Assembly (NCBI GenBank): GCA_036389795.1 | Contig: DASVWD010000099.1 | Location: 1 to 64,000 of the forward strand | Source of the DNA: Longimicrobium sp. | GTDB taxonomy: Bacteria; Gemmatimonadota; Gemmatimonadetes; Longimicrobiales; Longimicrobiaceae | Length of the DNA stretch: 64,000 nucleotides | Direction of reading: 5' to 3' | Part shown: positions 1 to 64,000 of the stretch, piece after piece | How the letters are laid out: each line of letters opens with the position of its first letter | How positions within the stretch are numbered: position 1 is the first letter of the stretch | Program-made: the position numbers and the translations under genes | The notes under the pieces: generated by a model | Told to the model about the DNA's origin: nothing | The model's input: the letters and a program-made list of their open reading frames with translations, nothing else | Database searches by the model: none

Positions 1-135
1 GTCGGCTCGACGGGTTCGCTACCCCGCTTCTTTCAGCGCTCCCCTCGCGGTCGGCGCCTTGCGGCTCGCTTCGGTCCCTACGACCAAGTTCCGGGAGGAC
101 TTTCACCTCCTGACCACTGTCCATGCTGGGCACAC
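1..135. other. unassigned stretch at left window edge
   Basis: No convincing coding frame or RNA fold was recognised here. The stretch holds G+C-rich sequence with a pyrimidine-rich CCTCCTGACC segment before the tRNA terminator. It may be the tail of a feature that begins outside the window. Nothing further can be supported. Confidence 0.2.
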
Positions 136-180
136 ACGACGCGGCCCGCCCCGGAAGAACCGGGGCGGGCCGCGCGTCGT
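136..180 (-). terminator. strong hairpin downstream of tRNA-Leu
   Basis: A near-perfect inverted repeat with arms of about 19-20 bp (core CGGCCCGCCCCGG / CCGGGGCGGGCCG) and a 4-6-nt loop lies directly 3' of the minus-strand tRNA-Leu. It probably ends the tRNA transcript; there is no T-run. Confidence 0.6.
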
Positions 181-184
181 TGCA

Positions 185-268
185 TGCCCGGAGTCGGACT
201 CGAACCGACAAACCCTCGCGGGCGGCAGATTTTGAGTCTGCTGCGTTTACCGATTTCGCCATCCGGGC
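185..268 (-). tRNA. tRNA-Leu (anticodon CAA)
   Basis: The minus strand reads a full cloverleaf. The 7-bp acceptor GCCCGGA/TCCGGGC is followed by discriminator A. The anticodon stem GCAGA/TCTGC closes the loop CTCAAAA, giving anticodon CAA (decodes UUG). The T arm has the GGTTCGAGTCC pattern, and an extended variable arm fits a class II tRNA-Leu. CCA is not encoded. Confidence 0.95.
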
Positions 269-277
269 GGGCCGCGA

Positions 278-306
278 AAAATAAGGCAGGAGCGGCGCGG
301 AATCAA
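278..306 (-). promoter_or_regulatory. sigma70-type promoter of tRNA-Leu
   Basis: On the minus strand TTGATT is followed by exactly 17 nt and then TATTTT, ending about ten bases before the mature tRNA. The AT-rich -10 stands out in very G+C-rich DNA. Spacing and position match a stable-RNA promoter. Confidence 0.6.
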
Positions 307-321
307 CCGCTTTCCCCGCTT

Positions 322-1077
322 CTACTCCCGGACGCCGCCGGCCTCCTCGATCTCGATGAGCTGCAGCGCGTACCAGGCGCGCTTCATGGCCCGCGTCTGG
401 TCGCCCGTGGCCATGGCCTCGCGCGCCGTGCGCAGCAGGAGCCGCGCGCGCCGGAGGTTCTGCGACGGGTCCGGCGTGTCGTCGATGCGCGCCTCGGCCT
501 GCGTCACCAGCCGGAGCGCCACCGCCAGCGGGGCGTAGCCGCGCGCCGCCTCGGCCGCCCCGGTGATCTCCAGCACCGCCTGGTTGGTGTCGCCGCGCAC
601 CAGCGAGGCGCGCGCCGCGTTGCGCAGCTCGCGGACCCGCGCCGTGGCGCTGTCGAGCCCGGGGAAGCTCCCGCTCGCCAGCCGCTCCTCGGAGCGCTCC
701 GTCCACGCGTCGAGCGCCGCGATCGCCGAGAGGAGCTTCACCGGCGGGGGGGCGGCGGCGATCGACTCCGCCGCCAGCCGCGCCGCCTGCGCCTCCAGCT
801 CCGCCGCGCGCTCCAGCTCGCCCGCGCGCCGGGCGCGGCCCGACTCGTCGTGCAGCCGCTTCACCTCGCGCTGGGCCGGCGAGCCCGGCGCCACGAACGG
901 CGTCCAGGTGCGCAGGTCCGGCAGCCCGGCCGGCGGCGCCACCGCCACCCACACGGCCCCGCCCGCCTCGTGCACGTACGAGGTGGGCCCCGTGGGCGAG
1001 TCGGCGCACGCGGCCAGGACGAGCGCGGCGCAGCCGAAGACGAGAGAGCGCGCCGGGACGCGGCGGGGCACGGTCAT
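322..1077 (-). CDS. putative lipoprotein, helical
   Basis: 251-residue protein with a lipoprotein signal peptide: a basic N-terminus, a hydrophobic stretch and the lipobox LAAC near residue 24. The mature part is rich in Ala, Arg and Glu. It looks largely alpha-helical, possibly TPR-like or coiled coil, with several A-R-E-L repeats. No enzyme motif was seen. It is transcribed towards tRNA-Leu and is divergent from the TetR gene. It is probably membrane-anchored on the periplasmic side; its function is unknown. Confidence 0.6.
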   Translation of the reverse strand: MTVPRRVPARSLVFGCAALVLAACADSPTGPTSYVHEAGGAVWVAVAPPAGLPDLRTWTPFVAPGSPAQREVKRLHDESGRARRAGELERAAELEAQAARLAAESIAAAPPPVKLLSAIAALDAWTERSEERLASGSFPGLDSATARVRELRNAARASLVRGDTNQAVLEITGAAEAARGYAPLAVALRLVTQAEARIDDTPDPSQNLRRARLLLRTAREAMATGDQTRAMKRAWYALQLIEIEEAGGVRE

Positions 1078-1180
1078 CGGGCCTGGGTTGGGGATCGGGT
1101 TCGAACGCTTGCGCGGGAGGCAGGCAATTGCAAGCTACTCGCGCACTTGGGGCGCGTCAAGCGCAAACCCCGGGCCAGCC

Positions 1181-1208
1181 TTGACACCCTTCCGAAGCGC
1201 GGGATAGG
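1181..1208 (+). promoter_or_regulatory. candidate promoter of the TetR regulator
   Basis: A consensus -35 TTGACA is followed after 16 nt by GATAGG, a weak -10. The pair lies about 60 bp upstream of the TetR start codon in the divergent intergenic region. The -35 is strong and the -10 doubtful. Confidence 0.4.
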
Positions 1209-1266
1209 TTGACGGGCGACAGGGCCAGGGGCCGCGCCGGCCCGCCCGTCTCCTGAGCGCGTTCGG

Positions 1267-1923
1267 GTGAGCGTGGAGCGCAGCGCCTACGACGAGAAGC
1301 TGGAGAGCATCCTCCGCGCCGCGGCGGCCATCTTCGCGGAGAAGGGCTACCACCAGGCGTCGATCCGCGACATCGCGCGGGCCACGGGGGTGAGCCTGTC
1401 GGGGCTGTACTACTACTTCGACAGCAAGGAAGAGCTGCTCTTCCTGATCCAGGACCACGCCTTCGGCACCGTGCTGGCCAGCCTGGAGCGCCAGCTGGAG
1501 GGGGTGGAGGAGCCGCACCGGAGGCTACGCGTGCTGATGGAGAACCACCTGCGCTACTTCATGGGCGCGCGCGCGGAGATGAAGGTGCTCTCGCACGAGT
1601 CGGAGTCGCTCACCGGCGAGTACCGCCGGCAGGTGAACGCCAAGAAGCGGCGCCTCTCCGACATCGCCGCCGACATCCTGGGCGAGCTGCGCCCGGCGGG
1701 CGACGTGGACGCGCGGGTGGCCACCTTCTCGCTCTTCGGGATGATGAACTGGCTGTACAACTGGCACCGCCCCGAGAGCGACCCGCCGGTGGAGAAGCTG
1801 GTGGACGACATGTACCGCATCTTCCTGCACGGCTACCTCCCCGACGGCGTCACCGTCCCCGACGACGCCGGCGAGGCCGCCGCGGGCGAAACGCAGCCGA
1901 TCTGGCGATCCGCCCGGGTCTAG
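1267..1923 (+). CDS. TetR/AcrR family transcriptional regulator
   Basis: 218-residue TetR-type repressor. The N-terminal helix-turn-helix spans about residues 29-52 and ends in the family signature SGLYYYFDSKEELL. The C-terminal ligand-binding domain is helical and not identifiable by motif. The frame opens with GTG; a second GTG two codons later is equally possible. The gene stands 52 bp before an acyl-CoA catabolic operon on the same strand. By analogy with PaaR/FadR-type TetR proteins it probably senses an acyl-CoA and represses those genes; this is inferred from position. Confidence 0.85.
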   Translation: MSVERSAYDEKLESILRAAAAIFAEKGYHQASIRDIARATGVSLSGLYYYFDSKEELLFLIQDHAFGTVLASLERQLEGVEEPHRRLRVLMENHLRYFMGARAEMKVLSHESESLTGEYRRQVNAKKRRLSDIAADILGELRPAGDVDARVATFSLFGMMNWLYNWHRPESDPPVEKLVDDMYRIFLHGYLPDGVTVPDDAGEAAAGETQPIWRSARV

Positions 1924-1975
1924 GGGCCCGGGCGCCGCGACCTTTTCCACTTTCCCCGAGAATCCGGAGCGACTG

Positions 1976-2812
1976 ATGGCTACCGCGACCGCTGAAGTGC
2001 CGGCCACCGAGACCGCCGCGAAGACCCTGGTGCACTACGAGGTGCGGGACGGCGTGGCGATCTTCACGCTCGACGACCCGCCGGCCAACACCTACACGCA
2101 CGAGATGATGCGCCAGCTGGACGAGGCGATCCTCCGGGCGCGCTTCGACACGGCGGTCGACGTGATCGTGATCGTGGGGGCGGGCGAGAAGTTCTTCTGC
2201 GCGGGCGCCAACATCAACATGCTGCAGCAGGCCGACCCCACCTGGAAGTACTACTTCTGCCTGCACGCCAACGAGACGCTGCTGCGCCTGGAGCACACGC
2301 CCAAGCTGGTGATCGCGGCCATGAACGGCCACACGGTGGGCGGCGGGCTGGAGATCGCCATGGCGGCCGACCTGCGCGTCGCGCGCCGGGGCGCCGGCAA
2401 GGTGGGGCTCCCCGAGGTGGCGCTGGGCGTGCTCCCCGGCACCGGCGGCACGCAGCGGCTGACGCGGCTGGTGGGCGTCTCCCGGGCGATCGAGCTGATG
2501 GCCGAGGGGGGCAACTTCGACTTCGACCAGGCGGCGCAGCTGGGGATCGTGAACCGGGTGCTGGACGCCGAGAGCCGCGACGCCTTCCTGGAGCAGGTGC
2601 TGGAGTACGCCCGCAAGTTCACGCGCCCCGGCAAGGCCACCTTCGCGGTGGGCAACATCAAGCGCAGCTGCCAGACGGGCGGCGCGCTGCCGCTGGAGCA
2701 GGGGCTGGCGCTGGAGCGCGAGCTGCAGGCGCTGCTCTTCAACTCCAGCGACGCCAAGGAGGGCCTCACGGCCTACGTCGAGAAGCGCCAGCCGCACTTC
2801 TCCGGCAAGTAA
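1976..2812 (+). CDS. enoyl-CoA hydratase/isomerase family protein (PaaF-like)
   Basis: 278-residue crotonase-fold protein. It shows the oxyanion-hole segment FCAGANINMLQ near residues 74-84 and the second hole NGHTVGGGLEIAMAADLRVA near 115-134. Both hydratase acids are present: the Glu of GGGLE and the Glu of LPEVALG. This supports a true enoyl-CoA hydratase (2,3-enoyl-CoA to 3-hydroxyacyl-CoA) in the cytoplasm. It is the first structural gene after the TetR regulator. Its substrate is uncertain; beta-oxidation or the lower part of an aromatic (phenylacetate-like) pathway are both possible. Confidence 0.85.
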   Translation: MATATAEVPATETAAKTLVHYEVRDGVAIFTLDDPPANTYTHEMMRQLDEAILRARFDTAVDVIVIVGAGEKFFCAGANINMLQQADPTWKYYFCLHANETLLRLEHTPKLVIAAMNGHTVGGGLEIAMAADLRVARRGAGKVGLPEVALGVLPGTGGTQRLTRLVGVSRAIELMAEGGNFDFDQAAQLGIVNRVLDAESRDAFLEQVLEYARKFTRPGKATFAVGNIKRSCQTGGALPLEQGLALERELQALLFNSSDAKEGLTAYVEKRQPHFSGK

Positions 2813-2828
2813 GCCGGGTCGGCCGATC

Positions 2829-2871
2829 GGGAGGGAGCCGGGCGCGCGTTCGTCCGGCGCCCTCCTTTTTT
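2829..2871 (+). terminator. possible terminator after enoyl-CoA hydratase
   Basis: An imperfect G+C-rich hairpin (GGGCGC arm pairing with GCGCCC, flanked by GAGG/CCTC) is followed directly by TTTTTT. It lies about 15 bp after the stop codon. It would separate the hydratase from the aldehyde dehydrogenase 440 bp downstream. Confidence 0.55.
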
Positions 2872-2907
2872 GTCGGCGGGGGATGGGAGATGGTGTCGTC
2901 TCGACCC

Positions 2908-3010
2908 GTAGGGGCGAGGCATGCCTCGACCGGCGGATGCCGGCCCGTGCGCGGCAGGCGGCCTCTTGCGCGGATGCCGCCTGTGCTCGGACTCGCAGGC
3001 TCGCCCCTAC
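2908..3010 (+). repeat. 103-bp element with terminal inverted repeats (copy 1)
   Basis: The element begins GTAGGGGCGAG and ends CTCGCCCCTAC, a perfect terminal inverted repeat. The interior has a GGCATGCC dyad and a GGATGCCG motif. A second copy of exactly the same length lies at 38413-38515 with a closely similar interior. It fills much of the 440-bp gap after the enoyl-CoA hydratase. It could be a MITE-like or REP-like element. Confidence 0.65.
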
Positions 3011-3042
3011 GAAACACACCGCGAGAGGCGGCCCCCTCGACA

Positions 3043-3120
3043 GGGTGAGTAGATTCCTCGGGAGCGCCCGATCGTCCGTGCACGGGGAAGTTCCGCGCGG
3101 GCGCTCCCTCGGAATGACAG
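3043..3120. repeat. TAGATTCCTCGG...TCGGAATGACA element
   Basis: A short element runs from GAGTAGATTCCTCGGG to CCCTCGGAATGACA, with an inner hairpin (GGGAGCGCCCG against CGGGCGCTCCC). A related form (GAGTAGATCCCTCGGG to CCTCGGGATGACAT) lies at 46968-47008. It is a dispersed intergenic repeat of unknown role. Confidence 0.5.
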
Positions 3121-3150
3121 CTACGGGTGAAGCACGGAGCCCCGTCGAGT

Positions 3151-3176
3151 ACCCTCTCCCGAAGTTGGGAGAGGGT
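3151..3176. repeat. ACCCTCTCCC hairpin repeat (copy 1)
   Basis: ACCCTCTCCC and GGGAGAGGGT form a perfect 10-bp stem with loop GAAGTT. Copies or variants occur at 26002-26027, 38352-38377 and 50131-50156. Three are followed by G+C-rich GGTGAGGGCC-like sequence on one side. It may act as a REP-type element or weak terminator. Confidence 0.6.
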
Positions 3177-3256
3177 GGCGACGCGGTAGCGGCGCCGGGT
3201 GAGGGCCCCGCGCGGAAGTCCGCCGGCGAGCAGCGAACCTTCTGATTCCTGGAACG

Positions 3257-4735
3257 ATGGCAGACACGACGACGGCGGCGGGGGCCGAGGTCCAGCCCGG
3301 CAGGCTCTTCATCGGCGGCGAGTGGCAGGACGCGGCGTCGGGGAAGACGTTCGAGACCTGGAACCCGTCCACGGGCGAGGTGCTCGCCGAGGTGGCCGAG
3401 GGCGGCGCGGACGACGTGGACCGCGCCGTGAAGGCCGCGCGCGAGGCGTTCGAGCGCGGGCCGTGGGCGGGGATGGACGCCCGCAAGCGGGGGAAGCTCC
3501 TCTGGGCCATCGCCGACCGGCTGGAGGAGCGCGCCGACGAGCTGGCGCGGCTGGAGACGCTCGACAACGGCAAGCCGCTGCGCGAGGCGCGCGCCTTCGA
3601 CATCGAGGGCAGCATCGAGTGCTTCCGCTACTACGCCGGCTGGGCCGACAAGCTCGACGGCGACGTGATCCCGATCCCGGGTCCGTACCTGAACTACACG
3701 CGGCGCGAGCCGGTGGGCGTCTGCGGACAGATCATCCCGTGGAACTACCCGCTGCAGATGGCCGCGTGGAAGGTGGCGCCGGCGCTGGCGTGCGGGAACA
3801 CCGTGGTCCTCAAGCCCGCCGAGCAGACGCCGCTCACCGCGCTGGAGCTGGCGCGCGCCGCGCACGAGGCGGGGCTGCCGCCGGGGGTGCTGAACGTGGT
3901 CCCCGGCTTCGGCGAGACGGCGGGCGCCGCGCTGGTGCGCCACCCCGACGTGGACAAGATCGCCTTCACGGGGTCGACCGAGGTCGGCAAGGTCATCCAG
4001 CGCGAGGCGGCGGCCACCCTCAAGCGCGTCTCCCTGGAGCTGGGCGGCAAGAGCCCCAACATCGTGCTGGCCGACGCCGACCTGGAGGCGGCGGTGCGCG
4101 GGGCCACCTCGGCCATCTTCTACAACACCGGCCAGGCCTGCACCGCGGGCTCGCGGCTCCTGGTGGAAGAGAAGGTGCGCGAGGAGTTCATGGAGAAGCT
4201 GGTCAAGCGCGCCGGGGGGATGCGCCCCGGCGACCCGCTGGACCCCAAGTGCCGGATGGGCCCGCTGGTCTCGCGCGAGCAGCTGGACCGGGTGATGGGC
4301 TTCGTGGAGAAGGGGAAGGAGGAGGGCGCCGAGCTGGTGCTGGGCGGCGACCGCCCCGAGATCGACGGGAAGAAGGGCTACTTCCTGAACCCCACCATCT
4401 TCGACCGCGTGACGCCGGAGATGACCATCGCGCGCGAGGAGATCTTCGGCCCCGTGCTGGCGGTGACCCCCTTCGCCGACGCGGAGGAGGCGGTCGAGAT
4501 CGGCAACCGCACCATCTACGGCCTGGCCGCCGCGGTGTGGACGCAGGACGTGAAGAAGGCGCACAGGATCGCGCACGCGCTGCGCGCCGGCACGGTGTGG
4601 GTGAACATGTACCACACGCTCGACACCGGCTCGCCGTTCGGCGGCTACAAGCAGTCCGGCTACGGCCGCGAGCTGGGCAGGTACGCGCTCGACCTGTACA
4701 CGCAGGTGAAGAGCATCTGGGTGAACCTGGGGTAA
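3257..4735 (+). CDS. NAD(P)+-dependent aldehyde dehydrogenase
   Basis: 492-residue class-I-type ALDH of full length. The nucleophile Cys lies in YNTGQACTAGSR (near residue 296) and the general-base Glu in SLELGGKSPN (near 262). The catalytic Asn is in IPWNYPLQM, and EEIFGPVLAV is the usual ALDH signature. It oxidises an aldehyde to the acid with NAD(P)+ in the cytosol. It sits between an enoyl-CoA hydratase and a thiolase in the same orientation. It may therefore oxidise a semialdehyde or aldehyde feeding the same acyl-CoA pathway, an inference from the neighbourhood. The substrate cannot be read from sequence. Confidence 0.92.
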   Translation: MADTTTAAGAEVQPGRLFIGGEWQDAASGKTFETWNPSTGEVLAEVAEGGADDVDRAVKAAREAFERGPWAGMDARKRGKLLWAIADRLEERADELARLETLDNGKPLREARAFDIEGSIECFRYYAGWADKLDGDVIPIPGPYLNYTRREPVGVCGQIIPWNYPLQMAAWKVAPALACGNTVVLKPAEQTPLTALELARAAHEAGLPPGVLNVVPGFGETAGAALVRHPDVDKIAFTGSTEVGKVIQREAAATLKRVSLELGGKSPNIVLADADLEAAVRGATSAIFYNTGQACTAGSRLLVEEKVREEFMEKLVKRAGGMRPGDPLDPKCRMGPLVSREQLDRVMGFVEKGKEEGAELVLGGDRPEIDGKKGYFLNPTIFDRVTPEMTIAREEIFGPVLAVTPFADAEEAVEIGNRTIYGLAAAVWTQDVKKAHRIAHALRAGTVWVNMYHTLDTGSPFGGYKQSGYGRELGRYALDLYTQVKSIWVNLG

Positions 4736-4738
4736 CGG

Positions 4739-4824
4739 CAGTGCCCAGGGCCCAGTCCCCAGTGCCCAGGAACTGCGGGGTTGTTCCTGGGCACTGGGCA
4801 CTGGGCACTAGGCACTAGGCACTG
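4739..4824. repeat. heptamer tandem repeat tract with hairpin (C1)
   Basis: GGCACTG/GGCACTA units in tandem follow an inverted set of CAGTGCC units around GAACTGCGGGG, so the tract can fold back on itself. It ends five bases before the thiolase start codon and fills the whole ALDH-thiolase gap. It is related to the 7-8-bp tracts at 10873, 14711, 27981, 38716 and 52024. Confidence 0.75.
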
Positions 4825-4829
4825 ATTCA

Positions 4830-6031
<1,202 letters not shown>

Positions 6032-6035
<4 letters not shown>

Positions 6036-6844
6036 CGGAGCGCGCGGAGGCGGCGGAGAGCGGCCTGGTCCTGCTGCGCGTGGAGGACGGCGTCGCCTGG
6101 ATCACCCTCAACCGCCCCGACCGGCTGAACGCCTTCGCCGGGGCGATGCGCGACGACCTGTACGAGGCCATCGACCGCGCGGACGCCGAGCCCGCGGCGC
6201 GCGTGCTGGTGATCACCGGCGCCGGCCGCGGCTTCTGCACCGGCGCCGACGTGGAGGTGATGAGCGACCTGCTCGCCCGCGGCGACGACGCGGCGTTCGA
6301 GCGGCTGGTGGAGGCGGGGATGCGGGTGATCCGGCGCCTGGCGCGCGTCGGGAAGCCCGTGGTCGCCGCGGTGAACGGCCCCGCGGCGGGCGCCGGCGCG
6401 TCGCTCGCCCTCGCCTGCGACGTGCGGATCGCGTCGGAGCGCGCGTCGATCGGGATCACCTTCAACCGCATCGGCCTGCACCCCGACTGGGGGGCGACGT
6501 ACTTCCTCCCGCGCCTGGTGGGCCGCGGCCGCGCCGCCGAGCTGGTGCTGACGGGGCGGATGGTGGAGGCGGAGGAGGCGCTGCGCATCGGCCTCTTTGA
6601 GCGCGTGGTCCCGGCGGACGCGTTCGACGAGGAGGTGAGGAAGCTGGCCCTGGAGCTCGCCGCCAGGCCGCCCCTGGCGCTCGCCGCCGCGAAACGCTCT
6701 CTCGCCCGCTCCCTCGACGAGCCGCTGGACGCCATGCTCGCCGCCGAGCGCGACGCCCAGATGCACTGCTTCCGCTCCGCCGACGCGCGCGAGGGGATCG
6801 CCGCCTTCAACGAGAAGCGCCGGCCGGTGTTCCGGGGGGAGTAG
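6032..6844 (+). CDS. enoyl-CoA isomerase family protein (PaaG-like)
   Basis: 270-residue crotonase-fold protein with oxyanion-hole motif GRGFCTGADVEVM. The position equivalent to the first hydratase Glu reads GAGAS, and the second region reads FNRIGLHPDWGATYFLPRLVG. This keeps the PD-x-G-x-T-x-x-LPR pattern, with an Asp, of Delta3-Delta2 isomerases and PaaG. It is therefore more likely an isomerase than a hydratase, for example for 1,2-epoxyphenylacetyl-CoA or 3-enoyl-CoA. The ATG overlaps the thiolase stop by four bases. With the hydratase and PaaJ/PcaF-type thiolase it suggests the lower part of a phenylacetate-like route. Confidence 0.85.
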
Positions 6845-7024
6845 GGTGCGGGAATCGATCCCGGTTCCGAAGCACCGGTAGGTGTTCGCTGTCATTCTGA
6901 GGCCCGGTCACACGGAACCCGCGGCCGCCCCATCGACGGCAGGGCCGAAGAATCTTCTCCCCTTGCTGCGTGGGCCGGGCGCGGCAGCGACACGGAAGAC
7001 CGCTCGCTTCATCACCCCGGCGCA

Positions 7025-7064
7025 AAGCAGCAGCCCCCGAGGGTGATCCCCGGGGGCTGCTGCT
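7025..7064 (-). terminator. hairpin after lanthipeptide-like gene
   Basis: AAGCAGCAGCCCCCG and CGGGGGCTGCTGCTT form an almost uninterrupted stem of about 15 bp around a short loop. It lies 20 bp beyond the stop of the minus-strand peptide gene. A degenerate version follows the duplicated paralogue near 7280-7310. Confidence 0.55.
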
Positions 7065-7084
7065 TCGAGGTGCGGGGAATCACG

Positions 7085-7249
7085 TCACACGCAGGGGCGT
7101 CGGTCCGACGGCCCGGTGGTGGGGCAGACGGAGTCGTCGCTCCAGGCCCAGTCGTAGCCCCGCACCGTTCCCTTCTCCCGGGCGGGCGCGGCGGTCTCGA
7201 AGGAGACGACCGCCAGCTCCTCCGGGTCCAGCGTCAGCCTCTTCGTCAT
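7085..7249 (-). CDS. lanthipeptide-like RiPP precursor (paralogue 1)
   Basis: 54-residue peptide. The leader MTKRLTLDPEELAVVSFETA has the L-x-LD-x-x-L-x-V-x-SFET pattern seen in class I lanthipeptide (pinensin-like) precursors of Gemmatimonadota. The putative core from about residue 38 carries two Cys (42 and 53) and Ser/Thr at 40, 44, 45 and 48, ending RRPCV. GGAG precedes the ATG by 8 bases. It is nearly identical to the next gene. No LanB, LanC, protease or transporter is present in the window, so modification is inferred from the leader and the Cys/Ser/Thr layout only. Confidence 0.7.
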   Translation of the reverse strand: MTKRLTLDPEELAVVSFETAAPAREKGTVRGYDWAWSDDSVCPTTGPSDRRPCV

Positions 7250-7329
7250 CGTTCCGGTCTCCGGCATTCGTGTGGGCAGCGGGCCCCGAGGATTTCCCGG
7301 GCTGCTGCGTCGAGGTGCGGGGAATCACG

Positions 7330-7494
7330 TCACACGCAGGGGCGCCGGTCAGACGGCGCGGTGGTGGGGCAGATGGACTCGTCGCTCCAAGCCCAGTCGT
7401 GGCCCCGCACCGTTCCCTTTTCCCGGGCCGGCGCGGCGGTCTCGAAGGAGACGACCGCCAGCTCATCCAGGTCCAGCGTCAGCTTCTTCGTCAT
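7330..7494 (-). CDS. lanthipeptide-like RiPP precursor (paralogue 2)
   Basis: 54-residue tandem paralogue of the gene 245 bp away. It differs at only a few positions, for example LDLDEL for LDPEEL and ESICPTTAP for DSVCPTTGP. Both Cys and all likely dehydratable Ser/Thr are kept. GGAG stands upstream of the ATG. The duplication extends beyond the coding part into both flanks, so it is recent. The first copy's strong downstream hairpin is degraded here, which could allow read-through into paralogue 1. Confidence 0.7.
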   Translation of the reverse strand: MTKKLTLDLDELAVVSFETAAPAREKGTVRGHDWAWSDESICPTTAPSDRRPCV

Positions 7495-7863
7495 CGTTCC
7501 AGTCTCCGACGTTCGGGTGGGCGGACCCGGCGCCGGCGGCGTTCGCCCGGTGCGCCGGGCCCGGGAGCAAGGTGGCCCCGTTCCGCCCGCCGGACGACGA
7601 GGATGGGACGAAATGCGACCCGCGCGGCACGAGCGGCTCCTGCCGGCGAGGAAGACGTACCCACCCCGGCCGAGTGCAGGCCTGCGTCCACCAGCTGCGC
7701 CAATCCCGGTGTATAGATCACAAAAAGACCGTCGTGCGTACAGGATTGCCGCCGCAGGTGCTGCCATGGTGGATCAGGCGCAAATCTCTTCTTTCCTATT
7801 CCGTCTTAATTATCTTGCCAGGCATATCGTCAGCGTACCCCCACCCAGCACGCGGAGGACGGC
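7495..7863. promoter_or_regulatory. divergent upstream region of precursor genes
   Basis: 369 bp between oppositely transcribed precursor genes. The part from about 7700 to 7850 is clearly AT-richer than its surroundings (for example TGTATAGATCACAAAAAG and CTTAATTATCTTG) and probably holds divergent promoters. No well-spaced -35/-10 pair was found. The part near 7500-7690 is G+C-rich and without a supported gene. Confidence 0.35.
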
Positions 7864-8052
7864 ATGAAGAAGCGCAGCCTCAGCATCGACCGGCTGGAGA
7901 TCGACAGCTTCGAGACCGGCATCCACCCCCTGAGCGCGGCGATGGTGATGACCGGGACGGAGTGCTCCTCGGGCTACATGTGCACCACCGTGCTGACCAC
8001 CTGCTGCCCCGAGAACTGCAACACCGACACGCAGGACCTCGGCAAGCGCTGA
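7864..8052 (+). CDS. lanthipeptide-like RiPP precursor, five-Cys
   Basis: 62-residue peptide. Its leader (SLSIDRLEIDSFETG) shares the SFET pattern with the neighbours. The C-terminal part holds Cys at 34, 40, 47, 48 and 52, with many Thr (CTTVLTTCCPENC). This would suit several (methyl)lanthionine rings, though disulfides are possible. GGAGG lies five bases before the ATG. The next precursor follows after 29 bp on the same strand. It is unrelated to the 7085/7330 pair in its core, so the cluster encodes different products. Confidence 0.7.
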   Translation: MKKRSLSIDRLEIDSFETGIHPLSAAMVMTGTECSSGYMCTTVLTTCCPENCNTDTQDLGKR

Positions 8053-8081
8053 CCCTCACCCCGACCGATCGGAGGCCCGCG

Positions 8082-8246
8082 ATGAAGAACAGGATCGAGG
8101 TAGACCAGCTCACGGTGGAGACGTTCGAGACCGGCGCGGCGCCCATGGAAGAGCTTCGCTCCGGCTCGTCGGGACACGGCTGCACCGTGTTCACCACCTG
8201 CTCGCCGGGCTGCTGCGACACCACCCAGCCGGACACCGGCGACTGA
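8082..8246 (+). CDS. lanthipeptide-like RiPP precursor, four-Cys
   Basis: 54-residue peptide. Leader IEVDQLTVETFETG keeps the family pattern with TFET for SFET. The core has Cys at 34, 40, 44 and 45 (HGCTVFTTCSPGCC) and a Thr-rich tail. CTVFTTC resembles the CTTVLTTC of the upstream precursor, suggesting they are paralogues processed by the same enzymes. GGAGG precedes the ATG. The start codon follows closely on the upstream gene, so they are co-transcribed. A bidirectional hairpin follows. Confidence 0.7.
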   Translation: MKNRIEVDQLTVETFETGAAPMEELRSGSSGHGCTVFTTCSPGCCDTTQPDTGD

Positions 8247-8323
8247 GCGACGCACGCCGCCGCCAGGCCGGACGCCCAGCGCCGGGGGGCCGCGGACGCG
8301 CCCGGCGGCGCGTTTCACGAGGA

Positions 8324-8353
8324 AGCCCCGCCACGATCGCTCGTGGCGGGGCT
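8324..8353. terminator. bidirectional terminator between convergent precursors
   Basis: AGCCCCGCCACGA and TCGTGGCGGGGCT form a perfect 13-bp stem with a 4-nt loop. It sits midway between two convergent peptide genes and could end both transcripts. Confidence 0.65.
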
Positions 8354-8382
8354 CCCTGTCTCCAGGCCGGCTGGCGCCGCGC

Positions 8383-8571
8383 TCAGACGCAGCAGTAGCG
8401 GGTCCGGATCTGCTCGTACCCGTCCTTGGGCTCGCGGGAGTCGATGCCGCACGTGTACCCCCCGCTGCATTGCTCCTCGTGCGCGTGCGCCGTCCCCCTC
8501 CCGTCGGCGCCGGCGTCGGGCTCGAAGCTCGCCACCTCCAGGTCGTCCAGTTCCAGCCGCAGCTTTTTCAT
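8383..8571 (-). CDS. lanthipeptide-like RiPP precursor, CC-terminal
   Basis: 62-residue peptide starting MKKLRLELDDLEVASFEPDA, the fifth member of the leader family, with SFEP in place of SFET. It has Cys at 35, 41, 60 and 61. It ends RTRYCCV, with an unusually long Cys-free middle that contains few Ser/Thr. GAGGGAG precedes the ATG by three to four bases. It faces the 7864/8082 pair across the shared terminator. The core differs from the other members. Confidence 0.68.
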   Translation of the reverse strand: MKKLRLELDDLEVASFEPDAGADGRGTAHAHEEQCSGGYTCGIDSREPKDGYEQIRTRYCCV

Positions 8572-8701
8572 CGCTCCCTCCTCGCGTGAGGTTTCGCGCC
8601 GCCCCTGGGGATGCGGGGGCCAGCGGGAGGGGTGCGGCAAGACACGTTCCCGCTGCGCTCGCTACGCGCCTTCGCGGGAAGACCCTCTCGAGGGCGGCTC
8701 C

Positions 8702-9316
8702 TCAGCCCCGGCCGGACGAATTGGACGAGGTGGTGCGCGGGCGCAGGCTGTCGGGGCGCATCTGGACGGGCCCGCACCAGGGCCAGCCGCGGTAGCCGGC
8801 GGGCATCAGGCTGTCGGGCTCCATCCCCCCCGGGGGCATGCGGCGCATCCCGCCCGGGGGGCCGCGCCGCCCCGCCTGCAGGGTCCGCTCGTCCACGTTC
8901 TCCCGCGCGATGTCGCAGACGATCCGCCGCTGGTCGGGCGTGAGCGCGGACTCCACGGCGCGCACGGCCGCCTGGTTGTTCTGGCCGATCCGGCGCAGCA
9001 CGGGGAGGAACGCCGCCCGTTGCGCCGAGTCGCGGGGCGCGCGCACCGGCCCACCCGGGCGCGAGCCGGTGATCTCGCGCAGCGAGTCGGTGAGGCGGCG
9101 GTTGGTGGTGCGCAGCTCCTCGGCGATCGAGTCGAGCGCGGTCACCTGCGGCGAGGTCAGGCTCAGCCGCTGGCGCTCGCCGATCAGGCCGTAGATCGAA
9201 GGCGCCTGCGTGCCGCGGTAGGCGGCCATCAGCTCGGGGTCGCGCGGCGTGGGGTCGGCCGTGCCGCAGGCGGCGAGCACGAGCGCCGCGGCGGCGAGAC
9301 GGAGACGGGTCTTCAT
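8702..9316 (-). CDS. Spy/CpxP-like periplasmic lipoprotein
   Basis: 204-residue protein with a lipoprotein signal (LVLAACG, Cys near residue 17). It carries two LTxxQ-type motifs, SLTSPQVTALD and ALTPDQRRIV, in a helical region. This is the hallmark of the Spy/CpxP chaperone and metal-sensor group. The tail is rich in Pro, Gly, Met and Arg (GGMRRMPPGGMEPDS), possibly metal-binding. It is probably an envelope stress protein. It is divergent from the P1 peptidase gene, and the pair may share a regulatory region. Confidence 0.65.
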   Translation of the reverse strand: MKTRLRLAAAALVLAACGTADPTPRDPELMAAYRGTQAPSIYGLIGERQRLSLTSPQVTALDSIAEELRTTNRRLTDSLREITGSRPGGPVRAPRDSAQRAAFLPVLRRIGQNNQAAVRAVESALTPDQRRIVCDIARENVDERTLQAGRRGPPGGMRRMPPGGMEPDSLMPAGYRGWPWCGPVQMRPDSLRPRTTSSNSSGRG

Positions 9317-9464
9317 CGGGCAGACGGGTTGGGGTCCAGCCAGTTCAACGGGTCGGGCGACGCGGATGTGACACCCGGGCGGCCGGTTCTGTTGCGCTCC
9401 GCCGCCGCCCGGTCGATCTTCCCCCGCGAGCCCGCAACCTCCGTACTCCCGAGCCGCCACCGCC

Positions 9465-10658
9465 GTGCCCGCTCTCCCCCGTGTCCTCGCCGCCCTCCTG
9501 GTGCTGACGATGCTCCCCGCGACCGACGGCTCCGCCCAGGCGCGCCCCCGCGCGCGCGAGGCGGGCGTGGTGGCCGGCATCCTCCCGCCCGGCCCGCTGA
9601 ACGCCATCACCGACGTGGCCGGCGTGCGCGTGGGCCAGGTGACGGTCGTCGAGGGCGACTCCGTCCACACCGGGGTGACGGCGGTCCTCCCGCACGGGGG
9701 CGACCTCTTCCGCGAGCGCGTCCCCGCCGCCATCCACGTGGGCAACGGCTTCGGCAAGCTGCTGGGCGTCACGCAGGTGCGCGAGCTGGGCGAGCTGGAG
9801 ACCCCGATCCTGCTCACCTGCACCCTCTGTGTCTGGAAGGCGGCCGACGCGATGGTGGCGTGGCTGCTGGCCCGGCCGGGGATGGAGGACGTGCGCTCCA
9901 TCAACCCCGTGGTGGGCGAGACGAACGACGGCGGCCTGAACGACATCCGCGCCCGCCCGATCCGCCCCGAGCACGTGGTCCGCGCCCTGGAGTCGGCCTC
10001 GGCCGGGCCGGTGGAAGAAGGCTCCGTCGGCGCGGGGGCGGGGACGGTGGCCTTCGGGTGGAAGGGGGGGATCGGCACCAGTTCGCGGCGGCTCCCGGCG
10101 AGCCTGGGCGGCCACACGGTGGGGGTGCTGGTGCAGAGCAACTACGGCGGGGTGCTGACGATCAACGGCGCGCCGGTGGGGCGCGAGCTGGGCCGCTACG
10201 CCTTCCAGCGCGAGCTGGCGCCGCCCGCGGCGGGGCCCGGGGACCGCGGCGACGGCAGCATCATGATGGTGGTGGCCACCGACGCCCCGCTCGACGCGCG
10301 CAACCTCGAGCGCCTTGCCGCGCGCGCGCTCACGGGGCTGGCGCGCACGGGGGCCAGCATGACCAACGGCTCGGGCGACTACGTGATCGCCTTCTCCACC
10401 GCCGCCGAGGTGCGCCGCCGCGGAGGCGCCACCCCGGCCAGCGTGGCCGACCTGCCGAACGACGCCCTCTCGCCGCTCTTCCAGGCCGTCGCCGAGGCCA
10501 CGGAGGAGGCGATCTACAACTCGCTCTTCCGCGCCACCACCGTCCGCGGCCGCCGCGCCACCGTCGAGGCCCTCCCGCTGGACCAGACGCTCGAGGTCCT
10601 GCGCCGCTACGACGCGCTCCACTGGGACCGCACGCTGCCGCCGGGCCGCAGGCCGTAG
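9465..10658 (+). CDS. secreted P1 family peptidase (DmpA/BapA-like)
   Basis: 397-residue N-terminal-nucleophile hydrolase of MEROPS S58 type. A signal peptide (hydrophobic residues 5-20, then GSAQA) precedes the domain opening GPLNAITDVAGVRVGQVTV. The autocatalytic cleavage point is the Gly-Ser of GDGSIMMVVATDAPL, near residue 265; the new N-terminal Ser becomes the nucleophile. Family members are L-aminopeptidases, D-esterases or beta-peptidyl aminopeptidases. The chosen start is GTG. The signal peptide places it in the periplasm or outside. Confidence 0.88.
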   Translation: MPALPRVLAALLVLTMLPATDGSAQARPRAREAGVVAGILPPGPLNAITDVAGVRVGQVTVVEGDSVHTGVTAVLPHGGDLFRERVPAAIHVGNGFGKLLGVTQVRELGELETPILLTCTLCVWKAADAMVAWLLARPGMEDVRSINPVVGETNDGGLNDIRARPIRPEHVVRALESASAGPVEEGSVGAGAGTVAFGWKGGIGTSSRRLPASLGGHTVGVLVQSNYGGVLTINGAPVGRELGRYAFQRELAPPAAGPGDRGDGSIMMVVATDAPLDARNLERLAARALTGLARTGASMTNGSGDYVIAFSTAAEVRRRGGATPASVADLPNDALSPLFQAVAEATEEAIYNSLFRATTVRGRRATVEALPLDQTLEVLRRYDALHWDRTLPPGRRP

Positions 10659-11162
10659 GCGACCGTCCGATCGAACCGACGAGGCCGGTTGATGTCGGCC
10701 GGTTGAGTCGGCCGGTTGAAACCGGCCGCTACAACGGCGCAAGTCCGCCTGCGCGGACTCCCGCGGCGAGATCGGCGCGCGACGCAGCCTGCCGCGCCGC
10801 CGCGAGTTCCGCCGGGCGAGGCAGGCCTCGCCCCTACGGGCAAGGCGCCGCCGTACGCCGTACCCCGTACCTCGCACTTTGTACTTTCGTACTTTCGTAC
10901 TTTCGCACTCACGCACTCACGCACTTCCGTCCCTCCCCCACACCACTCGCCCCTCGTATCCACACCTCGCCCCGCGCGGGCAGAACTTCCCCCCCGCGGA
11001 CGTTCAATTGCAACGTGCGCCGGAGGGTGCGACCGGCGGTTGCGGAATGGCGACAAGTCCGCGCCGCACCTTGACATACGGAGCCCGATGCGGCAACGTC
11101 CAGTATTCGCAAAACCTGCCGGCCGTCCGAGCGCGCGCTGTCCTTCTGCCGGGGCCTCTCCC
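10659..11162. repeat. repeat-filled gap with octamer tract C2
   Basis: 504 bp without a supported gene. In order it holds a GGCCGGTTGA repeat cluster, an AAGTCCGCCTGCGCGGACT hairpin of a dispersed family, a GGGCGAGGCAGGCCTCGCCC half of the 103-bp element ending CCCCTAC near 10842, and degenerate TACTTTCG/CACTCACG octamers at 10873-10928. A TTGACA at 11071 could be a -35, but no -10 at proper spacing is convincing. Confidence 0.6.
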
Positions 11163-13652
11163 ATGCGGACCAGACTTCTCCTCCCGATCCTCCTCCTCGG
11201 AGCCGCCGCGCGGCTCTCCGCCCAGACCGTGGCGGGCGAAGCCGTCGACCCCGAGAGCGGCGAGCGCATCTCCAGCGCCATGGTGGTGCTCCTGGACGCG
11301 GCCGGCAGCGAGGTGGGGAGCACCCTCACCGACGACGCCGGCCGCTTCGTGCTCCGCGCCGGCGGCCCCGGCACCTACACCCTGCGCCTGGAGCGGGTGG
11401 GCTACGCCAATGCCACCTCCCCGGCGCTCCGGCTGGAGGCGGGGCAGACGCTGCAGTACCGGCTCTCGGCCGCCGCCCAGCGCATCCAGCTGCAGGGGAT
11501 CGTGGTGACCGGGAGGAGCCGCTGCGCCCCGCGCGCGCAGGGGGGCGTGCAGGTGACCACCCTGTGGGAGGAGGCCCGCAAGGCGCTCCGGGGCACGCGC
11601 GGCACCGAGGAGGCGCGCCCCTACCGCTACCTGGTCAGGCGCTGGACCCGCGCCACCCGCGCGGGCGACGACCTGGTGCTGCAGGACAGCTCGGGGACCC
11701 AGAGCGCCTTCCTGGCCAAGCCGTTCGTGAGCGTCCCCGCCTACCGCCTGGAGCTGGGGTGGGTGCAGGCCGAGCGCGGCAACACCGTCTACTTCGCCCC
11801 CGACGCCGACATCCTCACCTCGGGCTTCTTCCAGGAGTCGCACTGCTTCCACGTGGCCGAGGCCCCGCGCGGGCACCGCGACTGGGTGGGGCTCGCCTTC
11901 GAGCCCGTGCGCGAGCGGCGCGTCCCCGACGTGGAGGGGGTGCTCTGGCTCGACGCCGCCACCGCCGAGCTGCGCCGCCTGGAGTACCGCTACACCGGGC
12001 TCAACATCCGCGGCCCCGTGGCGGGCCGCCTGGGCGGCGAGGTGGACTTCCACCGCCTCCCCGATGGCGCCTGGATCGTGCGCAGCTGGCGCATCCGCCT
12101 GCCGATGGTCGAGGAGCAGAGCACCGCCGTGGGCGGCTTCCGGCACCTGGCCGTGATCACGGCGCTGCGCGAGGAGGGCGGCGACGTTGCCGAGATCCGC
12201 ACCGCCGGCGGGCGCCCGGTGCCGCTGGAGGGCCTCGCCCAGCTGGCCGGCGCCGTCTACGACAGCACCCGCGCCCGGCCGCTCGCCGGCGCGCGGGTGT
12301 CGCTCTCGGGCACCCAGCTCGCCGCCGTCACCGACTCCGCCGGCGCCTACGTGCTGCGCGACCTGGCCGCGGGCGAGTACGAGGTCGAAGTCACCCACCC
12401 GCGGCTCGACTCGCTGGGCCACGCCTTCGACCCCGCGCGGGTGAGCGTGCGCCGCTCGGCCACCGCCCGCCGCGACTTCCACGTGCCCTCCATGGGCACG
12501 CTCCTCACCCAGGCGTGCCCGCGCACCCCCGGGACGGCCGCCCTGGCCGGCCGGGTGCGGAGCACCGACGGGGTGGCGCTGCCCGCCGCGCCCGTCACCG
12601 TGTCGTGGACGGGCGAGGCCGGCGCCGACAGCGTGCGGCTGCAGGCCGACGCCGGCGGCGTCTTCCGCGCCTGCTCCGTCCCCGTGGGCGTGCCGCTGCA
12701 GGTGCGCGCGGCCATGGGCGGCTCCACCGCCACCTCCACGCTGCGCCTGGCCGCCGACCAGCGGGCGCACCAGGACCTCTCCATCGACCTGCCGCGCACC
12801 ACGCTGGCCCAGGCGGCGGCCGCGGCCGCGCGCAGCGCCCCCGCGGGCGTGGCGGAGCAGGCCATGGCCCGCACCGTCACCGGGCAGGTGATCGACGCGT
12901 CCACCAACCGGCCGGTGGGCGCCGCCACGGTACATCTGGGCGGGCAGCGCGTGCTCACCGGCCGCGACGGGCGCTTCCTCTTCGAGGAGGTGCTGCCGGG
13001 GCAGTACGCGCTGCAGGTGTCGCACGCCAGCTACCCCGAGCGCAGCACCTTCGTGAACGTCCTGGACGCGCCCGGCACCGACATCGAGGTCAAGGTGGCC
13101 CCGGCGGAGAACCGCGGCTCGTCGGCGGCCGAGTCGCGCGTGGCCGCCCAGGCCAACACCGAGGCGGTGGCGAGCGCCGAGACCGGGACCGATGCCGCCC
13201 AGCGCGGGGGCGCCGCCGCGCAGGGGCAGGCGGTGGCGCTGCAGCCGATCGTCGCCACCGCGCGCCCGATCCAGCGGCTGGCCGGCACCGGCCGCTCGCG
13301 CGGGGCGCGCAGCACCCGCATCACCCGCGAAGAGATCGAGCCGCGCCTGGAGGCCATGCACAGCGTGGGCGACCTGGTGCGCACCATCCCCGGCATCAGC
13401 GTGCTCGACGACCCGCGGGCGCTGCGCTTCCTCACGCGCGGAACGGTCGTCTCCGTGTTCGTCGACGGGCTGTACGCCGACGACATCATCGTGCGCAACC
13501 TGCAGCCCAAGAGCATCGAGAGCGTGGAGTTCATCCCCAACGGCGACCCGCGCTACGCCATGGGCCCCATCCTCCTGGTGTGGACGCTCACCGGCGAGCG
13601 CGGCTCGCGCCGCGAGGTCGTGGAGCGGCCCAACGCCAACACGCAGCCCTGA
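11163..13652 (+). CDS. secreted carboxypeptidase-regulatory repeat protein with C-terminal TonB plug
   Basis: 829-residue protein with a signal peptide (LLLPILLLGAAARLSAQ). It has three beta-sandwich carboxypeptidase-regulatory-like domains near residues 19-100, 360-450 and 575-650. Between the first two is a domain resembling the DUF5686-type region of surface proteins. The last 120 residues match a TonB-receptor plug: TRITREEIEPRLEAMHSVGD, then IPGISVLDD and FVDGLYADD. No 22-strand barrel follows; the protein stops after about 45 more residues. The ATG is chosen because the signal peptide begins there. It is probably an envelope-associated carrier or binding protein. Confidence 0.7.
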   Translation: MRTRLLLPILLLGAAARLSAQTVAGEAVDPESGERISSAMVVLLDAAGSEVGSTLTDDAGRFVLRAGGPGTYTLRLERVGYANATSPALRLEAGQTLQYRLSAAAQRIQLQGIVVTGRSRCAPRAQGGVQVTTLWEEARKALRGTRGTEEARPYRYLVRRWTRATRAGDDLVLQDSSGTQSAFLAKPFVSVPAYRLELGWVQAERGNTVYFAPDADILTSGFFQESHCFHVAEAPRGHRDWVGLAFEPVRERRVPDVEGVLWLDAATAELRRLEYRYTGLNIRGPVAGRLGGEVDFHRLPDGAWIVRSWRIRLPMVEEQSTAVGGFRHLAVITALREEGGDVAEIRTAGGRPVPLEGLAQLAGAVYDSTRARPLAGARVSLSGTQLAAVTDSAGAYVLRDLAAGEYEVEVTHPRLDSLGHAFDPARVSVRRSATARRDFHVPSMGTLLTQACPRTPGTAALAGRVRSTDGVALPAAPVTVSWTGEAGADSVRLQADAGGVFRACSVPVGVPLQVRAAMGGSTATSTLRLAADQRAHQDLSIDLPRTTLAQAAAAAARSAPAGVAEQAMARTVTGQVIDASTNRPVGAATVHLGGQRVLTGRDGRFLFEEVLPGQYALQVSHASYPERSTFVNVLDAPGTDIEVKVAPAENRGSSAAESRVAAQANTEAVASAETGTDAAQRGGAAAQGQAVALQPIVATARPIQRLAGTGRSRGARSTRITREEIEPRLEAMHSVGDLVRTIPGISVLDDPRALRFLTRGTVVSVFVDGLYADDIIVRNLQPKSIESVEFIPNGDPRYAMGPILLVWTLTGERGSRREVVERPNANTQP

Positions 13653-13679
13653 TCCCGGAGCCGGGCCCGGCCCCCCCCC

Positions 13680-13726
13680 GCGCCCGCCCGCGGCCCTTGC
13701 GCGCCGCGGGCGGGCGCCCGATTTTG
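13680..13726 (+). terminator. strong rho-independent terminator
   Basis: GCGCCCGCCCGCGGC and GCCGCGGGCGGGCGC form a perfect 15-bp stem with an 8-nt loop, followed by CCGATTTT. It lies 28 bp after the plug-protein stop codon. Confidence 0.75.
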
Positions 13727-13856
13727 CCGCCCCGCGCGGCCCGGCACCCCGTCCCGCCCGCTCCGCCCCGCACCCGGCTCGACAGGCACGCGAGTCCGCC
13801 CCGGCGTGCCGGATCCTGTTCCATCCACCACCCCCGTAGTCACGAGTTTTCCGCAG

Positions 13857-14498
13857 ATGGCGATGGAAGCGACGGATGCCGCCGAGCTGATCGCAGAGAT
13901 CAGGGAGGAGCGCGCCGAGCACGAAGCCGACGAGAAGTTCCGCAACCGGGCCGCGCTGCTGATCGCCATCCTGGCGGCGGCGCTGGCGATCGGCAGCCTG
14001 GGCGGCGGCAACGCCACCGACGACCTGGTGCACAACAACATCAAGGCGAGCGACACCTGGGCCTTCTACCAGGCCAAGAACGTGCGCCAGACCGCCTACC
14101 GCCTGGCCGCCGACGAGCTGGAGGTGCGGCTCGCCGCGCCGGGGCTGGCCCCCGAGGCGCGGCGGGCGCTCGAGGAGAAGCTCGGTCGCTACCGCGAGAC
14201 CATCGCCCGCTACGACGACGAGCCCGACCCGCGGGCGCCGGGCGACAGCCTGCGCGGCGAGGGGAAGAAGCAGCTCTCGGCGCAGGCGCGGGCCTACGAG
14301 CGCGAGCGCGAGCGGGCCGGGGCGCGCGACGGCAACTTCGACTACTCCGAGGTCTTCCTGCAGCTGGCCATCGTGCTGGGCTCCGTGGCCATCCTGGCCA
14401 CCTCGCGCAGGGTGCTGGCGGTCTCCGTGGCGCTGGGCGCGCTCGGCACGCTGCTGATGCTCAACGGCTTCCTCCTGCTCTTCCCCCTGCCCTTCTGA
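13857..14498 (+). CDS. DUF4337 family membrane protein
   Basis: 213-residue protein. A first hydrophobic helix (LLIAILAAALAIGSL, residues ~38-52) precedes a charged soluble domain with N-N-IKASDTWAFYQAKN, a DUF4337 signature. Two further helices (VFLQLAIVLGSVAILA and the C-terminal stretch ending LLLFPLPF) follow. It probably sits in the inner membrane with the long helical domain on one side. The function of this family is unknown. The start MAMEATDAAE is preferred over an upstream GTG because of composition. Confidence 0.7.
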   Translation: MAMEATDAAELIAEIREERAEHEADEKFRNRAALLIAILAAALAIGSLGGGNATDDLVHNNIKASDTWAFYQAKNVRQTAYRLAADELEVRLAAPGLAPEARRALEEKLGRYRETIARYDDEPDPRAPGDSLRGEGKKQLSAQARAYERERERAGARDGNFDYSEVFLQLAIVLGSVAILATSRRVLAVSVALGALGTLLMLNGFLLLFPLPF

Positions 14499-14536
14499 GC
14501 GTCGAAGCGCTTCGAACGGCGAACGGCGACTGCGGA

Positions 14537-14680
14537 TTCGGGCGTGTCCCCCTGAAGGGGGCCGGGCTGCGCGCGCGGTAGGGCACGATACGACTGTGCC
14601 CAACCGCGCCGGGCCCGGTCGTGCCAAACCCCCGGCACGCCCGGTCCCGGCCCTCCGGGCGCGCATCCCTCACGCAACTG
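14537..14680 (-). repeat. ~150-bp structured intergenic element (copy A1)
   Basis: The element lies in minus orientation. It has hairpin 1 (CCGGGCGTGCC/GGCACGACCGG, loop GGGGGTTT) and hairpin 2 at 14581-14601 (GGGCAC/GTGCCC, loop GTCGTAT). It ends with the conserved GAGGGATGCGCGCCCGGAGG side near 14680. Copies lie at 30461, 38541 and 52107. It fills half of the 313-bp gap before the His-rich secreted protein. Confidence 0.8.
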
Positions 14681-14710
14681 CAGGGGACAGGGTACAGCCG
14701 GCTCCGACCC

Positions 14711-14744
14711 TGCACTTTCGCACTTCGCACTTCGCACTTTCGCG
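14711..14744. repeat. CACTTTCG/CACTTCG repeat tract (C3)
   Basis: Degenerate tandem 7-8-mers (GCACTTTCG, GCACTTCG) sit 30 bp beyond element copy A1 and about 70 bp before the next start codon. Confidence 0.65.
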
Positions 14745-14811
14745 CCCTCCGCCGCGCGACTAGCTTCCGACCACCCCGACCCACGCTCAACCCTTCGCGG
14801 AGATCCACCCG

Positions 14812-15495
14812 ATGCGAACGCTGATCCTCGCCGCCGCCCTGGTGGGCGCCGCCGCGCCGCTCGCCGCGCAGCACCAGCACGGCGGCGGCGCCGGCGGGCA
14901 CGCCCACGGCGCCGCCCCGCACACCACCCTCCCCGGCGGCTGGCACGCCCGCGCCGACCGCGCCGACGCGAAGCTGGAAGAGGTGACCTTCACCGCCATG
15001 GGCGGCGGCTATCACGTGACCTCGGGGCCGGCGGCCATCTACTGGAACCCGGCCAACGCCGCCAGCGGCGAGTACCGCGCCCGCGCCACCTTCACCCAGA
15101 CGCGCGCCCCCGAGCACCCCGAGGCGTACGGGCTGGTCCTGGCCGGCAAGAACCTCGACGGGGAGGCGCCCCAGGGGCCCGACTACATGTACTTCCTGGT
15201 GCGCGGCGACGGGAAGTACATGGTGCGCCACCGCGCCGCCAACGGCGACCTGCACGACATCGTCCCCTGGACCGAGCACGCGGCCATCGCCAGGGCCGAC
15301 ACGCAGGGCAGGGCCACCAACGCCGTCGCCGCCGAGGCGGGCGCCTTCGGCGTGCGCTTCCTGGTGAACGGCACCCGGGTGGCCGAGTTCCTCAAGTCGC
15401 AGGTGCCGTATCTCAACACCGACGGCATCGTGGGCCTGCGCGTGAACCACCGGCTCGACGTGCACGTCGCCGACTTCGCCGTCGAGCGGCGGTAG
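14812..15495 (+). CDS. secreted His-rich protein, concanavalin-like fold suspected
   Basis: 227-residue protein with a signal peptide (LILAAALVGAAAPLAAQ). A short His/Gly linker (HQHGGGAGGHAHGAAPH) follows and may bind metal. The remainder shows beta-strand periodicity with Y-W-N-P and YGLVLAGKNLDG segments. It resembles lectin-like/DUF1080-type glycan-binding domains (YMYFLVRGDGKYMVRHR; VNGTRVAEF; VGLRVNHRLDVHVADF). It is probably periplasmic or extracellular. Family assignment is tentative; a catalytic site was not seen. Confidence 0.6.
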   Translation: MRTLILAAALVGAAAPLAAQHQHGGGAGGHAHGAAPHTTLPGGWHARADRADAKLEEVTFTAMGGGYHVTSGPAAIYWNPANAASGEYRARATFTQTRAPEHPEAYGLVLAGKNLDGEAPQGPDYMYFLVRGDGKYMVRHRAANGDLHDIVPWTEHAAIARADTQGRATNAVAAEAGAFGVRFLVNGTRVAEFLKSQVPYLNTDGIVGLRVNHRLDVHVADFAVERR

Positions 15496-15525
15496 CTCTT
15501 ATCGTCGAACCGGGTAGAGACTTTT

Positions 15526-15588
15526 CTCACGCAGAGTCAGCAGAGTCGGCAGAGAACCCCTCTGTTGACTCTGCTGACTCTGCGTGAG
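15526..15588. repeat. 63-bp imperfect palindrome (copy B1)
   Basis: CTCACGCAGAGTCAGCAGAG pairs with GACTCTGCTGACTCTGCGTG across a short asymmetric centre. It starts 30 bp after a stop codon. An almost identical copy lies at 22875-22937. It may act as a terminator hairpin for the flanking convergent genes. Confidence 0.75.
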
Positions 15589-15694
15589 GCCTGATGTTTT
15601 CCGGATCCGGTACAGGCGGCGGGCGACGAACGGGAGCGGGGCGGCGGACCGAAGTCCGCCGCCCCGCTCGTCGGTCTCGATCCCGCGGCGGAGG

Positions 15695-17446
15695 CTATCG
15701 CTTCGTCGTGTCGCCGCGGGGGGTGTCGGCCGGGCGCGGGGCGGCGGGAGCGGTGGCGCCGCGCCGGGCGGGGTCGATCCACCAGCGGGTGGCGCTGGTG
15801 AGCTCGCCGCGGATGTCCATCTCCGCGTCGCGCAGGCGCCGGCTCACGCCCGTCAGGCGCTTGGGGTAGTAGAGCACCGTGTACGGCGACTCCTGCACCA
15901 TCAGGTGCTGGTACTCCTTCCACAGCGGCATCGCCTGGTCGCGGTCCATCAGCACGGCGAGCGTGTCGATGAGCTGGTCCGCGCGCGGGTTGCAGTACCC
16001 CACGTACTGGTACGGCCTCTCCAGGTTGGTGCAGTGCAGGATGTCCTTGTCGTCCTTGCGGAAGTAGTCCACCCACGAGTTCACCGTCGCCTCGAAGTCG
16101 CGGGTGCGCTTCCCGCCGGCCCCTTCCGTCCCCTGCAGCTGGCTGATGAGCGTGTTCCACTCCACCAGCCGCGGCGTCACCTGCACTCCCAGCTTGGCGA
16201 GCTGCGCCTGCACCACCTCGGTGATGTCCTTGCGCAGGTCGTTGCCCTGGTTGGTCTTGAGCGAGAAGCGCAGCGGCACCCCCTGCGCGTTCTCGAGCGT
16301 CCCGTCGCCGTTGCGGTCGGTCCACCCCGCCTCGGTGAGGAGGCGGCGCGCCTGCACCGTGTCGTACGGCAGGATCGTCTGCACGTCGGTGGTGTCGTAG
16401 CTCCAGTGCGCCGGCGTCACCGTCGAGCGCCCCACGTCGGCGTAGCCGTACAGGAGCGCGTCCACGATCTGCCGCCGGTCGATCCCCATGGTGAGCGCCC
16501 GCCGCACCCGCGCGTCGGAGAACTGCGGCAGGCGCGTGTTCCAGGCGATGTACACCCACTGCCGGTTGGGCGCGGCGATCAGGCGCGTGTTGGGGTTGTT
16601 CTGGATCTGCGCGGCCATGTCGGGCCGGGGCCCCAGGTAGATGTCGATGCGCCCCGTGAGCAGCTCGGTGAGCAGCGTGGTCTGCTCGGGGATGTTGCGG
16701 TAGACCACCCGGTCCACGTACGGGCGGCCGCCCAGCGCCTCGGGGAACGAGTCGTTGGCCTGGAACACCCACTCCTGGTTGGGAACGGCGCGCACGAAGC
16801 GGAACGGCCCGTTCCCCACCGGCGTCTTGGTGCCGAACGGGTGGTTCAGCAGCTGCTCCGGCGGCACCCTGCCCAGGATGTGCTCGGGCATCGCGGGCGT
16901 CTGGTACCACATGTCCATGAAGTCGGAGTGCGGCCGCAGGCGGAACTTGATCGTGTAGTCGTCCACCAGCACCGCGCGCTTGTCGTAGAGGTCGAACCCG
17001 CTGGCGTTGGGGAACGCCGTCTTGGGCTCGACCGCGCGCTGGAAGGTGAAGAGCACGTCGCGCGCGGTGGTGGGCCGCCCGTCGTGCCACTTCACGTCGC
17101 GGCGCAGGTGGAAGGTGAGCTCGATGGTGTCGGGCTTCACCCGCGCGGTGTCCCAGCGCTCGGCCAGCCAGGGCGTGGGGTTCAGCTTCTCGTCGTACTT
17201 GATGAGCGGCATGAACAGCAGCTCGCGCTGCACCGAGTTGCTGTTGTTGTCGCTGGAGGTCAGCGCGTTCATCGACTGCAGGTCGCCGTAGGCGCCGATG
17301 GTGACGGTGCCGCCGAACTTCTGCTCTTCGGGGACGTTGTCGTCCTCGCCGCCGCGGGCGGCGCCGCCGCGGTCGCCGTTGCAGGCGCCCAGCGCCGCGG
17401 CCGACAGGAGGGCGAGGAGCGCGGCGCGCAGGGTGGAACCAGACAT
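15695..17446 (-). CDS. oligopeptide ABC transporter substrate-binding lipoprotein
   Basis: 583-residue family-5 solute-binding protein. The lipobox LGAC (Cys near residue 21) is followed by an acidic linker. The domain begins GGTVTIGAYGDLQSMNALTS. Conserved segments include TFHLRRDVKWHDGRPTTARD and the VRRALTMGIDRRQIVDALL motif of DppA/OppA-type proteins. It should bind peptides or nickel chelates and hand them to a permease. No permease or ATPase gene is nearby, so it is an orphan binding protein here. It is convergent with the His-rich secreted gene. Confidence 0.9.
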   Translation of the reverse strand: MSGSTLRAALLALLSAAALGACNGDRGGAARGGEDDNVPEEQKFGGTVTIGAYGDLQSMNALTSSDNNSNSVQRELLFMPLIKYDEKLNPTPWLAERWDTARVKPDTIELTFHLRRDVKWHDGRPTTARDVLFTFQRAVEPKTAFPNASGFDLYDKRAVLVDDYTIKFRLRPHSDFMDMWYQTPAMPEHILGRVPPEQLLNHPFGTKTPVGNGPFRFVRAVPNQEWVFQANDSFPEALGGRPYVDRVVYRNIPEQTTLLTELLTGRIDIYLGPRPDMAAQIQNNPNTRLIAAPNRQWVYIAWNTRLPQFSDARVRRALTMGIDRRQIVDALLYGYADVGRSTVTPAHWSYDTTDVQTILPYDTVQARRLLTEAGWTDRNGDGTLENAQGVPLRFSLKTNQGNDLRKDITEVVQAQLAKLGVQVTPRLVEWNTLISQLQGTEGAGGKRTRDFEATVNSWVDYFRKDDKDILHCTNLERPYQYVGYCNPRADQLIDTLAVLMDRDQAMPLWKEYQHLMVQESPYTVLYYPKRLTGVSRRLRDAEMDIRGELTSATRWWIDPARRGATAPAAPRPADTPRGDTTKR

Positions 17447-17609
17447 GGTCGCTCCGGGAAGATGGTCGGAGTCGTGGGGCGCGGAAAACAGGGAAGATTA
17501 CGTCTACTCACCCCCCGTACGCTAGGTTCCGAGCACGACCTGTCTCTCGGCGGCGGCTTGGGAGCGGGCGGAGCACGGCTCCGCGCGGGGGACGAAGGAC
17601 GAGCCGGCG

Positions 17610-20552
17610 CTATCCCGGCTGCGGCTCGGGCGAGGCCGCGAGGCGCCCGTGGCGGATCTCCTCCGCCAGGGCGGCGGTCTCGGCCTCGGGCTCGGCGTCC
17701 AGCTCCTGGCGCAGGAGCGCCCGCAGGCGCTCGTACACGCGCAGGGCGCGGTCGCGCTGCCCCGCGCGCGCCAGGCAGAGCATCAGGCGGCGGTGCGCGT
17801 CCTCGCCGAGCTCCTCCCTGCGCACCAGCCGCTCGAAGACGTCCGCCGCCCCGGCGAAGTCGCCGCGCTCCATCAGGAGGCCGCCGAGCGCGGAGAGGCC
17901 GTCCACGTACAGCCGGCGCAGGCGGTCGTGGACCTCCAGGTGCCAGTCGCCCACCGCCTCGCCTTCCAGGAAGTCGCCGCGGTAGAGGCCGAGCGCGGCG
18001 CGGAGCTTTTGCTCCGCCCCGGCGGCGCCGGAGCGCGCGTCCCGGAGCGCGGCCGCGGCCTCGCGCTCGAAGACGGCGGCATCGAACCACACCTCCAGCC
18101 CGGGAGCGATCCGGTAGCGCTCCCCCTCCTGCACGATCCAGTCGGGGCGGCCCAGGCTCCTGCGCAGGCGGTGCAGGAGCACGTGGAAGCTGTTCTTCAC
18201 CTGCGCGGCGGAGGCGTCCGGCCAGAACGCGAGTCCCACCTGCTCGCGCGTCCTCCCCTGCGGGTGGCCGAGGAGGAAGACCAGGAGCTCCCTCGGCCGC
18301 GCGTGGGTCCACGCGTCGGGGGCCAGCGGCTCGCCCTCGGTGGCGATCTCCAGCGGGCCGAGCGCGCGCACGACGAGCGCGGGCGCGGCAGCCGCGGCGT
18401 CGCTCCCGGCGTCGGACGACGCCTCCGCGAGCACCGAAGACGCGGGGGGCCGGTCCGCCGGGACGTCCCCCGCCGCGTGCGCGGGCGCGAGGGCGAACTC
18501 GACCGCCTGCTCCAGCCGCAGCGCCTGCCCTTCCCTCCACCCGCGCTCCCAGGCGGCCTCGCCCAGCCGCGCGCGGGTGGCGGCCCGGGCGTGCTCGTAC
18601 GCCTCGCGGTCGACGGGAGTGACGTGGGAGCCGACGGCCGCCAGGCGCGCCTCGGCCGCCCCGAACAGGCGCGCCGCGCGCTCGTCGTCGCCCGTGGCGC
18701 TCGCTACCTTCGCCAGGTGCGCCAGCGAGAGCAGGGCCATGAACACGTTGCCGCCCTCGAGCGTGAGCGGCAGCGACTCCCGCACGAGTCCCCCGGCCCG
18801 GTGGAAGTCGCCCTGCTCGTAGGCCGTGGCCGCCAGGTTGTTGAGCGCGTTCCCCGCGCCCGCCGGGTCGCCCATCTCGCGCGCCAGCGCCAGCCGCTCG
18901 CCGTAGAGCGCCTCCGCCCGCGCGAAGTCGCGCCGCCGCAGCGCGGTGGTCCCCAGGTTGTTCAGCACCATCGCCGCGAACCACCGGTCCCCCGCCTCCC
19001 GCAGGAGGGGGAGCGCCTGCTCGTAGAGCGCCTCCGCGCGCGCGAAGTCGCCCTGGTCGGCGGCCGCCAGTCCCAGGCTGTTGAGCACGCGCCCGGTCAT
19101 GCGCCGGTCGTCCAGCGCGCGGTAGAGGGCCTCGCTCTCCTCCAGCAGCGGCCGCGAGGCGGCATAGTCCCGCTGCCGCGTCGCCAGGTTGCCGGCCCCC
19201 AGCAGCGCCTTCGCGCGCGTCTGCTCCCGGAGCCCTCCGGCCGAGAGGGCCTCCGCCAGCCACTGCCGGCCCTCGCCCAGGTGCCCGTGCTGCTGCCAGT
19301 AGCGGGCGAGCGCCCCGGCCAGGCGGGCCGCGGCCTCCGCATCCCCCGTCTCCAGCCCCGTGCGCAGCGCCGTGCGGAAGTTGTCGTGCTCCGCCTCCAG
19401 GCGGGCGAGCCAGCGGCCCTGCTCGGGTCCCGTGAGCCGCGGCTCGGCCTCTTCCGCCAGCGCCAGGAAGTGCTCCAGGTGCCGGCGCCGCCAGCGCTCC
19501 TCCTCGCCCGCCTGGCGCAGCCGCTCCCCCGCGTACTGCCGCACCGTCTCCAGCAGCCGGCAGCGCGCGGCGCCCCCCTGCTCCTGCATGGCCACCAGCG
19601 ACTTGTCCACCAGCGCGGAGAGCAGGTCCAGCACCTCGAACGGCTCGACCTCCTCGCCGGCGCAGACCGCCTCGGCGGCGTCGATGGTGAAGCCCCCGGC
19701 GAACACGGAGAGGCGCTCCAGCAGCTTCTGCTCGCGCCCGGAGAGGAGGCCGTAGCTCCAGTCCATGGTGGCGCGCAGCGTCTGCTGGCGGGGGACGGCG
19801 GTGCGGCGCCCGCCGGTCAGCAGGCGGAAGGCGTCGCCGAGGCGCTCCGCGATCTGCTCGGGCGTGAGCACCCGCACGCGCGCGGCCGCCAGCTCGATGG
19901 CCAGCGGGAGCCCGTCGAGGCGCTGGCAGATCCGCGCGACGGCGGGCACGTTCGCCGCAGTCAGGCGGAAGTCCGGCGCGCTGTCCCGCGCCCGCTCGAC
20001 GAAGAGCCGCACCGCGGCGGCGCCCGCCGCGTCCTCCAGCCCCGCCCCCTCGCCGCCGGGGAGCGCGAGCCCGGGCACCAGCCACGCGCGCTCGCCGGCC
20101 ACGCCCAGCGCCTCGCGGCTGGTGGCCAGCACCTTCACCCCGGGGCAGCCGCGCAGCAGCAGCTCGGCGAGGCGGGCGCAGGCCTCCACCAGGTGCTCGC
20201 AGTTGTCGAGCACCACCAGCACGCTCCGCTCGCGCAGCACCTCCAGCAGCACGTCGACGAGCGGACGGCCGCCCTCCTCCCGCACCCCCAGCGCGGCGGC
20301 GACCTGCCGCGGGATCAGGTCGGGGCTCTGCACCGGCGCCAGCTCGACCCAGGCGACGCCGTGCGGATACTCCCCGGCCGCCTGCGCCGCCGCCTCCAGC
20401 GCCAGGCGCGTCTTCCCGCTTCCGCCGGCGCCGGTGAGCGTCAGCAGGCGCGTCGAGCCGAGCAGCCGCCGCACCTCCGCCACTTCGCTCTCGCGGCCGA
20501 CGAAGCTGGTGAGCTGGACCGGAAGGCTGTCCGCCGTACGCGTCGCGCTCAT
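17610..20552 (-). CDS. NB-ARC/TPR regulator with C-terminal BTAD (SARP-like) domain
   Basis: 980-residue signal-transduction ATPase. The N-terminal nucleotide-binding domain has Walker A LTGAGGSGKTRLALE (residues ~38-52) and Walker B VLVVLDNCEHL (~115-125). A long TPR-like array follows (residues ~330-650). The C-terminal quarter has a winged-helix segment (WTHARPRELLVFLLGHPQGR) and a bacterial transcriptional activation domain up to the end. This order is the reverse of typical AfsR/SARP proteins, where DNA-binding and BTAD come first. It probably activates transcription in response to a nucleotide and an unknown ligand. The ATG is chosen at the start of the FVGRE-type ATPase. Confidence 0.85.
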   Translation of the reverse strand: MSATRTADSLPVQLTSFVGRESEVAEVRRLLGSTRLLTLTGAGGSGKTRLALEAAAQAAGEYPHGVAWVELAPVQSPDLIPRQVAAALGVREEGGRPLVDVLLEVLRERSVLVVLDNCEHLVEACARLAELLLRGCPGVKVLATSREALGVAGERAWLVPGLALPGGEGAGLEDAAGAAAVRLFVERARDSAPDFRLTAANVPAVARICQRLDGLPLAIELAAARVRVLTPEQIAERLGDAFRLLTGGRRTAVPRQQTLRATMDWSYGLLSGREQKLLERLSVFAGGFTIDAAEAVCAGEEVEPFEVLDLLSALVDKSLVAMQEQGGAARCRLLETVRQYAGERLRQAGEEERWRRRHLEHFLALAEEAEPRLTGPEQGRWLARLEAEHDNFRTALRTGLETGDAEAAARLAGALARYWQQHGHLGEGRQWLAEALSAGGLREQTRAKALLGAGNLATRQRDYAASRPLLEESEALYRALDDRRMTGRVLNSLGLAAADQGDFARAEALYEQALPLLREAGDRWFAAMVLNNLGTTALRRRDFARAEALYGERLALAREMGDPAGAGNALNNLAATAYEQGDFHRAGGLVRESLPLTLEGGNVFMALLSLAHLAKVASATGDDERAARLFGAAEARLAAVGSHVTPVDREAYEHARAATRARLGEAAWERGWREGQALRLEQAVEFALAPAHAAGDVPADRPPASSVLAEASSDAGSDAAAAAPALVVRALGPLEIATEGEPLAPDAWTHARPRELLVFLLGHPQGRTREQVGLAFWPDASAAQVKNSFHVLLHRLRRSLGRPDWIVQEGERYRIAPGLEVWFDAAVFEREAAAALRDARSGAAGAEQKLRAALGLYRGDFLEGEAVGDWHLEVHDRLRRLYVDGLSALGGLLMERGDFAGAADVFERLVRREELGEDAHRRLMLCLARAGQRDRALRVYERLRALLRQELDAEPEAETAALAEEIRHGRLAASPEPQPG

Positions 20553-20797
20553 GCCCGCGGCTCCGCTGCCGCGCGCGGGCGGACGGAACGGCCCGTCCCC
20601 GCGGGGAAAAGACGAGCGACGCCGGCGCGGACGGGCGCGCCGAGCGGGCGGAAGGGTGCGCGCGGGAGGAAAGGCAACGCTGGAACGGCGGTGATCGGGT
20701 TGGTCGATGCCGGGAGATGCCGAGAAACAGATGACCTTACCCGACAATCTCACAGGCCCGGCGCCGCCCCGTCAACACGCGGGCGGAAAGCGCCGGA

Positions 20798-21373
20798 TCA
20801 CCGCCCTTCCACTTCCCCCGCCAGGAAGCGGACCAGCCGGTCGCCCGCCGCCGCGCCGATCCCCGGCGGCGCGCCGTCGGGACCTGCGTGCAGGAGGAGG
20901 ATGGGGTGCCCGGAGTGGAGCAGGGCGTCGCCGATCCCACCGTCGTCGAGCGCGGGGTCCGCGGCGCCGCTCCGGACGAGCGCCAGCCGGCCCACCCGCG
21001 CGGGGTCGGTGAGCGCGAAGTGCAGCGCGGCCACGCCGAAGCTCTCGTCCGCCACCAGGCTCGGCCGCGCCAGCCCCAGCCCGTCGATCACGTCCCGCAG
21101 CCAGGCGGAGGTCGCGAGCGGCGGGGCATCGCCGTTCCGCGCGCGCCACGGCTCGGGCGCGATCACGCGGAAGCGCATCGCCAGCTCGCACAGGAGCGAG
21201 GCGAGCAGCGGCTGCGCGCCTTCGCCCGCCAGGAGCAGCACGGGTGCGCCGCTCCCCGCGCGTCGGTACCGCGTCTCGACCGCGCCGGTCTGGACCACCG
21301 CCTCGATCACCCCGGGCGCGGGGCGCAGGGCGGAGCGGGGTGCGAGGATGGGCGGATCGGCGGTCGGTCTCAT
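20798..21373 (-). CDS. small alpha/beta-hydrolase-like protein
   Basis: 191-residue protein reading like a shortened alpha/beta hydrolase. It has a strand and oxyanion region APVLLLAGEGAQPL, then DVIDGLGL before the nucleophile elbow ADESFGVAALHFAL. In the elbow the usual GxSxG is ADESFG, keeping the central Ser. A candidate second-to-last segment HPILLLHAGPDGAP is present. The protein ends soon after, so the usual C-terminal His loop is missing or altered. It lies upstream of the NB-ARC/BTAD regulator on the same strand. It may be inactive or a sensor. Confidence 0.6.
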   Translation of the reverse strand: MRPTADPPILAPRSALRPAPGVIEAVVQTGAVETRYRRAGSGAPVLLLAGEGAQPLLASLLCELAMRFRVIAPEPWRARNGDAPPLATSAWLRDVIDGLGLARPSLVADESFGVAALHFALTDPARVGRLALVRSGAADPALDDGGIGDALLHSGHPILLLHAGPDGAPPGIGAAAGDRLVRFLAGEVEGR

Positions 21374-21588
21374 CGGGGCTCGCTCTGGCTGCGGGGTCGT
21401 CCGGACGCGCGGGAGGTGCGCGCGTTCACCGCACCCAAGGTCGCCCCGCCCCGATTACCGGGCGATTACACGGCTCCCGCTCGTCCCGGTAATCGTCCCG
21501 TAACCCCTCCGCGCCAGCTTGTGATGCGACCGGGGCGACGTACCCGCCGCCCGGCGAAACGACCACACAACTGCGAACGGGGGAACGT

Positions 21589-22863
21589 ATGAAGACCATG
21601 CGCCTGTGGATCCTGTCGGCGGCCGTGCTGGCCGCGGCCGCGTGCGGCGACACCGGCACCGGCTCCGAGCCGGGCAACGGAGGCAACAACGGGGGCGGCA
21701 ACGGGCCCGGCCCGGTCAAGACGGTGGCCGAGGTCGTCGTCACGCCCGACGCGCCGGTCCTGGAGGTGGGCGCCGCGCAGGACCTCTCCGCCACCCTGAA
21801 GGCGGCCGACGGCACGGTGCTGGGCGGGCGGACGATCGCGTGGGAGAGCAGCGACGAGGCGGTGGCGAAGGTCACCTCCGCCGGGCGGGTGACGGCGCTC
21901 GCGGAGGGGACGGCCACCATCACCGCCAGCAGCGAGGGACGCGCGGGGCGCGCGACCCTCACCGTCCGCCCGCAGCCGGTCGCCACGGTCACCATCCTCC
22001 CCGAGAGCCCGGTGGCGCTGTACGAGGGCGGGAGCATGCAGCTGATCGCCGTCCCGCGCGCCGCGGACGGGAGCGACCTGAACATGCGCGTCCCGGTGTG
22101 GCAGAGCAGCGACGAGTCGGTGGCGTGGGTGAGCAATACGGGGGGGCTGGTGGCCGGCACGGCCGGGACGGCGACCATCACGGCGACGGTGGAGGGGAAG
22201 AGCGACACGGTGACGGTGCGCGTGTTGACGCTGGTCCGCTCGGTCCGGGTGACGCCGGCGGCGGTGGAGCTCGCGGTGGGCGGCACGGCGTCGCTCGGAG
22301 CCGCCGCGCTCGACGCGAGCGGGGCCCCGCTGGGGCGGACCATCGCCTGGGCCAGCGAGAACGCGTCGGTCGCCACGGTGGACGCGTCCGGCCGGGTGAC
22401 CGCCCGCGGGGTGGGGACCACGGAGATCACCGCCACCGTCTCCGGGGTGGTGGGCCGCGCGACGGTGCGGGTGCTCTCCCAGACGGTGTTCCGGCTGGAG
22501 AGCGCGGAGGGCCGGCCGGTACCCGCCCGCCTCTACGACAGGGTGATCGAGGACGACGACGGCGTCTCGCACACCCTGCGCGTGGTGGCCACGGGCGGCG
22601 CGATCCGGATCCTGGGCTCGCGCTGGGAGCAGCGCCTCACGCTCGACACCTACGAGGGCGGCGTGCTGGCGTGGAGCCGGACCTTCACGGACAGCGGCGA
22701 CCTGATGTACGACGCCTTCACCGGCGAGCCCATGCTCGTCTCCACGACGTACCCGGGCTTCGTGCACCGGGGGAGCTACAGCGCCGACGGCAACCGGCTG
22801 ACCGTCCGGCAGAAGGTGGACGGCGACGCGCCGGAGATCAGCTTCGTCTACGCCAGGCAGTAA
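21589..22863 (+). CDS. lipoprotein with three BIG2 (bacterial Ig-like) domains
   Basis: 424-residue surface protein. The lipoprotein signal (AAAC near residue 20) is followed by a Gly/Asn-rich linker. Three Ig-like domains span about residues 45-130, 131-215 and 216-300. Each has the WESSDEAVAKVTSAGRVTAL type of motif and ends in ATITA or TTEITA. The C-terminal 120 residues form a distinct beta-rich region with no match that I recognise. GGGGGA precedes the ATG. It is probably anchored in the outer membrane and displayed or periplasmic; such domains serve adhesion or structure. Confidence 0.82.
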   Translation: MKTMRLWILSAAVLAAAACGDTGTGSEPGNGGNNGGGNGPGPVKTVAEVVVTPDAPVLEVGAAQDLSATLKAADGTVLGGRTIAWESSDEAVAKVTSAGRVTALAEGTATITASSEGRAGRATLTVRPQPVATVTILPESPVALYEGGSMQLIAVPRAADGSDLNMRVPVWQSSDESVAWVSNTGGLVAGTAGTATITATVEGKSDTVTVRVLTLVRSVRVTPAAVELAVGGTASLGAAALDASGAPLGRTIAWASENASVATVDASGRVTARGVGTTEITATVSGVVGRATVRVLSQTVFRLESAEGRPVPARLYDRVIEDDDGVSHTLRVVATGGAIRILGSRWEQRLTLDTYEGGVLAWSRTFTDSGDLMYDAFTGEPMLVSTTYPGFVHRGSYSADGNRLTVRQKVDGDAPEISFVYARQ

Positions 22864-22874
22864 AACTACAAAGC

Positions 22875-22937
22875 CTCACGCAGAGTCAGCAGAGTCAGCA
22901 GAGAACCCTTCCGTTGACTCTGCTGACTCTGCGTGAG
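22875..22937. repeat. 63-bp imperfect palindrome (copy B2)
   Basis: It is almost identical to copy B1 and begins 12 bp after the stop codon of the BIG2 lipoprotein. Arms read CTCACGCAGAGTCAGCAGAG and its complement. The position suggests a 3'-end hairpin. Confidence 0.75.
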
Positions 22938-23111
22938 AAAAGTCTTTTGCCGGGCTTCGGGACAAGAGGATCTTCGCCGGATTGTGACGGACTGTGATCC
23001 TGGACGCCAGCCCGCGCGGCCCCACGCTCCCACGGTAACGTTGCGAGCGTATCGCCCTACCCACACTTTGTTTACTTTCCTGCTTTTCTTCCCGCCGCCG
23101 GGAGGCCGGAC

Positions 23112-23576
23112 ATGAACCGACGCCAGCTCCTCGCCGCCGAGGTCTACGGCTACAGCTACGCCAACTACTGGGACCATCTCGAGGTCCGCAACGAACGCTT
23201 TACGAAGCTGATGCCGCAGGACGTGGACACCCTCGAGCGGGCGGACCGCGAAGGGTGGGACGCGGCGCGGCTGGCGAAGGCGCTCGACACGGACGAAGCC
23301 GAGGCCGAGGTGGCGCGCCGGGCCTACGGGGAAGCCAGGGAGATCGTCGACGCGCCGACTCCGGCCGAGTCGTTCCGGCGCGGCGTGCGCATCTCGGTCC
23401 AGCGCGCGCTGGAAGAGGGGCTCGATGATCCCGCCAAGATCGAAGCCCTCGTAACGCAGGTCTGCTACCGCGCGGCGGATCTGGCCTACCTTCTGGACCA
23501 GCAGGGAGAAACGCTCTCGGATTACTCCGAGGAGCTGCGCCGGGAGCCCGCAGTCGAGGACCTCGATCCGGAGTAA
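23112..23576 (+). CDS. hypothetical acidic protein upstream of a mazE relic
   Basis: 154 residues, strongly charged and acidic at the C-terminus (EELRREPAVEDLDPE). It is predicted to be mainly helical and has no signal peptide. An early aromatic segment (VYGYSYANYWDHLEVRNERF) is the only distinctive stretch. Its stop codon lies three bases before the start of the MazE-like pseudogene, so they look like a former operon. I do not recognise the family. Confidence 0.5.
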   Translation: MNRRQLLAAEVYGYSYANYWDHLEVRNERFTKLMPQDVDTLERADREGWDAARLAKALDTDEAEAEVARRAYGEAREIVDAPTPAESFRRGVRISVQRALEEGLDDPAKIEALVTQVCYRAADLAYLLDQQGETLSDYSEELRREPAVEDLDPE

Positions 23577-23579
23577 GTC

Positions 23580-23820
23580 ATGCGACTGCGCATACAGAGG
23601 TGGGGAAACAGCCCGGCTCTCCGCATTCCCCGATCTTTCGCTTCGGAGAGCACCTGAGCCCCGGTCCGGAGGTAGACCTCGCGATGCAGGGTGGACGGCT
23701 CGTCATCACTCCCCTACCGAGCCTTCATACAGGCTGGAGGATCTCCTCGCGCAGATTACTCCCGAGAACCTGCACGACGAGACCGACACCGGCCTCAGCG
23801 TCGGAAACGAGGTGTGGTGA
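23580..23820 (+). pseudogene. frameshifted MazE/AbrB-type antitoxin
   Basis: The first frame encodes MRLRIQRWGNSPALRIPRSF, the classic MazE N-terminus, then stops after five more residues. A shift restores EHLSPGPEVDLAMQGGRLVI and TPLPS. A second shift gives YRLEDLLAQITPENLHDETD and a tail ending VGNEVW before a stop. All parts of an ~80-residue MazE antitoxin are present in order but in three frames. No MazF toxin gene follows. It is either a decaying antitoxin or a place with two sequencing indels. Confidence 0.8.
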
Positions 23821-23872
23821 GCCGCCAAGTTCCGGCACGGGAGATCCTCAGAATCAACCCGAACCCGGCAAC

Positions 23873-23905
23873 GGAAAGGCGCACGACATCGCCGTGCGCC
23901 TTTCC
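23873..23905 (-). terminator. hairpin downstream of ahcY
   Basis: GGAAAGGCGCACG and CGTGCGCCTTTCC form a perfect 13-bp stem with a 7-nt loop, 34 bp beyond the ahcY stop. There is no clear T-run on the minus strand. Confidence 0.55.
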
Positions 23906-23938
23906 TGTTGTCGCCGACCTGGAGCGGATGGATCCCGC

Positions 23939-25429
<1,491 letters not shown>

Positions 25430-25465
25430 GTTGCTCTCCCTGGTTCGGGTTCGGCCCACTCGGGC

Positions 25466-25520
25466 GAATGAATTCGCTGCAACAACCACACGAAGTCCGC
25501 CTTCGCGGACTACCGGTTCT
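25466..25520. repeat. GAATTCGCTGCAACAAC-type repeat
   Basis: AATGAATTCGCTGCAACAAC is followed by AAGTCCGCCTTCGCGGACT, whose ends pair as a hairpin. Related pieces lie at 10690-10760, 30368-30425, 32185-32240 and 34040-34100. It lies upstream of ahcY; no SAH-riboswitch core was recognised. Confidence 0.5.
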
Positions 25521-25582
25521 CGTGCCGCACGGGGTCCGGCGCACGCATCTGGCCTCGCGGTGTGACGACCTGCTACGGCTCC

Positions 25583-25945
25583 CTACCCGTCGCGGTGCAC
25601 CGTCTCGGGGGAGAAGGCGGGGAGGCAGACGGCCACGTACTCGGCGCCGCCGGGCTCGGGCGTGCTGTAGCGCACCCACTCGCCGGGCGCCGTGACCACC
25701 GCCTGCCCCGCGCGCACCTCCAGCGCCCCGGCCTCGTGCTCCACCCGCAGCATCCCCTGGAGCACCACGGTGATCTCCTCGAACTCGGGACGCTGCCCGG
25801 GCTCCACCCACCCCTCCGGCGAGCGCATCCGCGCCACGCTCACCTCGCGGTGCCCGCTGTTCACCCGCCCCGCGTACTCCTCGATCCGCTTCGGCTTGCT
25901 CCCCGCCGCCTCCACGATCGCCGGCGCCTCGATCAGCCTGGGCAT
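25583..25945 (-). CDS. small cupin-domain protein
   Basis: 120-residue single-domain cupin. The barrel core reads RPEFEEITVVLQGMLRVEHEAGALE and then AGQAVVTAPGEWVRYSTPE. The first motif has Glu/Glu rather than the common His pair, so metal binding is uncertain. The protein is cytoplasmic with no signal peptide. It lies between the ArsR-methyltransferase fusion and ahcY on the same strand, so it may be co-transcribed and linked to one-carbon metabolism by position only. Confidence 0.75.
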   Translation of the reverse strand: MPRLIEAPAIVEAAGSKPKRIEEYAGRVNSGHREVSVARMRSPEGWVEPGQRPEFEEITVVLQGMLRVEHEAGALEVRAGQAVVTAPGEWVRYSTPEPGGAEYVAVCLPAFSPETVHRDG

Positions 25946-26001
25946 CCCCCTCCTCCCGTTCTCAACGATCCACCCCGCCCCGCGCCGGGCCCGTCATGTC
26001 C

Positions 26002-26027
26002 ACCCTCTCCCGAAGTTGGGAGAGGGT
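26002..26027. repeat. ACCCTCTCCC hairpin repeat (copy 2)
   Basis: It has the same 10-bp stem and GAAGTT loop as the copy at 3151. It lies in the short gap between the cupin and the ArsR-methyltransferase genes. Confidence 0.6.
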
Positions 26028-26094
26028 TGCCGCTCTAAGGCGGCGGGTGAGGGCCGCCGCGGCCGCGCCGACCTCAGCCGAGACACGCTGATTC

Positions 26095-27045
26095 TCACCC
26101 CGCGGCCTTTGCCGACGCGGCAAACAGCGTCGGCCCTTTCGCGGCCGGGTCGGGCGGGAGGGGGACGCGGCGGAAGCCCTCGAAGCCCGCCTCCTCCATC
26201 CAGCGGCCGATCTGCTCGCCGGAAAAACCAAGCCACACGTGCCCCATCGCCTGGCGGTACTCCTCGCGGTCGTGCGGGGCCATGTCCACCACCAGCACGC
26301 GCCCGCCGGACTTCAGCACCCGCCGCGCCTCGGCCAGCGCGGCCTGGGGCTCGGCGACGTAGTGCAGCACCAGGAAGAGGAGCGCCGCGTCCGCCTCGCC
26401 GTCGTCCAGCGGGAGCGCCTCCAGCTCGCCCGCGCGCACCTCCACGCTCGCGAGCGCGCCCAGCCGCTTGCGCGCCGCCGCCAGCATCGCCGGCGAGCTG
26501 TCGACGGCCACCACGCGGCGGACGAAGGGCGCCAGCGACTCGCTCACCTGCCCCGTCCCGCACCCCAGGTCGGCCACGGTCCACTCGGGATCGAGCAGCC
26601 CCAGCAGGCCCGCCAGGTCCGCCCGCTGCCCGAACAGCTCCGCGCGGAGCCTGTCCCACTGCCCGGCGGCGGAGGAGAAGAACTCCTGCGAGCGCGTGCT
26701 GCGCTGGGCCAGCACCGTGCGCAGCCGCTCGGCGTCCTGCCCTGCCGCCGGGGTGGCGGCCACCTCCTCGCGCACCAGCCGCCAGAGCCGGCGGGCGGAA
26801 GAGTCCAGGCGGTCGGCCACCATGCGGTAGCGGCGGCTGGTCCCCTCGGCGCGCCCGGCCACCCACTCCTCGTCCGCCAGCAGCTTCAGGTGCCGGCTCA
26901 CCGTGCTCTGCGGGAGCTGGAGCACCGCGCACAGCTCGCCCACCGTCAGCTCGTGCCGCTCCAGGAGCAGCAGGAGCCGGCTGCGCGTGCCGTCGGCCAG
27001 CGCCGACATGCGGTCGAAGATCGGGGGCGCGCCGTTCGCTTTCAT
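26095..27045 (-). CDS. ArsR-family regulator fused to SAM-dependent methyltransferase (SahR-like)
   Basis: 316-residue fusion. Residues ~8-85 are an ArsR-type winged helix (MSALADGTRSRLLLLLERHE, then LCAVLQLPQSTVSRHLKLL). Residues ~135-310 are a class I methyltransferase with motif I VADLGCGTGQVSE and the post-motif LKSGGRVLVVDM. The ATG is chosen at the start of the HTH domain. ArsR-methyltransferase fusions near ahcY belong to the SahR group, which binds S-adenosylhomocysteine and controls SAM-cycle genes. The role here is inferred from architecture and location. Confidence 0.88.
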   Translation of the reverse strand: MKANGAPPIFDRMSALADGTRSRLLLLLERHELTVGELCAVLQLPQSTVSRHLKLLADEEWVAGRAEGTSRRYRMVADRLDSSARRLWRLVREEVAATPAAGQDAERLRTVLAQRSTRSQEFFSSAAGQWDRLRAELFGQRADLAGLLGLLDPEWTVADLGCGTGQVSESLAPFVRRVVAVDSSPAMLAAARKRLGALASVEVRAGELEALPLDDGEADAALLFLVLHYVAEPQAALAEARRVLKSGGRVLVVDMAPHDREEYRQAMGHVWLGFSGEQIGRWMEEAGFEGFRRVPLPPDPAAKGPTLFAASAKAAG

Positions 27046-27118
27046 TCGTTCAGCCGGATGGAAGGATACAGCACTCCTCCTCCCGGCGCAAGGTCGAAGG
27101 ATCGATGCTGGAAAAGCG

Positions 27119-27151
27119 GAGCCTCCGCGTCCCATCGGAACGCGGAGGCTC
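27119..27151 (-). terminator. terminator of CYCXC protein gene
   Basis: GAGCCTCCGCGT and ACGCGGAGGCTC form a perfect 12-bp stem with a 9-nt loop, 36 bp after the stop codon of the minus-strand CYCXC gene. Confidence 0.6.
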
Positions 27152-27186
27152 GACTCACCTCTCTGCGGTACGGGCTGGCCCCGCGG

Positions 27187-27666
27187 CTACGAGCCGCCGC
27201 CGTATGCCGTGTCTACCGCCTGCCGGATGTCCTCCAGCGTCTTCCCCTCCCGGTGCAGCCTCAGGACGAGGGTCGCCTGGCCCTGGCAGATCCCGCAGTC
27301 CGCGGCCATCTGGCTCTTGTAGCAGTCCAGCAGCGAGCGCAGCTCCGGGTGCCGCTCGTGGCAGTCGCAGTGGCAGTAGATGCCGTCCAGCACCTGCGGG
27401 ATCCGCCGGGCCGCGACGTATGCCTGCCTCGCCCGGCCCTTCACCTGGGACACCGGCAGCACCCCCGTGGCGTCGATCCCCGGGCGCGGCTCCGGGTGGA
27501 CGTGCCGCTGGGCGGACGGCGGCGCGGCGTGATGTTCGTGCTCGTGCTGCTGTGCCCGCGCGCTCGCCGGCACCGCGAGCCCCAGGAGCGCGGCGGCGAG
27601 CGCCGGGAGCAGGACGCCCGGGCGGCCCGGAAGCACGGGCCTGGAACGGCGGAGGGGAAACGGCAT
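27187..27666 (-). CDS. secreted CYCXC-motif protein
   Basis: 159-residue protein. The signal region is LLPALAAALLGLAVPASARAQ, then a His-rich linker (HEHEHHAAPPSAQRHVHP). The conserved domain reads LDGIYCHCDCHERHPELRSL followed by LDCYKSQMAADCGICQGQA and ends EDIRQAVDTAYGGG. This matches the PCYCGC/CYCXC family with its clustered Cys and His, which suggests metal binding outside the cytoplasm. The family's physiological role is unclear. The chosen ATG begins the signal peptide. It precedes, in opposite orientation, the acyl-CoA synthetase. Confidence 0.82.
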   Translation of the reverse strand: MPFPLRRSRPVLPGRPGVLLPALAAALLGLAVPASARAQQHEHEHHAAPPSAQRHVHPEPRPGIDATGVLPVSQVKGRARQAYVAARRIPQVLDGIYCHCDCHERHPELRSLLDCYKSQMAADCGICQGQATLVLRLHREGKTLEDIRQAVDTAYGGGS

Positions 27667-27980
27667 GGGGAAGACTTCCTTCACGGTTCGCGGAGCCCGG
27701 TGGAGCGCGGCCGGCACCTGGTACGCTCGGGCGGCGGAAAGAGTTGCCGCCGGCACCGGGCGGACCGGCGGCGTCGCCTGGGCCGCAGAAAGCTGCAACA
27801 GAGCGGGCGCGCGCGAAAGGGAGTCGGGCTTCTCCCTTCACCTGCGCAGGCGGATGCCGGTTGGTGCGAGCGCCGGGCGCGCCGTACATTCCCGCCCGCG
27901 CGGCCGGCCGCCGCGCGGACGCGGCCCGGACGAGCCATGCCTCGCCCCTACGAAAACGACGGTGTGCAGGCACGATCCAG
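27667..27980. other. G+C-rich gap, no supported gene
   Basis: Between the divergent CYCXC and acyl-CoA synthetase genes I see only a partial end of the 103-bp element (GCCATGCCTCGCCCCTACG near 27935-27953) before the octamer tract. No promoter was convincing. Confidence 0.4.
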
Positions 27981-28065
27981 TACTTTCGCACTTTCGCACT
28001 TTCGCACTTTCGCACTTTCGCACTCACGCACTCACGCACTCACGCACTCACGCACTCACGCACTT
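27981..28065. repeat. octamer tandem array (C4)
   Basis: About five units of CACTTTCG are followed by about five units of CACTCACG, almost without variation, in 85 bp. The array ends ten bases before the acyl-CoA synthetase ATG and replaces a normal ribosome-binding region. It is the most regular of the six tracts. Confidence 0.9.
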
Positions 28066-28074
28066 CCGTCCTAC

Positions 28075-30198
28075 ATGCTCGACTCGCTCTTCCGCCCGAA
28101 GTCCATCGCCGTGATCGGCGCGTCGCGAACGCCGAACACCATCGGCTACCAGATCCTGGACAACCTGCTGCGGCACGGCTACACGGGCGCCGTCTACCCC
28201 GTGAACCCGAACGCCGCCGCCATCCACTCCATCCGCGCCTACGCGAGCGTCGAGGCCATCCCCGACGAGGTGGAGATGGCCGTCATCGTGGTCCCCAAGC
28301 ACCTGGTCGTCGGCGCGGCGGAGGCGTGCGGGCGCAAGGGGGTGAAGGCGCTCGTGGTGATCTCCGCGGGCTTCAAGGAAGTGGGCGGATCGGGGATCGA
28401 GCGCGAGCAGGCGCTGGTGGCGGTGGTGCGCCGCTACGGGATGCGCCTGGTCGGCCCCAACTGCATGGGGGTGCTGAACACGGCGCCCGACCGGTCGATG
28501 AACGCCACCTTCGCGCCCACCATGCCGCCGGCCGGCCCCGTCTCCTTCATGAGCCAGAGCGGGGCGATGGGCGTCACCATCCTGGACTACGCGGCGGAGT
28601 ACGGGATCGGGATCTCGCAGTTCGTCTCGGTCGGCAACAAGCCCGACGTCTCGGGCAACGACCTGATCGAGTACTGGGCGGCCGACGAGCGCACCCGCGT
28701 GATCCTGATGTACCTGGAGAACTTCGGGAACCCGCGCAAGTTCACCCAGCTGGCGCGCGAGATCACGAAGCGTAAGCCGATCATCGCCGTGAAGAGCGGC
28801 CGCTCGGTGGCCGGGGCGCGCGCCGCCTCGTCGCACACGGGCGCGCTGGCGGGCACCGACCTGGCCACCGACGCGCTGCTGCGCCAGTGCGGCGTGCTGC
28901 GCGCCGACACGGTGGAGGAGATGTTCGACCTGGCGATGGCGTTCTCGCACCAGCCGATCCCGCGCGGCAACCGGGTGGCCATCGTCACCAACGCCGGGGG
29001 ACCGGGGATCATCATCGCCGACGCGTGCGAGGCGCAGGGGCTGGTGGTCACGGAACTCGCCGAGGCCACGCGGGCGATGCTGGCAGCGCACTTCCCCGAG
29101 GAGGCGTCGCTCTCCAACCCGGTGGACATGATCGCCTCGGCCACGCCGCAGAGCTACCGCGTGGCCGTCGAAGCAGTCCTCGCCGACCCCAACGTCGACG
29201 CGGTGATCGCCACCTTCGTCCCGCCGCTGGGCATACGGCAGGAGGACGTGGCCGAGGCGATCGTGCAGGTGGCCGCCGGGCAGAAGGAGAAGCCTGTGCT
29301 GGCGGTGCTGATGGGGCGCGAGGGACTGCCGCAGGGGCTGGCGGAGCTGAACGCGGCGGGGATCCCCGGCTACCGCTTCCCCGAGTCGGCGGTGCGCGCG
29401 CTGGGGGCGATGTACCGCTACCGGCGCTGGACGGAGCGGCCGGTGGGCACAGTGCGGACGTTCGAGGTGGACCGTGCGGCCGTGGCGGAGATCATCGACG
29501 GGGCGCGCGCGGAGGGGCGCGAGAAGCTGGCGGAGGCGGAGGTGATGCGGGTGCTGGAGGCGTACGGCATCCCCGTGGCCCCGTACCGCGTGGCGCGCTC
29601 GCTGGACGAGGCGCTGCAGGCGGCGGACGGCGTGGGCTGGCCGGTGGTGCTCAAGGTCCTCTCGCCCAGGATCGTGCATAAGAGCGACGTGGGCGGCGTG
29701 GTGGTGGGCGTGGAGGACGCCGACGAGCTGCGGCGGGCGTGGGAGCGGGTGGCGGTGGAGGCGCCGCGGCGGGCGGGGATCGGGGCGGAGGAGGTGGACG
29801 GGGTCCTGGTGCAGAAGATGGTGGGCGGGGGGAAGGAGACGATCATCGGGATGACGGGCGACCCGCAGTTCGGGCCGGTGCTGATGTTCGGGCTGGGGGG
29901 GATCTACGTGGAGGCGCTGGGCGACGTGGTGTTCCGCGTGCAGCCGGTGACGGACGTGGACGCGCGGGAGATGATCGGCGCCATCCGCGGTGCGCGGCTG
30001 CTCAAGGGGGTGCGCGGCGAGCCGCCCGTGGACCTGGACGCGCTCCAGGAGATGGTCCAGCGCGTCTCGCAGCTGGTGGGCGACCACGAGGCGATCCGCG
30101 AGCTGGACGTAAACCCGTGGCTCGCCTTCCCCGAGGGCGGCGTGGCGGTGGACGGGCGGATCATGGTACGGCTGGGGCCACCCGCGGCGCGTCCGTAG
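28075..30198 (+). CDS. acetate--CoA ligase (ADP-forming) family protein
   Basis: 707-residue NDP-forming acyl-CoA synthetase with alpha and beta parts fused. The CoA-binding Rossmann domain starts LFRPKSIAVIGASRTPNTIG. The ligase domain carries the phospho-His motif SSHTGALAGTD (near residue 245). An ATP-grasp_5 domain occupies residues ~480-700 (WPVVLKVLSPRIVHKSDVGG; ELDVNPW). It interconverts acyl-CoA, ADP and phosphate with acid, CoA and ATP. No acetyltransferase domain is attached. Substrate is unknown. The start is the first ATG after the tandem array; no Shine-Dalgarno sequence is visible. Confidence 0.9.
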   Translation: MLDSLFRPKSIAVIGASRTPNTIGYQILDNLLRHGYTGAVYPVNPNAAAIHSIRAYASVEAIPDEVEMAVIVVPKHLVVGAAEACGRKGVKALVVISAGFKEVGGSGIEREQALVAVVRRYGMRLVGPNCMGVLNTAPDRSMNATFAPTMPPAGPVSFMSQSGAMGVTILDYAAEYGIGISQFVSVGNKPDVSGNDLIEYWAADERTRVILMYLENFGNPRKFTQLAREITKRKPIIAVKSGRSVAGARAASSHTGALAGTDLATDALLRQCGVLRADTVEEMFDLAMAFSHQPIPRGNRVAIVTNAGGPGIIIADACEAQGLVVTELAEATRAMLAAHFPEEASLSNPVDMIASATPQSYRVAVEAVLADPNVDAVIATFVPPLGIRQEDVAEAIVQVAAGQKEKPVLAVLMGREGLPQGLAELNAAGIPGYRFPESAVRALGAMYRYRRWTERPVGTVRTFEVDRAAVAEIIDGARAEGREKLAEAEVMRVLEAYGIPVAPYRVARSLDEALQAADGVGWPVVLKVLSPRIVHKSDVGGVVVGVEDADELRRAWERVAVEAPRRAGIGAEEVDGVLVQKMVGGGKETIIGMTGDPQFGPVLMFGLGGIYVEALGDVVFRVQPVTDVDAREMIGAIRGARLLKGVRGEPPVDLDALQEMVQRVSQLVGDHEAIRELDVNPWLAFPEGGVAVDGRIMVRLGPPAARP

Positions 30199-30460
30199 GG
30201 TCGAGGCATGCCTCGACCTCCCCGACGGCGCAGCCGCCGGGGACCCTCTCCCCCGCGCGTCCCCGGTCGTTCGTTCCTCACGACCAGGGGCCGCGCTCCC
30301 CTCTCCCAGACTGCGGGAGAGGGGAAACACCTCGGCGCTGCGCGCGACTGACCCGAGCGAAAATGGGGTGCGCGGTTGAAGCCTCGCGGGGTTTGCGAGG
30401 CTTTCCGTAGTTCCAGCGGGTGTCTTCAGGCACTCGCGACCCGGCGCTGCGCGCGACCGA

Positions 30461-30612
30461 AGTTGCATGAGGGATGCGCGCCCGGAGGGCCGGGACGCCG
30501 CCGCCACACGGGGTATCGTGGCGGCGGTGGCCCGGCGCGGTTGGGCACGGTCGTATCGTGCCCTACCGCGCGCGCAGCCCGGCCCGGAGCGCAGCGGAGG
30601 GACATGCCCGAA
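30461..30612 (+). repeat. ~150-bp structured intergenic element (copy A2)
   Basis: The conserved left end is GAGGGATGCGCGCCCGGAGG. Hairpin 1 at 30498-30527 (CCGCCGCCAC/GTGGCGGCGG, loop ACGGGGTATC) is followed by hairpin 2 at 30543-30563 (GGGCACG/CGTGCCC, loop GTCGTAT). The right end is CGCGCGCAGCCCGGCCCGGA to ATGCCCGAA. A degenerate GTGCGAA tract follows. It lies 110 bp before the AAA protein start, within a 525-bp gap that otherwise holds GTAGGGTCGAGG and GAAGCCTCGCGG repeat pieces. Confidence 0.85.
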
Positions 30613-30723
30613 CCGCGGTGCGAAGCGCGAGGTGCGAAGTGCGAAGATGACAGCAGGGAGGTGATGCGATACTGTTCATCCGCGGCGACCGATACCCGAT
30701 CCTCCCCTCCCTCCCCAAGCAGC

Positions 30724-32136
30724 ATGACCATCGAGCGCAGCCCGGCCCGCTACGCGGAGCGCATCTTCGACGCCGTGGACGACGCGGCGGAGCGCGGCTT
30801 CTGGAAGAAGCAGGACGACCGCTACGCCGACCTCACCCGGCACGTGCTGGGGCTCCTGGGCTCGCTCATCGGCGCGGACGGGGCCTCGGGGGCCGACGAG
30901 GTGGCGTACGTGATGGAGATGGCGCGCCCCTTCCAGCCCAACGAGCCCACCCACGACGAGACGGTGAAGGTGATCCGCGACGCCACCCGCCGCTTCGAGC
31001 TGGCCCGCACGCCCGACTACTTCCGCGCCATCGTGGCCGCCGACCTGGCCGCCAAGACGCGCGCGGCGGGCGACGTGCTCTGGTGCCTGCGCGAGCTGGG
31101 GCTGGGCGTCATCGCCGTCGACAAGACCAGCCACCCGCAGGAGATCGAGCTGCTCACCAGCCACCTGGCGGTGCTGCGCGGCTTCGCGGAGGCGCAGGGG
31201 GTGAAGGTGGCCTGGACCGACCACCCCGGCGGCCTGGCGGCGGACGCGGCGCGGGCGGCTTCGGGCGCGGCGGGGGTCACGCCCGAGCCCGACGTGGCCA
31301 CCCTCGACCAGCTGATGGAGCGGCTGAACGCCCTCGTCGGGCTCGAGCGGGTGAAGAAGGAGGTGGAGACGCTCACCAACGTGATCCGCGTGCGCCGCAT
31401 GCGCACCGAGCGGGGGCTCCCGGTGCCGCCGATGTCGCTGCACATGGTGTTCATGGGGAACCCGGGGACGGGGAAGACCACGGTGGCGCGCATCCTGGCC
31501 GAGATCTTCCGCGCGCTGGGGGTGCTCTCGCGCGGGCACCTGGTGGAGGTGGACCGCTCGGGGATGGTGGCGGGCTACGTGGGGCAGACGGCCATCAAGG
31601 TGCGCGAGGTGGTGGAGCGGGCGCTCGGCGGGGTGCTGTTCATCGACGAGGCGTACGCGCTGACCACCAACCGCGGCTCGGAGGACTTCGGCTACGAGGC
31701 GGTGGACTCGCTGGTGAAGCTGATGGAGGACCACCGCGACGACCTGGTGGTGATCGTGGCCGGCTACCCGGAGCCGATGCGCGAGTTCGTCGGCAGCAAC
31801 CCCGGGCTGGAGAGCCGCTTCAACCGCTACATCGAGTTCGAGGACTACACGCCGGAGCAGCTGCGCGCCATCTTCGACAAGCTGTGCCGGGAGAGCGGGT
31901 ACACGCTGGACCCCGAGGCGTCGGGCTACGCGGACAAGCTGTTCGCGGAGATGCACGAGAACCGCGGCGAGAACTTCGCCAACGGCCGCGAGGTGCGGAA
32001 CCTGTTCGAGAACGCCGTGGCCCAGCACGCCAACCGCGTCGCGGGGATGGACCAGCCCACGGACGAGGTGCTCTGCACCCTGCGGATGCAGGACCTGGGA
32101 CTCGCGGCCGAGCAGATCAGCGACGAGCCGGTGTGA
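30724..32136 (+). CDS. CbxX/CfqX-type AAA+ ATPase with helical N-terminal domain
   Basis: 470 residues. The N-terminal 170 residues are helical and resemble a TerB-like fold (VLGLLGSLIGADGASGADE; VIAVDKTSHPQEIELLTSHL). The AAA domain has Walker A FMGNPGTGKTTVAR (near residue 243), Walker B GVLFIDEAYAL and the GYPEPMREF loop typical of CbbX and type VII EccA ATPases. The family remodels protein complexes, for example as Rubisco activase, but no Rubisco or secretion genes are nearby. Its client is unknown. A start 20 codons upstream is possible. Confidence 0.82.
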   Translation: MTIERSPARYAERIFDAVDDAAERGFWKKQDDRYADLTRHVLGLLGSLIGADGASGADEVAYVMEMARPFQPNEPTHDETVKVIRDATRRFELARTPDYFRAIVAADLAAKTRAAGDVLWCLRELGLGVIAVDKTSHPQEIELLTSHLAVLRGFAEAQGVKVAWTDHPGGLAADAARAASGAAGVTPEPDVATLDQLMERLNALVGLERVKKEVETLTNVIRVRRMRTERGLPVPPMSLHMVFMGNPGTGKTTVARILAEIFRALGVLSRGHLVEVDRSGMVAGYVGQTAIKVREVVERALGGVLFIDEAYALTTNRGSEDFGYEAVDSLVKLMEDHRDDLVVIVAGYPEPMREFVGSNPGLESRFNRYIEFEDYTPEQLRAIFDKLCRESGYTLDPEASGYADKLFAEMHENRGENFANGREVRNLFENAVAQHANRVAGMDQPTDEVLCTLRMQDLGLAAEQISDEPV

Positions 32137-32349
32137 GGCCTCTTCCCGCTTCGATCACCCGTGCGCGGGGTGCCAAAGGCGGGTGAACCCGCGGCAACAA
32201 CGGCGAGAAGCCTGCCTTCGCAGGCTGGTTCGGCGCGAGGACCGGCCTCGGCGCGGAATGCATGGACCGCATCATCTAGCCTCGACGGCGCCGCCCTTGT
32301 ATGTTGGCGGCCGGCAACCGCGAATCACCCCGAACCGGCCGACTGCGCG

Positions 32350-32472
32350 ATGGGCAAGCTCTTCTTCCACATGGGCGTCTTCGCCGTGGTGACGTTCCTG
32401 GTCTACCTGGCGTGCCTCTTCTTCATCCGCTACGAGGAGCGGCGCGAGCAGCGGCACGGACCGCGGGTCTGA
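32350..32472 (+). CDS. small single-span membrane protein
   Basis: 40 residues: MGKLFFHMGVFAVVTFLVYL forms most of a transmembrane helix to about residue 27. A basic, hydrophilic tail (RYEERREQRHGPRV) follows. No Cys or enzyme motif is present. It probably lies in the inner membrane with the charged tail in the cytoplasm. A strong terminator follows, and the upstream gap holds a CAACAACGGCGAGAAGCC repeat piece. The hydrophobic start, clean length and downstream terminator support a real small gene. Confidence 0.55.
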   Translation: MGKLFFHMGVFAVVTFLVYLACLFFIRYEERREQRHGPRV

Positions 32473-32500
32473 GGCGGCCGCATCGCTCGGCGGCGGCAAG

Positions 32501-32541
32501 ACGCGACGCCCGCGGGAGATCCCGCGGGCGTCGCGCGTTTT
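32501..32541. terminator. terminator between convergent genes
   Basis: ACGCGACGCCCGCGGGA pairs with TCCCGCGGGCGTCGCGCGT, a stem of about 17 bp with a tiny loop followed by TTTT on the plus strand. It serves the small membrane protein and possibly the convergent secreted protein. Confidence 0.75.
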
Positions 32542-32552
32542 CTTCCGCTCCC

Positions 32553-33425
32553 TTACTTCGCCTCCCACTCGATCCGCGTCTCCCGGTCTCCCGCGATCCT
32601 CCGCACGTCCTTCATCAGGTAGCCCGACCTCCGCGCGTCCGCCGCCATGAGCGCAGGCTGGAGGCGCGGCGGAACGGGGACCAGCACGCCGACCTGCACC
32701 ATCCGGCCGCGGCAGATCTCCACGGAGTGCGAGAGGCTGAAGCGGATGGCGAGCTGCCCGTTTTCGACGTGGTGCAGCGCGAAGTCGCTGGGGAAGCTCT
32801 CGCCCACGGAGTACGAGCACTCCATGCCCTGCTCGTCGTCGTCGGGGGTGGCGACGAAGGTGCCCTGGTATTTCAGGGTGTCCACCAGCGCGGCGAGCGA
32901 GCGGGCGGTGCGGACGTCCACCGAGTCCATGACGCCGCGGATCAACCGGTCGGCGGTGAGGGCGCGCAGCAGCGGCGCCTCGGGGACCAACTCGGTGATG
33001 CGGACGGGATGGGGCCTGGCGGGCGTGCTGCGCGCGAGGTCGTACGAGACGAAGCCGCGGCCCGAGATCGGGTGGGCGCCGCCGCAGTCGCAGTACCAGT
33101 ACTGCTCCAGGCTGACGATCGACCCCACCACGGAGAGCAGCCGGTACGTCACCATCTCCTCGCGGATCGGCGGATCGTCGTCTCCCGTCCGGCCGGCGCG
33201 CTCCGCGTCGAACGCCTGCTTGAGCGAGAACACCAGCCGCCCGTCGCCCACCCGCCGCGCGGAGACGTCGCTCGTGTCCCAGGTGATGTCGAAGCCGCCC
33301 GAACGCCCGCGCCAGATCACCTGCGCGCCGGCGGCGGCGTGCGCGGCGGGCACCAGGGCGAGCGCGAGCGCCAGCGGGCGCAGGGCGCGGGACGGCCGGA
33401 GACGCGGCAGTCGAGGGAGCGGCAT
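32553..33425 (-). CDS. secreted hypothetical protein
   Basis: 290 residues with a signal peptide (LALALALVPAAHAAAGAQ). The mature part is beta-rich. It carries a paired-Cys segment YWYCDCGGAHPISGRGFVSYD and further single Cys (MECSYS, VEICRGR) that could form disulfides. There is an internal WEAK C-terminus and no catalytic motif. It has no neighbours on its strand. I do not recognise the family; periplasmic or extracellular location is inferred from the signal peptide. Confidence 0.55.
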   Translation of the reverse strand: MPLPRLPRLRPSRALRPLALALALVPAAHAAAGAQVIWRGRSGGFDITWDTSDVSARRVGDGRLVFSLKQAFDAERAGRTGDDDPPIREEMVTYRLLSVVGSIVSLEQYWYCDCGGAHPISGRGFVSYDLARSTPARPHPVRITELVPEAPLLRALTADRLIRGVMDSVDVRTARSLAALVDTLKYQGTFVATPDDDEQGMECSYSVGESFPSDFALHHVENGQLAIRFSLSHSVEICRGRMVQVGVLVPVPPRLQPALMAADARRSGYLMKDVRRIAGDRETRIEWEAK

Positions 33426-33620
33426 CGTCGGATCGGCGGCGGGTGGGTGGCGCGGTCAGGGAGCACGAGAGCGCGTCCGGATGATACTGCTACGGGGATG
33501 GTCGAGACAACGAAATCATCCTCGCCCCTCCTTTCCCCGGTATCCGACGCGCGGCCTGCGGCGTGCGTGTACCCTCTCCCGATCACCGGGACGGTGGAAC
33601 GACGCGCTCGGGAGGGACCG

Positions 33621-33923
33621 ATGAGGGAGAACGTCGGCGGCGCGGACCGCAAGATGAGGATGGTGGTGGGGCCGGGGCTGCTGGTGCTGGGCTACGCGGC
33701 GCTGGGAGGCAATCGCGGCCGCCTCCCCGGCCTGCTGGCGATGGTGGCCGGGGTGCTCGTAACGGAGACGGCGATCACCAAGGTGTGCCCGCTCAACGAG
33801 GCGCTCGGGATCGACACCGCGCGCATGGACTTCGGCGACGCGCTGCCGCCGCGGAGGCACGTGCGCAAGCCGGAGCTGGACTTCGACACGGCGGGCACGT
33901 GGTCGGGCGGCGGGAGGTGGTAG
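33621..33923 (+). CDS. DUF2892-like small membrane protein
   Basis: 100-residue protein. Starting NVGGADRKMRMVVGPGLLVL, it matches the YgaP-type DUF2892 membrane module: two short hydrophobic helices around LLVLGYAALGG and LPGLLAMVAGVLVTETAITK, then a CPLNEALGI motif near residue 59. The C-terminal 35 residues are hydrophilic and atypical. It is an inner-membrane protein, often paired with rhodanese domains elsewhere but not here. Confidence 0.75.
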   Translation: MRENVGGADRKMRMVVGPGLLVLGYAALGGNRGRLPGLLAMVAGVLVTETAITKVCPLNEALGIDTARMDFGDALPPRRHVRKPELDFDTAGTWSGGGRW

Positions 33924-34043
33924 GAAAAACTGGGTGACTTCCGGCCCGCTTCGATCGGCTTCGGCGCGGCCGCGGTCAGCCCCCCTCCCCGACCCTCCCC
34001 CCGCTGCGCGGTGGGAGGGAGAACTTCGTCCCGCAACGCAGTT

Positions 34044-34071
34044 GAAGCCTCACGCAGTTCTGTGAGGCTTC
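34044..34071. terminator. GAAGCCTCACG hairpin between convergent genes
   Basis: GAAGCCTCAC and GTGAGGCTTC form a 10-bp stem between the DUF2892 gene and rlmN, which converge. It belongs to the dispersed family that also includes 30370-30410, so it may be a repeat acting as a terminator. Confidence 0.45.
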
Positions 34072-34123
34072 CCGCGGTTGTTGCCGCGCCTTCAGGCGCC
34101 CGTAACCCCAGCCGACCCTCGCG

Positions 34124-35221
34124 CTAGATCGACCCCATCTGCACCGGCTTGCGTCCCTGCGTGGCCTCGGCGCGGAGCTGCCCGCAGGCGGCGGCGATGT
34201 CGCTGCCGCGGCTCTCGCGCACGGCGGCCGCGATCCCCCGCGCCTCCAACCGCTCCACCCAGTGGGTGAGCCGCGCCCGCTTCGACGGCTTCCAGTCGGT
34301 CCCCGGGATCGGGTTGAAGGGGATCAGGTTCACGAACGCCTTGAACTCGCCCACCACGTCGGCCAGCTCGTCCACCAGCTCCGGGGCGTCCGTCACCCCG
34401 TCGATCATCACGTACTCGAAGGTGATCCGCTTCCCCCCCGCCTCGTCGAACTTCCTGAGCGCGTCGAGCAGCTCGGGGAGCGGATACTTCTTCTCCAGCG
34501 GGATCAGCTTCTGGCGCAGCTCGTGGTTGGGGGCGTGCAGCGACACCGCCAGCCGGTACTGCTCGGGCATCTCCGCCATGCGCAGGATCCCCGGCACCAC
34601 GCCCACGGTGGAGACCGTGATCCGCCGCGCGCCCACCCCGTAGGCGCGGTTCAGGATCGCGAGCGTGGGGAAGACCGCCCTGGGGTTCATCAGCGGCTCG
34701 CCCATCCCCATGAACACGATGTTGGTGATCTCGCCGTAGCCGTTCTCGGCGGCCCAGCGGCGCGCCTGGCGGTACTGGGCCACGATCTCGCCCGCGGTGA
34801 GCTGGCGCCGGTACCCCGCCCACCCCGTCGCGCAGAAGGTGCACGCCATCGCGCACCCCGCCTGCGAGCTGATGCAGAGGGTGAGGCGCGACGGCGTGGG
34901 GATCAGCACCGACTCGATCAGCTCGCCGTCCGGCAGGCGCCAGAGGTGCTTGGCCGTGCCGTCCACCGAGCGCGAGAGCTTGGCGGTGCCCGGCGAGGCC
35001 AGCGTGAACGCCTCCTTGAGCGCGTCGCGCTCGGCCTTCGGCAGGTCGCTCATCTCGTCGAACGAGAGCGCCAGCCGCTCGTGCAGCCACTTCACCACCT
35101 GCTGCGCCCGGTACGCCGGCTGCCCCCGCGCGGCGAAGTGGTCGCGCAGCACGGCCGCGGCCTCCTCGGGGAGGAGCCCCACCAGGTCCGGCTGGATCGC
35201 GGCGGCGACGGCGACGGTCAT
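34124..35221 (-). CDS. rlmN: dual-specificity RNA methyltransferase RlmN
   Basis: 365-residue radical SAM enzyme. The cluster motif is CAMACTFCATG (CxxxCxxC) near residue 129. FMGMGEPLMNP and the C-terminal PVQMGSI are typical. Two further Cys needed for the methyl-Cys mechanism are expected, and one is seen near the end (IAAACGQLRAEA). It methylates C2 of A2503 in 23S rRNA and A37 of some tRNAs. It is divergent from the EIIA-VanZ-aspS set. Confidence 0.95.
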   Translation of the reverse strand: MTVAVAAAIQPDLVGLLPEEAAAVLRDHFAARGQPAYRAQQVVKWLHERLALSFDEMSDLPKAERDALKEAFTLASPGTAKLSRSVDGTAKHLWRLPDGELIESVLIPTPSRLTLCISSQAGCAMACTFCATGWAGYRRQLTAGEIVAQYRQARRWAAENGYGEITNIVFMGMGEPLMNPRAVFPTLAILNRAYGVGARRITVSTVGVVPGILRMAEMPEQYRLAVSLHAPNHELRQKLIPLEKKYPLPELLDALRKFDEAGGKRITFEYVMIDGVTDAPELVDELADVVGEFKAFVNLIPFNPIPGTDWKPSKRARLTHWVERLEARGIAAAVRESRGSDIAAACGQLRAEATQGRKPVQMGSI

Positions 35222-35420
35222 CGGGCGTTCGGCTTGCGTGTCGGTTCGAATCGTGTGCTCGGGCGAAGGAACGGCCTTGATTCACCGGGCCCCGGCGCTT
35301 GTTCCCGGGCGTGCTTGATGCGGCACAGGGCGGGCGTTAGCTTTGCAAGGTCCGCACCGGCCACGCCTCAAAGCGTGGCCTGCCAGTTTCTGGAAGCCGA
35401 AGGGAGATCGAGGCCGTCCC

Positions 35421-35879
35421 GTGCTGCTGAGCGAGCTGCTGACCCCGGAGCGGGTGCGGGTCCCCCTGGAGGCGCGCACCAAGGACGCCGTCCTGGAGGA
35501 GCTGGTCGGCGTGCTGCGCGACACGGGCGCCGTGGGGAGCGCGGACGACGTGCTGCAGGCCGTCCGCCAGCGCGAGGAGGTGCTCTCCACTGGCATCGGC
35601 AGCGGCGTGGCGATCCCGCACGGCAAGGCGGCCGCCGCGACCGGCCTGGCCATGGCGGCCGGCGTCACCCCCCAGCCGATCGACTTCGACGCGCTCGACG
35701 GGCAGCCGGTGCGCCTCTTCTTCCTCCTGGTGGGCCCCGAGAGCGCCGCGGGGGCGCACGTGAAGGCGCTCTCGCGCATCGCGCGCCTGGTGCGCAGGGA
35801 CAGCGTGCGCGAGCGGCTGGCGGCGGCGGGCTCGCCGGAGGAGTTCGTGGGCCTCCTCTCCGAGGCCGAGAGCTCGTGA
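35421..35879 (+). CDS. PTS EIIA type-2 (fructose/nitrogen-type) domain protein
   Basis: 152-residue single EIIA domain. The phosphorylated His is in the motif GSGVAIPHGKAAA (near residue 59). VLSTGIGSG precedes it and FFLLVGPESAAG follows, as in FruA-IIA and PtsN. The start is GTG, since the frame upstream is not conserved-like. No EIIB/EIIC permease is near, so it is probably regulatory (PtsN-like) rather than a sugar transporter part. Its stop overlaps the next gene's GTG (GTGA). Confidence 0.85.
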   Translation: MLLSELLTPERVRVPLEARTKDAVLEELVGVLRDTGAVGSADDVLQAVRQREEVLSTGIGSGVAIPHGKAAAATGLAMAAGVTPQPIDFDALDGQPVRLFFLLVGPESAAGAHVKALSRIARLVRRDSVRERLAAAGSPEEFVGLLSEAESS

Positions 35880-36265
35880 GGCGCGCCCTGGCCCCCTGGG
35901 CGCCGCCGCTGCTGTGGGCGGCGGCGATCTTCTTCCTCTCCTCCCGGCACAGCGTCCCGGGTCCCGAACTCCCCGGCTTCGACAAGGCGGCGCACTTCTG
36001 CGCCTACGCCCTGGGCGGCTTCCTGCTGGCCCGCGCGGCCGCCGCCACCGGCCTGGCCCCCGCCTGGGCGGTGGCGCTCGGCTGGCTGTACGGCATCTCC
36101 GACGAGGTGCACCAGGCGTTCGTCCCCGGTCGCTCCGTGGAGCTGGCCGACTGGGTGGCCGACGCGCTGGGCGTGGCGGCCGGCCTCTACCTCTACACCG
36201 TCTGGCAGGCGCGGCGGAAGGAACGCGAATCCCTGTCGCCCCGCGCCGAGCCCCTGCAGCCATGA
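35876..36265 (+). CDS. VanZ family membrane protein
   Basis: 129 residues with three or four transmembrane helices. The VanZ signature is visible: FFLSSRHSVPGPELPGFDKA, AHFCAYALGGFLLA and DEVHQAFVPGRSVELADWV. The GTG start overlaps the EIIA stop, and its TGA overlaps the aspS ATG, giving a coupled three-gene set. VanZ proteins occur in envelope-related contexts and one is linked with low-level teicoplanin resistance, but most have no known role. Confidence 0.82.
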   Translation: MRRALAPWAPPLLWAAAIFFLSSRHSVPGPELPGFDKAAHFCAYALGGFLLARAAAATGLAPAWAVALGWLYGISDEVHQAFVPGRSVELADWVADALGVAAGLYLYTVWQARRKERESLSPRAEPLQP

Positions 36266-38148
36266 GCCACGGCCCCGTGCACCCGACCTCGTACCGCACC
36301 ACCGCCGCCGGCAGCTTGCGCGCCGGCGACGCGGGCACCTCCGTGACCCTGGCCGGCTGGGTGCACCGCCGGCGCGACCTGGGCGGCCTGGTGTTCGTGG
36401 ACCTGCGCGACCGCGAGGGGCTGGTGCAGGTCTCCTTCGACCCGCAGTGGAGCGCGCCGGAGGCGATCGAGGAGGCGCGCCGGCTGGGGCCCGAGGACGT
36501 GGTCCAGGTGGAGGGCACCGTCTTCCCGCGCATCCAGGGGCAGCACAACCCCGACCTGGCCACGGGTGAGATCGAGGTGCGCGCCGCGCGGCTCACCGTG
36601 CTCACCCGCGCCGAGCCGCTGCCGATCCAGGTGTTCTACGGGCCGCAGGACGAGCTGCCGGCCGAGGAGCTGCGCCTGCGCCACCGCTCGCTGGACCTCC
36701 GGCGGCCGGAGATGCAGCACGCGCTGATCACGCGCCACCGCGCGGCCCAGGTCACCCGGCGCTGGCTCTCGGACCAGGGGTTCCTGGAGATCGAGACGCC
36801 GGTGCTCACCAAGCCCACGCCCGAGGGAGCGCGCGACTTCCTGGTGCCCAGCCGCCAGCACCCGGGCGAGTTCTACGCGCTGCCGCAGAGCCCGCAGCTC
36901 TACAAGCAGCTGCTGATGGTGAGCGGCTTCGACCGCTACTTCCAGATCGCGAAGTGCCTGCGCGACGAGGACCTGCGCGCCGACCGCCAGCCCGAGTTCA
37001 CGCAGATCGACCTGGAGATGGCCTTCGCCGGCGAGGAGGACGTCTTCCGCGTGGGCGAGGGGCTGATGGCGGCGATCCTGGGCGAGGTGGGGGGGATCGA
37101 GATCGAGACGCCGTTCCCGCGACTCCCCTACGAGCAGGCGCTGCTGCGCTACGGGAGCGACAAGCCCGACCTGCGCTACGGCCTGGAGATCGTGGACGCG
37201 ACCGACGTCCTGCAGCGCGCCGACTTCCGCCTCTTCCAGGGCACGGCGGGCACCGCCCAGCGCATCCGCGGCATCCGCGCGCCCGGCGGGGGGCGGCTCT
37301 CGCGCAAGGAGCTGGACGAGCTGCAGGAGGTGGCCCGGCGCGGCGGCGCGGCGGGCGTGCTCTGGGTCAGGCGCGGCCCCGACGGCCTCTCCGGCCAGTT
37401 CGCCAAGGCGCTGGACGAGGGGACCCGCGACGCCTTCTACGCCGCGACGGGGATGGAGGACGGCGACCTCTTCGTGGCGGTGGTGGGCGAGTTCCGCAGC
37501 CGGGCGGCGGGGCCGGTGGTGACGTCGACCACGGGCGCGGCGCCGGTGGCCGAGGAGACGCACGAGGTGAAGGCGGGGCTGGAGCCGGCGCTCGACGAGC
37601 TGCGGCGGCACCTGGCGCGGAAGCTCGACCTCGTCGACCCGAACAAGCACGCCTGGCTCTGGGTGACGGAGTTCCCGCTCTTCGCCTGGGACGCGGAAGG
37701 TGACCGGCTGGTGGCCGAGCACCACCCCTTCACCCGCCCGCACCCGGACGACGTGCCGCTGGTGCTGGAGGCGGCGCGGGACGGGGCGCTCACGGCGGAG
37801 GCCGCGCGGGCGCTGTACCGGCGGCCGGTGCGCTCGCTGGCGTACGACGCGGTGTGGAACGGGATGGAGATGTGCAGCGGCTCGGTTCGCATCCACGAGC
37901 CCCAGCTGCAGCGGGCGATCTTCGCGGCGCTGGGGATCGGGGCCGAGGAGGCGAAGGTGAAGTTCGGCTTCCTGCTGGAGGCGTTCCAGTACGGCGCGCC
38001 GCCACACGCCGGGTGCGCCTTCGGCTTCGACCGGCTGGTGATGCTGCTGTCGGGGGGGAAGAGCCTGCGCGACGTGATCGCCTTCCCCAAGACGACCACC
38101 GGGCGGGCGCTTTTCGAGGGCGCGCCGACGCCGATCGAGGGCGCGTAA
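36262..38148 (+). CDS. aspS: aspartyl-tRNA synthetase
   Basis: 628-residue bacterial-type class II synthetase. The anticodon OB domain is WVHRRRDLGGLVFVDLRDRE. Motif 2 is FQIAKCLRDEDLRADRQPEF and motif 3 is AFGFDRLVMLLSG. The GAD-type insertion lies in the middle (residues ~290-430). It charges tRNA-Asp in the cytoplasm. Whether it also charges tRNA-Asn cannot be told from these motifs. The start overlaps the VanZ stop by four bases. Confidence 0.96.
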   Translation: MSHGPVHPTSYRTTAAGSLRAGDAGTSVTLAGWVHRRRDLGGLVFVDLRDREGLVQVSFDPQWSAPEAIEEARRLGPEDVVQVEGTVFPRIQGQHNPDLATGEIEVRAARLTVLTRAEPLPIQVFYGPQDELPAEELRLRHRSLDLRRPEMQHALITRHRAAQVTRRWLSDQGFLEIETPVLTKPTPEGARDFLVPSRQHPGEFYALPQSPQLYKQLLMVSGFDRYFQIAKCLRDEDLRADRQPEFTQIDLEMAFAGEEDVFRVGEGLMAAILGEVGGIEIETPFPRLPYEQALLRYGSDKPDLRYGLEIVDATDVLQRADFRLFQGTAGTAQRIRGIRAPGGGRLSRKELDELQEVARRGGAAGVLWVRRGPDGLSGQFAKALDEGTRDAFYAATGMEDGDLFVAVVGEFRSRAAGPVVTSTTGAAPVAEETHEVKAGLEPALDELRRHLARKLDLVDPNKHAWLWVTEFPLFAWDAEGDRLVAEHHPFTRPHPDDVPLVLEAARDGALTAEAARALYRRPVRSLAYDAVWNGMEMCSGSVRIHEPQLQRAIFAALGIGAEEAKVKFGFLLEAFQYGAPPHAGCAFGFDRLVMLLSGGKSLRDVIAFPKTTTGRALFEGAPTPIEGA

Positions 38149-38202
38149 GCGAACCTTCGCGCGCCTGCGTCGTACCAATGGCGCGCCGGACGATCCACGG
38201 CA

Positions 38203-38244
38203 GGGCGGGACCGCGAGACGTGCGGGCCCGCCCCACGGCTTTTG
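38203..38244 (+). terminator. possible terminator after aspS
   Basis: GGGCGGG and CCCGCCC pair across a 17-nt loop that has internal pairing, followed by CACGGCTTTT. It lies 55 bp after the aspS stop. Confidence 0.4.
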
Positions 38245-38351
38245 GCCCGGTTCTTGGAGTCTTTCGACGACCGGAGCCGGGGAGGGCGGAGAGCGGATCG
38301 CCGGCTTCGGCGCAGCCGCGGGGGGCCCTCACCCGCCGCCCTGGAGCGGCA

Positions 38352-38377
38352 ACCCTCTCCCAGGTCTGGGAGAGGGT
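38352..38377. repeat. ACCCTCTCCC hairpin repeat (copy 3)
   Basis: Same stem as the copy at 3151, with loop AGGTCT. It lies in the 640-bp gap between aspS and phoH together with a 103-bp element, a structured A element and a heptamer tract. Confidence 0.6.
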
Positions 38378-38412
38378 GGACTCGACGGGGCTTCGAGCGC
38401 GAGGCGGGGTTC

Positions 38413-38515
38413 GTAGGGTCGAGGCCTGCCTCGACCGCTGGATGCCGGCAGGTGCGCGAGAGGCGGCCGGTGGTGCCGATGCCGCCTCTGCACGGACTCG
38501 CAGGCTCGCCCCTAC
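38413..38515 (+). repeat. 103-bp element with terminal inverted repeats (copy 2)
   Basis: It begins GTAGGGTCGAGG and ends CTCGCCCCTAC. It is the same length as copy 1 (2908-3010), with most interior bases shared (CGGATGCCG / TGGATGCCG, GATGCCGCCT, GGACTCGCAGG). The terminal repeats suggest a miniature mobile element. Confidence 0.65.
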
Positions 38516-38540
38516 GGAACTCATCGCGGAGGCGGACTCT

Positions 38541-38687
38541 GCGTGAGGGATGCGCGCCCGGAGGGCCGGGACCCGGGCGTGCCGGGGGTTTGGCACGACC
38601 GGGGCCCGGCGCCGTTGGCCTGCGTAGTTTGCAGGCCTACGGCGCGCGCAGCCCGGCCCGGAGCGCAGCGGAGGGACACGCCCCGAA
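38541..38687 (+). repeat. ~150-bp structured intergenic element (copy A3)
   Basis: Hairpin 1 at 38573-38602 is identical in sequence to that of copy A1. Hairpin 2 at 38617-38637 has a completely different stem (GGCCTGC/GCAGGCC) but a related loop (GTAGTTT). The conserved ends GAGGGATGCGCGCCCGGAGG and GCAGCCCGGCCCGGAGCGCA are intact. Confidence 0.85.
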
Positions 38688-38715
38688 CGGCAGTGCGAAG
38701 TGTCGGAGGCCTACT

Positions 38716-38757
38716 CTAAGGACTAAGCACTAAGCACTTAGGACTTAGCACTCAGGA
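38716..38757. repeat. CTAAGCA heptamer tract (C5)
   Basis: Degenerate CTAAGCA / TTAGCAC units in both orientations form a tract directly after element copy A3 and 33 bp before the phoH start. Confidence 0.75.
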
Positions 38758-38789
38758 CCCGAAAACGAACCATTCTTCCGTCGAGATAG

Positions 38790-39773
38790 ATGCCTGACCA
38801 GGCGGTACAGCACCGGATCCCCGCGGAGGGCGCCGACCCGCTGGCGCTCTCGGGGGTCAACGACTCCAACCTGACGGAGCTCGGGCGCCGCTCGGGGCTG
38901 CGCGTCTTCCTCCGCGACGACCACCTCCTCCTCTCGGGGCCGGTGGAGAGCGTGGAGAAGGCCGTCCCCGTGGCCCAGCACATGATCGAGCTGGCGCGCC
39001 GCGGCGTTCCCGTGGGCGCCGACGACGTGGCCCGCTTCTTCGACGCCGCAGAGACGGGCGAGGGCGGCGTGGAGCGCCTGGCCGACGCGGGGCGCGTGGT
39101 GGTCCCCGGGCCCAAGCGCACCATCAGCGCCAAGAGCGAGGGGCAGGCGAAGTACCTGGCCGCCATCGAGGAGAACGACATCGTGGTGGGGATCGGCCCC
39201 GCGGGGACGGGGAAGACCTACCTGGCGGTGGCGATGGCGGTGGACGCGCTCTTCAAGAAGCGGGTGAAGCGCATCATCCTGGCCCGCCCCGCCGTCGAAG
39301 CGGGCGAGAACCTGGGCTTCCTCCCCGGCGACCTGCAGGAGAAGATCGACCCCTACCTGCGCCCGCTCTACGACGCGCTGGAGGACATGATCCCGCACGA
39401 CCGGCTCAGGCGGGCCATGGAGAGCCGGGCCATCGAGATCGCGCCGCTGGCGTACATGCGCGGCCGCACGCTGCAGGACGCGTTCGTGATCCTGGACGAG
39501 GCGCAGAACGCCACCAACGCGCAGATGAAGATGTTCCTCACCCGCCTGGGGCTCAACTCCAAGGCGGTGATCACGGGCGACAAGACGCAGATCGACCTGC
39601 CGCGCCGCGAGGACTCGGGGCTGGTGCAGGTGGAGGAGGTGCTCAAGGGGATCGACGGGATCGCCTTCGTCTACTTCCACGGCAGCGACGTGATCCGCCA
39701 CCGGCTGGTGAAGGAGATCATCCGCGCCTACGCGGCCCACTCCGGGCGCGAGCCGGAGGAGGGCGAGGCCTGA
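38790..39773 (+). CDS. PhoH family ATPase
   Basis: 327-residue PhoH/YbeZ-type protein. The N-terminal KH-like part spans residues ~15-90. The P-loop is GIGPAGTGKTYLAVAM (near residue 137), Walker B is FVILDEAQN, and the NLGFLPGDLQEKIDPYLRPL segment is diagnostic. In bacteria YbeZ works with the RNase YbeY in ribosome quality control and RNA processing. The next gene starts one base inside its stop (TGATG), and ybeY follows after it, so phoH-pgpH-ybeY is the conserved order. Confidence 0.93.
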   Translation: MPDQAVQHRIPAEGADPLALSGVNDSNLTELGRRSGLRVFLRDDHLLLSGPVESVEKAVPVAQHMIELARRGVPVGADDVARFFDAAETGEGGVERLADAGRVVVPGPKRTISAKSEGQAKYLAAIEENDIVVGIGPAGTGKTYLAVAMAVDALFKKRVKRIILARPAVEAGENLGFLPGDLQEKIDPYLRPLYDALEDMIPHDRLRRAMESRAIEIAPLAYMRGRTLQDAFVILDEAQNATNAQMKMFLTRLGLNSKAVITGDKTQIDLPRREDSGLVQVEEVLKGIDGIAFVYFHGSDVIRHRLVKEIIRAYAAHSGREPEEGEA

Positions 39774-42064
39774 TGGTGGCGGCGGAGCGGCCCCCCGAGC
39801 GCCGGGCGGCGCCCCGGGACGGCGACCTCCCGCCGCGCCCCCGCTTCGCGCGCGCCCTGCACCACGGGCTGCGCCTGGCCGTCCTCCTCGCCACCGCGGC
39901 CGCCATCCACCTCCTCTTCCCCTCGGGCGCGGCGCCGGGGCCCGTCCTGCTGGAGCGCGGCGTGGTGGCGCCCGAGGACATCATCGCCGCCATCCCCTTC
40001 CAGATCCCCAAGACCGAGGAGGAGCTGCGCCGCGAGCAGGAAGAGGCGGCCCGCGGCGTCCCCCCCGTCTACGACTACGCCCCCGGCGCCGCGGACAGCG
40101 TGGCCGGCGGGCTGGCGGGCTTCTTCGCCGCGGTGGAGGAGGCGCTCCGGGGCGCGCCGCCGGGGCAGGAGACGCAGGCCGTCCGCTCCGTCCTCTCGCG
40201 CAGCGGCGTGCCCACCACGCTCGGCGCCGTGGAGGTGCTCGCCGACTCCGCCCGCCGCGCCGCGCTGCAGGGCGCCACCGTGGCGGCCGTGCGCGAGCTC
40301 TTCCCCGCGGGCGTCGCCGCCAGCTCGCCGGGGCGCAGCGGGATCTCGGCCGTGCGCGTGCGCGGGGTGCGCGGGGGCGAGCGGCTGGTTGCCGCCGACT
40401 CGCTGCTCACGGCCGACCAGTTCTACGGCGCCGCCGCCCAGCGCCTCCCCGCCGGGGCGGGCGCGGACGCGGCCGAGCTGCAGCGGCTCCTCCTCGTCCG
40501 CTGGTTCCAGCCCTCCCTCGCCGTCAACCAGGCGGAGACGGAGGCCGCGCGCGCCCGGGCCCGCGCGGCGGTGGACCGGGTGAAGGCGCGCGTGCTGGCG
40601 GGGGAGAAGATCGTGGGCGCGCGCGAGCAGGTGGGCGCGCGCGAGGAGGAGCGCCTGCGCGCCTACCAGGCTGCGCTCGCCGAGCGGCGCACCGACGGCG
40701 AGGGCGGGCACGCCCCGGCGCGCGCGGCGGGGGCCGTCCTCTTCAACCTGCTCCTGCTGGGGATCGTCGGCTTCCTGCTGCGCCTCTCCCGCGCGCACCT
40801 CTACGACGACGACCGCACCATCCTCTTCCTGGGGATGCTGACCGTGGCCGTGGCGGCGCTGGCGTCGGTGATCGCGCGGCTCGACCTGCCGCCGGAGCTG
40901 ATCCCCGTCCCCTTCGCCACCATGGTGCTGGCGGTGCTCTGGGGCGGGCGGCTGGCGCTGGCCATGGCGCTGATCCTGGCGCTGGTGCTGGGCGGGCAGG
41001 CGCCGTTCCTGGGGCTGGCCGTCCCCTTCACCGTGGCCGTGGGCGGGGCGGCGGGCGCCTTCGGGGTGCGCGTGGCCGAGCGGCGGCTGCAGACCTGGAT
41101 GGTGGTGGGGATCATCACCGCGGCGTACGCGGCGGCCGCGCTCTCGGTCGGCCTCCTGCGGGCGTGGAGCCTGGAGGAGATCGGCTGGTCGGCGCTCTGG
41201 GGGGCGGTGAACGCCACGGGGTCCAGCCTGCTGGCGGTGGGCTTCCTCCCCGTGGCCGAGTGGTTCACGGGGGTGACCACCAACCAGACGCTGCAGGAGC
41301 TGGCCGACCCCAAGCACCCGCTGCTCAAGCGCCTGTCGCTGGAGGCGCCGGGGACGTACGCGCACACCATCAGCGTGGCCAACCTGGCCGAGGCCGCCTG
41401 CAACGCCATCGGCGCCAACGCGCTGCTGGCGCGCGTCGGCGTCTACTACCACGACATCGGCAAGGTGGTGAAGCCGCAGTACTTCATCGAGAACCAGCCG
41501 AAGGGGCGCAACCCGCACGACAAGCTGAAGCCCGCCATGAGCGCGGCCATCGTGCGCAGCCACGTGGCCGAGGGGCTCAAGCTGGCCGAGCAGCACCGGC
41601 TCCCCGACGCGGTGAAGGCCTTCATCACCCAGCACCACGGCACGCAGCCGATCTCCTTCTTCAAGGACCAGGCGAAGGCGGCCGACCCCGAGGGCAGGAT
41701 CAACCCCGCGGACTACGCCTACCAGGGCCCCAGACCGCAGACGCGCGAGACGGCGGTGGTGATGCTGGCCGACTCGGTCGAGTCGGCCGCGCGCGTGCTG
41801 CAGGACCCCACGCCGGCGCGCATCCGCGAGCTGGTGGACCGCATCGTGGGCGCCAAGATCGCCGCCGGGCAGCTCGACGAGTCGCCGCTCACGCTGCGCG
41901 AGATCAACATCGTGAAGGAAGTGCTGGCCCGATCGCTCTCGGGGATGTACCATTCGCGCCTCGACTACCCCGCCCCGCCCCCCGCGGCGCAGGACGGCGA
42001 GGCCGCGAACGGCGGTGCGCAGCCCGAGCCCGCGGCCACGGGGGCGGGGACGAGTACGCGTTGA
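39773..42064 (+). CDS. 7TM-HD membrane phosphodiesterase (PgpH-like)
   Basis: 763 residues. One N-terminal helix (LAVLLATAAAIHLLF) is followed by a long extracytoplasmic domain (to ~residue 315), then six or seven transmembrane helices (~320-490). The cytoplasmic HDIG-type HD domain reads TYAHTISVANLAEAACNAIG and YYHDIGKVVKPQYFIENQ, with the metal-binding H-HD pattern and a later SVESAAR. PgpH enzymes hydrolyse cyclic di-AMP. Translationally coupled to phoH. No diadenylate cyclase gene is in the window. Confidence 0.9.
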   Translation: MVAAERPPERRAAPRDGDLPPRPRFARALHHGLRLAVLLATAAAIHLLFPSGAAPGPVLLERGVVAPEDIIAAIPFQIPKTEEELRREQEEAARGVPPVYDYAPGAADSVAGGLAGFFAAVEEALRGAPPGQETQAVRSVLSRSGVPTTLGAVEVLADSARRAALQGATVAAVRELFPAGVAASSPGRSGISAVRVRGVRGGERLVAADSLLTADQFYGAAAQRLPAGAGADAAELQRLLLVRWFQPSLAVNQAETEAARARARAAVDRVKARVLAGEKIVGAREQVGAREEERLRAYQAALAERRTDGEGGHAPARAAGAVLFNLLLLGIVGFLLRLSRAHLYDDDRTILFLGMLTVAVAALASVIARLDLPPELIPVPFATMVLAVLWGGRLALAMALILALVLGGQAPFLGLAVPFTVAVGGAAGAFGVRVAERRLQTWMVVGIITAAYAAAALSVGLLRAWSLEEIGWSALWGAVNATGSSLLAVGFLPVAEWFTGVTTNQTLQELADPKHPLLKRLSLEAPGTYAHTISVANLAEAACNAIGANALLARVGVYYHDIGKVVKPQYFIENQPKGRNPHDKLKPAMSAAIVRSHVAEGLKLAEQHRLPDAVKAFITQHHGTQPISFFKDQAKAADPEGRINPADYAYQGPRPQTRETAVVMLADSVESAARVLQDPTPARIRELVDRIVGAKIAAGQLDESPLTLREINIVKEVLARSLSGMYHSRLDYPAPPPAAQDGEAANGGAQPEPAATGAGTSTR

Positions 42065-42078
42065 GATGAACTGCTGGA

Positions 42079-42158
42079 CTCACACGGAGGACACAGAGAA
42101 CACGGAGGAACGGCAGACACGAGCGAAGTTCTCTGTGTCCTCCGTGCCTCTGTGTGAG
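42079..42158. repeat. 80-bp imperfect palindrome (copy B3)
   Basis: CTCACACGGAGGACACAGAG pairs with CTCTGTGTCCTCCGTGCCTC and TGTGTGAG across a GGCAGACACGAGCG centre. Sequence differs from B1/B2, but the design and the position, 15 bp after a stop codon, are the same. Confidence 0.65.
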
Positions 42159-42207
42159 GCCTTTCGAGCTTGCGCGCGCACGGTTCCTTGATTGATGGAA
42201 TGAGGCG

Positions 42208-42657
42208 ATGGAGATGGACGTCGAGGTGAGCGTCGGCGAGGGCGTCACGCCCCCGGTCGACCCCGCGCGGGTGGAGGCGGCGGTGCGCCACGTCCTGCGC
42301 GCGGAAGGGGTGCGCGCGGCCGAGGTCTCCGTGGCGCTGGTGGGCGACGCGGAGATCGGCGGGCTGAACGCCGACTACCTCTCGCACGAGGGGCCCACCG
42401 ACGTGATCGCCTTCGCGCTGCACGAGGAGGGCGAGGCGCCGCTGGGCGACGTGTACGTGGGCGTGGAGCAGGCGCTGCGGCAGGCGGCCGAGTACGGCGC
42501 CACCCCGGCCGAGGAGGTGCTGCGCCTGGCCGTGCACGGCACGCTGCACGTGCTCGGCTACGACCACCCGGAGGGCGCCGACCGCGCGGGCAGCGAGATG
42601 TTCGTCCGCCAGGAGGAGCTGCTGAAGTCGTTCCTCGCCGGGGAGCCGGGCGCCTAG
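42208..42657 (+). CDS. ybeY: endoribonuclease YbeY
   Basis: 149 residues. The zinc motif H-x3-H-x5-H is in LAVHGTLHVLGYDHPEG (near residues 112-122). YLSHEGPTDVIAFAL and LGDVYVGVE are also typical. It is a single-strand-specific RNase for 16S rRNA 3'-end maturation and ribosome quality control. It is the third gene of the phoH-pgpH-ybeY group and lies 52 bp before mgtE. Confidence 0.95.
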   Translation: MEMDVEVSVGEGVTPPVDPARVEAAVRHVLRAEGVRAAEVSVALVGDAEIGGLNADYLSHEGPTDVIAFALHEEGEAPLGDVYVGVEQALRQAAEYGATPAEEVLRLAVHGTLHVLGYDHPEGADRAGSEMFVRQEELLKSFLAGEPGA

Positions 42658-42709
42658 CGCGCGCCCGCGCCCTCCCTCTTCCCCACCCTTCCGCCGCACC
42701 GGGCGCCCG

Positions 42710-44077
42710 ATGGCCGAAGCCGCGACCGACGACCGCGAGCCGCTCGAGCGCCTGCGCGAGCTGCTGGCGGCCGGCGACCAGGCCGCGCTGCGCGACTTCC
42801 TGACGGCGCTCCCCCACGCCAGCGACGTGGCCGACCTCCTCGAGCAGCTCGACGAGGCCGACCGCCTGCGCGTGCTCGTCGCCCTGACCGACGAGCCGGA
42901 GCTCGCGGCCGAGGCGCTGGCCGAGATGGAGCCCGAGGAGCACCCCGAGGACTCGCTGGCGGCGCTGCACCCCGAGCAGATCGCCGCCGTGATGGCGGAG
43001 CTCTCCGACGACGACGCGGCCGACATCGTCGCGGAGATGGACCCGGAGGACCAGGACCGCGTGCTCGCCTCGCTCTCCGGCGAGGAGGCCGGCGAGATCC
43101 GCGACCTGATGCGCTACGACGAAGAGTCGGCGGGCGGCATCATGACCACCGAGCTGGTGGCGGTGCCGGCGTCGCTCTCCGCGGCCCAGGCGATCGACGA
43201 GGTGCGGCGGCAGGCGCAGGAGGTGGGCGACTTCTACGTGGTGTTCGTGGTGGACGAGGGGCGCCACCTGCTGGGCTGGCTCCCGCTCCCCAACCTGGTG
43301 ACGGCGGACCCGTCCACCTCCATCGACGCGCTGGTGGAGCCGCCGGTGGCCGCGGTGCTGCCGGACATGGACCAGGAAGAGGTGGGGCGCGTGGTGGCCC
43401 GCTACAACCTCACCGTGGTGCCGGTGGTGGACGAGGAGGGGGTGCTGCTGGGCGGCGTCACCTTCGACGACGTGATCGACGTCATCGAGGCCGAGACCAC
43501 CGAGGACATCCTGAAGCTGGGCGGCACCTCGCAGGAGGAGGAGATCCGCGGCGGCTGGCTGGACGCGGTGCGCTCGCGGCTGCCCTGGCTGTGCGTGAAC
43601 CTGGTGACGGCCACCTTCGGCGCCACGGTGGTCTACCTCTTCCGGGAGACCATCGACCGCCTGGCGATGCTGGCGGTGATCATGCCCGTGGTGGCGGGGA
43701 TGGGCGGCAACAGCGGCACGCAGGCGCTGGCGGTCACCGTGCGGCGCCTGGCGCTCACGGGCGGCGACGCCGGCCGCGACCGCTGGGGGATCGTGGGGAA
43801 GGAGCTGCTGGTGGGCCTCGGCAACGGCCTGGTGATCGGGCTGATCGTGGCCGGGGTGGCGCTCGTGCTGCAGGGCGACCCGCGGCTCGGCGTGGTGGTG
43901 ATGCTGGCGATGTGGATGAACCTGACGGTGGGGAGCTTCGCCGGCGCCTTCGTCCCGATCGTGCTGGAGCGCCTGGGCGTGGACCCAGCCATCGCCAGCT
44001 CGATGTTCGTCACCGCCTTCACCGACATGTGCGGCTTCCTGCTGCTGCTGGGCATGGCGACGCAGTTGTTGTTGTAA
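42710..44077 (+). CDS. mgtE: magnesium transporter MgtE
   Basis: 455-residue Mg2+ channel. The N domain is a helical superhelix with L-L-E-Q-L-D-E-A-D repeats (to ~130). A CBS pair follows (~135-260; MTTELVAVPASLSAAQAIDE, LTVVPVVDEEGVLLGG). Five transmembrane helices begin near 290. The pore motif is PVVAGMGGNSGTQALAV. Mg2+ bound between the N and CBS domains closes the pore in this family. It sits in the inner membrane. Confidence 0.95.
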   Translation: MAEAATDDREPLERLRELLAAGDQAALRDFLTALPHASDVADLLEQLDEADRLRVLVALTDEPELAAEALAEMEPEEHPEDSLAALHPEQIAAVMAELSDDDAADIVAEMDPEDQDRVLASLSGEEAGEIRDLMRYDEESAGGIMTTELVAVPASLSAAQAIDEVRRQAQEVGDFYVVFVVDEGRHLLGWLPLPNLVTADPSTSIDALVEPPVAAVLPDMDQEEVGRVVARYNLTVVPVVDEEGVLLGGVTFDDVIDVIEAETTEDILKLGGTSQEEEIRGGWLDAVRSRLPWLCVNLVTATFGATVVYLFRETIDRLAMLAVIMPVVAGMGGNSGTQALAVTVRRLALTGGDAGRDRWGIVGKELLVGLGNGLVIGLIVAGVALVLQGDPRLGVVVMLAMWMNLTVGSFAGAFVPIVLERLGVDPAIASSMFVTAFTDMCGFLLLLGMATQLLL

Positions 44078-44116
44078 TCCGCAGCTTAAACCAACTTCAC
44101 TCCGACATCTGACGAA

Positions 44117-44713
44117 ATGAATTTCGGGGAAGAAGTCGCATATTGGTACCTACGATTTAACGGATTTTTCCCGTTGCCTAACTTCGTACTGCACCGAACT
44201 GACAGGCGAAAAGCATCGGATTGCGACGTGCTTGCCGTCCGTCCCCCTCACGTCTTTGAGGAAGTCGGAGGTAATCAGTGGGATTGGGATCAACGATTGG
44301 AAGTCCACTGGGCTGAAGGTCGGACTGTCGGTGTGATTTGCGAGGTTAAAAGCGGGATACGGATTCGATCAATATTTCAAAACGACCGTGTGATGCACTC
44401 GGTTAGACGACTTGGATTCGCAGAGGATTTAGCTCCTGAAGAATGGGAATCGCTGCACGAAGAAGGATTTGTTGACCTAGGAAGTTCACATCGTATTCTT
44501 AAACTTTTAGTCGCAGACTACCAGCCACGTGGGTACCAGCGGATTCAATTTGTGTCCATCGACTACGCGAGAGAATTCCTCAAACAGCGTGTTCGCAATT
44601 ATCACGAGAAACAAGGCGATTGGGTGTTTTTCAAATCGAATTTAATGCAAGATCTAATTTGGGAGGTAAGGCTCGAGGTCAAGAATGCACAGCGACGGCA
44701 ACGAGGCCGATGA
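44117..44713 (+). CDS. AT-rich, PD-(D/E)XK nuclease-like protein
   Basis: 198 residues. Base composition is about half G+C, in sharp contrast with the flanks, which indicates recent transfer. The pattern GEEVAYWYLRFNGFF, then SDCDVLAVR (D35, D37) and VICEVKSG (E76, K78) fits the E...D...ExK arrangement of restriction-endonuclease-like or Hjc/UPF0102-type folds. The rest is aromatic and charged without known motifs. No methyltransferase or partner gene adjoins it. Nuclease activity is inferred from the motif alone. Confidence 0.6.
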   Translation: MNFGEEVAYWYLRFNGFFPLPNFVLHRTDRRKASDCDVLAVRPPHVFEEVGGNQWDWDQRLEVHWAEGRTVGVICEVKSGIRIRSIFQNDRVMHSVRRLGFAEDLAPEEWESLHEEGFVDLGSSHRILKLLVADYQPRGYQRIQFVSIDYAREFLKQRVRNYHEKQGDWVFFKSNLMQDLIWEVRLEVKNAQRRQRGR

Positions 44714-44731
44714 TGCGCAGGCCAATCTCGG

Positions 44732-45508
44732 CTAAAGATTCAGGTTTTCAGGTCGTGTAGTATCCGCCCCCGTCGCCGGCACCGTATCCGGCGGCGGGGG
44801 CGCGGCCATGCCGGGGAGCGTGTCGGCAGTGGCGGTGGCGTAGGGGACGGAGGCCTGCTTGAGCCGCTGGATCCAGCCGGTGTCCGGCGGCGGCGGGGCG
44901 ACGGGGTAGCTGCCGCGGATCGCGACGAGCCGCGCCTGGAGCGCACGCGCGCGGTCGAGGTGCGCCTGCACGCGCGGGAGGGCGGCGGCGATGGCGCCCT
45001 GCAGGCCGGGGAAGCGCGCCGCCTGCCGCCAGCGCCGCAGGCTGTCGAGCGCCGTCGCGTGCGCCTGCACCTGGAGCGCCACGAAGGCGGAGTCGTAGCG
45101 CGGCCCCGTCGGCATCACGTTGATCGTCCCGCCCTGCGCCTGCGACACCATCTGCATCGGCCCGTACTGCTGCGGCGGCACCCGCGCCGTGTCGAGCTTC
45201 AGCGCCGCGGCCACGGGGAGCGACGCGCGGCTCATCGCCGTGTGGTCGGCCAGCAGCATCTCGGCGAACGCGCGCACCTCCGGGTTCCACAGCTTGGGCA
45301 CGGCCACCTGCGCGGCGCTGATCTCCGACCCGTTCACCAGCGACACCATCAGGTAGATCCCCGCGTCCGTGAGCGGCGCGCGGGCCAGCGTGTCGCGCTC
45401 CTCCTCCTCGGGCCGCGAGATCTCCACCCTCGGCTCCTCCTCGCCGCCCCCGCAGGCGGACAGGAGCGAGGCCGTGAGCACCACCGCGAGCGTGAGCGGA
45501 ATCCGCAT
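44732..45508 (-). CDS. DUF4142 family lipoprotein
   Basis: 258 residues. Lipoprotein signal with LLSACGG (Cys near residue 19). The helical DUF4142 region shows ISAAQVAVPKLWNPEVRAFA and then EMLLADHTAMSRAS, a ferritin-like four-helix arrangement. The C-terminus is Pro-rich and low in complexity. It is anchored in the envelope. DUF4142 proteins have no firm function. It converges with the AT-rich gene, 18 bp between stops. Confidence 0.75.
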   Translation of the reverse strand: MRIPLTLAVVLTASLLSACGGGEEEPRVEISRPEEEERDTLARAPLTDAGIYLMVSLVNGSEISAAQVAVPKLWNPEVRAFAEMLLADHTAMSRASLPVAAALKLDTARVPPQQYGPMQMVSQAQGGTINVMPTGPRYDSAFVALQVQAHATALDSLRRWRQAARFPGLQGAIAAALPRVQAHLDRARALQARLVAIRGSYPVAPPPPDTGWIQRLKQASVPYATATADTLPGMAAPPPPDTVPATGADTTRPENLNL

Positions 45509-45603
45509 CGGTCTTCCTCTGCCTCGGAGTCGGCCACCCTGCAGTAAAGGGCAGGCCTGCGCAAGAACCGCGCGCAATGGACGGCAGGGTTGTGCAGATC
45601 CAG

Positions 45604-45639
45604 GCGTACCTGTACCTTACCGTTGTCACACAGGTACGC
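45604..45639 (+). promoter_or_regulatory. palindromic operator of the Xre/RES pair
   Basis: GCGTACCTGT and ACAGGTACGC form a perfect 10-bp inverted repeat with 16 bases between. The spacer contains TTGTCA (45623-45628), a likely -35; a weak GCTACA follows 16 nt later. It ends 47 bp before the antitoxin ATG, where self-repression by an Xre-type antitoxin would act. Confidence 0.6.
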
Positions 45640-45686
45640 GCTCTGCTACAAGCGGAAGCTCACAGACGCTATTCAGGGAAGAGACC

Positions 45687-46316
45687 ATGCCTCGGTTGCG
45701 AAGGATAGGAGCTCAGCGCAGAGGGAGCACGGCCGAGCCGGACCTCGAGGCGCTCCGCGAAGCGCTCCTCCGGCGTGTCGAAGCGTATCTCCGCCTGACC
45801 CTCTGGAACCTGGATTACGCGGACCTCGTCGACGCCGTCGCCGCCACGAGCCCGGCGGAGACGGTCGCGCGCGCCATCTCCGCGAAGCCGGACATCGGGA
45901 TCGAACGGGACGACTGGACGGACTCGCTCCTTCGGGGAACGGCCGCCCGCCAGTCCGCCCTCCAGGCCGCCGGGGGAGCGCTCTCGTCGGGAGAAGTCGC
46001 GGAGCTGCTCGGGATCTCCGTCGCGGCCGTGAAGCAGCGGCAGCGGCGGGGCGGGCTGCTGGCCATCCCGCTCGCGAACGGTGAGTGGGGATACCCCGCG
46101 CGCCAGTTCGCTCCCGACGGGCGGGTCCGCGAGGGGCTGCGGGACGTGCTCGCCGCGTTCGGAGCGGACGAGGACCCGTGGGTCGTCCTCTCGTTCCTGG
46201 CGAACCCGGACCCGGTCACCGGCGAGGGAACCGCCTTCGCTGCGCTGGACGACCCTGACCGCACCAGGGCACTGGCGGAGTTGGCGCGGACGTTCTGGGA
46301 GCAAGGGGCGGCGTGA
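45687..46316 (+). CDS. Xre/MbcA-like antitoxin of a RES system
   Basis: 209 residues. The N-terminal half is helical. The middle carries an HTH (LSSGEVAELLGISVAAVKQR, residues ~92-111) with a wing-like QRRGGLLAIPL. The C-terminus reads LAAFGADEDPWVVLSFLANP, then DPVTGEGTAFAAL, which matches the DUF2384 toxin-binding pattern. Its stop overlaps the toxin start (GTGA). It should neutralise the RES protein and repress the operon. Confidence 0.8.
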   Translation: MPRLRRIGAQRRGSTAEPDLEALREALLRRVEAYLRLTLWNLDYADLVDAVAATSPAETVARAISAKPDIGIERDDWTDSLLRGTAARQSALQAAGGALSSGEVAELLGISVAAVKQRQRRGGLLAIPLANGEWGYPARQFAPDGRVREGLRDVLAAFGADEDPWVVLSFLANPDPVTGEGTAFAALDDPDRTRALAELARTFWEQGAA

Positions 46317-46888
46317 CGGCTGCGCCGCGCAAGCTTCCCCTCGTGCGTGTACCGGCGGGAAGCCAGCTCTGGAGGGTGCACAGGAAAGGACAGGACGTTC
46401 TCTGGTTCGGACCCGACCCCGCGGGCGGACCGAGGAACCGCTTCGACGCGCCCGGGGGCGAGTACCGGATCTGCTACCTGGGCGACTCGCCGGAAGTCTC
46501 CGTCGCCGAGACCATCATCCGCCAGCCCCACGACCGGCTGATCCCGCGCGCCCGGCTCGCGGAGCGCGCCATCGCCCGCGTGCCGGTGCTGCGCGAGCTG
46601 CGGCTGGTGCGCTTCCACGGCCCGGGCCTTGTCCGGCTCGGGATCGGCGCCGACGTGGCGCACGGGCACCCGTACGGCCGCTGCCAGGCGCTCGCGCTGG
46701 ACTTCTGGAGCCATCCCGACGCGGTGGACGGGGTCGAGTATCGCTCGCGGTGGGACTCCGACCGCCTCTGTTTCGCGCTCTTCGACCGGGCCCGCGACGC
46801 GCTGGACGCGCCCGACCAGTTCCTGGACCTCGCCGATCCGCGCACGTTCAACCCGATCCTCATGCTCTACGAGATCGGCGTCGTCTAA
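46313..46888 (+). CDS. RES-domain toxin (NAD+ phosphorylase family)
   Basis: 191-residue RES protein. The domain starts SQLWRVHRKGQDVLWFGPDP, then NRFDAPGGEYRICYLGDSPE and VSVAETI. The R-E-S residues that name the family are seen in that order (R of LWRVH, E near the AETI strand, and S of LDFWSHPD). RES toxins such as MbcT and Res degrade NAD+. Translation is coupled to the antitoxin. It is a complete type II toxin-antitoxin module in sequence; activity is inferred. Confidence 0.88.
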   Translation: MTAAPRKLPLVRVPAGSQLWRVHRKGQDVLWFGPDPAGGPRNRFDAPGGEYRICYLGDSPEVSVAETIIRQPHDRLIPRARLAERAIARVPVLRELRLVRFHGPGLVRLGIGADVAHGHPYGRCQALALDFWSHPDAVDGVEYRSRWDSDRLCFALFDRARDALDAPDQFLDLADPRTFNPILMLYEIGVV

Positions 46889-46967
46889 CGTCCGGCTCCG
46901 GCTGAAGACCGGTGAGCGCACCGTGCCGGCGGGTTCCCGCGCCAGGAGCGATCCACCGGCGGAGGCG

Positions 46968-47008
46968 AGTAGATCCCTCGGGTCGCTACCGCGCCCCTCG
47001 GGATGACA
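46968..47008. repeat. TAGATCCCTCGGG...CTCGGGATGACA element
   Basis: It is a short relative of the element at 3043-3120, beginning GTAGATCCCTCGGGTCGC and ending CCCCTCGGGATGACAT. It lies between the RES toxin and the GNAT gene. Confidence 0.45.
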
Positions 47009-47056
47009 TCGTTCGGGTGTGATGGATTGATCCTTCCGCCGGATATGAGGCCGCGC

Positions 47057-47764
47057 TCAGGAACCAGGCGGCGCGAACCCCGGGTCCGCGCCGATGGTGG
47101 CACGGCCTTCGAGGTGGCGGAGCATGTAGTGGAAGGTGTCGCGTTGGAGGGGAGAGCGGATGCCGTAGGCGCGCTGCCAGATCGCCCGCAGCAGCGCGGC
47201 CACCTCGGCGGACGGCAGCTCCGCGCGCCGGTCGGTGATGGGCTCGCGGTAGAGCACGTACCGACCCTCGGCGCGCAGCGGGAGCCAGGGGTGGAAGTAC
47301 GGCACGTCGAAAGCGATCGCGCGGCCGCCCTGGACCAGCGTGCGCAGCCAGGGGCTCTCGCGGCGCACCTCGCCCACCACCCAGGCCAGGTCCGCGCCCC
47401 GCTTCCGGCGCGCCTCGGCCCGGAACGCCTCCACCAGGTGCGCGCGCAGCTCGCGCCCCAGCCGCCGGTTGCGCAGGTCCTCGCGCACGGCCAGGTAGGT
47501 GATGAACCCCGCGTTCACCGCCTCCAGGTACACCCCGCACGCCGCGGCCGCCGGCTCGCCCTCCTCGTCCACCAGCGCCAGCAGGTGGAAGTCGCCGCCC
47601 TCGGCCAGCCCGCGCCGCGTCTCCTCCAGCTCGGCCAGCTGGTAGTCCAGCGGCGCCACGTCCCACATCGAGTCGTGGATCAGCTCGAAGGCCGCCCGGG
47701 CCAGCGGCGTCCGCTCGTCCACCACCTCCACCAGGCGGAGCTCCGGCGCCTCAGGACGGTCCAT
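47057..47764 (-). CDS. GNAT-like N-acetyltransferase domain protein
   Basis: 235 residues with a GNAT fold in residues ~5-150. Strand 4 and helix 3 read AGFITYLAVREDLRNRRLGR, containing the R-x-x-R-x-G pyrophosphate loop as RNRRLG. The C-terminal 80 residues (FHPWLPLRAEGRYVLYREPI) are specific to this subgroup. It transfers an acyl group from CoA to an unknown amine or protein. Its start overlaps the end of the amidohydrolase gene by 14 bases, so they form an operon. Confidence 0.75.
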   Translation of the reverse strand: MDRPEAPELRLVEVVDERTPLARAAFELIHDSMWDVAPLDYQLAELEETRRGLAEGGDFHLLALVDEEGEPAAAACGVYLEAVNAGFITYLAVREDLRNRRLGRELRAHLVEAFRAEARRKRGADLAWVVGEVRRESPWLRTLVQGGRAIAFDVPYFHPWLPLRAEGRYVLYREPITDRRAELPSAEVAALLRAIWQRAYGIRSPLQRDTFHYMLRHLEGRATIGADPGFAPPGS

Positions 47765-48584
47765 CGCCCCCCTGTCCGCCCTCCGCCAGCCCCAGCCGGA
47801 ACACCCGGTCGGCGTTCTTCCACAGCATCCCCTCCAGCTCCTCCTCCGTCGCGTCCAGCGAGCGCACGAACTTCAGGCAGCCGCCGATGTCGGTGATCGG
47901 CCAGTCGGTGCCGAAGAGCAGCTTGCCGGGGTCGTTGACGAAGGCGAGCACCTCGTTGAGCTTGGCCCGCGCGAAGCGCTCGTAGCGCGGCTGGAAGTCG
48001 CCCAGCGTGAGCCCCGAGACGTCGCCGAAGACGTTGTCGTTCTTGTAGAGGACCTCCGCCGCGTCCAGGAACCAGGGGTTGCCCACGTGCGCCATCACGA
48101 AGGTGACCTCCGGGTGGTCCACGGCGATGTCGTCCACCTCCAGCGGGTGGGCGAAGCGCACCTTGGAGCTCTTCTCGAAGGTGTCGCCCGTGTGGATCAT
48201 CACCGGCACCCCGAACTCCGCCGCCAGCACGTACAGCAGCCGCACGCGCGGGTCGCCGAGCGCCACCGGGACGTACCCCGGGTAGAGCTTGAGCGCCTTC
48301 ACCGCCCCCGCCCGGAGCAGCGCCCGGATCGGCGCGTAGTCGGCGCGCTGGATCATCTCCGCCGTGGCCGCCGCCACCACGCCGATCTTCGGGTCGCCGG
48401 CCACCATCTCCAGCACCTCCTCCGTCGGCGGCCGCTCCGGCGTCACGTCGTACGAGGAGATGACGAGCGCGTAGTCGATCCCGTGCTCGTCCATCAGCGC
48501 CCGGAGCGCCGCGTACCGCTCCTCCAGCGTGGCCGGCAGGTCCGGCGTGTAGCGGTTCAGGTGCGTGTGGCAGTCGACGATCAA
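47751..48584 (-). CDS. amidohydrolase family metal-dependent hydrolase
   Basis: 277-residue TIM-barrel hydrolase of the amidohydrolase-2 type. The first metal motif is VDCHTHLNRY (HxH). A later His is in VMIHTGDTF and another in MAHVGNPWF. The Asp near the end is in LLFGTDWPI. All expected metal ligands are present. This group includes decarboxylases and hydrolases of aromatic or lactone substrates; the substrate here is unknown. First gene of a two-gene operon with the GNAT protein. Confidence 0.82.
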   Translation of the reverse strand: MIVDCHTHLNRYTPDLPATLEERYAALRALMDEHGIDYALVISSYDVTPERPPTEEVLEMVAGDPKIGVVAAATAEMIQRADYAPIRALLRAGAVKALKLYPGYVPVALGDPRVRLLYVLAAEFGVPVMIHTGDTFEKSSKVRFAHPLEVDDIAVDHPEVTFVMAHVGNPWFLDAAEVLYKNDNVFGDVSGLTLGDFQPRYERFARAKLNEVLAFVNDPGKLLFGTDWPITDIGGCLKFVRSLDATEEELEGMLWKNADRVFRLGLAEGGQGGDGPS

Positions 48585-48735
48585 GGCGGCGCGGGGGCTC
48601 AGGGTGCGCGAGGCCGGGCAGACAGCGTACCACGACGCGGTTCAGCCGAAAGGAACGTGGCTCACGCGGAGACGCGGAGCCCGCGGAGAAAATCGAAGGC
48701 GAAGGAGAGGCCCGTGAGCGACGGACCGCGGTGTC

Positions 48736-50001
48736 CTACAGGCCCAGCACCAGGATCGTCTGCGGGAAGCCCGCGGCGCGCAGGTCCTCGGCCGTGTACA
48801 CCCGCCGGTTGTTGGCCTGGTCGGGGAGGGCGAACGAGAAGATCTTCCAGGTCCCCGGGTCGCTGAACCGCGGCACGCTCACGGTGCACCGCCAGGTGCC
48901 GTTGATGGAGATCCCCGAGATGCGCTGGCACCCGTTGTCGCCCACGAAGAAGCCGCCGGGGGTGACGAAGGTGACGGCGGTCACCACCAGCCCGACGCCC
49001 GACACGGTGGTGCTGAACGCGTCGGTGGCCGAGAAGGTGACGGTCACCACCGAGTTCGAGTCCGCCCCGGCGACCACCCGCGGCGAGATGGAGAGCGCCG
49101 TGAGGGTGGGCGGCGTCTGGTCGGGGCCGCCGGTCGTGGTGCTGGTGAACTTCGTGTACCCGGTGCGGCCGGGGCGCGAGGTGCTGGTGGCCGTGATCAC
49201 GGTGGTCCCCGGCTCCCTGGCTGTGACCAGCCCGGTGTTGGGGTCCACCGAGGCGATGGAGGTGTCCTGCGACGCCCAGACGATGGTGTCGGTCCACACC
49301 GCGCCGGCCGCGGTGCGCGGCACCCCGGTGAGCTGCACGGTGCCGCTGCCGCCCGTCGGCTGCGACGGGTGCGCCGGAGTCACGTCGATGTAGCCGTCCT
49401 CGCGCGGCATCGGCGCCGAGACGTACACGATGAACGAGAAGCCCTGCACGCCGGGGGAGAGGCGGAACTTCCACGTCCTGGGTCCGCTGGTCTCGTTCTG
49501 CAGCAGGACGCCGACATAGCGGTAGAACGGCTGGTTGGCGGCCGTGAAGGTGCCGGTGTCGGGGGTCACCACCTCCACCGCGCCCGTGCCGGCCGTCACC
49601 GTGGGCCCGGAGTGGAAGAAGATCTTGTTCCCCGTGGCGTCGGCGGTGGTGCTGTCGGGGGTGCCGATCGGCTGGAACATCAGGTTCTGCAGCGTGACGT
49701 CGGCGCGCAGCGTGTCCACCGCGAACGACACGTTGCTGGAGGTCAGCCGCACGAACTGGTGCTGGCCGCCGACGACCACGTCTGCCCGGGCGCCCGTGGA
49801 CGCCACGGGGACGTCGCAGGTGAAGCTCCTGGAGAGCACGCTCACGTGGCACTGCACCGCGGCCAGGACGGGCGGCGGCGGTCCGGCGGTCCCTTCACGC
49901 AGCAAGGGGCTGCGGTCGCTGCACGCGGCGAGCGCGGCGGCCCCGCACGCGAGCGCCACGAAGAGCAGCCGGTTCGGGCCGGTCTGGCGGTTGGATCGCA
50001 T
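48736..50001 (-). CDS. BIG2-containing lipoprotein
   Basis: 421 residues. Lipoprotein signal ends AALAACSD (Cys near residue 27). A central beta-rich region is followed by one clear BIG2 domain (residues ~215-290; DTSIASVDPNTGLVTAREPG, TVITATS). A PKD/Ig-like C-terminal part has a Cys pair (DNGCQRISG, GTWRCTV). It is probably displayed in the envelope. It resembles the other BIG2 lipoprotein at 21589 only in that domain. Confidence 0.7.
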   Translation of the reverse strand: MRSNRQTGPNRLLFVALACGAAALAACSDRSPLLREGTAGPPPPVLAAVQCHVSVLSRSFTCDVPVASTGARADVVVGGQHQFVRLTSSNVSFAVDTLRADVTLQNLMFQPIGTPDSTTADATGNKIFFHSGPTVTAGTGAVEVVTPDTGTFTAANQPFYRYVGVLLQNETSGPRTWKFRLSPGVQGFSFIVYVSAPMPREDGYIDVTPAHPSQPTGGSGTVQLTGVPRTAAGAVWTDTIVWASQDTSIASVDPNTGLVTAREPGTTVITATSTSRPGRTGYTKFTSTTTGGPDQTPPTLTALSISPRVVAGADSNSVVTVTFSATDAFSTTVSGVGLVVTAVTFVTPGGFFVGDNGCQRISGISINGTWRCTVSVPRFSDPGTWKIFSFALPDQANNRRVYTAEDLRAAGFPQTILVLGL

Positions 50002-50343
50002 AGGCCAGGAGGAAGCCAGCGGGACGGTTGGCGCCGGGCCGATCAGGCAGGCCCGGCCGGGAGTCGAATATGTTCCGCCCCCAGGACAGCGGCAAGCCGG
50101 CAGTTTCCGCGCCCGTGGGGATCACCGAAGTCCCTCCCCTGAAGTTCGGGGGAGGGACAGGCGCGCCAGGCGCCGGGGCGGGGGCTGCCCGGCGCGGCGC
50201 CGACGCCGGTCGTCGCAGCCGTCCGCCCGCTGGCGCAAGGAGCGCGGGCGAGCCGTCACCCCGTTGCCGCCCTCCTCCGGCGGGTTTACCTTCCGTCCAC
50301 ATCCCTCCCGAACGGCCCCGCCCCATCGGTGTAACCTTCGGCC
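50002..50343. other. intergenic gap before recN
   Basis: 342 bp without a supported gene. It contains a variant of the short hairpin repeat at 50131-50156 (TCCCTCCCCTG, TTCGGGGGAGGGA) and otherwise G+C-rich sequence. No SOS-type (LexA) box of known form was recognised upstream of recN. Confidence 0.4.
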
Positions 50344-52017
50344 ATGCTTTCCGAGCTGCGGATCCGCAACTTCGCGCTGATCGACCGCCTCACCGTGCAC
50401 CTCGGCCCCGGGCTCAACGTGCTCACGGGCGAGACGGGCGCGGGGAAGTCGATCATCGTGGGCGCCCTGTCGCTCCTGCTCGGCGAGCGCGCCTCGGCCG
50501 ACCTGGTGCGCGCCGGCGAGGACCGCGCCTCGGTGGAAGGCGTCTTCGAGGTGGGCGGCCGGGCCGAGCTGCTGCGGCTGCTGGACGAGCGCGGGATCGA
50601 GGCCGACGACGGGCTCCTGGTGCTCAAGCGCGAAGTCGCCGCCGAGGGCCGCAGCCGCGCCTGGGTGAACGGCAGCCCCACCACCGCCGGCGTGCTGGGC
50701 GAGCTGGGGCGGCACCTGGTGGACCTGCACGGCCAGCACGAGCACCAGACGCTGCTGAAGCGCGACGAGCAGCGCGCCATCCTCGACGCCTACGCCGGCC
50801 ACGCCGACCTGCTGGCCCGGGTCGCCGCCGCGCACGAGACGGCCGCCGCCCTCGAGCGCCAGGTGGCCGACCTCGACGCGCGCCGCCGCGAGGCCCTGCA
50901 GCGCGCCGACTTCCTCCGCTTCCAGGCCGACGAGATCGAGGGCGCCTCCCTGCGCCCCGGCGAGGAAGAGGAGATGGAGGACGAGGCCCGCCGCCTGGCG
51001 CACTCCGAGGAGCTCACCGCCCTCTCCGCCTCGCTGTACGACGCCCTCTCCGGCGGCGGCCGCGCCCTGGTCGGCACCCTCGGCTCGCTCAACCGCACGC
51101 TGGACCGGCTCGTGGCGATCGACCCCTCGCAGGCCGAGCTGCGCGAGCTGTACGACACCGCCTACTACGCCCTCCAGGAGCTGGCCGAGCGGGTGGAGCG
51201 CTACGGCAGCACCATCGAGCACGACCCCGCGCGGCTGGAGGAGATCCGCCGCCGCCAGGACCTCCTCTTCCGCCTCAAGGCCAAGTACGGCGCCACCCTG
51301 GCCGAAGTGGTCGAGACCGGCCGCGCCGCCCGCGCCGAGCTGGACCTGCTCGACTCCGCCGAGTTCGACCTGGCCGCCCTGCAGAAGCGCGCCGCGGACG
51401 CCGCCGCCGAGCTGCACCGCCTGGCCGCCGAGCTCACCGGGCGGCGCGCGGCGGCCGCCGAGCGTCTCGCCGCCGAGGTCGACCGCGTCCTCCCCGAGCT
51501 GGGGATGGCGGGCGGCGCGTTCGAAGTCGCCCGCCTCCCGCTCCCGCAGCCGGGCGCGCGCGGCGCCGAGGAAGTCGAGTTCCGCGTCTCGCTCAACCGC
51601 GGCTTCGAGCCGCGCCCGCTCTCCTTCGTGGCGAGCGGCGGCGAGATGTCGCGGCTGATGCTGGCGCTCAAGACCATACTGGCGCGCCAGGACGCCGTCC
51701 CCACCCTGGTGTTCGACGAGGTCGACGCCGGCATCGGCGGGCGGGTGGCGCTGCAGGTGGGAGAGAAGATGCGCGAGGTGGCCGGCAGCCACCAGGTGTT
51801 CGCCATCACCCACCTGCCGCAGATCGCCTCGCGCGCCACCACCCACCTGCGGGTGCTCAAGCGGGAGCAGGGCGGCACCACGACGACGGAAGTGGAGCGG
51901 CTGGAAGACGAGGAGCGCGTCCGCGAGATCGCCCGCATGCTGGGCGGCGACCCCGAGAGCGCCGTCTCGCTGGAGCACGCCCGCGAGCTGCTGGAGCGCG
52001 GCGTCGCGGTGGGGTGA
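50344..52017 (+). CDS. recN: DNA repair protein RecN
   Basis: 557-residue SMC-like ATPase. Walker A is LTGETGAGKSIIVGAL near residue 30. The coiled-coil arms lie at ~150-370 with an RQDLLFRLKAKYGAT segment. The signature SGGEMSRLMLALK and Walker B TLVFDEVDAGIGG are at the C-terminal head. It acts in repair of double-strand breaks. It starts with ATG at once after a pyrimidine-rich leader. Confidence 0.95.
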   Translation: MLSELRIRNFALIDRLTVHLGPGLNVLTGETGAGKSIIVGALSLLLGERASADLVRAGEDRASVEGVFEVGGRAELLRLLDERGIEADDGLLVLKREVAAEGRSRAWVNGSPTTAGVLGELGRHLVDLHGQHEHQTLLKRDEQRAILDAYAGHADLLARVAAAHETAAALERQVADLDARRREALQRADFLRFQADEIEGASLRPGEEEEMEDEARRLAHSEELTALSASLYDALSGGGRALVGTLGSLNRTLDRLVAIDPSQAELRELYDTAYYALQELAERVERYGSTIEHDPARLEEIRRRQDLLFRLKAKYGATLAEVVETGRAARAELDLLDSAEFDLAALQKRAADAAAELHRLAAELTGRRAAAAERLAAEVDRVLPELGMAGGAFEVARLPLPQPGARGAEEVEFRVSLNRGFEPRPLSFVASGGEMSRLMLALKTILARQDAVPTLVFDEVDAGIGGRVALQVGEKMREVAGSHQVFAITHLPQIASRATTHLRVLKREQGGTTTTEVERLEDEERVREIARMLGGDPESAVSLEHARELLERGVAVG

Positions 52018-52023
52018 AAAGAA

Positions 52024-52100
52024 GTGCGTGAGTGCGTGAGTGCGTGAGTGCGTTGGGACTGGAGCAGTTACGCACTAACGCACTTCCGCACTGACGCACT
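52024..52100. repeat. GTGCGTGA tandem tract (C6)
   Basis: Four GTGCGTGA units, a spacer, then inverted CGCACTAA/CGCACTTC/CGCACTGA units. The two halves can fold into a long hairpin. It lies immediately after recN and before element copy A4. Confidence 0.8.
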
Positions 52101-52106
52101 GCGGTT

Positions 52107-52257
52107 TTGGGCATGTCCCTCCGCTGCGCTCCGGGCCGGGCTGCGCGCGCCGTAGGGCAACAAACGACGTTGCCCAACGGCGCCGGGCCACCACCGCCAC
52201 GATACCCCCTGTGGCGGCGGCGTCCCGGCCCTCCGGGCGCGCATCCCTCATGCAACT
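52107..52257 (-). repeat. ~150-bp structured intergenic element (copy A4)
   Basis: Read on the minus strand, hairpin 1 is CCGCCGCCAC/GTGGCGGTGG with loop AGGGGGTATC. Hairpin 2 (52155-52175) is GGGCAAC/GTTGCCC with loop GTCGTTT. Conserved ends match copies A1 to A3. The remainder of the 377-bp gap is G+C-rich with no gene seen. Confidence 0.85.
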
Positions 52258-52394
52258 TCGTCGCGCGAAGCGCCGAGGTGTTCCCCTCTACCGCGCAGCG
52301 GGGGAGGGGAGCGCGCCCTCCGGCTGCGAGGAACGAGCAGCCGAGGGCCGCGCGGGGGAGGGGGCCTCCCGGCTGCGCCGGGAGGCCGCATGCG

Positions 52395-54053
52395 TCACTC
52401 GCCCGACCCCGACGGAGGAGGAGGCGGTGGCGGCGGGCTCGGCCGGGCCGGCGCGGGTGGCGGGGCCGGCGGGGGAGCGGGAGCGGGCGCCGGCTGGGGC
52501 AGCGGCAGCGGCAGCGGCGGGCGGCGCACCGGCGGTTCCGCCCCGGGCGGCGGCGGCACGCGCGCCGCCGAGTCCGCCCCCGCCGTGTCCGCCCGCGCGC
52601 GCGGCGGCCGGCCGAAGAGCTGGTAGGGGAGGCGCCCGCCCGCCTCGATCACCCCCGCGTGCGGCGCCCCGCCGCTCCCCGCCACCGTGTTGCGGTACAG
52701 CACCCACAGCTCGATGGCCAGCGGCGTGCGCCCGCGCCGGGCCGCCTCGATGGTGCTGTAGCTCATCCCCAGCCCCACGCGGTGCGCCGTCCACGCCTCC
52801 GCCGTCTCCACCGGCCCCAGCAGCACCTCGCCCAGCGCGTCGCCGGCGGTGAACGTCGTCGCCCCCCGGCGCTCGAAGGCGTAGTGCGCCGCGAAGCCGA
52901 ACTCGCGCGTGAGCCGGTAGCGCGGCGTGAGCGAGGCCGTGATCCGCGCCCCCGGCTCGCGGCGCAGCGTGCGCGCCGGCGCGCTGTCGCTGGGGAACAG
53001 CGTGTCGGCCAGGAACGGCCGCCGCCCCACGTCGGCCGCGAACGCCACGTCGAACGACGCCGCCGCCGTCAGCCAGAACCGGCTCGAGAGGAAGACGTCG
53101 TTCAGCAGCTCCACCCCCACCCCGAGGTGCCCGCCCTCGGGCGGCACCTCCAGGAGCGTGAGCGGCGTCCGGGCGCCCGTGGGGAGCCGCGCGCTCACCG
53201 CCAGCGTGCTGCGCACCCCGCCCCCCCGCGCGCTGTCGGGGAAGGGCCACCCCGGCGCCGAGTTCACGAGCTGGAGCCGCGCCCCCACCCGCACGTCGCC
53301 CAGCCGGTAGGGGGTGCGCCGCGTCCCGGCCGCCAGCGCGAAGCTGTCGGCCCCCGCCAGCCGCGCCGCCGCCGTGTCGCCCAGCAGGTCGGCGAAGGAG
53401 AGCCCCTGCCGCGGCAGCTGCAGGGTGTCGCCGGTGAGCTCGCGCACCCGCCGCTGCAGCTCGATCCCGGCCTCCGACCCCGCCGTGGGGAGGTACGGCG
53501 AGCGCCCCAGCGCCGCGAACGCCGAGTCGACCTCCGCCAGCACAGCCGCGTTGACCCCTGCGTTGGGGTTCTCGCCCACCGTGGCGCCGGAGAGGAAGAG
53601 GAACGGCACCTCCGTCTGCCGGCGGTGGATCGGGACCGTCGCCTCCAGCGTGACGCGGCCGGTGAGCCCGTACGAGAAGGTGAGCGGCACGTCGCGGCGG
53701 TCGGCCGAGAGCCGCACGGCCGCGCTCCCCACCGCCACCTCCGCCGGGAGCACCGGGCTCGTGACGCGCGCCGCCGTCCCGGTGAAGAACTCGGCCAGCC
53801 GCGAGCGCAGCGGCGGCACCACCGGCTCCGAGATGCGCGCGGCGAGCGCCTGCAGCTGCTCCTGGAACGCGGCCCCCAGCGGCTCCGAGCCCCCGTCCGC
53901 GAAGCGCGACTCGTAGTGGGTGAACGCCCCCGTCCCCTTCAGCTCCACCCATCCCCGCGGCAGCACGCGCGCGTCCTCGCCCTGCGCGTGCAGGGCGGGG
54001 GAGGCCAGGGCGAGCAGGAGCGACGCGCCGGCGGCCGGCAGGAAGCGCTTCAT
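52395..54053 (-). CDS. secreted protein, probable outer-membrane beta-barrel
   Basis: 552 residues. Signal peptide ASLLLALASPALHAQ. The mature protein shows amphipathic beta periodicity throughout: VTLEATVPIHRRQTEVPFLF, RLGDVRVGARLQLVNSA and YRLTREFGFAAHYAFERR. That suggests a porin-like barrel with predicted strands every 12-20 residues. The last 60 residues are Pro-rich (PPAPARPSPPPPPPPPSGSG) and hydrophilic, so a terminal barrel strand is absent at the very end. No homologue can be named. Confidence 0.6.
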   Translation of the reverse strand: MKRFLPAAGASLLLALASPALHAQGEDARVLPRGWVELKGTGAFTHYESRFADGGSEPLGAAFQEQLQALAARISEPVVPPLRSRLAEFFTGTAARVTSPVLPAEVAVGSAAVRLSADRRDVPLTFSYGLTGRVTLEATVPIHRRQTEVPFLFLSGATVGENPNAGVNAAVLAEVDSAFAALGRSPYLPTAGSEAGIELQRRVRELTGDTLQLPRQGLSFADLLGDTAAARLAGADSFALAAGTRRTPYRLGDVRVGARLQLVNSAPGWPFPDSARGGGVRSTLAVSARLPTGARTPLTLLEVPPEGGHLGVGVELLNDVFLSSRFWLTAAASFDVAFAADVGRRPFLADTLFPSDSAPARTLRREPGARITASLTPRYRLTREFGFAAHYAFERRGATTFTAGDALGEVLLGPVETAEAWTAHRVGLGMSYSTIEAARRGRTPLAIELWVLYRNTVAGSGGAPHAGVIEAGGRLPYQLFGRPPRARADTAGADSAARVPPPPGAEPPVRRPPLPLPLPQPAPAPAPPPAPPPAPARPSPPPPPPPPSGSGE

Positions 54054-54220
54054 CGGGTACGCCCTGGAAGCAGCGGGGACGCGGGTCCGGCCGGGCCGGA
54101 CGCGGGGCAGGAGACGCTAGCGCGCGGCCCCCGCCCTTGTCAACGCGCAGAGGGGCGCGAACGCGGCGAAAACGGCTTAGGATCGGGTTAGGACGGCGCC
54201 CGGGCGGGAGCCGGCGGGGG

Positions 54221-54249
54221 TTGACCCGACCGGCCCGAACCGGTACATT
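54221..54249 (+). promoter_or_regulatory. promoter of the tRNA-Gly-Cys unit
   Basis: TTGACC is followed by exactly 17 nt and then TACATT, placing a start about 8-10 bp upstream of tRNA-Gly. Confidence 0.65.
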
Positions 54250-54263
54250 TGCCGTTCCCAAAC

Positions 54264-54336
54264 GCGGGCATAGCTCAGTTGGTAGAGCGCAACCTTGCCA
54301 AGGTTGAGGTCGCCGGTTCGAGCCCGGTTGCCCGCT
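54264..54336 (+). tRNA. tRNA-Gly (anticodon GCC)
   Basis: 73 nt with acceptor GCGGGCA/TGCCCGC and discriminator T. The D arm is GCTC...GAGC. The anticodon stem CAACC/GGTTG closes TTGCCAA, giving GCC. The T arm is normal. CCA is not encoded. Confidence 0.96.
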
Positions 54337-54367
54337 CTCGTGCCCGCCGCGGGGTCGAAGCAGGTAC

Positions 54368-54438
54368 GGCGCCGTGGCCAAGTGGTAAGGCAGAGGACTG
54401 CAAATCCTCGACCCCCGGTTCGAATCCGGGCGGCGCCT
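54368..54438 (+). tRNA. tRNA-Cys (anticodon GCA), integration site
   Basis: 71 nt with acceptor GGCGCCG/CGGCGCC. The anticodon stem GAGGA/TCCTC closes CTGCAAA, giving GCA. The gene is intact up to the point where the integrative element begins. Its 3' half (GGTTCGAATCC onwards) is the likely attachment core, because an integrase gene lies about 350 bp beyond. Confidence 0.95.
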
Positions 54439-54521
54439 CTCCCTCCCTATCCCCTCGCCCCGCATGTGCTTGCGCGCCGTGGGGCGTTCCCGTCTCCGCT
54501 CCTGCCGTGCTACGTAGTTTG

Positions 54522-54767
54522 CTACGTTTCTTGCCCGCCGGCGATGCTTCCGACGTCCGCCTCAATCAGGTCCGCCCACTTGCGTAGGTCCGCCGCGAAT
54601 TCGCGGAGCCACGCCATGGGCGTACCGGCGTGCGACGGCGCCCGGTCCATCCACCATGCGAGGCGTTCGATCACCGAGGAACCGTCCATGGGCGGAGGGT
54701 CGCTCCCGTGTTCCTCGGAGACTGCTTGCAAGAACGCCTTGTAGGCGTGATGTGTCATAGCGTCCAT
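54522..54767 (-). CDS. small hypothetical protein at the integrase-proximal end
   Basis: 81 residues: acidic, helical, with aromatic pairs (RLAWWMDRAPSHAG, LREFAADLRKWADLIEADVG). It has no signal peptide. It follows the integrase on the same strand with a 20-bp gap and a GGAG-like site. It is the last gene before the tRNA. Function unknown; it could help excision, but nothing shows it. Confidence 0.5.
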   Translation of the reverse strand: MDAMTHHAYKAFLQAVSEEHGSDPPPMDGSSVIERLAWWMDRAPSHAGTPMAWLREFAADLRKWADLIEADVGSIAGGQET

Positions 54768-54787
54768 CGCTCCGTTCTCCTCCTCTC

Positions 54788-55978
54788 TCACGCCGCCCCC
54801 GCGTCGCGCAGCTTGCGCGGCTCGTTCACCACCGCGAGCAGCGTGTGCTCGTCCGCCCCGTCGTAGATCTCCAGCGTCCGCACCGACTGCCACCCGCCCG
54901 CGGCCGCCACGTCCGAGCGCGGCCAGTCCTTCCGTGCCCTCACCCATGCGCGCCGGTACGGGTGGAAGGCGCCCCGCGCCTGCGGCTGCAGGCCAGCGTC
55001 CCTCTCCGCGTGGCGCAGCTGCTTGATCGCGTACTCGACCGTCCAACAGCGGGTGGGGTCCTTCGGCCGCGGGAAGAGGGGTCCGCGCCCCACCGCGCCG
55101 CGTTTGCGCAGCAGCCGGTCGATGGCGGACCTCGCATCCGCAGGCAGTGGTATCCACATCTCCACGCCGCGCTTGTCGGTCTCCGCCCGCTTCAGGACCC
55201 GTCCGAGCGGTGCCTGCGGCAGCGCCTGCAAATCCAGGTCGGCGTAGTCCAGAGCGCAGATCGCCCCCGCCCGCCAGCCAAGCGCCTCCACCAGGTCCAC
55301 GAACTCCCCGAACCGGCCGCTGCCGTGGCGGCTGCAGTGCGGCCGGAGGGCGAGGAAGCGGTCGTACGTGGCCACCGGCCGCCGCGGGTTCACGTTACGC
55401 GGCAGGGCGAACTGCATGACCGACGGCCGAACTGGCGCGTCGTCTAAATGGCCTTCGGGCCCGGCCCACCGCAGCACCGCCTGTAAGAAGCCCACGTCCT
55501 TGCCGGCGGTCGTGTCGCTAGCGGCGCCGAGGGCGTGCCCCTGCACCGCAACCCGCCCCGCCTTGCGGTCCGCGACGAACCGCTTGAGGATGCCGGGCGT
55601 CAGGTCCTGGACGACGAATGCGTCCCCTAGGTACGCCTGCCAGATATCCATCCGCCGCGCGTCGTCCTGGGCGCCGCGCCTCTTCTTGCGGGCCGGCTCG
55701 CCGGCGCCCTCGTAGAGGCCGAACAGCGCGGCCAGGGTGAGGAGGCCCCGCGCCCCCGCCTCCTTGTTCGTGCGATGAAGCCGCGAGAGGGCGTCGGCGT
55801 GCTCCATGGCCTTCGCCTTGTCCCGGTGTCCCAAGCTTTGAAAGTGGTTCTGCCCCCGCACGGGGTCCCACCAGCGGCAGGTGAGGACGCCGCCCGGCAC
55901 GCGCTCCCCCACCCAGACGCGCGACCCGCGCGACCCCGCTTCGTAGCTCCAGAGCTTCGGCTGTTTCTTCTTCGGCAC
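54788..55978 (-). CDS. tyrosine recombinase (integrase)
   Basis: 396 residues. The N-terminal part (to ~170) contains a SAM-like core-binding region (YLGDAFVVQDLTPGILKRFV). The catalytic domain has Arg I in ALGWRAGAICALDYADLD, the H-x-x-R box HPYRRAWVRARK and the Tyr nucleophile in RTLEIYDGAD. It would recombine an attachment site, most likely the neighbouring tRNA-Cys 3' end. The tyrosine is followed by a normal C-terminal tail, so the protein appears complete. Confidence 0.92.
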   Translation of the reverse strand: MPKKKQPKLWSYEAGSRGSRVWVGERVPGGVLTCRWWDPVRGQNHFQSLGHRDKAKAMEHADALSRLHRTNKEAGARGLLTLAALFGLYEGAGEPARKKRRGAQDDARRMDIWQAYLGDAFVVQDLTPGILKRFVADRKAGRVAVQGHALGAASDTTAGKDVGFLQAVLRWAGPEGHLDDAPVRPSVMQFALPRNVNPRRPVATYDRFLALRPHCSRHGSGRFGEFVDLVEALGWRAGAICALDYADLDLQALPQAPLGRVLKRAETDKRGVEMWIPLPADARSAIDRLLRKRGAVGRGPLFPRPKDPTRCWTVEYAIKQLRHAERDAGLQPQARGAFHPYRRAWVRARKDWPRSDVAAAGGWQSVRTLEIYDGADEHTLLAVVNEPRKLRDAGAA

Positions 55979-56002
55979 GGCTCACCTCCCGCCCGCGTGG
56001 AT

Positions 56003-56392
56003 TCACAGCGCGGCCCGCCGGGCCGCCGCCCCCGCGGTAGATGATGCACTCCCGCCGCGTCCCGCGCGAGCCTTCCGGAGATCATCCGAATCCGCGGGCG
56101 CGTGCCCGGCCTTGAAGGGGACCTGCGAGCGCATGATTCGCGGCGCACCCTTGCGTCCGACGTTCAGCTCCGGGCGTTCGCGTAGAAGCGCGCCCAGGCG
56201 CTCGACGCTGTATCCGCCCAGGACGGAGGCTTGCGCGAGACTGAGCGGCCGCAGCGCATCGTCGCGCAGAGAGACCTCCATCTGGTCCGCGACCGAGTCC
56301 AGGACGGAGGCAAGCGCCTCGCCACCGCTGCCGTACTCACGGAAGCGGGCCGCGTCCTCGCGCCAGCGCTGGAGCAGCTCGGACGGGCTCAC
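56003..56392 (-). CDS. HTH protein, possible excisionase
   Basis: 129 residues from a GTG that overlaps the upstream gene's stop (GTGA). The central region LRPLSLAQASVLGGYSVERL, followed by RERPELNVGRKGAPRIMRSQ, reads like a winged HTH of the excisionase/MerR type, in which a wing RKGAPRI follows the helices. It lies directly upstream of the integrase in the same direction, the usual place for a recombination directionality factor. That role is inferred. Confidence 0.6.
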   Translation of the reverse strand: MSPSELLQRWREDAARFREYGSGGEALASVLDSVADQMEVSLRDDALRPLSLAQASVLGGYSVERLGALLRERPELNVGRKGAPRIMRSQVPFKAGHAPADSDDLRKARAGRGGSASSTAGAAARRAAL

Positions 56393-56721
56393 GTCGCGCC
56401 CCCATCCGTCTCCGCCAGCGGGACCCACCCCAGGCGCTGCTCCGTCGGGGTAGGGATGCGCGCGAGCTCGTCGGCGAGCCGCAGCAGGTTGCGGCGTTCC
56501 TGGTTGACGATCACCGACGGGCCGTTCATCCCCAGATACCTCAGAACGCGGTCGACGCTGTTGCGCAGGAAGAGGGCAACGCGGTCCGGGTCCGGCCCGC
56601 CCGACTCGCGCGCTTCCGCCCGGCGCCGCTCAAAGTAGCGCTGCTCCTCCAGTGCCTCTTCGACACGGAAGGCGTCACTGTGCTCCCAGGCTTCCGCTTC
56701 ACGCTCAGCCTCCCCACCCAA
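56389..56721 (-). CDS. hypothetical helical protein
   Basis: 110 residues if translation begins at a TTG. No ATG or GTG exists early in this frame, which is the chief doubt. The protein is Glu/Arg-rich (EALEEQRYFERRRAEARESG), then RVALFLRNSVDRVLRYLG and LRLADELARIPTPTEQRLGW. It overlaps the RMF-like gene by 17 bases and the next by 4. Function unknown. Confidence 0.5.
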   Translation of the reverse strand: MGGEAEREAEAWEHSDAFRVEEALEEQRYFERRRAEARESGGPDPDRVALFLRNSVDRVLRYLGMNGPSVIVNQERRNLLRLADELARIPTPTEQRLGWVPLAETDGGAT

Positions 56722-56842
56722 GCGCCCACACCGCGTGCTGGCGCGTGCCTTCCGGCCAGGGATTCGACTCGACCCCGTGGTGGTAATCGAGCTTGGCGGC
56801 GTACCATACGGCGTCGAGAGCGTCTTTCGGGGGCTCAGGCAC
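56705..56842 (-). CDS. 45-residue RMF-like small protein
   Basis: It begins at a GTG overlapping the ParB-like stop codon. The sequence DAVWYAAKLDYHHGVESNPW followed by PEGTRQHAVWALGWGG matches the NPY-P-x-G-T-x-x-HALWxxGW pattern of the ribosome modulation factor family. RMF-like domains are common in phages and mobile elements of this type. It may act on ribosomes or be repurposed. It is too short to be found by length alone; the motif and coupling support it. Confidence 0.65.
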   Translation of the reverse strand: MPEPPKDALDAVWYAAKLDYHHGVESNPWPEGTRQHAVWALGWGG

Positions 56843-58928
56843 CGGCCACCTCGCCGCGCAGCAGCACATCGGCCTGGTCCAGTGCGTCCGCCAGCGCCGA
56901 CAGGTCCGCCCCGCCCTCCTGGTTCGCGTTTAGGAACGCCCAGCCGAGTTCGCAATGCCGCGAGAGTACCCGGAGGGCGTGCGCCTTGTCCTCCGCGCTC
57001 ATGTCCGGCTGCTGCGCGTGCGCAAACGCATCGCGGATGTTCGCCGGAAGCCGGTCGACCTCGGCCGCGGCGGCGTCCCGGCGCGCCGGCGGATTCTTGG
57101 CCGGTTGCGCGGGTGGGTCCTGTGCGCCGTGCCGCCCTTCCCACCCGCTCCCCGGGACCGCCGACGCAGGCGCCCCGACCTCCTGCAGCAGCCGAAGCGT
57201 CGTCCGAAGCGCCTCGTTCAGGACGACCACGTGCGCGGGGGTCGCAGGCGCTTCGGGATGGAACCAGGCGCGAATCTCCCCCAGGGTGGCCGTGCCGCGC
57301 ACGATGGCGCGGGCGATGCCGGACGGTGCGACTGCGGCCTCAGCCGGGCCGGGGGCGCTTCGCGAAGCGGGGGCCGAAGACGACCCACCCGCTTGCGGAG
57401 GTGACGACGTGGCGGAGGTCGCACCAGACGCCATCGAAGGGTCCGCGGTGGAACCGGACGACACGGTGGACGTCGTGGAACCTTCGGTGGACGGCTCCTC
57501 CGGCATCGGGCTGGGGTCGGCGACGAGGAGCGGCCCGTGGGCCTCGGTCGGATCGGTGCCGCCCCACTCCTGGCCGTCGCGGTCCCCGACGGAACCACCC
57601 GACCCCGCCGGCGGCGTCCGGAAGTGTTCTGGCGTGCAGTCTTCGCAGACGCCGACGGTGAGGTCCGCCAGCCCCCACAAAGTCGAGCCGCAGGACCGAC
57701 AGGGTGTCGTGCACGGCTCGGGTGACCAACGGCCCTCGGCGCCCCGTGGCTCGCCTGGCGGGCGCGGGCCCATGCCGGACTCGTCGGCTTGCACCTCCTC
57801 GCTTCCACTGACTGGCAGCGACGTACGCCCGATCAGGTCGAGTGCTGCCTGTCGCTCTCGCTCCTCGGGGAAGACCGCCGCCAGATCCGCGTGGGTGTCG
57901 ACAGCGAGGCCCCGCCGGCGCATCTCCTCGAGCTTGGTCTCGTACCACGTCGGGTTGTAACAGCGCCGGTGCCCGACCAGCGTGTCCGGGGCGCCGCAGC
58001 CGCACTCCGCGTCGTGCTCGCCCGCGGGCAGCATAGGGGAGTCCGCCGGCAGGTCCGCGGCGCAGTCGAGCGGCCAGGAGACCTCGAGCGCCACCCCGAG
58101 AACGATCTCCTTCACCTGTCGGTCCGAGAGGCCCTTGGGCTCGGTGATCGCCGCTTCCTCGCACGCCGCCGCCGCGCGCCCGAACAGGCGCGCCCTCGCT
58201 GCATCGTTCTTGAGCTTGGAGAGGAACGGCTTCACGTAGTTCTTGAGCGCCGTTCGGCTCCAGTCGCCGGCCTCGACGCCCGCCAGCCAGTAGTCGGGGA
58301 GCTTGAGCAGCCCCAGGTCGTTGGAGAGCGTGGACGGGGAGTCGTAGCCGAGGGCCGCGGCGATCTCCTCGCGGGTCTTGCCGGCCGCCTCGCCGAGCGC
58401 CACCTCGACGGCGTGCGCGCGGAGCTGCTCCACGTCGGAGAGCAGGAGTTTTTCGGTGCCGGTGACGCGCGCGTAGCGGAGCGCCTCCTCGTCCGTCCAG
58501 GTGCGGACCTCGCAGCGGAGCGTCGCGAGCCCGGCCGCTCGAGCCTCGCGCCAGCGGCGCTCGCCGTCCACGATCTCGACGTGCGGGCGGGACTCTTCCG
58601 ACCACCGGAATGGCGGGCCGTACTCCGCCAGGTCGGCCGCCGAGACGTGGACCAGGAGCGGCTCCTGCTGGCCGTTCGCACGCAAGGAGTTCCTGAGCCT
58701 CGCCTGCTCCAGCTCGGGGAAGCGCTGGCGGGGATTCATCCGCTGGCCGGCGAAAGGGCCCTCCTGGAAGCGGTACGGGCCGCTGATCCAGTGGAGGGGG
58801 ATCTCGGCGACCCCGAGAGAGGCGCCCTCCGGCGCCTGAGACCGGAGCCACGCCTTGAGCGAGAGACCGCTCGCGCGGAACGCGGCGTTCTCTTTATCGG
58901 TCAGGTGGACGCCTACCTTGGCTGCCAT
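56835..58928 (-). CDS. ParB/RepB-like DNA-binding protein with Cys motifs
   Basis: 697 residues. The ParB/sulfiredoxin-like N-terminal domain (residues ~30-140) carries IVDGERRWREARAAGL, the GERR CTP-binding box. An HTH region follows (KTREEIAAALGYDSPSTLSN). Two Cys clusters follow: ECGCGAPDTLVGHRRCYN near 325 and CRSCGSTLWGLADLTVGVCE near 430, likely zinc ribbons. The C-terminal 270 residues are low in complexity until an ordered end. No ParA is adjacent. It may serve partition, replication or transcription of the element. Confidence 0.8.
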   Translation of the reverse strand: MAAKVGVHLTDKENAAFRASGLSLKAWLRSQAPEGASLGVAEIPLHWISGPYRFQEGPFAGQRMNPRQRFPELEQARLRNSLRANGQQEPLLVHVSAADLAEYGPPFRWSEESRPHVEIVDGERRWREARAAGLATLRCEVRTWTDEEALRYARVTGTEKLLLSDVEQLRAHAVEVALGEAAGKTREEIAAALGYDSPSTLSNDLGLLKLPDYWLAGVEAGDWSRTALKNYVKPFLSKLKNDAARARLFGRAAAACEEAAITEPKGLSDRQVKEIVLGVALEVSWPLDCAADLPADSPMLPAGEHDAECGCGAPDTLVGHRRCYNPTWYETKLEEMRRRGLAVDTHADLAAVFPEERERQAALDLIGRTSLPVSGSEEVQADESGMGPRPPGEPRGAEGRWSPEPCTTPCRSCGSTLWGLADLTVGVCEDCTPEHFRTPPAGSGGSVGDRDGQEWGGTDPTEAHGPLLVADPSPMPEEPSTEGSTTSTVSSGSTADPSMASGATSATSSPPQAGGSSSAPASRSAPGPAEAAVAPSGIARAIVRGTATLGEIRAWFHPEAPATPAHVVVLNEALRTTLRLLQEVGAPASAVPGSGWEGRHGAQDPPAQPAKNPPARRDAAAAEVDRLPANIRDAFAHAQQPDMSAEDKAHALRVLSRHCELGWAFLNANQEGGADLSALADALDQADVLLRGEVAGA

Positions 58929-59095
58929 CGGCTTTCCTTGGGGAACGAGAGTACGGGCGCCTCGGTGAGCCACCGGAGGTTACGCCACGGCGAAGCGTAC
59001 GGCGGCTTAGGAATCCAGCGTCCGTAGCCGCTCCGGCGGTGGCCGTGCCGCTTGCGGGCCCGGCGGGACTGGTTGCCGTGGTGAGGGTGGCGCAT
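58913..59095 (-). CDS. small basic hypothetical protein
   Basis: 60 residues, strongly basic and His/Arg-rich (HPHHGNQSRRARKRHGHRRS), then RWIPKPPYASPWRNLRWL. It starts three bases after the previous gene and overlaps the ParB-like start by 16 bases. Tight spacing in a coupled operon supports it. It probably binds nucleic acid, judging only from charge. Confidence 0.5.
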   Translation of the reverse strand: MRHPHHGNQSRRARKRHGHRRSGYGRWIPKPPYASPWRNLRWLTEAPVLSFPKESRWQPR

Positions 59096-59098
59096 CGG

Positions 59099-59398
59099 TC
59101 AGAGCGTGGGGTCGTCGTCTTCGTCCCATCCGGCACCAGCCGGGAGGGCGGCGGGCTGGCGCTCCTCCTCCTGAACCTGGCGGGCGCGTTCAATGATGCG
59201 GCGCGCCGCGGCCAACTCGGGCACGTGGACCGGGAAGGGGTCGCCGCCGTAGTCGCGCAGCCTAGCCACCGCCTTGCGCGCGACCTCCTCCGTGCACGGG
59301 TGGACGGCGTAGATCGACTGCCCGCCGTGGTAAACCGTCTGCGCCGGGTGGCCCTCCACCTCCGGAATGTCCACCCGGCACATGGGCGTTCCGAACAT
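59099..59398 (-). CDS. hypothetical element protein
   Basis: 99 residues from an ATG that overlaps the preceding stop by one base (TGATG). Sequence MFGTPMCRVDIPEVEGHPAQ, then VYHGGQSIYAVHPCTEEVAR, shows two Cys and a compact beta/alpha look. The C-terminus is helical and acidic (IIERARQVQEEERQ; WDEDDDPTL). A longer frame runs on upstream but is Arg/Pro-rich and unlikely. Function unknown. Confidence 0.55.
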   Translation of the reverse strand: MFGTPMCRVDIPEVEGHPAQTVYHGGQSIYAVHPCTEEVARKAVARLRDYGGDPFPVHVPELAAARRIIERARQVQEEERQPAALPAGAGWDEDDDPTL

Positions 59399-59541
59399 CA
59401 CTTCCTCGGTGACGTTGCCTCGCCGCCGGCGGGCTGGATCCAGAGCACGCGCCCGTCGGCGAGGTCGATGCTTCCCGGTCGGTGGCCGTGGCCGCAGCAA
59501 GACTGCGTGGTCAAGACTCCTGCATCGTTCAGCGCCTTCAC
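59398..59541 (-). CDS. CCGHG-motif small protein
   Basis: 47 residues from GTG: VKALNDAGVLTTQSCCGHGH, then RPGSIDLADGRVLWIQP. The pattern T-x-x-SCCGHG-x-x-PGSI-x-L-x-DGR is a recurrent small protein of phages and mobile elements. Its Cys and His suggest zinc binding. It ends in a TGATG overlap with the next gene. The N-terminus is uncertain because only GTG is available after an in-frame stop. Confidence 0.6.
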   Translation of the reverse strand: MKALNDAGVLTTQSCCGHGHRPGSIDLADGRVLWIQPAGGEATSPRK

Positions 59542-59824
59542 GATCGGTGCGATTCGAATCGAACGGTCGGCCCGCGCGCGGTGTCACACGCGGACCGCCG
59601 TCTCGTTTGCCGGCGCTCCCATCGCCGGTGCGGGCTCCCCCCGCTGCGCGCTGTCGGCCTGGTGCCGATGCCCCGATGGGCAGGAAGCGCGGTGCTTCGA
59701 ATCGGCGGAGCCGCCGGGCCGGGAGTCTGCGCGGCCATGGGCACGGCGCAGGACCGGGGCTCCGGACGCAGCCCACGAGGGCCGCGTAGAGGGGGAGCAG
59801 GACGAAGACCCAGGACACGTCCGC
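59542..59824 (-). other. unresolved stretch in the element operon
   Basis: 283 bp between two supported minus-strand genes. Three frames are open in part. One begins VSWVFVLLPLYAALVGC, like a tiny lipoprotein or holin-associated spanin; another ends in a GTGA overlap with the CCGHG gene. None is clearly better. A short gene probably lies here, but I cannot choose the frame. Confidence 0.3.
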
Positions 59825-59995
59825 TCAACCCCTGGGGCGTCGCGCGAGGCCGGCGAGCTGCCTGCGCTCCAGCCAGTCCACGGCGACACCGCCGAAGTAG
59901 AGCACCAGCATCAGCGCCACGAACAGGCCGACCAGGAAGGCGGCGAAGCGCACATCCACCGGGACGACGTCGCTGCACCGGCGGAGCGGCGTCAC
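59825..59995 (-). CDS. small membrane protein
   Basis: 56 residues from a GTG overlapping the upstream stop (GTGA). The helix FAAFLVGLFVALMLVLYFGG spans most of the protein. It is followed by VAVDWLERRQLAGLARRPRG with a basic tail. Single-span inner-membrane topology; role unknown. In phages such proteins can be holin-like, but one helix is not enough to say so. Confidence 0.5.
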   Translation of the reverse strand: MTPLRRCSDVVPVDVRFAAFLVGLFVALMLVLYFGGVAVDWLERRQLAGLARRPRG

Positions 59996-60384
59996 GGGAC
60001 CAACTCCCGCGCGGGAGGCTTGCGCTTGTGCCCCCGCCGCGCGCGCGGAACCTTGACACCCAGGTCCAGCTGGCGGCGCCGGAGCGAATCGCGGAGCTCC
60101 GCCTGGAGATCGACGGGCGGCGGGGGAGGCGGCGCGGGCCACACGCGGAGCGGGACGGCCGGGGGCTCGCCCGGCGGGTCGTCCGGAACGGGCGTCGGCG
60201 TAGCGTCGCGCTGGTTGGCACGCCGGATCGCCGCGAAGACGCCCGACGACGAGAGGCCGAACGCTTCCGCCGCGCGGCGTTGGCCGGCCTCGTCCTTCGG
60301 CTGGGCGAGCTGGTCCCAGTCGATGCCGCCGCGGGGCGGGCGCGCGGGCTTAGCGCCGGGAAGGTCCTCGTACATGCGCTTCAT
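59992..60384 (-). CDS. Pro/Arg-rich hypothetical protein
   Basis: 130 residues. The N-terminal half contains an HTH-like stretch (AGQRRAAEAFGLSSSGVFAAIR), then a Pro-rich linker (RVWPAPPPPPPVDLQ) and a basic C-terminus (RRRQLDLGVKVPRARRGHKR). It starts in an ATGA overlap and ends in a GTGA overlap, so it is firmly within the operon. Possibly DNA-binding. Confidence 0.55.
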   Translation of the reverse strand: MKRMYEDLPGAKPARPPRGGIDWDQLAQPKDEAGQRRAAEAFGLSSSGVFAAIRRANQRDATPTPVPDDPPGEPPAVPLRVWPAPPPPPPVDLQAELRDSLRRRQLDLGVKVPRARRGHKRKPPARELVP

Positions 60385-60968
60385 GCCGCCACCCGCGCGT
60401 TATCAGGGCGGGGCATGCACGGGTAAAGAGGCGGATCGCCCCCCGACTCCACCTCCAGCGCGGGCGCGTCTGCGTACGGTCGGTCGGGGTACTCCGCCAT
60501 TCCCGCCACGAAAGCGCGCCACCCGGCGCCGCGCCCTGCGTCGAAGCGTATGATGTGGCGCTCGCGCTCCTCGGCTATGGCGAGCTGACTGGGCTTGAGG
60601 TGCTTAACGAGATGACGAACCAACTGTCGGTTCACGACCAGACCGCCGACGCGCCCCGGCTCGCGGCCTGATGCGGTGATGGGGCCGATCGCGGCGAGCC
60701 AGCGCCTGAGACGCTTCCGGTCCGCCGTCCCCACATGCGACCAGATCCACTGGTGGTCGGCGAGCCGCAGGAACTTCGAGACCTCCTGCTCCGCGAGCGG
60801 CTCCCCGCAAGCGCCCCACGCTTCCACCAGCACGACCGATCCCCCGATCACCAACGAAGGGTTCTCGGGCCTGGACGCTGCGGGGAAAACTGTGGATCCG
60901 ATGTATGGTAGGCTCTGCTCGAACCACGCGTCGAGACGCTCGCGAAGGCTGGTATCAACGGGCTTCAT
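60381..60968 (-). CDS. hypothetical element protein
   Basis: 195 residues. It has an early acidic helix (SLRERLDAWFEQSLPYIGST) and a VIGGSVVLVEAWGACGEPL strand region. A helical middle (ADHQWIWSHVGTADRKRLRRW) and a C-terminal CMPRPDN follow. GGAG is found 11 bases before the ATG. No family was recognised. Two Cys are present without a clear motif. Cytoplasmic by composition. Confidence 0.6.
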   Translation of the reverse strand: MKPVDTSLRERLDAWFEQSLPYIGSTVFPAASRPENPSLVIGGSVVLVEAWGACGEPLAEQEVSKFLRLADHQWIWSHVGTADRKRLRRWLAAIGPITASGREPGRVGGLVVNRQLVRHLVKHLKPSQLAIAEERERHIIRFDAGRGAGWRAFVAGMAEYPDRPYADAPALEVESGGDPPLYPCMPRPDNARVAA

Positions 60969-61000
60969 GCGCTCGCCTCCAGGAGCAGTATATGCAGGCG

Positions 61001-61174
61001 TCAGGCATGGGGGGACTCCTCGCGCGGCGTGCGCGCCATGTAGACGCCCATGCCGGTGTCGTCCCACACGTACGCGGCGAGATGGGGCGGCAACGTCGCA
61101 CGCCAGTAGGCCGAAGGCGGGAGGACAGGTCCGCCGTCCAACTGCTGCGGGCGCCAGCACCACGCCCAGTCCAC
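61001..61174 (-). CDS. small Trp-rich hypothetical protein
   Basis: 57 residues from a GTG (VDWAWCWRPQQLDGGPVLPP) to RTPREESPHA, with LAAYVWDDTGMGVYMARTP in the middle. The in-frame TGA just upstream is the stop of the previous gene, so translation could re-initiate. The start is weak, but the coding composition and clean ending before the next gene argue for a real protein. Function unknown. Confidence 0.45.
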   Translation of the reverse strand: MDWAWCWRPQQLDGGPVLPPSAYWRATLPPHLAAYVWDDTGMGVYMARTPREESPHA

Positions 61175-61201
61175 GGCCGCCGCCAGCTGTGCCGCCGTCC
61201 A

Positions 61202-61489
61202 TCACTGCACCTCGCGGACGGGGAGCAGCAGTCCGGACGCGGCCAGCATGTCGCGCACGCCGCGGGCGGAGAGCGAGCCCTCGCTGATCGTGGAGCCGCA
61301 GTTGGGCGCCATGCAGGTGAACCAGGCGAGGCCGGCCAGGAACACGTCCGCCGCCGCGGTGGGCGCCGCGCCGATCCACTCCGGCTCAGCGGCGGGGGCG
61401 AAGGGGCCGGCGTGGGCGCCGTGGTCGCACGGGCAGAGGCCCGCCAGGCGCTCCATCTGCCAGGGGACGGCCGGGGTGGGGGCGTTCAC
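61202..61489 (-). CDS. Cys-rich hypothetical protein (possible zinc binder)
   Basis: 95 residues, starting at a GTG overlapping the upstream stop. It has CPCDHGAHAG near residue 19 and FTCMAPNCGSTIS near 57, two Cys/His groups that could bind zinc. The rest is Ala-rich. Coupled on both sides in the operon. Function unknown. Confidence 0.5.
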   Translation of the reverse strand: MNAPTPAVPWQMERLAGLCPCDHGAHAGPFAPAAEPEWIGAAPTAAADVFLAGLAWFTCMAPNCGSTISEGSLSARGVRDMLAASGLLLPVREVQ

Positions 61490-61749
61490 GTCTCACCTCG
61501 GTGCTTTCGACGCTCCCAGATTCCCTCGATCTCCGCACGGGCCAACCGGGCCGCTTCACGTACTGCTTCACGGCGGGAAGGGTTGAAGGCGGTCCGCTCC
61601 CGCTCCACGAGCCAGCGGTCCAGCGCGGCGAGGGCTGCGTCCCGGGTTTCGTACTCGCGGTCGAGCTTGAGCGCGAATTCGAACGCGAGTAACTCGGCCA
61701 CCTCCGTTAGCGGGGGGGGCGACTCCGGTTTCTTGCCACGCCTGGTCAC
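61486..61749 (-). CDS. hypothetical helical protein
   Basis: 87 residues. Basic start (MTRRGKKPESPPP), then a long charged helix (LLAFEFALKLDREYETRDAA) and LVERERTAFNPSRREAVREA. Starts and ends in 4-base overlaps with its neighbours. No recognised family. Confidence 0.55.
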   Translation of the reverse strand: MTRRGKKPESPPPLTEVAELLAFEFALKLDREYETRDAALAALDRWLVERERTAFNPSRREAVREAARLARAEIEGIWERRKHRGET

Positions 61750-62069
61750 GACTCACCCCCAGTGTCCGCGTGCCAGCCGCACCAGCCCTCATCCCACGCG
61801 TGCCAGAGGAGCGGGGCCGTGGAGTAGTCGTAGCGGTTGCAGTCGCGCGGGAGACCCGCCGAGGCAGCCTTGCCGCCGTCCACGCAGGCGGCGTCCTGGG
61901 CGGGATCGCCGAAGAAGCAGGGCGGCGTTACGGCCGCGAGCGCGCGGAGCGCCGGGCCGCAGTTTGTCCCAACCTTGTCCAACGTCGCGGCGACTTCGGG
62001 ACGGGGCTGGACAGGCGGCGAGGGGGGCGTTACCGTCAGGGTCCCGCTCGAAGGCTCGCGCGTGGTCAT
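61746..62069 (-). CDS. Cys-rich hypothetical protein
   Basis: 107 residues. Pro/Thr-rich N-terminus, then five Cys (TNCGPALRAL, PPCFFGDPAQDAACVDGG, PRDCNRYDY, WCGWHADTGG). The Cys spacing suggests disulfides or metal binding. No signal peptide is visible. Coupled by overlaps to both neighbours. Function unknown. Confidence 0.55.
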   Translation of the reverse strand: MTTREPSSGTLTVTPPSPPVQPRPEVAATLDKVGTNCGPALRALAAVTPPCFFGDPAQDAACVDGGKAASAGLPRDCNRYDYSTAPLLWHAWDEGWCGWHADTGGES

Positions 62070-62335
62070 ACGACCACCTCCGCGGGATCACCCGAGAACA
62101 GCGCCAGGTACTCCGGTTCGAGGAGCCCGTCCTTCACGCGCTGCTCGTTGAGCTTGCGCACGCTCGCGAACGTGTAGAGGCGGCCCCGTCGCTTGAGCTC
62201 GCCCGCGCGGCGGAGCCTGCGCAGGCTGCTGTCGTCCTTGAGGCCCAGCAGCTCCAGAGTCCGATCAGTGCGGAAGCCGCCGGCCTGCCGCTCGAACTCT
62301 GTTACCTTCTCCACGTCAGGAAGCTTGCTCGCCAT
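62066..62335 (-). CDS. HTH-type protein, first gene of the element operon
   Basis: 89 residues. RTDRTLELLGLKDDSSLRRL followed by RRAGELKRRGRLYTFASVRK reads like a MerR/excisionase-type winged helix (helix, turn, helix, then wing with RGRLYTF). The gene is the first after the divergent promoter. It may be an early transcription regulator or an excisionase candidate; two HTH proteins thus occur in this operon. Confidence 0.6.
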   Translation of the reverse strand: MASKLPDVEKVTEFERQAGGFRTDRTLELLGLKDDSSLRRLRRAGELKRRGRLYTFASVRKLNEQRVKDGLLEPEYLALFSGDPAEVVV

Positions 62336-62412
62336 CGCCTGAGTCCTATCTTGCGCCCCTAGTTTGCCCGGTTCGCGCCCGGTTCTTGACCGCTGCCCGA
62401 CCGGTGACTACC

Positions 62413-62441
62413 ATACTAATGCACTGGGTACATGAAGTCAA
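62413..62441 (-). promoter_or_regulatory. strong promoter of the minus-strand element operon
   Basis: On the minus strand TTGACT is followed by exactly 17 nt and then TAGTAT. It lies about 78 bp upstream of the first operon gene and overlaps the palindromic operator. Confidence 0.7.
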
Positions 62442-62454
62442 GTACCTAGTGCAT
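62419..62454. promoter_or_regulatory. 36-bp palindromic operator
   Basis: ATGCACTGGGTAC and GTACCTAGTGCAT are inverted 13-bp half-sites with one mismatch and a 10-nt spacer. It covers the -10/-35 interval of the minus-strand promoter and lies 16 bp before the XRE start codon. A repressor bound here would block the operon and control its own gene. An upstream TTGACC (62386) with TACCAT 17 nt later could be the plus-strand promoter. Confidence 0.7.
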
Positions 62455-62469
62455 CTATGGGGGAGCCCA

Positions 62470-62907
62470 ATGACTGAGGCGCCGAAGGGGCTGGGTGAGC
62501 GGATTCGGGAGTTGCGGGAGCGGGCAGGGTTGAGCCAATCCGAACTCGCGCGGCGCGTCCGGCTGTCGGGAGGCCAATCCTACGTCAGTAAGATCGAGGC
62601 GGGTGCAAAGGTGCCTGGCCCGCGCACGCGGCAACTGATAGCGCAGGCGTTCGGGCTACCCGCGGACGCATTGGACAGCTTGGATGCGTGGGACCCCGAA
62701 GCGCTTCAGGACTCCCGTGGATTCAAGGTCCTCGAAGAGGTTGCACGACTTGCACGTGAGCATGGGTGGAGCGAGCGCCGACAGCTCGCGGAAGCCTACC
62801 GGATCGCGCTTCGGCGCGGCTTGCGTGAGGTGGAGTTCCACCCCATTGACAACAGACGCAGGACAGTTTTGAACAATGACAGGCCCACAAGAGGAACTGA
62901 CGGATAG
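62470..62907 (+). CDS. XRE-family repressor of the element
   Basis: 145 residues. The N-terminal HTH is ERIRELRERAGLSQSELARR followed by SGGQSYVSKIEAGAKVPGP, with an unusual insertion (LSGGQS) between helices 2 and 3. The C-terminal half is helical (EEVARLAREHGWSERRQLAE) with no peptidase motif, so SOS self-cleavage is not expected. GGGGGAG lies 6 bases before the ATG. It is the likely binder of the adjacent palindrome. The stop is 32 bases inside the next gene. Confidence 0.85.
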   Translation: MTEAPKGLGERIRELRERAGLSQSELARRVRLSGGQSYVSKIEAGAKVPGPRTRQLIAQAFGLPADALDSLDAWDPEALQDSRGFKVLEEVARLAREHGWSERRQLAEAYRIALRRGLREVEFHPIDNRRRTVLNNDRPTRGTDG

Positions 62908-64000
62908 GCAGCGCGCCCTCGTCTATGACGTCGCCCGCACCATCCTGTTCCTGCGCGACGTCGACTCCGGCCTCGGCGCAGGTCCGGCGGCGTTGAGCGA
63001 CCTTCGCGCCTTGCGGCTGCTCTTCCGTGTCGGGCTGGAGCACGGCGCAACCGGCGGGAATGTGCTGGAGCCCGTCCGTCCGCGCCGCGGCGAGGCCGCG
63101 CGCTGGAGGGTTCGCAGCGGATTGGGGGGCGAACTGCTTCGATTCACGGTCGCGAACTGCGTCGGCCGGGAACTGTTCCGCGACCACCGCTTCAAGCGTG
63201 CTGCGTGTGACCTATTCTCTCTCGCCGTTGTCTTCCCGGCGACCGTCAATCCAACTGATAGGTCCGTGGTCGACCTTCTCTCGGAGTTTGATCCGCGTGC
63301 ACGCTGGGTTGTACGAGACCTTCCGGCCCTCCTGCGATTGCGCACGGCGGTCCACCACGCGCTCGCCTCGTGCCCGCCGCCGCAGTTCCGCACCTGGTTG
63401 CATTCGCCCGCCAGGAGTGCTTGGTCGGCAGGGCGCGACGCCCGGGAGAGCGAACGTTACCGCGCCGCCTCAATCTGGTTTGCGCTCGCGATCAGATCCG
63501 GGCGGCACCTCGGGGACTTTTCGGCGGTATCGCTTGGGTGGACGGGATTGGGAAAGGTTCACAAGCTCCGCGGTGCGTTCCCTAAGGCCGGCCGGTGCTT
63601 CGCGAGGGCGGCGCATGTCGCGCTCCGGTGTGGATTTCGAGCCGAAGCAGCATACGCAGTTCACGGCTTAGCGTCGCTCGCAATCGAAGCACCAAGCGGG
63701 CGGCGCGCGCGCCGTTTGGTAAGGCTCGCGCTACGGCTCTACCCTGCTGGCGACCCGCACCGCCTGCACCTTCTCCACGATCTCGGCTACCTTTGGGTGG
63801 AGGAAGGGCGGTTCGTCGCCGCGCAACGTCTTTTCGGTGCCGTACTCTCGGCCGTGGCCGATGCCGAGCCTGGCCTGCGCATGCTGGTGCTTGCTAACTT
63901 CGTCCGGGCGGCTGCTGGGGCGGGAGACCGGGCGTCTTACGAGGCTTGGTGGTCTGCGGCGTGGAGGGCGGCGCATGAATCAGCGGACAGCCCCCAGCGC
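62876..64000 (+). CDS. TPR-like protein paired with the XRE repressor (partial)
   Basis: At least 375 residues, open to the window end. It starts with ATG inside the last 32 bases of the repressor gene. The first 120 residues are not recognised. From ~190 onwards repeated helix pairs follow (RYRAASIWFALAIRSGRHLG, AFPKAGRCFARAAHVALRCG, GRFVAAQRLFGAVLSAV), which fit tetratricopeptide repeats. A separate TPR partner for an HTH repressor recalls split RRNPP-type sensors, but no peptide gene is seen. C-terminus missing. Confidence 0.7.
   Translation, partial: MTGPQEELTDRQRALVYDVARTILFLRDVDSGLGAGPAALSDLRALRLLFRVGLEHGATGGNVLEPVRPRRGEAARWRVRSGLGGELLRFTVANCVGRELFRDHRFKRAACDLFSLAVVFPATVNPTDRSVVDLLSEFDPRARWVVRDLPALLRLRTAVHHALASCPPPQFRTWLHSPARSAWSAGRDARESERYRAASIWFALAIRSGRHLGDFSAVSLGWTGLGKVHKLRGAFPKAGRCFARAAHVALRCGFRAEAAYAVHGLASLAIEAPSGRRARRLVRLALRLYPAGDPHRLHLLHDLGYLWVEEGRFVAAQRLFGAVLSAVADAEPGLRMLVLANFVRAAAGAGDRASYEAWWSAAWRAAHESADSPQR

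What the first reader, a model, noticed from the sequence alone, without database searches (positions are those of the whole stretch)
7085..8571. Orphan cluster of five lanthipeptide-like precursors with three core types
Five short genes within 1.5 kb share a leader pattern (L-x-LD-x-L-x-V-x-SFET or variants). Their cores differ: two-Cys (7085, 7330), four- and five-Cys CTT-rich (8082, 7864) and a CC-terminal one (8383). No LanB/LanC, LanM, protease or exporter lies within the window on either side. The enzymes would have to act in trans, and one set may serve several leader-related products.
Basis: partly seen in the sequence, partly recalled or inferred. Interest (0 to 1): 0.7.

Follow-up and report, generated by a model that had tools for sequence, protein, structure and literature searches.

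The report
Orphan members of lanthipeptide precursor library
Five small peptide genes in this bacterium are part of a genome-wide set of about 150 related precursor genes with conserved front ends and highly variable, cysteine-rich back ends, which one distant set of ring-forming enzymes very probably processes.

Summary
Five ATG-started ORFs at 7085-8571 share a pinensin-like leader and have Cys/Ser/Thr-rich cores. They are part of a much larger set: the own genome holds about 150 such ORFs (all 150 scored candidates match; 155 local ORFs, none in a reversed-DNA control), mostly single genes far from any enzyme. It has one class I set: a split LanB (PF04738, PF14028) plus LanC on contig C225; an exporter, HlyD adaptor and subtilase lie beside 13 precursors on C206. 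Of 146 genomes of the order, PF14028 occurs in all 11 with the leader and in 1 of 135 without; LanM and HopA1 enzymes do not track it. Relatives keep enzymes, precursors, exporter and protease together. LanC carries an extra C-terminal domain modelled as a TglI/NGO1945-like partner with a RiPP recognition element. Best reading: a prochlorosin-like, trans-acting library system, but class I, and with more precursors than the 83 I found in print. Modification is inferred; no chemistry was tested. "No protease nearby" is not literally right: an S58 peptidase lies 0.9 kb away.

The parts
7085..7249 (-). precursor 1, two-Cys core; leader 7154-7249 (to GTVRGY), core about 7088-7153
   Evidence: leader profile 52.2 bits; 87% identical to precursor 2
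7330..7494 (-). precursor 2, two-Cys core, tandem paralogue of precursor 1; leader 7399-7494, core about 7333-7398
   Evidence: leader profile 59.1 bits; NF038180 E 0.0017, below cut-off
7864..8052 (+). precursor 3, five-Cys CTT-rich core; leader lacks the GTVxG motif, leader/core boundary not set
   Evidence: 21.9 bits; E 0.00145 in the whole-genome search
8082..8246 (+). precursor 4, four-Cys CTT-rich core; leader lacks the GTVxG motif
   Evidence: 21.3 bits; not listed; an ORF with a similar core lies at the syntenic place in genome G040 (L145 5412-5579)
8383..8571 (-). precursor 5, four-Cys core ending CCV; leader 8479-8571 (to GTAHAH)
   Evidence: 47.7 bits; NF038180 E 0.00064, below cut-off

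Best explanation
The five genes are orphan members of a genome-wide library of about 150 class I lanthipeptide precursors. A conserved leader strand (KLxLxLDxLxVxSFET) is bound by the recognition element of the single split dehydratase (glutamylation protein plus separate elimination protein) and, I propose, also by a recognition element fused to the C-terminus of the LanC cyclase. Ser/Thr residues next to Cys in the variable cores are dehydrated and closed into (methyl)lanthionine rings. The products are then exported by the ABC/HlyD pair and the leader is removed by the subtilase; those three genes lie beside 13 precursors on contig C206. Because recognition lies in the leader, precursors can scatter and their cores can diversify freely. 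Shown here: the genes, leader conservation, core hypervariability, the single class I enzyme set, co-occurrence, the operon in relatives. Inferred: binding, dehydration, cyclisation, export, cleavage, and any biological role.
For: About 150 leader ORFs in the own genome; one PF14028 and one class I PF04738 gene. PF14028 in 11 of 11 leader-bearing and 1 of 135 other genomes of the order (Fisher p 1e-15, not corrected for kinship); within the genus 7 of 7 against 0 of 3. LanM in only 6 of 11 leader-bearing genomes, missing from G040 with at least 150 leaders, and present in leader-free G038. HopA1 in 2 of 11 against 1 of 12. Operon LanB-elimination-LanC-precursor(s)-ABC-HlyD-S8 in G003 and G015, and in parts in G030 and G040. 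LanC keeps the WCHGxPG and CHGxxG motifs. Cores: Cys preceded by Ser/Thr 558 of 1085 against 217 (sd 12) in shuffles; mean pairwise identity 50% in leaders against 30% in cores, 27% for shuffled cores. The LanC extension resembles TglI and RRE domains and is present in the LanC of all 8 genomes with 11 or more leaders.
Against: No chemistry, expression or binding was tested. In the own genome no precursor was found on the enzyme contig C225, which ends about 370 bases after LanC. The two CTT-rich window leaders are weak and lack the GTVxG motif. LanM shows a weak association too (6 of 11 against 1 of 12, p 0.03), so a side role in genomes that have it is not excluded. G111 has PF14028 without a detected leader. 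The assembly is fragmented (285 contigs, 3.75% contamination).
Confidence: 0.8

Rival explanations
1. The orphan precursors are substrates of the class II LanM pair on contig C28 (or of the LanC plus HopA1-domain locus on C285) rather than of the class I set.
For: Two LanM genes (DUF4135 plus LANC_like) lie on C28 and a LanC beside a HopA1-domain protein on C285. LanM is more frequent among leader-bearing genomes, 6 of 11 against 1 of 12.
Against: G040, with at least 150 leaders, has neither LanM nor HopA1; G038 has LanM and G024 has HopA1 without leaders. The operon partner of the leader in relatives is class I.
Confidence: 0.06
2. The five (and many of the 150) are relics: copies that drifted away from the operon and are no longer expressed or modified.
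For: They are far from the enzymes; two of the five have weak leaders; cores show little similarity to one another.
Against: All 155 start with ATG, 147 of 153 have a ribosome-site-like word, all 133 cores with a defined boundary keep at least two Cys, Ser/Thr-Cys pairing is far above shuffles, and a cluster persists at the same place in G040.
Confidence: 0.08
3. They are unmodified, secreted cysteine-rich peptides (disulfide or metal binding) whose N-terminal strand is a recognition or export signal only.
For: Very high Cys content (16% of core residues) and a most frequent Cys spacing of four would also suit disulfides or metal binding.
Against: Ser/Thr directly before Cys is over-represented 2.6-fold, the leader holds the LxLD type of motif that LanB recognition elements bind (PMC12710340, passage), and leader presence tracks a glutamate-elimination domain.
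Confidence: 0.06

Closest known systems
Pinensins (Chitinophaga), leader family NF038180
   Same: Leader (LTLDDLRIESF...GGIAGH) aligns with ours; split LanB and LanC; Chitinophaga precursors in L165, L168 and L198 match our leader profile weakly (about 18 bits), and the L165 one matches NF038180 strongly.
   Different: Here about 150 precursors per genome, Cys/Thr-repetitive cores, an elimination protein only 23-25% identical to the Chitinophaga ones, and a LanC with an extra recognition-type domain. How many pinensin-type precursors a Chitinophaga genome has was not counted.
Prochlorosins / synechococsins (ProcM, SyncM)
   Same: One enzyme set, many scattered precursors with conserved leader and hypervariable core, singly and in tandem.
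   Different: Those are class II (LanM) with Nif11 leaders and a GG site; the highest count I found in print is 83 (PMC10783134, passage). Here class I, LxLD leader, no GG site.
TglI / NGO1945 (DUF2063-type) partner proteins of MNIO enzymes
   Same: Fold of the LanC extension: TglI Z 12.7 and 12.4 (rmsd 5.3 and 5.0, 200 and 198 aligned), NGO1945 Z 11.3, with an RRE-like C-terminal half.
   Different: Those are separate subunits of iron enzymes; here the domain is fused to a lanthionine cyclase.

Membership tests
Class I lanthipeptide, pinensin type | pinensin-type leader in the precursor (NF038180 over its cut-off) | tested here: inconclusive
   None of the five reaches the cut-off; 18 other own-genome ORFs do; the own-leader profile links all five to them
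Class I lanthipeptide, pinensin type | split LanB: glutamylation and elimination on separate proteins | tested here: met
   PF04738 at L037 8025-11516 and PF14028 at L037 11500-12552
Class I lanthipeptide, pinensin type | LanC cyclase with metal-ligand motifs | tested here: met
   PF05147, WCHGAPG and LCHGRGG; that these hold the metal ligands is recalled
Class I lanthipeptide, pinensin type | precursor clustered with its enzymes | tested here: not met
   Window precursors on C99, enzymes on C225, exporter/protease on C206; clustered in relatives' operons. This lowers 'own gene cluster', not 'class I substrate'
Class I lanthipeptide, pinensin type | lanthionine or methyllanthionine in the product | not testable with these tools
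   needs mass spectrometry
Prochlorosin system | LanM (ProcM-like) synthetase serving the precursors | tested here: not met
   LanM absent from G040 with at least 150 leaders
Prochlorosin system | many scattered precursors, conserved leader, hypervariable core | tested here: met
Double-glycine leader with C39 peptidase exporter | C39 domain in the exporter | tested here: not met
   The G030 exporter L125 2806-4617, 83% identical to the own one on C206, shows the ABC_membrane and ABC_tran domains but no C39 domain in Pfam; an S8 subtilase lies next to it instead

The most novel reading that the evidence does not exclude
This is the first class I counterpart of the prochlorosin system and larger than it: a single split LanB plus a LanC fused to its own leader-reading domain makes a library of about 150 different lanthipeptides from precursors scattered over the whole chromosome, with the same system in at least eight related genomes of one Gemmatimonadota family.
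Probability: 0.55. Interest if true: 0.85.

Novelty: new variant of a known kind. Interest (0 to 1): 0.72.

Why it matters
Natural one-enzyme, many-substrate peptide libraries are known from prochlorosins, whose function is still debated. A class I case with about 150 cores per genome, in an unrelated phylum, would show that such libraries arose independently, would offer a very tolerant dehydratase/cyclase pair for making peptide libraries, and makes the question 'what are such libraries for' testable by comparing related species with 150, 80, 11, 1 and 0 precursors. A cyclase carrying its own recognition element would suggest how both enzymes find the same leader in trans.

Tried and rejected
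Pfam and NCBIfam hits of the five to UreE/UreE_C and MIB_HERC2 are sub-cut-off composition matches and were dropped. Upstream 6-mer enrichment gave no convincing shared promoter and is not used. Double-glycine/C39 export was considered and not supported. Class II and HopA1-type enzymes as the main partners were tested and do not track. The syntenic comparison worked fully only in G040; in the other seven of the eight relatives fetched the thiolase block was not found next to the S58 gene, in several because the contig ends. VIA-align lists cannot show folds that Foldseek missed. The second structure job and two Foldseek jobs were not used.

Literature: eight searches bear on novelty: no paper in the library holds both 'pinensin' and 'Longimicrobi', three hold 'Longimicrobi' and 'lanthipeptide'; a search for split LanB with remote or scattered precursors found none. 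For a LanC fused to a DUF2063/TglI-like domain one search was made and passages of PMC12710340, PMC12452194 and PMC9016710 were read; no such fusion was mentioned in what I saw. Passages only were seen of PMC7268733, PMC10783134, PMC11251773, PMC8692599 and PMC12328550. Subscription papers, including the original pinensin paper, were not seen.

Full report
What is there. They sit in a chromosomal setting between a TetR / enoyl-CoA hydratase / aldehyde dehydrogenase / thiolase / enoyl-CoA hydratase block (1267-6844) and an S58 peptidase gene (9465-10658) (the second hydratase is my reading of the sequence, the others are Pfam matches). GC content of the cluster is 69.5% against 72.5% for the window, so nothing marks it strongly as foreign.

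They belong to a very large set. The curated pinensin leader model NF038180 gave 117 own-genome matches at E up to 10, of which 18 are over its cut-off; in the 14 control genomes 8 ring at that loose threshold but none over the cut-off. A profile built from 61 own leaders matched all 150 candidates that the tool would score at E <= 0.01 (513 first-look candidates, so 150 is a lower bound, though the last matches are weak and the list looks nearly exhausted). A local search of the 78 stretches that I took found 155 ORFs at 15 bits or more and none in the same DNA reversed. All 155 start with ATG, and 147 of 153 have a ribosome-site-like word. They form 79 groups: 56 single genes, 12 pairs, 2 triples and 9 groups of five or more, the window cluster being one of the groups of five.

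Leaders are conserved, cores are not. In 133 of 155 the leader ends in GT[VLA]xxx, nearly always with Gly or Ala as the second x (68 and 61 of 133). Over 1500 random pairs, leaders are on average 50% identical and cores 30%, hardly more than shuffled cores (27%). Cores are 16% Cys and 13% Thr; every one of the 133 has at least two Cys; 558 of 1085 Cys follow Ser or Thr directly, against 217 (sd 12) after shuffling; the commonest Cys spacing is four. By a simple BLAST grouping, 154 cores fall into 89 groups, 67 of them single; of the window cores only the two-Cys pair group together.

One class I enzyme set. The own genome has one PF14028 protein and one PF04738 protein, adjacent to a LanC on contig C225, downstream of ParB and bactofilin genes. 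No precursor was found on C225, whose sequence ends about 370 bases after LanC. The other LANC_like proteins are two LanM on C28 and a LanC beside a HopA1-domain protein on C285. On C206 an ABC exporter, a HlyD adaptor and an S8 protease (nearest NCBIfam model QhpE, below its cut-off) lie next to 13 precursors. In relatives all of these stand together: LanB, elimination protein, LanC, precursor(s), ABC, HlyD, S8 in G003 and G015, with parts of the same order in G030 and G040 where the fetched stretch or contig ends cut it. Ten of the 15 relatives' enzyme stretches that I took hold at least one leader ORF; five (L116, L121, L126, L128, L130) hold none.

Which enzyme serves the leader. Of 146 genomes of the order, 11 have the leader and 12 have PF14028: all 11 plus G111. 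Within the closest family it is 10 of 10 against 0 of 11; within the genus 7 of 7 against 0 of 3 (Fisher values, not corrected for kinship). LanM occurs in 6 of 11 leader-bearing and 1 of 12 other genomes of the 23 examined, HopA1 in 2 of 11 and 1 of 12. G040, with at least 150 leaders, has neither. Leader counts per genome at E <= 0.001 are 148 (own), 150 or more (G030, G040), 80, 74, 50, 19, 11, 5, 1 and 1. A wider draw of 395 genomes of the phylum added one more carrier, G264 with two matches. Of the eight genomes with 11 or more leaders, seven have a LanB that is itself L123 (G040) or at least 54% identical to it, the eighth (G009) has a contig too short to show its LanB, and all eight have a LanC with the C-terminal extension; G021, with one leader, has a more distant LanB (37%) and a 415-residue LanC.

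An unusual LanC. After the metal motifs (WCHGAPG, LCHGRGG) the LanC continues in the same frame; its last 235 or so residues were modelled (mean pLDDT 84.7, 8 sequences). The model matches TglI of the TglHI complex (Foldseek E 1.1e-5 and 2.5e-5; Z 12.7 and 12.4) and NGO1945 (Z 11.3), and residues about 115-230 match RiPP recognition elements with bound leaders or PqqD (Z 6.3-6.6). The latter Z values alone would be weak, but they agree with the TglI match, whose C-terminal domain is described as an RRE that is expected to meet an F[N/D]LD motif (PMC9016710, passages). The extension is found in the LanC of all eight expanded genomes and, by profile, in LanCs of the assemblies L155, L158, L160, L161 (Acidobacteriota) and L157 (Gemmatimonadetes); it is not found in L039, L116, L127, L129 or L164, and L130 is cut by its contig end. 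Acidobacteriota loci L158, L160 and L161 have one leader ORF each beside the enzymes, with CGST-type repeats in L161.

Evolution at the window site. In G040 the block thiolase - enoyl-CoA hydratase - precursors - S58 peptidase is kept, with three leader ORFs instead of five; one of them (L145 5412-5579, 16.3 adjusted bits) has a core like the CTT-rich window cores, the two-Cys pair is missing, and the others differ. So the place is stable while genes and cores turn over.

How it most likely works. The LxLD stretch of the leader is of the kind that LanB recognition elements bind (FxLD to LxLD named as variation in PMC12710340, passage). I therefore read the system as: leader binding by the dehydratase and probably by the LanC extension; Ser/Thr dehydration; ring closure; export by ABC/HlyD; leader removal by the subtilase. 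Everything after the gene inventory and the co-occurrence is inference.

What is known. The pattern works like prochlorosins (class II; at most 83 precursors in the paper I saw, PMC10783134, passage) but is not a member: enzyme class and leader differ. The leader and split LanB relate it to pinensins, the only lanthipeptides isolated from Bacteroidetes at the time of PMC7268733 (passages); that survey limited precursors to seven genes from a LanC-type protein, which would miss this arrangement. The draft genome paper of Longimicrobium terrae lists three lanthipeptide regions and says its RiPP clusters resemble no known compound, with no mention of scattered precursors (PMC7291104, whole text). 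NCBI's pipeline would name some of the own ORFs 'pinensin family lanthipeptide' (18 are over the cut-off), so single members may already carry that label; the whole set, its scale and its link to one enzyme locus I did not find described.

Noticed in passing
L037:14328-15038 (own C225, LanC C-terminus): LanC cyclase fused to a TglI/NGO1945-like domain with an RRE-like half; also in Acidobacteriota assemblies.
   Followed up: yes
L038:5451-8864 and L038:11204-14335 (own C28): Two LanM-type synthetases close together; their own precursors were not looked for.
   Followed up: partly
L039:7896-10215 (own C285): LanC-type protein next to a HopA1-domain protein, reminiscent of class V lanthipeptide enzymes (recalled); the neighbouring 402-aa ORF has no Pfam match.
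   Followed up: partly
L095:9178-9465, L094:9354-9692, L057:1906-2109 (own genome): Precursors whose cores consist of two or three similar repeats, as if one precursor carried several copies of a product.
   Followed up: no
L122:13999-14241 and L124:4824-5096 (relatives G021, G040): Leader ORFs with long Cys repeats spaced by two or three small residues, beside more distant class I enzymes; possibly a second type of product.
   Followed up: no
window 9465-10658 (+): S58 (DmpA-type) peptidase gene next to the cluster, with a close homologue in 8 of 11 relatives searched; link to the precursors unknown.
   Followed up: partly
L120 (G018 C273): Several PF14028 pieces near what looks like the start of an NRPS gene, with one leader ORF; possibly a hybrid cluster.
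   Followed up: no

Follow-up and report, generated by a model that had tools for sequence, protein, structure and literature searches.

A strand-specific folded repeat of Longimicrobium chromosomes has homologues conserved in the leading regions of conjugative plasmids

An intergenic repeat that is undescribed in the databases searched was found in hundreds of copies, at species-specific positions, in the chromosomes of one Gemmatimonadota family; conjugative plasmids carry a homologous element, which is conserved in their leading regions. The fold of its + strand is under selection, and the chromosomal and plasmid forms have both architecture and sequence in common. The repeat is probably a strand-specific folded ssDNA element that forms one homologous family with a T-strand structure found on plasmids at ssDNA promoters and leading operons. 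We also think it rather likely that this family includes Frpo1/Frpo2 of F, the CUP region of the IncN plasmid R46 and MOBF plasmids of Burkholderiales. Through one testable fold, an uncharacterised chromosomal repeat is linked to the blocks of conjugative plasmids in which ssDNA promoters lie, and the findings suggest that a plasmid-entry structure has turned into an abundant chromosomal repeat.

The window, a stretch of 64,000 nt (64 kb) from a Longimicrobium sp. contig, had been reported in a first-pass annotation to contain four copies of a structured element, and all four were present at the places and on the strands given there. Their structural limits are 14540-14675 for copy A1 (minus strand; hp3 variant CCCCC-TTCA-GGGGG), 30465-30609 for copy A2 (plus strand), which has the full structure and serves as the reference copy, 38541-38683 for copy A3 (plus strand) and 52109-52253 for copy A4 (minus strand), which sits between convergent genes. 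The annotation was right to propose a repeat family, the number being ~300 copies per genome instead of four. When one copy was used as a BLAST query against the assembly of the window (G000; 7.5 Mb, 285 contigs), 40 scored matches of 95-100% identity were obtained of 485 candidates. With nhmmer, 92 full-length copies were found in 1.44 Mb of G000 contigs, and partial copies were almost absent. The four largest contigs (462 kb) contained about 20 copies, or ~1 per 23 kb; extrapolation from them gives an estimate of roughly 300 per genome, made on contigs that were partly picked by matches and in an assembly in which many contigs terminate within a copy. The ends of contigs C33, C51, C77, C153, C174, C184 and C72 fall inside element copies, indicating that the repeat breaks the assembly and is under-counted. 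Mini copies of 61-62 nt (L054:6779-6839 and L245:12419-12480) were also seen, in which P1, P2 and hp3 are kept and the hp0/hp1/hp2 domain is absent.

The structure was drawn by hand from 39 copies of the own genome. The unit of ~145 nt (about 120-175 nt among chromosomal forms) was found to consist of a closing stem, P1, an inner stem, P2, and the hairpins hp0, hp1, hp2 and hp3. Inside P1, P2 encloses hp0, hp1 and hp2 and is followed by GG, hp3, a single A and the 3' strand of P1; P2, hp0, hp1 and hp2 abut, forming a 4-way junction with zero unpaired bases. On the + strand of the reference copy, the P1 5' strand GCATG (30465-30469) pairs with the P1 3' strand CATGC (30603-30607). The consensus of this outer closing stem is GCRTG/CAYGC, and it covaries without exception in the 39 copies, with G-C in 31 and A-T in 8. 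The P2 5' strand GGGATGCGCG (30471-30480) pairs with the P2 3' strand CGCGCAGCCC (30571-30580), with the consensus GGG-A-TGCGCG/CGCGCA-G-CCC and an invariant A.G mismatch (30474/30577). The hairpin hp0, CCC-GGA-GGG (30481-30489), has the loop GGA here and GNCA in other copies. It is followed by the complete hp1, CCGGG-A-CGCCGCCGCCAC [ACGGGGTATC] GTGGCGGCGGTG-G-CCCGG (30490-30535), with an invariant A.G mismatch between its outer stem and the hairpin 1 described earlier, and by the complete hp2, CGCGGT-T-GGGCACG [GTCGTAT] CGTGCCC-T-ACCGCG (30536-30570), in which hairpin 2 is extended by an outer stem across a T.T mismatch. The outer pair of hp2 was G-C in 27, C-G in 11 and A-T in 1 of the 39 copies, and hp1 and hp2 have in common a heptaloop of the GNNGTWT type. 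The last hairpin, hp3, CCC-GGA-GC[GCA]GC-GGA-GGG (30583-30601), is replaced by alternative hairpins at the same place in other copies; it is swapped wholesale for CCCCC[TTCA]GGGGG in some, and for TTTTGGCG[TCTC]CGCCAAAA in a relative. The 21-nt core of hairpin 2 with its GTNGTWT loop and the two stem versions of hairpin 1 were described correctly in the annotation. Both hairpins exist, although each had been drawn 5-7 pairs too short, and P1, P2, hp0 and hp3 had been overlooked. In the copies of two congeners, G008 and G009 (for example, L383:6733-6899 and L366:9015-9184), an additional loop is present at the apex of hp1; its length is near-constant (32-38 nt), and it is hypervariable among the copies of one genome. 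These ~33-nt loops were considered as guides and rejected, as they are homologous, drifting loops with no fold of their own.

The fold is stable beyond chance (MFE z = -3.6). In the 39 own-genome copies, 98.1% of cells were paired and double changes occurred at 14 of 52 pairs, giving a covariation score of 0.146 compared to 0.040 in shuffles (0/500 reached it) and at most 0.031 when the partners were slid, a control in which the 3' partners are moved 1-3 columns and which destroys covariation. In a set of 33 copies mostly from relatives, the alignment of which was made with the model and hence leans toward it, 95.5% of cells paired, compensatory changes were found in 38 of 52 pairs and in all seven helices, and the score was 0.363 compared to 0.093 in shuffles (0/500) and at most 0.057 with slid partners. 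The earlier proposal that paired changes with fixed loops reflect selection on structure is thus supported, and the many copies with significant covariation that it called for were amply found in both the 39-copy and the 33-copy sets. Hundreds of natural variants are available for learning which features of the fold matter. A protein-coding reading is out: copy lengths differ by non-multiples of three, and the stem changes are paired.

The two strands of the element are not equivalent. With DNA folding energies, the + strand was more stable in 84 of 86 own copies, 45 of 45 copies from G008/G009 and 19 of 23 plasmid forms; copies within one genome are related and so are not independent events, and the direction agrees in all sets. 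Among non-Watson-Crick cells of the + strand, G.T was commoner than A.C, with the exception of the loop-closing A.C of hp2, and mismatches were mostly purine-purine, not pyrimidine-pyrimidine. Together, the mismatches and the DNA folding energies show that + is the folded strand.

The link to plasmids first rests on the 3' third of the element. In BLAST searches against plasmids, only this third (the 3' strand of P2, hp3 and the 3' strand of P1) was matched in a Methylomagnum plasmid, and, at a looser limit, on Burkholderia, Mycetohabitans and Acidovorax plasmids, in each case between annotated genes. When the covariance model R1 was run on these loci (27 kb), which had been chosen by the partial BLAST match, the whole model matched compact forms of about 85-113 nt (E = 2e-10, 4e-9, 8e-8, 1e-7, 4e-7, 2e-6 and 2e-5). 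As a specificity control, R1 was run on a further 761 kb, mostly GC-rich and containing an element 16-mer, and gave 0 matches at E<=0.05; a scan of all genomes with 16-mers was too unspecific, and 100 of its other loci were negative with R1. One compact copy used as a BLAST query retrieved 357 plasmid records, 300 of them typed conjugative. The plasmid and chromosomal forms were found to share P1, the A, GGG-A-T/A-G-CCC, CCC-GAA-GGG, the A.G mismatch of hp1 next to GAGAC/GGCTC, the AGCCCGG linker and GGA-GC-GCA-GC-GGA of hp3. Moreover, pairs of P1 and P2 covary in the plasmid forms too (P2: T-A in 11, G-C in 7), and hp2 is much shorter on plasmids than on the chromosome. RNAalifold on a MAFFT alignment of the plasmid forms recovered only hp0, the foot of hp1 and part of P2, because the differing lengths of hp2 and hp3 misalign, and the part-by-part comparison was used instead. 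In the reverse direction, a model of the plasmid forms (R2) placed the four window copies within the top eleven matches in 241 kb, with weak E values of 0.08-0.64.

An HMM built from nine plasmid copies, with F and R46 left out, matched two places on F (E = 1e-4 and 9e-4), both on the minus strand, at 58106-58171 and 63501-63559, and two places on R46 (E = 9e-8 and 5e-4). R2, in which F was included and R46 was excluded, matched R46 at three places (E = 2e-11, 9e-8 and 6e-7), and no clear copy was obtained with R2 in positions 60000-93399 of ColIb-P9. The F copies precede ssb (by about 470 nt) and the next leading operon, and those of R46 and of IncN/IncN2 plasmids lie between leading operons in the CUP-controlled region (ardA, ardB, ccg, ssb). 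From the positions of oriT and the leading region we take the + strand of the copies on F and R46 to be the transferred T-strand. Long stretches of the two F blocks are 95-100% identical, and the likeness ends just past the structure; the structure therefore forms the 3' end, on the T-strand, of the duplicated Frpo block and is distinct from the -35/-10 promoter hairpin of that block. The duplicated Frpo1/Frpo2 blocks (L411:13039-13650 and 18439-19040) extend well past the promoter hairpin. Frpo2 precedes ssbF and Frpo1 precedes ygeA/ygeB; the two are 92% identical and needed for early expression (PMC9849209).

Frpo1/Frpo2 (ssiD) and the chromosomal element are alike in being strand-specific folded ssDNA in intergenic DNA, the compact form standing in T-strand sense at the T-strand 3' end of both blocks. 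They differ in that the -35/-10 promoter hairpin belongs to a different part of the block and does not occur at chromosomal copies, and in that the chromosomal form is longer, exists in hundreds of copies and bears no relation to gene starts. Copies in T-strand sense, three on R46 and several on IncN/IncN2, also lie in the CUP-controlled leading region of IncN plasmids (R46/pKM101), CUP itself having been defined through its promoters and binding sites for ArdK. A conserved, structured T-strand module that is not in Rfam is common to the CUP region of IncN plasmids and the Frpo blocks of F. At gathering and at permissive thresholds, no Rfam family matched either the chromosomal or the compact form; no match to the element was found in viral and phage collections, nor any phage with the compact-form query. 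The annotation's statement that no described family has this layout holds for Rfam, whereas compact homologues do occur in plasmid leading regions described for other reasons.

A structured non-coding RNA, either a cis-acting UTR element or an independent small RNA encoded hundreds of times, would also account for a covarying multi-junction fold with conserved loops, and its G.U and G.A mismatches fit RNA as well as ssDNA. However, the orientation of copies to genes is near-random (++31, --22, +-16, -+14), the Rfam match is absent, and no conserved 5' flank or promoter was found over the 5' flanks of 85 copies. On most other plasmids, moreover, the + strand is opposite to the flanking leading-type genes (SSB, ParB-like, DNA methyltransferase, antirestriction), being antisense to nearly all of them, so that leading-operon mRNAs would carry the unselected strand and ssDNA is favoured over RNA as the working form. 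We regard an RNA as unlikely; a riboswitch or UTR role in particular was rejected on the near-random gene orientation. Among the options raised in the annotation (an RNA, a REP element or a protein-binding site), an RNA is less favoured by the data than folded single-stranded DNA of one strand, and a REP of the RAYT type is disfavoured.

That last option, a REP/BIME mobilised by a RAYT (TnpA-REP), was suggested by CTAC/GTAG adjoining hp2 in the window copies, where the minus strand reads GTAG plus hairpin, by two Y1_Tnp genes in the own genome and by the high intergenic copy number. GTAG followed by a hairpin is the hallmark of REPs, and the element resembles them in being abundant, intergenic and palindromic with a strand-specific ssDNA logic. 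In contrast, no significant element match was found beside 30 Y1_Tnp loci (best nearby E 0.05), three relatives (G001, G004 and G005) have Y1_Tnp and lack the element, G018 has at least 40 copies and no Y1_Tnp match, and the GTAG tag, which in REPs (as GTAG or CGTC) is conserved at the foot of the hairpin, is lost in a number of relatives. Furthermore, the element is 145 nt long compared to 20-40 nt for REPs, that is, 4-5 times longer, and has a multi-branch fold. The RAYT-REP reading is largely refuted and appears quite improbable.

R1 matched 11 of 61 relatives, and across 395 genomes of the phylum its matches were confined to one family, that of the source genome; two of the carriers are Gemmatimonadetes bacterium 0707_bin15 (JAHWJJ01) and RYN_364 (JAQBQD01). 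With a simple gene caller written for this analysis, 0 of 92 copies overlapped a called gene, so that the copies are strictly intergenic; the upstream gene was co-oriented with the copy in 47 cases compared to 36. None of 11 syntenic comparisons between G000 and G008/G009 showed a shared copy. The site of copy A3 (38541) was occupied in only one of eight congeners, G007, and empty in seven; the hp1 types at this site differ between G000 and G007, as their genomes do. One intergenic site is common to G008 and G009 in the same orientation and is empty in G000. These findings show that copies come and go, and that the element is a dispersing intergenic repeat, mobile on an evolutionary scale.

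Differences in presence between species, defined ends, a length of ~145 bp and the 5-bp inverted repeat of P1 would fit a classical MITE moved by a DDE transposase that recognises terminal inverted repeats, and repeats of this type (ERIC, NEMIS, RUP) are likewise dispersed, non-coding and 100-150 bp long. However, target-site duplications were absent, flank sharing being equal to that of shuffled pairs, a search for inverted repeats in the flanks gave none, and the terminal inverted repeat is no longer than P1; nor would a MITE be expected to show selection on its internal stems or an asymmetry between its strands. We consider this origin very unlikely. More improbable still appears a role as an insulator between genes, a terminator or an mRNA-stabilising palindrome that is positively maintained by the host. 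The copies are strictly intergenic, and one occupies the slot between terminator and next promoter at fusA-tuf in two genera, but elsewhere, where readable, this slot holds other palindromes or none, and convergent sites are only mildly enriched (16 seen compared to about 12 expected). In G001, G004, G005 and G006 (L301, L302, L306 and L304) the fusA-tuf slot, which holds the element in G014 and G015, is filled by a different long palindrome family, of the CACAGAGACACGGAG type.

In the preferred reading, that of a folded ssDNA element, the locus would become single-stranded during T-strand entry on plasmids and, on the chromosome, as lagging-strand template or at other ssDNA stages. The + strand would then snap into its junction-plus-hairpins shape and may be recognised by a host machine acting on ssDNA, candidates being RNA polymerase, the primosome and SSB. 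On plasmids, it would belong to the ssDNA structure through which the T-strand can be read or primed as it enters, as reported for Frpo (PMC9849209, PMC11541004). The chromosomal copies lack the plasmid arrangement of a gene on the 5' side reading away; they sit, in the window, among ordinary genes on a large contig rather than in a conjugative leading region. Since the 5' flank is not conserved, the ssDNA promoter hairpin does not accompany them. No TrwC/MobF-type relaxase was found in 12 relatives, and thus no resident source plasmid was seen. The lack of a promoter-like 5' flank, of a link to gene orientation and of such a relaxase points to a dispersed folded-ssDNA repeat that would not be a promoter of its neighbours, although the same host machinery acting on ssDNA may still be drawn to it. 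Its spread was probably through ssDNA, because target-site duplications are absent. Descent may have run from plasmid to chromosome or the reverse. With this element, one can ask what machinery of the host recognises ssDNA in folded form and whether it is put to use by chromosomes.

That the structure used by conjugative plasmids on incoming ssDNA has become a chromosome-wide system, with hundreds of sites for strand-specific entry or priming that act whenever the DNA is single-stranded (on the lagging strand, in transformation or in transfer) and leave a strand-asymmetric mutational trace around them, is a tentative extension that we think doubtful. In G000, the GC skew at four-fold sites was found to be shifted to G on the + strand of the element, up to ~3 kb to either side of the 92 copies (for example, window 27000-34000), with a peak at the element and independently of gene strand; it was positive upstream of 65 of 72 copies (p 7e-13) and downstream of 64 of 87 (p 1e-5). 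The shift was absent in G008 and weak, and upstream only, in G009. A replication-strand cause was rejected, since the sign flips every 10-20 kb and the effect was not reproduced in G008 and was upstream only in G009; the shift, which may be a mutational footprint or an insertion preference, is not used here as support for any reading. Most copies are trailed by degenerate repeats of the GTGCGAA type outside the fold (30610-30647, + strand, at the reference copy). This tail (window 30610-30660) was found in fixed orientation 3' of the copies in 30 of 33 intergenics; it sometimes has an inverted partner farther on, and such repeats are also present without the element.
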